Below, in pieces: positions 1 to 20,786 of a stretch of DNA of 20,786 bases. This DNA is from a virus. Under the pieces are notes generated by a model. The model did no database searches. It was not told the origin of the DNA and worked only from the letters and a program-made list of their open reading frames with translations. Numbering within the stretch: the first letter of the stretch is position 1; every line of letters starts with the position of its first letter. The stretch lies in IMG/VR virus record IMGVR_UViG_3300030098_000885, positions 1,484 through 22,269 of that record. One strand, 5' to 3'. The position numbers were made by a program, and so were the translations under genes.

Positions 1-405
1 ATTGATACACCTCTTACAAAAATAAATAGATCTGCATATCAAGCGTTGTCTAATAAAACATCTACAGGACAACCAACTCAATACTATGTTCAAAGACTAA
101 TAGATAGAATTACTATAACTCTGTATTTAACTCCAGGAGCTGATCAAGCTGGTAAATTTTTAAACTATTATTATGTTAAAAGAATTCAAGATGCAGGTGA
201 TTATACTAATGATGCAGACGTTCCATATAGATTTGTACCATGTATGATTGCAGGACTTTCTTATTATCTAGCAATTAAATATGCACCAGATAGAATTCAA
301 ATGTTAAAAATGTTATATGAAGATGAATTAAACAGAGCGTTAGAAGAAGATGGTTCTTCTTCAAGTTCATTTATTACACCTAAAACTTATTATCCAAATG
401 TCTAA
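1..405 (+). CDS. Neck/tail-connector structural protein, 5' truncated
   Basis: The frame is open from the first base of the window, so this is the C-terminal 134 residues of a longer protein; a TTG at 46 is internal and I do not take it as the start. Visible features are an aromatic-rich stretch (Leu-Asn-Tyr-Tyr-Tyr-Val-Lys-Arg), a mostly helical segment ending in LYEDELNRALEED, and a Ser-rich tail. From memory this resembles a podovirus virion protein family encoded just upstream of the adaptor, with the pattern 'KRIxDAG.YTN..D.P.RF.PCM.AGL.YY.A.K'. It overlaps the next gene by 8 nt, implying translational coupling. The role as a neck or tail-connector protein is inferred from position and remembered family resemblance; the exact subunit is not established. 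Confidence 0.75.
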   Translation: MDTPLTKINRSAYQALSNKTSTGQPTQYYVQRLIDRITITLYLTPGADQAGKFLNYYYVKRIQDAGDYTNDADVPYRFVPCMIAGLSYYLAIKYAPDRIQMLKMLYEDELNRALEEDGSSSSSFITPKTYYPNV

Positions 406-895
406 ATTGTCTAGAGGAAAATTCGCAAAAGCAATATCGGATAGATCAGGAATGGAATTTCCATATAATGAGATGGTAAAAGAATGGAATGGTTCTTTTG
501 TTCATATCTCAGAGTTTGAGTCTAAACAACCACAATTAGAGCCAACTAGATACTCAGGAGATCCACAAGGATTAATGAATGCAAGACCAGATCGCGTAGA
601 ACCTGCCACACAAAATATGTTACCGAGTAATCCTTTTTCTATTACTGCAAGTGATCAAACCATCACGGTGACAGAACCAAATCATGGTAGAGCTGTTTCT
701 GAGACAGTTAGATTTAGAAATGTTGATGGAAGTCCTGGAGGATTAGCTTTTACAGTATTTGAAAATTCGTCAGGATTTAGTATAACGAGTATAACCACAG
801 ATACTTATACGTTTGAGTTAGGATCTACTCCAACGTTAAGTGGAAATTTTGGAGGAGATTTTGTTACAGCAGGACCTGTAACACAGCAAGCATAA
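398..895 (+). CDS. Small virion protein with Cys-less zinc-ribbon-like N-terminus and beta-domain
   Basis: 165 residues. I start at ATG 398 because the protein then begins MSKLSRGKFAKAISDRSG, which matches the N-terminus I remember for the family; an upstream in-frame ATG at 350 lies deep in the previous gene. Residues 1-68 carry SDRSG, then VKEWNG and a PQLEPTRY...RPDRVEP segment. Relatives I recall have CDRCG and VC..C in the first part, a zinc ribbon, but here the cysteines are replaced. Residues 78-160 form a Gly/Thr-rich beta-domain (NHGR...VRFRNV...PGG...TYTFEL...GG) that resembles an insert in the nozzle protein at 10325. There is no clear ribosome binding site, and it overlaps the preceding stop by 8 nt. 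It is probably a structural protein near the neck; the function is unknown. Confidence 0.8.
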   Translation: MSKLSRGKFAKAISDRSGMEFPYNEMVKEWNGSFVHISEFESKQPQLEPTRYSGDPQGLMNARPDRVEPATQNMLPSNPFSITASDQTITVTEPNHGRAVSETVRFRNVDGSPGGLAFTVFENSSGFSITSITTDTYTFELGSTPTLSGNFGGDFVTAGPVTQQA

Positions 896-1593
896 TGGCA
901 TATACTTTAGATAATTTAAGAACAGATATTAGAAGCTACACAGAGGTGGATAGTGGTGTGTTATCAGACACAATATTAGATACTATTATTAAAAATGCAG
1001 AAAATAGAATTTATAGAGATGCTGATTCTGATGATAATAGATTTTATGCAACTTCATCTTTAGTTACAGGAAATAGATACGTAACTATTCCATCAGATCT
1101 AAGATTTATTAGATATGTACAATTAAAAAACACTGCTGGAGATCAAAGATTTTTAGAAAAAAGAGATACAAGTTTTATGTCTGAATTTTATGATACACCA
1201 TCTACTCAATCTGGTTTTCCTAAATATTATAGTAATTGGGATGCAGAATTTTGGGTGGTTGCACCTACACCAGATTCAACTTATGAAATAACATTAGCTT
1301 ATGTAAAACAACCAACAAGTATAACTAATACAACCACTCCAGCAGCAGCTCCAGCAGCTACAAATGGAACTTATGTATCTAATAAATATCAGGATTTACT
1401 TTTATATGCTTGTCTGGTAGAAGCATATGGATACTTGAAAGGTCCAGCAGATATGCTACAATACTACGAAGGATCTTTTAGAAGAGCTTTACAATCGTAC
1501 GCGATCGAACAACAAGGTCGTAGACGCAGAGACGAATACCAAGATGGTGCTATTCGTACTCCTCTAAAATCTGAATCACCATCAAAATACTAA
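895..1593 (+). CDS. Head-to-tail adaptor protein (SU10/P22 gp4-like)
   Basis: 232 residues. The N-terminus (MAYTLDNLRTDIRSYTE...LSDTILDTIIKNAENRIYRD) is the helical start typical of phage adaptors of the SU10 type. These form a dodecameric ring under the portal and connect it to the tail nozzle. A central beta region (about residues 50-140, with YVTIPSDLRFIRYVQL and FWVVAPTPDSTYEITLAYVKQP) is followed by helices at about 160-210 and a basic tail (QGRRRRDE). Length and segment order fit the family. The ATG shares its A with the preceding TAA, so translation is probably coupled. Its partners would be the portal, which lies outside the window, and the nozzle at 10325. Assignment is by remembered family pattern; I am fairly sure of it. 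Confidence 0.8.
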   Translation: MAYTLDNLRTDIRSYTEVDSGVLSDTILDTIIKNAENRIYRDADSDDNRFYATSSLVTGNRYVTIPSDLRFIRYVQLKNTAGDQRFLEKRDTSFMSEFYDTPSTQSGFPKYYSNWDAEFWVVAPTPDSTYEITLAYVKQPTSITNTTTPAAAPAATNGTYVSNKYQDLLLYACLVEAYGYLKGPADMLQYYEGSFRRALQSYAIEQQGRRRRDEYQDGAIRTPLKSESPSKY

Positions 1594-1605
1594 GGAGATA
1601 AAAAT

Positions 1606-2031
1606 ATGGCAAACGTAGTACCGTTTTCTTTTAAAGGCGAATTAATGTCAGGAACGCATAATTTTTCAAATGGCGGAGACGCTTTTAAAATAGCATTATA
1701 TACATCTAATCCTTACGACACATCTAGCACGGTTGCTTTAACCACTAACGAAGTTTCTTCTGCAGGTAGTTCAAACTATGTTAGAAAATCTTTGACTAGT
1801 CAAGCTGTTGTAGCTACAACTGCAACTACATCTGTAGACTTTGCAGATGTAACATGGTCAAGTGCAACTTTCTCTGCAGCTTTTGCAGCAATATATAATG
1901 ATGATAAATCTGATAAGTTGTGTGTGGTTTTAGATTTTGGTGGAACGAAGACAGCAACGAATGGTGACTTCACTATTTCGTTTCCTGATCCTTCTACTGC
2001 TAGTAATGCGATTATTAGTTTAACATCGTAA
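1606..2031 (+). CDS. Phage structural protein, FKxxLMxGxHxF family
   Basis: 141 residues, with a strong AAGGAG ribosome binding site before ATG 1606. The N-terminal signature (FSFKGELMSGTHNFSNGGDAF, then KIALYTS) and the C-terminal half (DFADVTWSSATFSAAFAAIYND...VVLDFGGTK...GDFTISFP) match a beta-sandwich virion protein that I recall from many tailed phages, usually annotated as hypothetical or tail structural. It is relatively rich in CpG compared with later fibre genes (about 14 by hand count). It lies between the adaptor and the first fibre, which suggests a surface or tail decoration role. The precise job is unknown. Confidence 0.75.
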   Translation: MANVVPFSFKGELMSGTHNFSNGGDAFKIALYTSNPYDTSSTVALTTNEVSSAGSSNYVRKSLTSQAVVATTATTSVDFADVTWSSATFSAAFAAIYNDDKSDKLCVVLDFGGTKTATNGDFTISFPDPSTASNAIISLTS

Positions 2032-2043
2032 TAGGAATTAAAC

Positions 2044-3075
2044 ATGGCGTTTAAATTAAATGATAGGGTAAAAGAATCCAGTTCGACTACTGGAACAGGC
2101 ACGTTTACACTAGGCGGAGCAGTCTCAGGTTTTGAGACTTTTTCTGCTGGTATCGGTGGAGGTAATACCACCTATTATTGTATCTTTGAGACAGGAACTA
2201 CAAACTTTGAGGTTGGTTTCGGAACTTTAAACGGAGGAGCGAGCACACTTGCTAGAACTTATGTTATCTCCAGTTCTAACAGTGATGCAAAAGTAAATTT
2301 TGCAGGCAATACCGAAGTATTCTGTACTGTGCCTGGTGCAAAGATAGGTCTACCATTTCCAGAAGAGAATGCATCTTCATCAGCGCCAAAGGTAATTACG
2401 GTAACAGTTGATAGTAAGTCTGGTAATCATCCATATCAAGGTGTGGGTTCTGGTAATGCATATTTTTTAGATGGACTAGAAGCGCCTGCTTTGAGATTAA
2501 CCGGTGTGGATTCATCAAACTCGGCTTACGCACAATATTATAGATTCGATCAATCAGACTCATCAAATAGTGGACACCCTTTAAGATTCTATCTAGATTC
2601 CGCTAAGACCACAGAGTATACGACAGGTGTAACAAATACAGGAAGCTCACCAGCACCTGGATCATCTGGTGCTTATACACAGATTGCTGTCGATGAGACA
2701 ACACCAAATATTCTGTATTATCAATGTTCATCTCATGGATATATGGGTAATCATGTTACTAATATAGGTAATAAGATTAATTCAAATCTGGTTACAATAG
2801 GAGATGTAACCGTTGGATCTAAATTGAAGATGCCAACGAATACGGCAAACAAAATGTTAGTTGCAGATGGCACATCTTTTGAGGAAGTTGACATGTCTGG
2901 AGATGCAACAATAGCATCTGGCGGAGCTTTAACATTAGCTAACTCTGGAGTATCAGCAGCTAGCTATACAAATTCATCAATAACGGTAGATGCTAAAGGT
3001 AGGGTTACCGCAGCTTCCAGTGGATCTGCAGGGGTATCAGCAGGATTTGCGGTTGCAATGGCAATAGCATTATAG
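2044..3075 (+). CDS. Tail fibre with cupredoxin-like domain and C-terminal fibre repeat
   Basis: 343 residues with three recognisable parts. Residues 1-102 (DRVKESSSTTGTGTFTLGGAV...YVISSSN...VFCTVPG) are a fibre N-terminal domain common in phages. Residues 117-240 look like a cupredoxin: a beta-rich stretch with GHPLRF (His178) and then YYQCSSHGYM, giving Cys228, His231 and Met234. These are the His, Cys, His, Met ligands of type 1 copper sites, and the C-x2-H-x2-M loop has the same spacing as amicyanin. Residues 250-343 hold the fibre motif YTNSSITVDAKGRVTAASSG and a hydrophobic end. A weak AGGA site precedes ATG 2044, and the stop TAG is followed at once by TAA. The fibre role is well supported; copper binding is inferred from the ligand pattern only. 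Confidence 0.85.
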   Translation: MAFKLNDRVKESSSTTGTGTFTLGGAVSGFETFSAGIGGGNTTYYCIFETGTTNFEVGFGTLNGGASTLARTYVISSSNSDAKVNFAGNTEVFCTVPGAKIGLPFPEENASSSAPKVITVTVDSKSGNHPYQGVGSGNAYFLDGLEAPALRLTGVDSSNSAYAQYYRFDQSDSSNSGHPLRFYLDSAKTTEYTTGVTNTGSSPAPGSSGAYTQIAVDETTPNILYYQCSSHGYMGNHVTNIGNKINSNLVTIGDVTVGSKLKMPTNTANKMLVADGTSFEEVDMSGDATIASGGALTLANSGVSAASYTNSSITVDAKGRVTAASSGSAGVSAGFAVAMAIAL

Positions 3076-3088
3076 TAAAAGGATAATT

Positions 3089-3427
3089 ATGGCACAAGAT
3101 TTTGAACGATATGGTTTAAACGCAGTAGGGACATCAGCAACAGCAGTACATACAAGTAATTCTGACGATGCTATTATCTCTGTTCGTTTAGCTAATATTA
3201 CAACATCAACAATAAATGCAGATGTGTTTATCACATCTTCTGTAACAGGTGGTTCTCAGGACCACTACTTAATTAAAAATGCGCCAATCGTTCCGGGCGG
3301 ATCGCTCGAACTTATCGATGGTGGAAGTAAAATAGTAATTGAATCGGGAGACGTGGTAAAAGCACAATCCGACACTGCAAGTTCATTAAGTGTTTGGATG
3401 TCTGTTGTCGATGCAATTAGTACGTAA
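3089..3427 (+). CDS. Small beta-rich virion protein, paralog of 13498-13827
   Basis: 112 residues, preceded by AAAGGA. The sequence is almost entirely predicted beta: VHTS...AIISVRLANITTST...DVFITS, then IVPGGSLELI...IVIESGDVVKAQSDTASSLSVWMSVVDA. The pattern lines up along its length with the 109-residue protein at 13498, in particular 'sD..aIi...v', the Ala/Gly-Thr/Ser-x-Glu-Leu-Ile block and 'GD/E-x-[VL]KAQ...A..L.....S..[ED]'. Small Ig-like virion proteins of this sort occur in many marine phages. It sits between two fibre genes, so a collar or tail decoration role is plausible but unproved. Confidence 0.75.
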   Translation: MAQDFERYGLNAVGTSATAVHTSNSDDAIISVRLANITTSTINADVFITSSVTGGSQDHYLIKNAPIVPGGSLELIDGGSKIVIESGDVVKAQSDTASSLSVWMSVVDAIST

Positions 3428-3435
3428 GGAGATTC

Positions 3436-4395
3436 ATGGCCTATTTAGGAAACGCACCAGCACGAAGCTTTATAAGTTTTGAGAAACAGGTATTTACAAT
3501 CGTAAACTCTCAAACTGCGTACACTCTATCAAATAGTGTTACTAACGAAAACGATATCAGACTTGTAATCAATAACGTAGTACAAGAGCCGGGAGCTGGC
3601 AAAGCGTATACTGCATCAGGCACAACTCTTACATTATCAGCGGCATTAACAAATGGCACTGATGAAATGTATTGTGTATTTTTAGGTAAAGCTGTAGGGA
3701 CAGTCAATGCTCCTGCAGGATCTGTTGCTGCATCACAATTAGCTGCAGATTCAGTTACTGCTGCAAAACTTAATGATGATATTATTTCTGGTCAAACAGC
3801 ACTTGCTAGTGAACCAGCAGACACAGATGAATTTTTAGTATCAGATGCTGGAACATTAAAAAGACTTGATTACTCATTAATTAAATCATCACCAGGATTG
3901 ACTAAATTATCAACCATAACATTAAGTAGTGCTACCACACTTATTACTTTTGATAGTTCTATTATAACATCAACTTATGATGCATATTATTTTACTATAT
4001 TAGCTAGTCCAGAAAATGATAATGATTATCTTCAAGTAAGATTATCAGATGGTGGATCATTTAATTCTGGTTCCTCAGATTATGGTTGGGCTTATATAAA
4101 CGATTCGGGCAGTGGAACTAGCTCAAATGGTGCTGCTCAGATAAGATTATTTGATGCAACAGATAATAGTTTTGCAAACGCATATCATGGGGAATTAACA
4201 CTGTTATATCCATCAAATTCATCTACAAAAACAGTTGTTAATTTTAAAGGACATAGAAATGATGGAGATCCAGCACTTATGAATGGTGGTGGTCAAAGAT
4301 TAAATGCTGAAGCTACTGATGGAATTCAATTTTTCTTTAGTACAGGAGATGCGAGTATTGGAAGCTCAATAACTTGTTATGGTATAACGAAATAG
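3436..4395 (+). CDS. Tail fibre, MAYLGNAP docking domain plus jelly-roll-like C-terminus
   Basis: 319 residues, with an AAGGAG site upstream of ATG 3436. Residues 1-95 (MAYLGNAPARSF...QTAYTLS...DIRLVINNVVQEPG...YCVFLGKAVGTVN) are a widespread fibre N-terminal docking domain, shared in part with the short protein at 6224. Residues 96-150 contain SVAASQLAADSVTAAKLND and TDEFLVSDAGTLKRLDYSLI, a linker motif common in marine phage fibres. Residues 155-319 are a beta-rich terminal domain (STYDAYYFTI...SDGGSFNSGSSDYGWAY...GYHG-like region) likely to be the receptor-binding or trimer-forming head. CpG content falls sharply at about residue 95, consistent with domain exchange. The fibre assignment is firm; the receptor is unknown. 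Confidence 0.85.
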   Translation: MAYLGNAPARSFISFEKQVFTIVNSQTAYTLSNSVTNENDIRLVINNVVQEPGAGKAYTASGTTLTLSAALTNGTDEMYCVFLGKAVGTVNAPAGSVAASQLAADSVTAAKLNDDIISGQTALASEPADTDEFLVSDAGTLKRLDYSLIKSSPGLTKLSTITLSSATTLITFDSSIITSTYDAYYFTILASPENDNDYLQVRLSDGGSFNSGSSDYGWAYINDSGSGTSSNGAAQIRLFDATDNSFANAYHGELTLLYPSNSSTKTVVNFKGHRNDGDPALMNGGGQRLNAEATDGIQFFFSTGDASIGSSITCYGITK

Positions 4396-4403
4396 GAGAA
4401 TTT

Positions 4404-4616
4404 ATGTCAAGATATAAAATAGTTAATGGAGAAAGAATACAATTTACAGCAGAAGAAGAAGCTGCTAGAGACGCTGAAGAAGCACAAGCAGAGATAGAAA
4501 TACAAGCCTCTATAGATGCAAAAGAAACAAAAAAAAATAAAAAAGCATCAGGCAAACAAAAGTTAAAAGATTTAGGTCTTGATGATGATGAGATTCAAGC
4601 ATTAATAGGAGAATAA
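4404..4616 (+). CDS. Small acidic protein, possible tail fibre assembly factor
   Basis: 70 residues. I start at ATG 4404, six bases after AGGAG; an upstream in-frame ATG at 4374 lies inside the fibre gene and lacks a site. The protein is charged: MSRYKIVNGERIQFTAEEEAARDAEEAQAEIE, then a Lys-rich run (KETKKNKKASGKQKL) and a terminal KLKDLGLDDDEIQALIGE. The ending is a short helix pattern I remember in small proteins encoded just after marine phage tail fibres. The Glu/Ala-rich half is probably a helix or coiled coil. A run of nine A bases at 4529-4537 lies in the Lys segment. A chaperone or tail-associated role is inferred from position; no catalytic motif is visible. Confidence 0.7.
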   Translation: MSRYKIVNGERIQFTAEEEAARDAEEAQAEIEIQASIDAKETKKNKKASGKQKLKDLGLDDDEIQALIGE

Positions 4617-4617
4617 T

Positions 4618-5676
4618 ATGGCAATAGATAAAATAGAATCGGCAGGACTAGCGACAAACACAAACCAACCAAATTTTAGAAACATAATTATTAATGGTGA
4701 CATGAGTGCTGCTCAAAGAGCAACTTCAACTGCTTCTATAACTTCAAATGGTTATTACACAGTAGATAGATTTCAAACAGTAGCATCAAGTTTAGGTACA
4801 TGGACACAATCACAATCAACTGAAGTTCCAACTGGTCAAGGTTTTGCAACATCTTTAAAAATGGATTGCACAACAGCAGATGCTTCTCCATCAGCAAGTG
4901 ATAAATTATCTATAAGACAAAAAGTAGAAGGTCAAAATTTACAGTATCTTAAAAAAGGAACTTCAAGTGCTGAAAGTTTAACATTTTCTTTTTGGGTAAG
5001 GTCAAATAAAACAGGAACTTATATAGCTGAACTTTATGATAATGATAATTCAAGACAAATTTCTCAAAGCTACACAATATCTTCTGCTGATACTTGGGAA
5101 AAGAAAATATTAACTTTTGCTGGAGATACTTCTGGTGCGTTTGGAAATGATGCAAATAATAGTTTAGAATGTTATTTTTGGTTAGGAGCTGGAAGTGATT
5201 TTGCTGGTGGAACATTATCAACAACTTGGACATCAAATACAAATGCAAACAGAGCAGTAGGTCAAGTCAATCTTGCAGATAGCACATCAAACGAATGGTA
5301 TGTTACAGGAGTACAATTAGAAGCTGGAACATCTGCATCTGATTTTGAATTCTTGCCTGTTGATGTAAATTTAAGAAGATGTCAAAGATATTTTGAACAA
5401 ATGACTGCTGATTATCCAGGACTATCAGCATCAAATAAAGGTAATTACTCAGGAACTTCTGTTTATTTTAAAGTTATAAAAAGAGCAACTCCTACGATGT
5501 CAGATGTAACTTTAAGAAATATGCAAACTTCTGACACAGCTACAGTTTCAGCATCTACTAGTGGTTGGACAACAGAAGCTCATGCTAGGTATGGTTCAAC
5601 TGCTACTAATGGCAGTACAGGAGATGGATGTCACATCTATAATGCAAACGGAATACAAGCAGATGCGGAGTTATAA
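4618..5676 (+). CDS. Tail fibre with carbohydrate-binding-type beta-sandwich
   Basis: 352 residues. It begins MAIDKIESAGLATNTNQPNF, then RNIIINGDMSAAQRAT. The 'N-x-I-I-N-G-D-M-x-x-A-Q-R' block and the following 'YYTVDRF' mark a large phage fibre family. The central part (about 90-245: LSIRQKVEGQNLQYLK, TFSFWVRSNKTGTYIAELYD, EWYVTGVQLEAG) looks like a carbohydrate-binding-module jelly roll. FEFLPVDVNLRRCQRYFEQ at about 245-262 is the usual end of that family, and the last 90 residues are a variable Thr/Ser-rich tip. ATG 4618 lies 2 nt after the previous stop. CpG is scarce (about 7 in the gene by hand). It probably binds a surface glycan; the ligand cannot be read from sequence. Confidence 0.85.
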   Translation: MAIDKIESAGLATNTNQPNFRNIIINGDMSAAQRATSTASITSNGYYTVDRFQTVASSLGTWTQSQSTEVPTGQGFATSLKMDCTTADASPSASDKLSIRQKVEGQNLQYLKKGTSSAESLTFSFWVRSNKTGTYIAELYDNDNSRQISQSYTISSADTWEKKILTFAGDTSGAFGNDANNSLECYFWLGAGSDFAGGTLSTTWTSNTNANRAVGQVNLADSTSNEWYVTGVQLEAGTSASDFEFLPVDVNLRRCQRYFEQMTADYPGLSASNKGNYSGTSVYFKVIKRATPTMSDVTLRNMQTSDTATVSASTSGWTTEAHARYGSTATNGSTGDGCHIYNANGIQADAEL

Positions 5677-5678
5677 TT

Positions 5679-5849
5679 ATGTTTATTAGTGTAGAAAAAA
5701 AATATGACTATGGTGAGTTCGGAGGCTATCTTGTAGTTAAAGAAGATGGTACTAGATGGGCTGTGCCATTAGACGAAGCAAACAAAGACTATCAAGAAAT
5801 TCAACAGTGGATTTCTGAAGGAAACACTGTTATAGATAACGGAGAATAA
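5679..5849 (+). CDS. Small fibre-associated protein, 56 aa
   Basis: A short gene of 56 residues filling the gap between the fibre at 4618 and the gene at 5861. It begins ATG at 5679, 3 nt after the previous stop, and ends TAA at 5847-5849. The sequence starts MFISVEKKYDYGEFGGYLVV, then has VPLDEANKDYQEIQQWISEG and NTVIDNGE. The 'VP-x-D-x-x-N-x-D-Y-x-x-[IY]-x-x-W-[IL]-x-x-G-N-T' pattern is one I remember from small proteins and fibre assembly domains of tailed phages. Length, codon use and tight packing support a real gene. It could help fold or dock the preceding fibre, or form part of the tail itself; this is inference from position. Confidence 0.75.
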   Translation: MFISVEKKYDYGEFGGYLVVKEDGTRWAVPLDEANKDYQEIQQWISEGNTVIDNGE

Positions 5850-5860
5850 GGAGAAAAACT

Positions 5861-6211
5861 ATGGCACAACTATCAACTAAAGTTCAACAATATTGCGCTA
5901 ACAACGGCGTAGCAAATGTTGACTTTACGACAGACGTTCTACTTCAGGATGACTCGAACGGTCAGGGTCCCTACATCAAGGAATGGAATATTTCTAGTGT
6001 AGCAAAACCAACTGACGAGCAACTGAACGCTTTAGACTCTGCTGCTGATTTGTCTGAAAGACAAAACGCTGCAAGAGCTGCAAGAAGAGCGGCCTATGGT
6101 GATTTGGGTGACCAGTTAGACATGCAGTACCATGATAGTGTAGATGGTACTACTACATGGAAAGACCATGTGGCAAAAGTCAAGACTGATAATCCAATCC
6201 CAACAGAGTAA
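5861..6211 (+). CDS. XkdW/tail-assembly-type phage protein
   Basis: 116 residues with a strong AAGGAG site. The C-terminal half (RRAAYGDLGDQLDMQYHDSVDGTTTWKDH then VAKVKTDNPIP) carries the 'Y-x-x-[IL]-G-D-Q-L-D-x-x-[YF]-H-D-...-W-x-x-H-[IV]-x-x-V-K-x-x-x-P' signature of a small protein common beside tail fibre genes in many tailed phages. The N-terminal half (VQQYCANNGVANVDFTTDVLLQDDSNGQGPYI) is a small beta unit, and a helical Ala/Arg stretch (ERQNAARAARRAA) joins the two. It probably assists fibre or tail assembly; the assignment rests on the signature and the neighbours. It is notably richer in CpG than the genes on its left. Confidence 0.8.
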   Translation: MAQLSTKVQQYCANNGVANVDFTTDVLLQDDSNGQGPYIKEWNISSVAKPTDEQLNALDSAADLSERQNAARAARRAAYGDLGDQLDMQYHDSVDGTTTWKDHVAKVKTDNPIPTE

Positions 6212-6223
6212 AGGAATTAAATT

Positions 6224-6682
6224 ATGGCTTACGTTGGCAAAGCTCCCCAAACGGGTGCGTATCAAATTTTAGACGATATATCAGGATCGTTTACCGGATC
6301 AACTCCAGGGCCGTTTAACTTAACGGTCGGGGGTACTGCTGTGCTTCCAGGAAACGAAGCTAGTTGTATTATTTCTATTTCAGGAGTAATTCAACAACCC
6401 GTAAGCGCATTTACGATATCTGGTAGTCAGATAACTTTTACAGGAAATCCTGCTAGCTCTGATACTTTTTTTGGTGTCGTTCTCGGTAATACTTTTGACA
6501 TCGGTACACCAACCGACTCAACAGTAACAGCCGGAAGTTTAGCTTCTACATTTTTTGTAAAGAACGCTCAGACGTTGACATCATTGTCAATGCCGGGCTC
6601 AACAAACGGAGCGATGGTTGGACCAGTAACTATTAGTGGTACGATCACGATTCCATCAGGGAGTACATTTGTAATTTTATAA
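6224..6682 (+). CDS. Short fibre-docking protein, MAYVGKAP type
   Basis: 152 residues, preceded by AAAGGA. It starts MAYVGKAPQTGAYQILDDIS, matching the MAYLGNAP opening of the fibre at 3436. The following 'SCIISISGVIQQPVSAFTISGSQITFT' and 'FFGVVLGNTFDIGTPTDSTVTAG' parallel that fibre's 'LVINNVVQEPG' and 'YCVFLGKAVGTVN' docking domain. Beyond about residue 100 there is only a 50-residue beta tail (FFVKNAQTLTSLSMPGSTNGAMVGPVTISGTI) and no large receptor domain, so this may be an adaptor peg or a reduced fibre. It has the highest CpG count of the fibre block (about 25 by hand). The stop overlaps the next ATG by 1 nt. Confidence 0.75.
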   Translation: MAYVGKAPQTGAYQILDDISGSFTGSTPGPFNLTVGGTAVLPGNEASCIISISGVIQQPVSAFTISGSQITFTGNPASSDTFFGVVLGNTFDIGTPTDSTVTAGSLASTFFVKNAQTLTSLSMPGSTNGAMVGPVTISGTITIPSGSTFVIL

Positions 6683-7263
6683 TGAGCACATTAGAAACAA
6701 ATTTAATTCAACCAAGTTCAGGCACTACTTTAACTATAGGTGCATCTGGTGATACTACAAATGTTGTAGGAACTTTACAAAATAATGGCGCTGCTGTTCA
6801 AGGGAAATTTGAAAGTCAATTACTTCATGTTAGAGATGAAAAATCAGCATCATCAGATGGTGGTGGCACTACTGGTGGATCTGTCATGACAAGAGATTTA
6901 AATACAGTTGTTACTAACGAAATAACTGGTGCAAGTTTAGGATCAAATCAAATTACTTTACCAAGCGGCACATATTATATTGAAGCTTATGCTCCAGGAT
7001 ATGCTTGTAACAAACACAGATTGTTTTTATACAACACTACAGATAGTTCATATACTATAATGGGTTCAACAGGATATGCTAGAACTACAAATGCACATCA
7101 AACCGAAAGTAAACTCATGGGTAGATTTACTATTGCTGCACAAAAAGTTTTTGATTTAAGACAATATTTTGGAAGCACACAATCTGGTTCTGGTATGGGT
7201 GTAAGTGAAGATCAAAGTAGAACAGAATATTATGCAAACGCTCAAATATGGAAGGTATCTTAA
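6682..7263 (+). CDS. Tail fibre/tip receptor-binding candidate, 'HVRDEK' family
   Basis: 193 residues, ATG overlapping the previous TAA. Residues 1-45 (MSTLETNLIQPSSGTTLTIG...GDTTNVVGTLQNNGA) are a short Gly/Ser/Thr docking segment shared in style with 7438 and 8018. Residues 46-193 (LLHVRDEKSAS...TRDLNTVVTNEITGASLGSNQ...LPSGTYYIEAYAPGYACNKHRLFLYNTTDS...GRFTI...NAQIWKVS) fit a trimeric beta-sandwich domain that is frequent at the ends of phage fibres. It is complete from HVRDEK to the closing IWK block. CpG falls to about 5 in this gene. Its role is probably host-surface binding; the target is unknown. Confidence 0.8.
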   Translation: MSTLETNLIQPSSGTTLTIGASGDTTNVVGTLQNNGAAVQGKFESQLLHVRDEKSASSDGGGTTGGSVMTRDLNTVVTNEITGASLGSNQITLPSGTYYIEAYAPGYACNKHRLFLYNTTDSSYTIMGSTGYARTTNAHQTESKLMGRFTIAAQKVFDLRQYFGSTQSGSGMGVSEDQSRTEYYANAQIWKVS

Positions 7264-7264
7264 A

Positions 7265-7438
7265 ATGAAATATGCAAAAATTGAAAACAACGTAGTTAAA
7301 GTAATTTCTTATCAACCTGTTGATGGGTGGGAACAGGTATCTGATAATGTTTATGCAGATATGATTAGAAAAGAAGATGGAACTTTTGATTACACAGAAG
7401 AATTTAAAATAGCTCATAAAGGGAATAACGAATTATAA
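7265..7438 (+). CDS. Small protein, 57 aa, fibre-associated
   Basis: 57 residues starting MKYAKIENNVVKVISYQPVD; I choose ATG 7265 because it follows the previous stop by 1 nt, while the in-frame ATG at 7205 lies within the upstream gene. The sequence continues GWEQVSDNVYADMIRKEDGTFDYTEEFK. The pattern 'M-[KR]-[YF]-A-x-[IV]-[ED]-x-N-x-V' is typical of tiny proteins between phage tail fibre genes, and the end shares its TAA with the next ATG. It is acidic and hydrophilic with no membrane segment. A role in fibre assembly or attachment is a guess based on position. Confidence 0.65.
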   Translation: MKYAKIENNVVKVISYQPVDGWEQVSDNVYADMIRKEDGTFDYTEEFKIAHKGNNEL

Positions 7439-8010
7439 TGGCAAACGGAACATTAAAAGTATCGAATATACAAACAAGCTCTGGATCAGGGACTATTACT
7501 ATTGGTCAATCTGGGGAGACTATTACTATTCCTTCAGGTGCGACACAGACAGGTGTTGGTGGAAAAAATACACCATATTTTGAAATGAGTTTAAGTAGTA
7601 ATCAAACAGGATTATCCGATAATACAGCTACTAAAATTCAATTTGATACTTCAGACTTAGATAGTGATAGTGGTGTTGATGTTTCAACAAACTATAGATA
7701 TACTGTTCAAAGTGGAGATGCGGGAAAATATTTTTTAATTGCGACTGCTACAGGAGAAACAACATCAAGTGATGATAATAAAGATACTTCTGTATTCATA
7801 TATAAAAATGGATCTTCAGTTGCTAAAACTGAATTTGAAACAAGTAGTAGTAGTGATGCATATAGAATAGGTAAAACACTTTACACGATACAAAATTTGT
7901 CTGAAGGAGATTATATAGAAACATTTATTCAAATAAATTCTTCATCTAATGCAAATACAAATATAGCAAAACAAGGTTGTAGAATGAGTGGATTTAGATT
8001 TATAGAATAG
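7438..8010 (+). CDS. C1q/TNF-like tail tip protein
   Basis: 190 residues. Residues 1-42 (MANGTLKVSNIQTSSGSGTI then TIGQSGETITIPSGATQ) are a repetitive Gly/Ser/Thr docking segment. Residues 45-190 are a beta-sandwich with the strand order of C1q-like phage tip domains: YFEMSLSSNQTGLSDNTATKI, then YTVQSGDAGKYFLIATATG, then SVFIYKNGSSVAKTEF, then LYTIQNLSEGDYIETFIQIN and MSGFRFIE at the end. The 'GKY-[LFV]-I-x-A' and 'I-x-K-N-G' motifs are the best markers. It follows the 57-residue gene with a 1 nt overlap. It is probably one of several interchangeable receptor-binding units. Confidence 0.75.
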   Translation: MANGTLKVSNIQTSSGSGTITIGQSGETITIPSGATQTGVGGKNTPYFEMSLSSNQTGLSDNTATKIQFDTSDLDSDSGVDVSTNYRYTVQSGDAGKYFLIATATGETTSSDDNKDTSVFIYKNGSSVAKTEFETSSSSDAYRIGKTLYTIQNLSEGDYIETFIQINSSSNANTNIAKQGCRMSGFRFIE

Positions 8011-8017
8011 GAAAATT

Positions 8018-8572
8018 ATGTCAAGTATATTAAAAGTAGATACATTACAAGATTCTGGTGGAAACACATTACTAACATCTAATGGTAGTGGAACATTAAC
8101 AACTAATAATATTGGTGGAGATAACACCCCAGCTTTTTATGGAGAGTTAGCGTCCGTGGTTACTTTGAGTAGAGCTGTAACAACAGCTATAACTGGTTTT
8201 ACTCAAGATGAAATAGATACCGATAGTGCATTTGATGGAACAACTTTTACTGTTCCCTCTGGTGAAGGTGGTAAATACGCTCTTACAGTTACTATGACTA
8301 TTGATTTTACCGATATTGGACAGGACGGAGAAACTTTTACAATATCCTTATTAAATAATGGTTCGACTGTTAAACAAGCTAGAACCTCAACTAATTCAGG
8401 TAATTTTAGAAATATAAATATAGAAACTTGTACTATTGAAACAATACAAACTTTAGCAGCAGGTGATGAAATTACTTTCAAGGCTTATGGAGTAGATGCA
8501 GATGGTGGTGGCGGAGGAAAAGTGCAAGCTAATAAAAGCTCTGTACAAGGATATAAATTAATAGGAGTATAA
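8018..8572 (+). CDS. C1q/TNF-like tail tip protein
   Basis: 184 residues, preceded by AGGAAA. It starts MSSILKVDTLQDSGGNTLLT with a short Gly/Ser/Thr linker ending at about residue 35. The rest is a beta-sandwich like that of 7438: ELASVVTLSRAVTTAITGFT, TVPSGEGGKYALTVTMTIDF, FTISLLNNGSTVKQARTST, QTLAAGDEITFKAYGVDADG and the closing VQGYKLIGV. 'GGKYAL' and 'LLNNG' correspond to 'AGKYFL' and 'IYKNG' in the neighbour, so the two are probably distant paralogs. Its expected role is binding the cell surface at the tail tip. No enzyme motif is visible. Confidence 0.75.
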   Translation: MSSILKVDTLQDSGGNTLLTSNGSGTLTTNNIGGDNTPAFYGELASVVTLSRAVTTAITGFTQDEIDTDSAFDGTTFTVPSGEGGKYALTVTMTIDFTDIGQDGETFTISLLNNGSTVKQARTSTNSGNFRNINIETCTIETIQTLAAGDEITFKAYGVDADGGGGGKVQANKSSVQGYKLIGV

Positions 8573-8575
8573 ATT

Positions 8576-9124
8576 ATGGCATTAACTAGATTAGGTGGAG
8601 CAAACGCAATAACAGGAGTAATACCAGTAGCAAATGGTGGTACAGGTGCAACTAGTTTTATAGCTGGAATTGAACAAGCAGATCAATGGTCAACAAGTAC
8701 AGATCATACTTTTAGTTCTGCATTTACTGAAGAAGTTGTTACAGCAGGATGGGCTAGATTAACAAATGCAAGATATGGACAGATTGGTTCTGCTTTAACA
8801 GAATCATCAGGAGTTTTTTCTTTCCCCACAACAGGTATTTATAGAATTTATGCTATGATTACTTGGCATGGAAATAATCAAGCGAGTGGTAGTTGTTTTG
8901 GTACAATTCAAGTAACTACAAATAATTCAAGTTATAGTACTGCTGCATCTAGTTCTGGTGGTATGAATAGTGCAAGTAATCGTAGAGATTTTCAAGCAGC
9001 AGAAACAATTATAGATGTTACAGATACATCACAAGTAAAATTTAGAATAACTGTTAATACAAATAATACAAATACTACAATGGATTTTATGAGAGTTATT
9101 GTTTATAGATTAGGTGACACGTAG
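8576..9124 (+). CDS. C1q/TNF-like tail tip protein with NGGTGA linker
   Basis: 182 residues, with an AGGAG site that lies inside the end of the upstream gene. The N-terminus MALTRLGGANAITGVIPVAN is followed by GGTGATS, a short motif found in the shafts of many phage fibres. The rest (HTFSSAFTEEVVTAGWARLT, VFSFPTTGIYRIYAMITWHG, TIDVTDTSQ-like strands, and VIVYRLGDT at the end) fits a beta-sandwich tip; 'GIYRIYA' corresponds to 'GKYFLIA' and 'GKYALTV' in its two upstream neighbours. It is probably the last of the four-gene receptor array. The assignment is by pattern; the ligand is unknown. Confidence 0.75.
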   Translation: MALTRLGGANAITGVIPVANGGTGATSFIAGIEQADQWSTSTDHTFSSAFTEEVVTAGWARLTNARYGQIGSALTESSGVFSFPTTGIYRIYAMITWHGNNQASGSCFGTIQVTTNNSSYSTAASSSGGMNSASNRRDFQAAETIIDVTDTSQVKFRITVNTNNTNTTMDFMRVIVYRLGDT

Positions 9125-9135
9125 GAGCATAATAA

Positions 9136-9579
9136 ATGCTTGGTTTTAGTTCTATAGCCGCTCTACCGATATCTGATTCGGTATTTGATCCCAACGTTAC
9201 TATTAATGTAACTGGCAATCAACTTACTTTGGGTGTAGGTAGTTCGACTGTTTTATCAGGAGCACTTGTATCACCCTCTGGAAGTCCTTTAACACTTGGT
9301 TTTGGATCATTAACAATTAGTGGTGCAGCTAATGTAACTCCTGATGCTACGCCGTTAACTTTAGGTGTAGGCACAGTTACGGTTTCTGCCGCAGCTAATG
9401 TTTCAGTTACAGGAAATCAATTGACCATTGGTACAGGAAGTGTTACAATATCAGCAGCGGCAAATGTATTACCAACTGGTGTACCAATGACGCTAACAAT
9501 AAAAGACGCGGGTATTATTACTTGGAATGACATTGACCCAGGAGCAAGTCAAGTGTGGACACCAATAGACCCGTATTAG
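9136..9579 (+). CDS. Repeat protein with five 22-residue beta repeats
   Basis: 147 residues, with an AGGAG site. The start MLGFSSIAALPISDS and the end ITWNDIDPGASQVWTPIDPY bracket a repetitive core. The core has a unit of exactly 22 residues beginning at residues 23, 45, 67, 89 and 111, of the form [VI]-x-[VP]-x-G-x-x-LT[LI]G-x-G-[ST]-x-T-[VI]-S-x-A-A-N. The last unit is incomplete. The terminal '[ND]-D-I-D-x-x-x-S-x-x-W-T-x-I-D' shape is one I remember from small marine phage tail proteins in which the repeat number varies. It could be a stacked beta rod linking fibre to tail. No enzymatic motif is present. Confidence 0.75.
   Translation: MLGFSSIAALPISDSVFDPNVTINVTGNQLTLGVGSSTVLSGALVSPSGSPLTLGFGSLTISGAANVTPDATPLTLGVGTVTVSAAANVSVTGNQLTIGTGSVTISAAANVLPTGVPMTLTIKDAGIITWNDIDPGASQVWTPIDPY
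9202..9507 (+). repeat. Five-copy 66-bp-period repeat, coding 22-residue units
   Basis: In-frame imperfect repeats within the gene at 9136. The units start at residues 23, 45, 67, 89 and 111, the last one partial. Period is constant at 22 residues; conserved positions include Leu-Thr-[Leu/Ile]-Gly and the Ala-Ala-Asn-Val junction. Nucleotide identity between units is only moderate, so the array is not freshly duplicated. Confidence 0.75.
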
Positions 9580-9586
9580 GAGAATT

Positions 9587-10315
9587 ATGGCATCAAGTTT
9601 TTCAACAAATTCAAAACTAGAACTTATAGCAACAGGTGAAAAAGCAGGACTTTGGGGTACTATCACCAATACAAACTTACAAATTTTAGAACAATTATCT
9701 TCAGGTTATTTATCATCATCTCAATTAGCATCTGGAGATTTAACTTTAGCGCTTGATAATGGTGCAACATCAAATGGTAAAAATTTATATATTAAACTTA
9801 CTGGCACATTAGGTGCTAATAGAAACGTAACCATACCAGATGGTTCTGAAAGAATAATTATATTTGAAGATGCAACAACAAGAGGTACATCTGCATTATA
9901 TACAATAACAGTTAAAACTGTATCAGGAAATGGAGTTGTATTACCAATTGGATCTAAATCATTAGTGTACTCTGATGGTACAAATGTTAGTCTTGGTATT
10001 CGTAACAAAGGTTATGTAACTTTAAACTCTTCAACAATTACTGCATACACAGCGGTAGATGGTGATCAGATATTTGCAAATACAACAGCTAACCCAATCA
10101 CAGTAACTCTACCTGCATCACCAGCAGTAGGATCAGAGGTTACATTTATTGATGCAAGAGGTACTTTTAATTCTAACAACTTGATTGTTAACAGAAACAG
10201 TCAACCAATAAACACAGGTACATCAAACCTAACACTAACCACTAACGGTCAAGCTTTTACATTGGTGTATGTTGATGCAACAAGAGGCTGGGCATTTAAA
10301 ACTAACACAGCGTAG
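9587..10315 (+). CDS. Widespread marine phage structural protein ('STNxKLELIATGE' family)
   Basis: 242 residues, with an AGGAG site. It starts MASSFSTNSKLELIATGEKA, then GLWGTITNTNLQILEQLSSG, an N-terminus I recall in a great many marine phage virion proteins. Residues 45-140 are beta-rich (NLYIKLTGTLGANRNVTIP, SALYTITVKTVSGNGV). Residues 142-240 (YVTLNSSTITAYTAVDGDQI, NPITVTLPASPAVGSEVTF, GQAFTLVYVDATRGWAFKTN) form a second domain with a Thr/Asn-rich pattern seen in phage fibres. It is the last gene before the nozzle protein, which suggests it lies close to the tail core. The structural role is likely; the exact position in the virion is not known. Confidence 0.8.
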   Translation: MASSFSTNSKLELIATGEKAGLWGTITNTNLQILEQLSSGYLSSSQLASGDLTLALDNGATSNGKNLYIKLTGTLGANRNVTIPDGSERIIIFEDATTRGTSALYTITVKTVSGNGVVLPIGSKSLVYSDGTNVSLGIRNKGYVTLNSSTITAYTAVDGDQIFANTTANPITVTLPASPAVGSEVTFIDARGTFNSNNLIVNRNSQPINTGTSNLTLTTNGQAFTLVYVDATRGWAFKTNTA

Positions 10316-10324
10316 GAGTGGCTA

Positions 10325-12532
10325 GTGGCTCTTATTGAATATAACTTCTTACCTGGAATTGATAAACAAGATACAACTGCAGGTGCAGAAAATAGATGGA
10401 TAGACTCCGATAACGTTAGATTTAGATATGGTTTACCAGAAAAGGTAGGTGGTTGGTCTTCTTTAATATCAGATACTATTGTTGGTGTTGCTAGAAAGCA
10501 ACATGGATTTGTAGATCTTGATGGAAACAGATACGTTGCAATAGGTACAGATAAATTTTTACTTTTATATTTTGAAGGACAATTACATGACATTACACCT
10601 TTAAAATCTACTTTAAGTTCTTCTACAATTGCAACAGTTAATAATAACCCCATTTGTACAATAACAACTTCTACATCACATAATTTAGAACCTGGAGATA
10701 TTGTTTTATTTGATAGTGTAACATTACCAGGTGGTACAGGTTTTAGTGCATCAGATTTTGAAGATAAATTATTTCAAGTAACATCAGTTCCAACACCAAC
10801 AACTTTTACAATTACACAAAGTTCTAATGCTGGTGCAACCGTATCAACAGGTGGAAGTATTGCTGTTAAACCCTACGAAAAAGTTGGACCCGCAGCACAA
10901 TCTTATGGTTATGGTTTTGGTATATCACAATGGAATGGATTAGTTCCTGGAGCTGCAACATCTAATTTAGATGGAGCGTTATTAAACGATACTAATGGTA
11001 CAGGTGGATCTGGAACTTCTATTACATTGGATGCAACAACTAACTTTAGCTCTTCAGGAAGAATATTAGTTGAAAACGAATTAATTTCATACACAGGTGT
11101 ATCATCACCAAATTTAACAACTATTACAAGAGGAGCAGATGGAACGAGTACTGCAGCTCATTCTGATGGTACAGCAGTTGTAGATGCAACAAATTTTTCT
11201 GATTGGGGTGAAGCAGTTCTTGCATCAGAAGTAACTCTTGAACCGGGACTTTGGAGTTTAGATAATTTTGGCCAGGTATTAATTGCAACAGTTGCAAATG
11301 GTAAAACATTTACATGGAACGCAGGTGCAGCAACACCTTTAACTACAAGAGCGTCCTTAACAACATCTGGTTTTGCAACAGGTAATAATCCAACTGCATC
11401 AAGATTAACTTTAGTTTCACCAACAACTAGACACTTATGTCATTTTGGAACTGAAACAACTATCGGAGACACAACAACACAAGATGATATGTTTATTAGA
11501 TTTTCTGATCAAGAAGATATTAATGATTATACTGCAACAGCAATTAATAGTTCTGGTGATTTTAGATTACAAGATGGTACAAAAATAGTTGGTGCTATCA
11601 AAGCAAAAGAAACAATTTTAGTATTTACAGATAACGCATTATACACAATGAAATTTGTTGGATCACCTTTCACATTTGGTTTTGAACAGGTAGGTACAAA
11701 CTGTGGATTAATAGGTAAGAATGCAGTTGTTGAAGTTGATGGAGCTGCGTTTTGGTTATCACCAAATGGTTTCTTTATGTTTGATGGTACAGTTAAATCA
11801 CTACCATGTAGTGTAGAAGATTTTGTATATGATAACTTTGATACTACAAAAGGTCAACAAGTTGCAGCCGGTATAAATAATTTGTTTACAGAAGTTATTT
11901 GGTATTATCCATCTCAAGGATCTAATTTTAATGATAAATATGTTGTGTTTAATTATAGCGAACCAATGAGAGGTGGAGTATGGTATACAGGTACAGAGGC
12001 GAGAACATCTTGGATTGATGCAATTGTATATCCTAAACCTTATGGAACAAAATATGATAGCACAGCAAATGGTACTTTTCCAGCAGTTGTAGGTCAGGAT
12101 GGTTTAGGTCAAACTAAATTTTTTGAACACGAAGTAGGAACAGATCAAGTAAATGAAGATGGATCAACAACTATTGTTACATCATTTATAAAATCATATG
12201 ACATAGATTTAGAACAAAGGCAAAGAAATAGACAAGGTCAACAGGTAGGTCTTAAGTTAGCTGGTGAAGTTTTTTTAGCTGTAAGACGTTTTGTGCCTGA
12301 TTTTAAAACATTAGATGGTAATGCAAAAATAAGTATGGCTGTTAAAAGATATCCGCAACAATCTGATACCACAACAGCTTTGAGTCCCTTTACAATCAAT
12401 TCATCTACTGATAAAAAGGATACAAGAGCCAGAGGCCGTTTTATTAATTTTAAAATAGAAAATGACTCAAGTGGTGAGTCTTGGCGTTTTGGTACGTTTA
12501 GATTAGATGTACAACCGGATGGAAGAAGATAA
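10325..12532 (+). CDS. Tail nozzle/hub protein (P22 gp10-like)
   Basis: 735 residues, starting at GTG 10325 six bases after AGGAG. The N-terminus (FLPGIDKQDTTAGAENRWID, then SDNVRFRYGLPEKVGGW) is characteristic of podovirus nozzle/hub proteins that extend the adaptor ring and plug the head. Repeated 'GNRYVAIGT', 'FGQVLIATVANGKTFTWNAG', 'KETILVFTDNALYTM' and 'DGAAFWLSPNGFFMFDG' segments fit blades of a beta-propeller. Two inserts stand out: residues 107-182, resembling the beta-domain of the protein at 398, and residues 229-290 ('ILVENELISYTG...ITRGADGTSTAAH'), a small domain common in phage tail proteins. The stop shares a base with the next ATG. The identification is by remembered family pattern. 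Confidence 0.8.
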   Translation: MALIEYNFLPGIDKQDTTAGAENRWIDSDNVRFRYGLPEKVGGWSSLISDTIVGVARKQHGFVDLDGNRYVAIGTDKFLLLYFEGQLHDITPLKSTLSSSTIATVNNNPICTITTSTSHNLEPGDIVLFDSVTLPGGTGFSASDFEDKLFQVTSVPTPTTFTITQSSNAGATVSTGGSIAVKPYEKVGPAAQSYGYGFGISQWNGLVPGAATSNLDGALLNDTNGTGGSGTSITLDATTNFSSSGRILVENELISYTGVSSPNLTTITRGADGTSTAAHSDGTAVVDATNFSDWGEAVLASEVTLEPGLWSLDNFGQVLIATVANGKTFTWNAGAATPLTTRASLTTSGFATGNNPTASRLTLVSPTTRHLCHFGTETTIGDTTTQDDMFIRFSDQEDINDYTATAINSSGDFRLQDGTKIVGAIKAKETILVFTDNALYTMKFVGSPFTFGFEQVGTNCGLIGKNAVVEVDGAAFWLSPNGFFMFDGTVKSLPCSVEDFVYDNFDTTKGQQVAAGINNLFTEVIWYYPSQGSNFNDKYVVFNYSEPMRGGVWYTGTEARTSWIDAIVYPKPYGTKYDSTANGTFPAVVGQDGLGQTKFFEHEVGTDQVNEDGSTTIVTSFIKSYDIDLEQRQRNRQGQQVGLKLAGEVFLAVRRFVPDFKTLDGNAKISMAVKRYPQQSDTTTALSPFTINSSTDKKDTRARGRFINFKIENDSSGESWRFGTFRLDVQPDGRR

Positions 12533-13338
12533 TGTCAATATTAAATAATTTTATAACTGTAGTAAACCCTGATGGTACAATTAGTTATTTTCCTAATACT
12601 TTACAATCTGAACCAGGTATTCCATTTAGATCTGTGGTAGACATGGCAGAAGATATTAATTATTTTTCTCCTACAAATACAAGTCCTAATATTGTAGATG
12701 AAGCACGAGACCTTAATGAAGCAGTAAAAAGACGTACTTTATTCTCTACTAATTTTCAAGATCCATATTATCTTGATTCTATATTAAATCAAAATGCAGC
12801 TAATAAAGCTGCAATGGATGTTTTTAAACAAGGTTTTAGAAATAAAAACATGATGAATCAAGGCATCATGAACCAAGCACCTAGTATGTTTTTAGATGAT
12901 GCTGGCCTACCAGCAATTGATACTTCTTTTGGTGTGGCTAACGAACCTGATGTTAAAGAAGATGCAGATGAAGCAAGAAAAAGATCTAGTGGAGGGATAG
13001 CAAATTTATTTAGAGCCTTACTTGGTTTTGCAGTTCCAGGGGCTAATTTAATTTTAGGTGGTTTAGAAGGTATTAAATCTTTAAATCAAAGAATACGTAA
13101 CACTGATTTTGGAAGATCTTCTACTTTATCTGAATTTTTACAAAGACGAAGAGATAGAAAAGCTAGAGAAGAAGCTGCAAGAAGAGGTGCTGAAAAACAA
13201 AGAATTCAAAAACTAAGAGAATTTAATCAGGGTGCTGCACAATACTTTGGCGGAGGTAATGATAGACCTGGAGGTTTTGGACAAGGTGCAGGTAGTTTTA
13301 GAGAGTCAGATCCAACAGCAACAGAAGGTAGCTTCTAA
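12532..13338 (+). CDS. Virion protein with hydrophobic Gly/Ala segment and basic helix
   Basis: 268 residues, coupled to the nozzle gene by a 1 nt overlap. Residues 1-100 are mixed (MSILNNFITVVNPDGTISYF...AEDINYF...EARDLNEAVKRRTL). Residues 103-114 (RNKNMMNQGIMN) are Met/Asn-rich. Residues 154-180 (GGIANLFRALLGFAVPGANL) are a hydrophobic Gly/Ala stretch that could insert in or lie on a membrane. Residues 184-231 are strongly basic and helical (LQRRRDRKAREEAARRGAEK). The C-terminus is Gly-rich. I do not recognise a named family. The combination and position suggest an ejection-type internal protein, but a tail-core protein is equally possible. Confidence 0.7.
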   Translation: MSILNNFITVVNPDGTISYFPNTLQSEPGIPFRSVVDMAEDINYFSPTNTSPNIVDEARDLNEAVKRRTLFSTNFQDPYYLDSILNQNAANKAAMDVFKQGFRNKNMMNQGIMNQAPSMFLDDAGLPAIDTSFGVANEPDVKEDADEARKRSSGGIANLFRALLGFAVPGANLILGGLEGIKSLNQRIRNTDFGRSSTLSEFLQRRRDRKAREEAARRGAEKQRIQKLREFNQGAAQYFGGGNDRPGGFGQGAGSFRESDPTATEGSF

Positions 13339-13505
13339 TGGCAAAGATAAATGTTAGAATACCAGAACCAAAAGAAGAATATGATGTTTCTAATCAAAAA
13401 CAGATTAACAGATCAATAACACTTATAAAAGATCAATTGAATTCTACTTTTTTAAATGAAGTAAAACAGGAGCAAGAGAGATTCTCTTGGTTTATCAGTG
13501 GCTAA
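13338..13505 (+). CDS. Small conserved virion protein, 55 aa
   Basis: 55 residues, with an ATG sharing its A with the previous TAA. The sequence reads MAKINVRIPEPKEEYDVSNQ, then KQINRSITLIKDQLNSTFLN, then EVKQEQERFSWFISG. I remember very similar small proteins ('IPEP..EYD..NQ.QINR.L..LK.QLN.....K.EQERF.WF') beside tail genes in marine phages. It is mostly helical with an aromatic end. The next gene starts with GTG inside its last codons (8 nt overlap), which supports it as a true gene. Its role is unknown; a small tail or neck component is likely. Confidence 0.8.
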   Translation: MAKINVRIPEPKEEYDVSNQKQINRSITLIKDQLNSTFLNEVKQEQERFSWFISG

Positions 13506-13827
13506 CGTATATAAAAATGCAAAAGTAGATTTTACTACTACTGATAATACAACAGTTTATACAACGCCATCTGATTCTAGAGCTATTATAAAAAACATAG
13601 TGGTATCAGAAGATTCTAATAACGCAGATAGTATCACTATTACAATAACTAATGCAGCTGGTGCAGTATTTAGTTTATTTAAAGACAAAGCTATCTCTGC
13701 AAAAGCAACTGTTGAACTAATAACTCAACCAATAATATTGCAAGAGGGAGAGATATTAAAGGCACAAGTTGCAACAGCTGATAGATTACACTTAATTACG
13801 TCAATATTAGAAATAAACAGGGATTAA
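13498..13827 (+). CDS. Small beta-rich virion protein, paralog of 3089-3427
   Basis: 109 residues, starting at GTG 13498 inside the end of the preceding gene; no strong ribosome site is visible, so coupling is likely. The protein begins (M)ANVYKNAKVDFTTTDNTTVY, followed by SRAIIKNIVVSEDS, then ITITITNAAGAVFSLFKD, then ATVELITQPIILQEGEILKAQ and ADRLHLITSILEI. Strand order and the 'L-x-x-G-[ED]-x-[VL]-KAQ' block match the 112-residue protein at 3089. The two were probably produced by an old duplication and now lie on either side of the fibre block. A repeated collar or tail role is plausible. Confidence 0.75.
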   Translation: MANVYKNAKVDFTTTDNTTVYTTPSDSRAIIKNIVVSEDSNNADSITITITNAAGAVFSLFKDKAISAKATVELITQPIILQEGEILKAQVATADRLHLITSILEINRD

Positions 13828-13828
13828 T

Positions 13829-14074
13829 ATGTCATTTATAGAAACAGAAGCATCATACAGAATAGAGATAATAAATGGTAAACCTGTCAAGATTATTACA
13901 CCACAAACAGAGGTTACATTAACTAATATGAAAACAGGGCAAGAATATAACTCAGACGCAGAAGCTATGCAGGACGTACAAAACCCTGAAACAGAGACTG
14001 TAGCCGATGATATTAGAAGAGATGTTAAGGTAACGGTAGAAGCGCTACCTTTAGGTGGTGATTCTAAGTTGTAA
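13829..14074 (+). CDS. Small conserved phage protein, 81 aa
   Basis: 81 residues, ATG 1 nt after the previous stop, with a weak GGGA upstream. The sequence MSFIETEASYRIEIINGKPV, then KIITPQTEVTLTNMKTGQEY, then NSDAEAMQDVQNPETETVAD and DIRRDVKVTVEALPLGG resembles a small marine phage virion protein I remember ('EVTLTNMKTGQEYNSDAEA...IRRDV.V.V..LPLG'). It has a beta-hairpin-like centre and an acidic helix. It is in the same reading frame as the gene at 14108, separated by one TAA and 33 bases. The function is unknown. Confidence 0.8.
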   Translation: MSFIETEASYRIEIINGKPVKIITPQTEVTLTNMKTGQEYNSDAEAMQDVQNPETETVADDIRRDVKVTVEALPLGGDSKL

Positions 14075-14107
14075 AACAAAGGATTTTTATATATTATAAA
14101 TAAAATT
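14075..14107 (+). promoter_or_regulatory. Longest intergenic gap; possible regulatory leader
   Basis: The only gap over about 15 nt in the window, and AT-only in its last 25 bases. It holds AAAGGA at 14078-14083, too far (24 nt) from ATG 14108 to act as a normal ribosome site, and TATAAATA at 14095-14102. Both are weak signals in such AT-rich DNA, and no hairpin or terminator is visible. A promoter or leader for the following gene block is possible but unsupported beyond position. Confidence 0.2.
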
Positions 14108-15061
14108 ATGACTATTTCTAGAGGACAAACACCCAGACAATTATACGGATTAGGAAGCTTTATTAAAAAGATAACTAGACCTGTTAAGAAAGTAGTAAGC
14201 AAAGCTAAAGATTTTGTTAAGTCTGATTTAGGTAAAGTTGGATTATTAGCTTTAGGATCAGGTATTCCTTTTGGAGGTGGTAATTTTTTTGGAAGTGGTA
14301 GTTTATTTGGTAAAGTAGCAGGTAGTCCTCTTGTTAGTGGTATTCTTAAAAGTGAAGCTGCTAAAAAACTTGGTGGTGTTCTAAGAGACGTGGCTATTGG
14401 AACAGGAGTTGCAGGTGTCACTGATTATCTTACAAGACCAGAGTTAGACCCTTCGCAACAAAGAATAATGGGTAGAACACAAGAAGAATTAGATGAGTTA
14501 GAAGATCAACTTAGAACAAATTATAAAAACCTTGGATACACAGAAGGTGAAATAGATTTACTCGTAGAACAAAATATGAAAGAGTATGGAAGAGATATGA
14601 ATGCATATGGTGGCCGTATTGGTTATTCTAATGGATCTGAAGATTACGAAAGAAGATTTATGGAACTTGTAGCAGAACTTAGAGAAGCAGGTTTTACTCA
14701 AGAACAAGCAATTGAAGAAGCTAGAGATAGACTTTCTAAAGATATGGCTGAAGGTGGCCGTATTGGTTATGCTATGGGAGATACTGCAGAAGACAACGCG
14801 ATGCAGGCATCAGGCATCATGGGTCTACCATTGAATGAAAACCCTGCAGGTGTAACAGAATTAGACCTTAGAAATACTGGTGGATTTATTCCTCCAGTTG
14901 GTGTAAAAGAGAAGGCAGACGACATCCCTGCGATGCTTTCAAATAACGAATTTGTATTTACTGCCGATGCTGTAAGAGGTATGGGCGATGGTGACGTTAA
15001 CAAAGGTGCCGAACGTATGTATAGTATGATGAAACAATTAGAAAACGGAGGAAGAGTATAA
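14108..15061 (+). CDS. Virion protein with GGRIGY repeats and conserved C-terminal domain
   Basis: 317 residues. Residues 1-40 are basic and helical (TRPVKKVVSKAKDFVKSD). Residues 41-110 are Gly-rich and hydrophobic (KVGLLALGSGIPFGGGNFFG). Residues 120-215 are acidic helix, interrupted by GGRIGY at 168-173 and again at 216-221. Residues 252-317 (ELDLRNTGGFIPPVGVKEKA, then DDIPAMLSNNEFVFTADAVR, then GMGDGDVNKGAERMYSMMKQL) are a domain that I remember as very common in marine phage structural proteins. No ribosome site lies at normal distance from ATG 14108. The structural role is likely; an internal (ejection) protein is one possibility because of the membrane-like Gly region. No enzyme motif is visible. 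Confidence 0.8.
   Translation: MTISRGQTPRQLYGLGSFIKKITRPVKKVVSKAKDFVKSDLGKVGLLALGSGIPFGGGNFFGSGSLFGKVAGSPLVSGILKSEAAKKLGGVLRDVAIGTGVAGVTDYLTRPELDPSQQRIMGRTQEELDELEDQLRTNYKNLGYTEGEIDLLVEQNMKEYGRDMNAYGGRIGYSNGSEDYERRFMELVAELREAGFTQEQAIEEARDRLSKDMAEGGRIGYAMGDTAEDNAMQASGIMGLPLNENPAGVTELDLRNTGGFIPPVGVKEKADDIPAMLSNNEFVFTADAVRGMGDGDVNKGAERMYSMMKQLENGGRV
14609..14626 (+). repeat. 18-bp GGRIGY repeat, copy 1
   Basis: Reads ggtggccgtattggttat, coding Gly-Gly-Arg-Ile-Gly-Tyr at residues 168-173 of the gene at 14108. It is identical to the copy at 14753-14770, 144 bp downstream and in the same frame. The Arg codon CGT is unusual here, where most Arg codons are AGA. Confidence 0.9.
14753..14770 (+). repeat. 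18-bp GGRIGY repeat, copy 2
   Basis: An exact copy of 14609-14626, at residues 216-221 of the same gene. It is preceded by Asp-Met-Ala-Glu, while the first copy is preceded by Asp-Met-Asn-Ala-Tyr. Confidence 0.9.
14810..14827 (+). repeat. 18-bp SGIMGL repeat, copy 1
   Basis: Reads tcaggcatcatgggtcta, coding Ser-Gly-Ile-Met-Gly-Leu at residues 235-240 of the gene at 14108. An identical, in-frame copy lies at 15733-15750 in the next gene. The nine bases ggcatcatg recur in frame at 12862-12870. Confidence 0.9.
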
Positions 15062-15864
15062 TGGCCGAAACAATAACACAGATAAATCAACCAGCTCCGT
15101 TTATAGAAGCGGCAGCGAAACCATTTTTAACTCAGTTAACTCAAGCAGTTGGCGGTCTTCAGACACAAAATCTTGCTGATCAATTTGGTCCACAATTTGT
15201 GGCTGGACCAAGTGCATTACAAACACAAGCACAAAATTTAGCAAGTGGATTAGGTGGATTTGAACCTTTTTTACAAACTGCAGCTGCAAGCACTGGTCCT
15301 CAAGCTTATCAACAATTTATGTCACCATTTCAAAGAGATGTTATTGACACAACTTTACAAGACTTTGATCGTCAAACACAAAAAGGTTTGGGATCAATTT
15401 CTGATGCGGCGATAAGAAGAGGAGCGTTTGGTGGTGCAAGACAAGGTGTAGCTGAATCTGAATTTATGGCACAATCAGATAGAAACAGAGCGGCACTACA
15501 GGCACAATTGTTACAACAAGGTTTTGGTCAGGCACAACAAGCAGCACAACAGAATTTTATGAATCAAATGGGATTAGCACAGGCAGCTCCTGCATTGTTA
15601 GGTCAACAGATTGCTGGTTTATCAACACTTGGTGCACAACAACAAGCACAAGCGCAAGCTGGTTTAACTGCTCAACAACAATTAGCCCAGGCACAAGCTA
15701 ATCAACAGATAAATGCAGCACAGACTTTAGGATCAGGCATCATGGGTCTAATCTCAGGATACCCTGGCGGAATACAAACACAAATGCAACCAACACCTAG
15801 CCCATTACAAACAGCATTAAGTGCAGGTGCTACATTGGCTGGTATATATAGAGCATTAGATTAA
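15061..15864 (+). CDS. Gln/Ala-rich virion protein, candidate internal/ejection protein
   Basis: 267 residues, with ATG sharing a base with the previous stop. It is very rich in Gln and Ala (for example QAQLLQQGFGQAQQAAQQNF and GAQQQAQAQAGLTAQQQLAQ), so largely helical. The conserved core is FMSPFQRDVIDTTLQDFDRQ at 86-105 followed by GSISDAAIRRGAFGGARQGV at 111-130, a pattern I remember in marine podovirus structural proteins. It ends with SGIMGL, a Pro/Gln stretch and a hydrophobic helix (TALSAGATLAGIYRALD). Composition and position before the giant protein suggest an internal virion protein released with the DNA. The function is unproved. Confidence 0.75.
   Translation: MAETITQINQPAPFIEAAAKPFLTQLTQAVGGLQTQNLADQFGPQFVAGPSALQTQAQNLASGLGGFEPFLQTAAASTGPQAYQQFMSPFQRDVIDTTLQDFDRQTQKGLGSISDAAIRRGAFGGARQGVAESEFMAQSDRNRAALQAQLLQQGFGQAQQAAQQNFMNQMGLAQAAPALLGQQIAGLSTLGAQQQAQAQAGLTAQQQLAQAQANQQINAAQTLGSGIMGLISGYPGGIQTQMQPTPSPLQTALSAGATLAGIYRALD
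15733..15750 (+). repeat. 18-bp SGIMGL repeat, copy 2
   Basis: Identical to 14810-14827 with the same codons (residues 225-230 of the gene at 15061). The flanking sequence differs (LG before and IS after, against QA and PL at the first copy). Confidence 0.9.
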
Positions 15865-16718
15865 TGAGTAACGTTTTTAAAAGACCTATGTTTAGAAAAG
15901 GCGGTGAAGTCGGAGGTGGTATTACTTCTGGTATGAGAAACCTATATGCAAGTGGTAATGAAAAACCATCAGAAAGAATTAGAAAAGTTCTTGAAGAAAA
16001 CTCTGCACCGGCTATCGATCCTATCAATCAATTGTTAATTGAAGGTGGATTAAGAGGTATGAAAACTGCGGGTCAAGGAGGATTATTTGCAAATTTAGCT
16101 GCTGCATTTGAACAACCTACACAAAATTTATTTAAAAATTTAAACCTAAAAAGAAAACAAGACAAGGAAATAGCACTTGAAGGTGTGATTGCAGATATAG
16201 GTAAAGAAGAGTCAGATGAAGCAAATAGAGTAAAAAAAGAAATAGCTCAACTACAAAACGATAGGATTGAAGCTGAGGGTAATTTAGATAGACAAAATAA
16301 AATTGATCTTCAAATAAAAAAAGGTGAACAAAAATTAGCTGAAATAGAGAAAAAAGCAAAACTTAAAGTTGGTAAAGAGTTTAGAACAGATCAAGTAAGA
16401 CCTGCATTTGAAAATGTAGTAAACACATTAACAGCCACATACGTAGACAGCAAAAACCCTGCAGTAAAAGCTAATCCAGATCAAACAGCTTTTAATGTAA
16501 CTAAATTTAGAAGAGAGGCATCGCCTGAAGTTTTAGCTAAATACAAAGGATTTAAACCATACACATTTGATAACAAAGGAAAAATTATAGCTTTACCAAC
16601 AGATAGATATCAACCAGGTGATATCATATATGATCCACTAACTTCAGATTTTTTAATTTTTGACAATGCAGGTGGAACTTACATATTAGATCCGTTAACA
16701 TTTGAAATACAGGAGTAA
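15864..16718 (+). CDS. Coiled-coil virion protein with FKRPMFRKGG N-terminus
   Basis: 284 residues, with ATG overlapping the previous TAA. It opens MSNVFKRPMFRKGGEVGGGI, a basic Gly-rich tag that I remember at the start of many marine phage proteins. Residues 45-90 are helical (INQLLIEGGLRGMKTAGQGG). Residues 92-170 are strongly charged with heptad-like spacing (EEANRVKKEIAQLQNDRIEA-type) and probably form a coiled coil. Residues 175-215 are mixed. Residues 228-284 are a beta-domain (YTFDNKGKIIALPTDRYQPG, then DIIYDPLTSDFLIFDNAGGT). It lies directly before the giant protein. An internal or tail-associated role is inferred; no enzyme motif is seen. Confidence 0.8.
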   Translation: MSNVFKRPMFRKGGEVGGGITSGMRNLYASGNEKPSERIRKVLEENSAPAIDPINQLLIEGGLRGMKTAGQGGLFANLAAAFEQPTQNLFKNLNLKRKQDKEIALEGVIADIGKEESDEANRVKKEIAQLQNDRIEAEGNLDRQNKIDLQIKKGEQKLAEIEKKAKLKVGKEFRTDQVRPAFENVVNTLTATYVDSKNPAVKANPDQTAFNVTKFRREASPEVLAKYKGFKPYTFDNKGKIIALPTDRYQPGDIIYDPLTSDFLIFDNAGGTYILDPLTFEIQE

Positions 16719-16721
16719 CCT

Positions 16722-19700
16722 ATGGCTACTCTAAGCCTAGAAGATCCAAGATTTCAACCTTTAACTCCTGAAGAAGAGGAGAGAAGAAAGAAACAAAAAA
16801 AGATTACAGAAGATAATAAACAAGATCTTGTCAAAGCAGGCACAGATGAAACTGATATTGAATTACCTGCAGAAGAAAATAATGAAGTAAGCGGACTTAC
16901 ATCTTTTGTATCGGGTATTGCATCAGGCGCAATTAAAATACCAGAGGGTGTGGCATCTATAACAGCAGAATTAATGGATTTAGGAGCTGGTCAATTATTA
17001 GGTTTACCTTCTACAAAAGATTCATCTATCAGTGCAGTTGCAGAAGTAGAAAAATTTTTTGATACAATAAATCCATTTGAAGAATTTGCAGATCAGAGAG
17101 CTGCTGGTAAGATATCAGAAGCTTTAACCCAATTAATTGGTTTTGGTACAGCAGGTGGTAAGATAGCTTTGAAAACGGCTGATGCTATTGCAGAACGAAT
17201 AGCAAAAAAAGCAGTTAGTGCAAAGAAAGCTGGTAAATATGTTGATCCAAAAAATCCTAATTTTAAAAAAGGTACAAAAAAAGCAGCACAATTAAACAAA
17301 TTAACAGGTGCAAAAAGATTTGGTGTAATGGCTGTTGGTGGTGGTGCTGGTGAAGTATTTGTAGTTGATAATGAAAAGATAGGTACATTTGGAGATTTAT
17401 TTGAAGCAGGGCCTACAGAATTAGATAGAGAACAATCTACTGATATAGCAGAAGATGCATCAAGAAAATTGTTAAACAGAATTAAATTTGGATCAGAATC
17501 TGTGTTGCTTTCACCTTTTGTATATGGTGTAGGTAAAGGTGCTAAAGCATTAGCAAAAAGAGGAAAAGAACTTGCCTATAGTAGTTCTAGATTAGAAAGA
17601 GCTTTAGATAAACTTGCATCTGTATTTAGATTTAGAGGAACTAAACCACAAGAAATTGCAGTTGCAAAACAACAGCAAAAAGCAAGATCAATGAGAGATA
17701 CTAATTTTGCAGAAGAAAAAGTAGCATTAATAGATAGAGAAATAGATAAAGTATTTCCTGAATACAGAAAATTTTTCAACGCATCTTCTAACGAAGAAAG
17801 AAAACAATTTTTAAAATTATTGGATGACACATTGTTTGAAGGTGATTTAACAAAACCTCTAGATGCAACTTTAAAAAAAGATATTTTAACAACTATTACA
17901 AAAAGAATGGGTAAACAAGAGGGTGCAATAACGGGTAACAAAATTTTAGACATACTAGATAAAACAAGAAAAGAATTTAATAATTTATTAGAAATAACTG
18001 CATCAGGACCAGGAGCAAAAGTAGATTTACCTACGGGTGTTACTAAAGACCTTAGAAAGATTATGGGTAATAGAGTTAAAAATTACATAGGTAATACTTT
18101 TGAAATATTTGAAGATGCGGAAGCTGGTTTTTTTCAAAAATATAAACCTACAAAAGATGCAGTAAAAAATGCTGCAGCATTATTTAAAAGATATGCAGCT
18201 AAAAATAATAATCCAATTACAGATTTAGAAGCAGAGGGTATGGTTAATGACATTGTAAAACAAGTTAGAAAAATGGATCCAAAGAAAGATACACTACCAA
18301 CTTTTGTGTATCAAAATTTATCTAAATCTGCAGACGATGCAATGGGATTAAAAACATTTGCACAAACTTTAACTAAAAATTTACCAGGCGGTAAAAAAGA
18401 AATACAAGTTATAGGTAAAGGATCTAAAATATTTAGAGAATTGTTTGGCGAAATCAATGATGTAAGACACTCTATTTTTGAAGGGACTAACAGATTGTCT
18501 GCAATAGCAAGAAAGAATCAATTATTTGATGAGATATTAGATGCTGATGCAGTGGCTAAAGCCAATGCAAAATCAAATACGCCATTTGGACAAAGAGGTT
18601 TTTTTCACAGCAGTCCATTAGCTGCAAAAAGAGCGTTTGGCAATCAAGCAGATATTGTATCAATGGATGATTACGTAAAAGAATATTTTAAAGATGGTGT
18701 ATTGGTAAATAGATTATCTGGCACATATACAACAAGAGAAATAGCAGAGGGATTTACAAACGTATCTAAAATACAAGATTTTATGAGAGGTGATACTGGT
18801 GGCGCGTTGGGTAGAACTTTTTCTGCAGCATGGAGATATGGAGTTTTAACACCTAAAGCTGGTGCACAATATGCAAAAACAATTTTATCTATACCAACAC
18901 ACATAAGAAATTTTTTAAGTTCTGCAGCATTTTCTATTGCAAATGGTGCAATACTTTCTGACCCAAGACTTTTTGCAAGAGCAATGCAAAATGCATTTGG
19001 TAGCGTTCAGGTGGGTGGACCTAGAAAAGAATTATCACAAGAAAAATACAGGGAATACTTAGAATTAGGTATTGTAAATACAAATGTAAGGCTTGGAGAT
19101 CTACGTAATCTAATGAAAGATATTAGATTTGGTGAGGGTAATATTGCAACCGATAGTGTTTTAAAACCAATGTTAGAAACTTTAGGTAAAAAAACATCTA
19201 GAGGTATTAAAAAAGCTGGTAAGTTCATGCAGGACTTATATGTAGCTGAAGATGACATTTGGAAAATTATTAATTATGAAACACAATTAATAAAAAGAGG
19301 AGATCTATATAAAAAAGCAGGTATCAAAATATCTCCCGACGCACTTAAAAAAGAAGTTGCAGAAATTGTACAAGACACCGTTCCAAACTATGCAAAGGTT
19401 GGTGAGTTTGTAAGAGCCATGCGTGTATCTCCACTTGGTAATTTTATGTCATGGCCATCAGAAGTATTTAGAACAGGTGCAGGTATATTTAGACAGATAA
19501 TGAAAGATTTAAAAGACCCTGTAACAGGTAAAATAAATCCAGTAACGAGCACAAACCCTATGAAAGCAGAGGGTATAAAAAGACTTATAGGTACAACATT
19601 TGCCATGAGTGTAATTCCATATGGTTTAATAAAAGGATCACAAGCAATTTATGGAGTAACGCAAGAAGAGGCAGATGCAGCAAGAGACTTTGTTGCACCG

Positions 19701-20786
19701 TGGTCAAAAAATTCACAATTAATTTTTGTTAAAGACCCAAATACAGGTGAGTTGTATTACACAGATTGGTCTAAAAATAATGTATACGATACACTTACAA
19801 GACCATTTCAAAGTTTACTTACAAATATACAACAAGGTATAGAAGACGAAGAAGTATTATTAAAAGGTTTTATAGAGGGTATTACAAAAGCTGCAGGTGA
19901 AACAGCATCACCATTTATATCAGAGTCTATTTATTCAGAGGCATTTGCAGACATTATGTTAAGAGGTGGTAGGACTAGAGAAGGTCAGGAGTTGTGGACA
20001 GATACAACACCTTTACCAGAACAAATAGTTATTGGTATGCAACACGTAATTAAAACATTAAAACCTACAACTGCACCTTTTGAAAGAACGGTAAAAGGTA
20101 TAAGAAAGATACCAGGTAAAGGTCCTGTAATGTATGAGGTGCCAAAAGAACTTGCGGGTATATTTGGTTTTAGATTAGAAAAAGTTAATCCAGAAAAAGC
20201 GTTAGGATTTTACTTGTATGATCTTAGACAAGGTCAATCAGAAGCAACCAAATTATTTACCGGTGGTAAGTTTGGTGTGTTATCTGGTGAACCTAAAACA
20301 CCAAAAGATGTAATTGAGAGATATTTTGTTGCAAACAAAGCTTTGTTTCAAGTTAGAAAAGACGCACAAAAACATTTATTAAACGCTATGAAGTTAGGTG
20401 TTAATCCAAATAAACTAGAAGAGATATTTGAAAAAAGAGGTATACCAACTGGATTATTAGATAGTTTATTATCCGGTGAGTTTAAACCTTTTTTTCCTTC
20501 AGAAAAAATTCAAGAAAGATTTGAAGACATTGCATTTGAAGGTGGACAACCGAACCCATTCTTAGGTGCAGAAGGAACGCTTGAAGCTATGAGAAATCTA
20601 ATGGAAACACAAAATTTATATGGTGATTTTAATTTAGATTTAAAAGACTTTTTACCAGATACTGATCCAGCAGGTCAGTCTGCATTACCACCAACCGATA
20701 TGCCTAACGCTGCAGTGATACAAACGTCACAAGCACCAGGAAACATGAATCAAGGTTTGACACCAGTAGAAAACGCATTATTATCC
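16722..20786 (+). CDS. Giant internal virion protein candidate, 3' truncated
   Basis: At least 1355 residues with no stop codon; the frame is open from ATG 16722, six bases after AGGAG, to the last base of the window. The N-terminal 55 residues are acidic and charged. Residues 57-100 (LTSFVSGIASGAIKIPEGVA) and 127-147 are Gly/Ala-rich hydrophobic. The middle is helical and basic. A conserved-looking block at 887-932 (VPNYAKVGEFVRAMRVSPLG, then NFMSWPSEVFRTGAGIFRQI) matches a motif I recall in large marine phage virion proteins. The last residues, GLTPVENALLS, match a terminal motif I remember, so the true end is probably close. Size and position fit the largest ejection protein of a podovirus (analogous to T7 gp16). 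I saw no lysozyme or transglycosylase motif. Confidence 0.85.
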   Translation, partial: MATLSLEDPRFQPLTPEEEERRKKQKKITEDNKQDLVKAGTDETDIELPAEENNEVSGLTSFVSGIASGAIKIPEGVASITAELMDLGAGQLLGLPSTKDSSISAVAEVEKFFDTINPFEEFADQRAAGKISEALTQLIGFGTAGGKIALKTADAIAERIAKKAVSAKKAGKYVDPKNPNFKKGTKKAAQLNKLTGAKRFGVMAVGGGAGEVFVVDNEKIGTFGDLFEAGPTELDREQSTDIAEDASRKLLNRIKFGSESVLLSPFVYGVGKGAKALAKRGKELAYSSSRLERALDKLASVFRFRGTKPQEIAVAKQQQKARSMRDTNFAEEKVALIDREIDKVFPEYRKFFNASSNEERKQFLKLLDDTLFEGDLTKPLDATLKKDILTTITKRMGKQEGAITGNKILDILDKTRKEFNNLLEITASGPGAKVDLPTGVTKDLRKIMGNRVKNYIGNTFEIFEDAEAGFFQKYKPTKDAVKNAAALFKRYAAKNNNPITDLEAEGMVNDIVKQVRKMDPKKDTLPTFVYQNLSKSADDAMGLKTFAQTLTKNLPGGKKEIQVIGKGSKIFRELFGEINDVRHSIFEGTNRLSAIARKNQLFDEILDADAVAKANAKSNTPFGQRGFFHSSPLAAKRAFGNQADIVSMDDYVKEYFKDGVLVNRLSGTYTTREIAEGFTNVSKIQDFMRGDTGGALGRTFSAAWRYGVLTPKAGAQYAKTILSIPTHIRNFLSSAAFSIANGAILSDPRLFARAMQNAFGSVQVGGPRKELSQEKYREYLELGIVNTNVRLGDLRNLMKDIRFGEGNIATDSVLKPMLETLGKKTSRGIKKAGKFMQDLYVAEDDIWKIINYETQLIKRGDLYKKAGIKISPDALKKEVAEIVQDTVPNYAKVGEFVRAMRVSPLGNFMSWPSEVFRTGAGIFRQIMKDLKDPVTGKINPVTSTNPMKAEGIKRLIGTTFAMSVIPYGLIKGSQAIYGVTQEEADAARDFVAPWSKNSQLIFVKDPNTGELYYTDWSKNNVYDTLTRPFQSLLTNIQQGIEDEEVLLKGFIEGITKAAGETASPFISESIYSEAFADIMLRGGRTREGQELWTDTTPLPEQIVIGMQHVIKTLKPTTAPFERTVKGIRKIPGKGPVMYEVPKELAGIFGFRLEKVNPEKALGFYLYDLRQGQSEATKLFTGGKFGVLSGEPKTPKDVIERYFVANKALFQVRKDAQKHLLNAMKLGVNPNKLEEIFEKRGIPTGLLDSLLSGEFKPFFPSEKIQERFEDIAFEGGQPNPFLGAEGTLEAMRNLMETQNLYGDFNLDLKDFLPDTDPAGQSALPPTDMPNAAVIQTSQAPGNMNQGLTPVENALLS

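Follow-up and report, generated by a model that had tools for sequence, protein, structure and literature searches.

Cupredoxins (amicyanin, pseudoazurin, plastocyanin, rusticyanin; PF00127) provide the closest described comparison for a domain found here within a tail-fibre-type protein of a marine bacterial virus recorded in IMG/VR. The two are alike in a beta-sandwich, which is predicted for the fibre domain, in the order of the ligands (His...Cys-x2-His-x2-Met), in the positions of these ligands relative to the strands, and in a ligand loop of amicyanin length. The fibre module differs from cupredoxins in that Pfam does not recognise it outside the ligand regions, in its longer inserts, in a Pro directly following the first His, a position held by Asn in many cupredoxins, and in its location within a virion protein that has no signal peptide. 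The Ig-like domains of phage virions offer a second comparison. These are likewise beta-sandwich modules that occur on many virion proteins of unrelated phages and are evolutionarily dispensable; however, the fibre module has a conserved set of metal ligands and a predicted cupredoxin-type topology.

Metal binding by a phage fibre is known from T4, whose long tail fibre binds iron by means of HxH motifs and has given rise to a Trojan Horse hypothesis (PMC11705849). T4-like fibres with HxH motifs, those of marine phages included, share with the present fibre the occurrence of metal ligands in a phage tail fibre; however, they hold iron between fibre chains by pairs of His residues, whereas the ligands described here (Cys-His2-Met) belong to a cupredoxin-type domain (PMC11705849). 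Marine viruses also encode copper enzymes, for example nirK (PMC8115048). Both cases represent a copper protein fold from a marine virus, but viral nirK is a metabolic enzyme derived from the host, whereas the domain considered here is part of a virion protein (PMC8115048). Searches of open papers turned up no account of a phage structural protein that contains a cupredoxin domain.

Results

The window, which is the whole stretch of 20,786 nucleotides that was analysed, corresponds to bases 1484–22269 of a 22,269-base IMG/VR virus record. An ORF at 2044–3075 on the plus strand is translated into a 343-aa tail-fibre-type protein. PHROG 30742, ‘tail fiber protein’, matches residues 110–332 of this protein (4.5e-45), and its N-terminal part resembles the fibre proteins of other phages in sequence comparisons. 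Homology to annotated fibres, together with a position in the tail gene block, identifies the product as a probable tail fibre. Upstream on the same strand are the gene for a protein designated GK (GKFAKAISDRSG; 350–895), which matches PHROG 28581 of unknown function and carries no copper-type domain here, and a SU10-type adaptor gene (895–1593), which served as the fixed point for drawing samples independently of the domain. Relatives of the gene block are found in the Pelagibacter phages HTVC023P and HTVC027P and in phage 023Pt_psg01. In the window’s own record the gene for UP, another protein of the block, is broken by a run of Ns near the window start (G000:1460–1490), and the N-terminal part of UP was read there from the far side of the run only. 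Downstream of the fibre gene, a series of small fibre-like genes occupies positions 3089–10315 of the window; in HTVC023P and 023Pt_psg01 the corresponding interval also contains genes with the annotations 2OG-Fe(II) oxygenase and ferrochelatase.

The fibre begins with an N-terminal domain (residues 1–104; 2044–2355, plus strand) that it has in common with a fibre of 023Pt_psg01, which is 127 aa long and lacks the copper-type domain. The C-terminal segment of the window fibre (2770–3072, plus strand) has an ending, SAGFAVAMAIAL, that matches the end of this insert-free fibre, SAGFALAMAVAL. The cupredoxin-like domain would sit between these two parts. The initial annotation had placed it at residues 117–240 (2392–2763), a location that is upheld here, although the predicted fold is somewhat wider (about residues 114–242; 2383–2769, plus strand). 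The proposed ligand set was recovered exactly in the translation, with His178 (2575–2577) in GHPLRF and Cys228 (2725–2727), His231 (2734–2736) and Met234 (2743–2745) in YYQCSSHGYM, all on the plus strand. Both the translation and the alignments bear out a C-x2-H-x2-M loop of the length seen in amicyanin. Another His within the domain, His129 (2428–2430, in NHPY), is invariant in the subfamily of full-length fibres and lies in a segment that is missing from many other family members; it is possibly a second, clade-specific site.

Prediction of the full-length fibre structure was poor (pLDDT 65, pTM 0.44). For the domain itself, AlphaFold with alignment A4 gave a beta-sandwich of nine strands with a mean pLDDT of 90.1 and a pTM of 0.85. 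Assignment of strands by DSSP in this model places the first His two residues ahead of a strand (180–183), and the Cys, the proposed thiolate ligand, at the end of the next-to-last strand (223–228). The second His and the Met, which alignment and model mark as the proposed axial ligand, are in the loop that joins this strand to the last one. Plastocyanin and amicyanin show the same order of ligands relative to strands, and the modelled placement in the fibre domain agrees with theirs.

In a Foldseek search of the PDB, ranks 1–9 were occupied by eight rusticyanin entries and a copper nitrite reductase, with probabilities of 0.97–0.99 and TM-scores on the query of 0.40–0.47; the best E-value was 1.3e-3 and none passes E 0.001. 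Multicopper oxidases and nitrosocyanin were found further down the list, and TM-scores were about 0.4–0.5 overall. The initial annotation had proposed structure prediction and a fold search as a check of its copper site, and these point to a Greek-key beta-sandwich of cupredoxin type in the fibre domain, with modest similarity to known structures. A comparison with predicted viral structures gave 66 matches that pass E 0.001. Most of the listed ones belong to marine phages and are fibre, baseplate-connector or structural proteins; the list also has four ‘beta-sandwich proteins’ of giant viruses. The latter four (BFVD A0A481Z6J5, A0A481YWX9, A0A481YY19 and A0A481Z7Q7; pithovirus-/marseillevirus-like) reach E-values of 3e-7 or lower against the fold.

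Direct searches of Pfam, NCBIfam and PDB sequences with the domain gave no significant match to a copper family. An indirect connection runs through L192 and L194, two domains of large Bacteroidetes proteins that PF00127 (Copper-bind) recovered; with 30.1 bits, the L192 domain exceeds the PF00127 cut-off of 21.2. The profile of the phage family (A3) matches that of L192 and L194 (A7) with a probability of 91.9% and an E-value of 7e-7. The ligands are aligned in this match, and the two profiles have no sequence in common. Three ordinary PF00127 proteins gave only a weak match when compared directly. Seventeen of the 54 A4 members show a weak resemblance, with a best E-value of 0.0011 that falls short of the cut-off, to PF25489, the At5g54830-like domain of plants, possibly a eukaryotic relative of this module.

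Alignment of homologs, which had been named as a further check, indicates that conservation extends to all four ligands as one set, both in 54 relatives and in the larger collection of 279 copies described below. Only six columns are invariant in the 54-sequence alignment, which extends down to 32% identity (F57, H67, Y115, C117, H120 and M123, in the numbering of the aligned piece), and four of the six are the proposed ligands. Invariant columns placed at random would include the ligands with a probability of about 3e-6, a figure that ignores kinship. The ligand pattern is not a chance one, since all four residues are among so few invariant positions. A set of 11 very distant members, to which cyanophage copies and a SAR86 protein that is a putative lipoprotein belong, has eight invariant columns, half of which (4/8) are the ligands.

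A scan of IMG/VR with the domain returned 516 related stretches, and tblastn with the family consensus gave 911 hits, which are spread over 359 mostly marine phage records with very few exceptions. From 484 loci, 279 distinct copies of the domain were obtained. The H-C-H-M set is intact in 245 of these, three copies are truncated, and 31 lack both His residues and the Cys. None of the 279 distinct copies keeps just one or two of these three residues. The degenerate copies read FNTM, YATM, YGTM, NSTM, NSLM, QSTM, ENAM, YTQM and LNTM; the Met is retained in all 31, perhaps because it serves packing. The losses amount to three changes, at least two of which are forced by well-supported branches of a tree that excludes the ligand columns. 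The degenerate copies align across the entire domain, and the domain therefore persists without the site. As judged from these sequences, the pattern of loss suggests that selection maintains the site for its function, beyond any use as a staple. The initial annotation had offered stabilisation of the fibre as one role for copper; a simple stabilising role is made less likely, because 31 copies have the domain but no H-C-H. Its other two suggestions, sensing of redox state and binding of a host protein that bears copper, are conceivable roles.

The domain is found on several virion proteins. In 023Pt_psg01 it forms the N-terminus of UP. In three loci (L168, L169 and L172) it is on GK, the protein between UP and the adaptor, and in L093 and L096–L109 it lies closely downstream of the GK match. 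In cyanophages it is carried by proteins annotated as gp7 and gp9, which are baseplate proteins, and by long fibres. The putative copper site is not confined to receptor-facing fibres, because the module also occurs on other proteins of the virion block and on baseplate proteins.

Among loci of the podovirus group in which both UP and the fibre are readable, none has two intact copies. An intact UP copy accompanies a plain fibre in 34 of these loci, a fibre copy accompanies an absent or degenerate UP copy in 57, and neither is present in 50; one further locus has a GK copy. Mutual exclusion of intact copies has a Fisher value of 8e-10, which was computed on related phages in samples partly drawn by the domain itself and was for these reasons not accepted as proof. 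Within loci that retain a UP copy the trend is the same (Fisher 7e-4, from very few events and a table partly counted by hand). When 30 virus records were searched whole, 28 had one match and two had an extra, degenerate match. A one-site rule fails for T4-like cyanophages, which have 1–5 matches per genome.

Where sampling ignored the domain, HTVC023P-like phages lacked it throughout in UP, GK and the fibre, whereas among window-like phages 39 loci had a fibre copy and 16 readable fibres had none; these counts, like those of intact copies above, depend on kinship and sampling. The whole genome of HTVC023P contains no copy of the domain. The other four short-genome phages that were searched have exactly one copy each.

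The domain is also present in marine bacterial genomes. In SAR86 and other Gammaproteobacteria it occurs in short proteins with a lipoprotein-like start (L184, L170, L175), and in Bacteroidetes it occurs in very large proteins (L171, L173). In a Betaproteobacteria MAG (NHFB01000041.1) it is combined with DUF4214 in a gene (L178:3363–4891) that starts about 30 bases past a gene for a DUF411 protein (PF04214, 8.7e-26). DUF411 proteins are tied to copper handling elsewhere, and this neighbourhood may offer a clue to what the cellular form does. Six further genome hits (L176, L177, L179, L181, L182 and L183) resemble phage sequence because of their fibre-type starts. L181 is on a single-cell contig (KB911105.1, Flavobacterium sp. 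SCGC AAA160-P02) that has the gene block and fibre type of the window; this hints at a flavobacterial host, although the sequence may come from a co-sorted particle. The pattern used to scan cellular genomes contained the Cys and His residues, and the scan is therefore silent on cellular copies that lack the site.

Discussion

The reading that we favour, with a probability of about 0.6, is that the fibre contains a mobile cupredoxin-type virion module with a complete type 1 ligand set, which was inserted in the fibre and is kept for metal binding. This reading draws on the invariant ligands, the predicted fold and its nearest structures, the joint loss of H, C and H, the bridge to Copper-bind, the variety of carriers, and the cellular relatives with their lipoprotein-like starts and, in one case, a DUF411 gene directly before. 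It is very probable that the domain is of cupredoxin type and has a functional metal site. We infer, as likely, that the metal is copper and that it is present in virions. A role at the particle surface, in attachment or at the host envelope, is a tentative proposal, by which a copper-loaded surface element would assist the particle in binding the host envelope or in acting on it, comparable to the promiscuous Ig-like domains of other phages. The bacterial cytoplasm contains almost no free copper, so loading would have to follow lysis, with copper taken up outside the cytoplasm from sea water or from pools in the host envelope. The full proposal, in which marine phages use a mobile virion copper module, loaded outside the cytoplasm, as a factor in adsorption or envelope interaction, is speculative and rather unlikely as it stands. 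Several points count against the favoured reading: similarity to known cupredoxin structures is modest, direct sequence searches reached no copper family, Pro follows the first His, phage proteins are made in a copper-poor cytoplasm, and HTVC023P manages without the domain.

Synthesis in the cytoplasm would suit a site that holds zinc or mixed metals, is loaded as the protein is made, and only shapes surface loops. Zinc can occupy type 1 sites, and the ligand data are compatible with either metal. However, Cys-His2-Met is a copper set and not the usual structural zinc set, and the 31 copies that have kept the domain sequence without the site indicate that the site is unnecessary for keeping the domain; we regard zinc as doubtful. 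The same ligands are those of electron carriers, and electron carriers and copper oxidoreductases are also the closest folds, as would be expected of a copper centre that passes electrons to or from the host envelope or switches state on reduction of its copper near the cell. Such a redox centre is improbable, since neither a partner protein nor a further redox centre was seen adjoining the gene and the module is carried by various types of structural protein.

The fibre copper might also be recognised by a metal-uptake system in the host outer membrane, in the manner of the Trojan Horse hypothesis proposed for iron in phage tails, for which iron binding by HxH motifs in the long tail fibre of T4 is the precedent (PMC11705849). 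The presence of the module on non-fibre proteins of the same phage group, for which receptor contact is less obvious, makes this quite improbable. A type 1 site is, in addition, mostly buried. A metal-free beta-sandwich adhesion domain with residues conserved for packing only is very improbable, since, for all that promiscuous metal-free Ig-like domains are known on phage virions and a few members weakly match carbohydrate-binding families, three residues distant in sequence are lost only together, and the ligand placement and the bridge to Copper-bind would both have to be coincidences.

Returning to the mobile cupredoxin-type module, a domain of this kind is known, and its use as a mobile part of the virion is new as far as the open papers searched show. 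The proteins that bear it have so far been annotated merely as ‘tail fiber’ or ‘hypothetical’, and the module itself is a soluble domain of about 130 residues. Hundreds of marine phages, including some that infect SAR11, Prochlorococcus and Synechococcus, would carry in their virion proteins a type 1 site that is complete and, on the comparisons made here, apparently selected. A copper site in the virion would link phage adsorption or stability to trace-metal chemistry. If these phages do use a mobile copper module for adsorption, the availability of copper in sea water would affect phage infectivity, and phage particles would constitute an unrecognised class of oceanic copper ligand.
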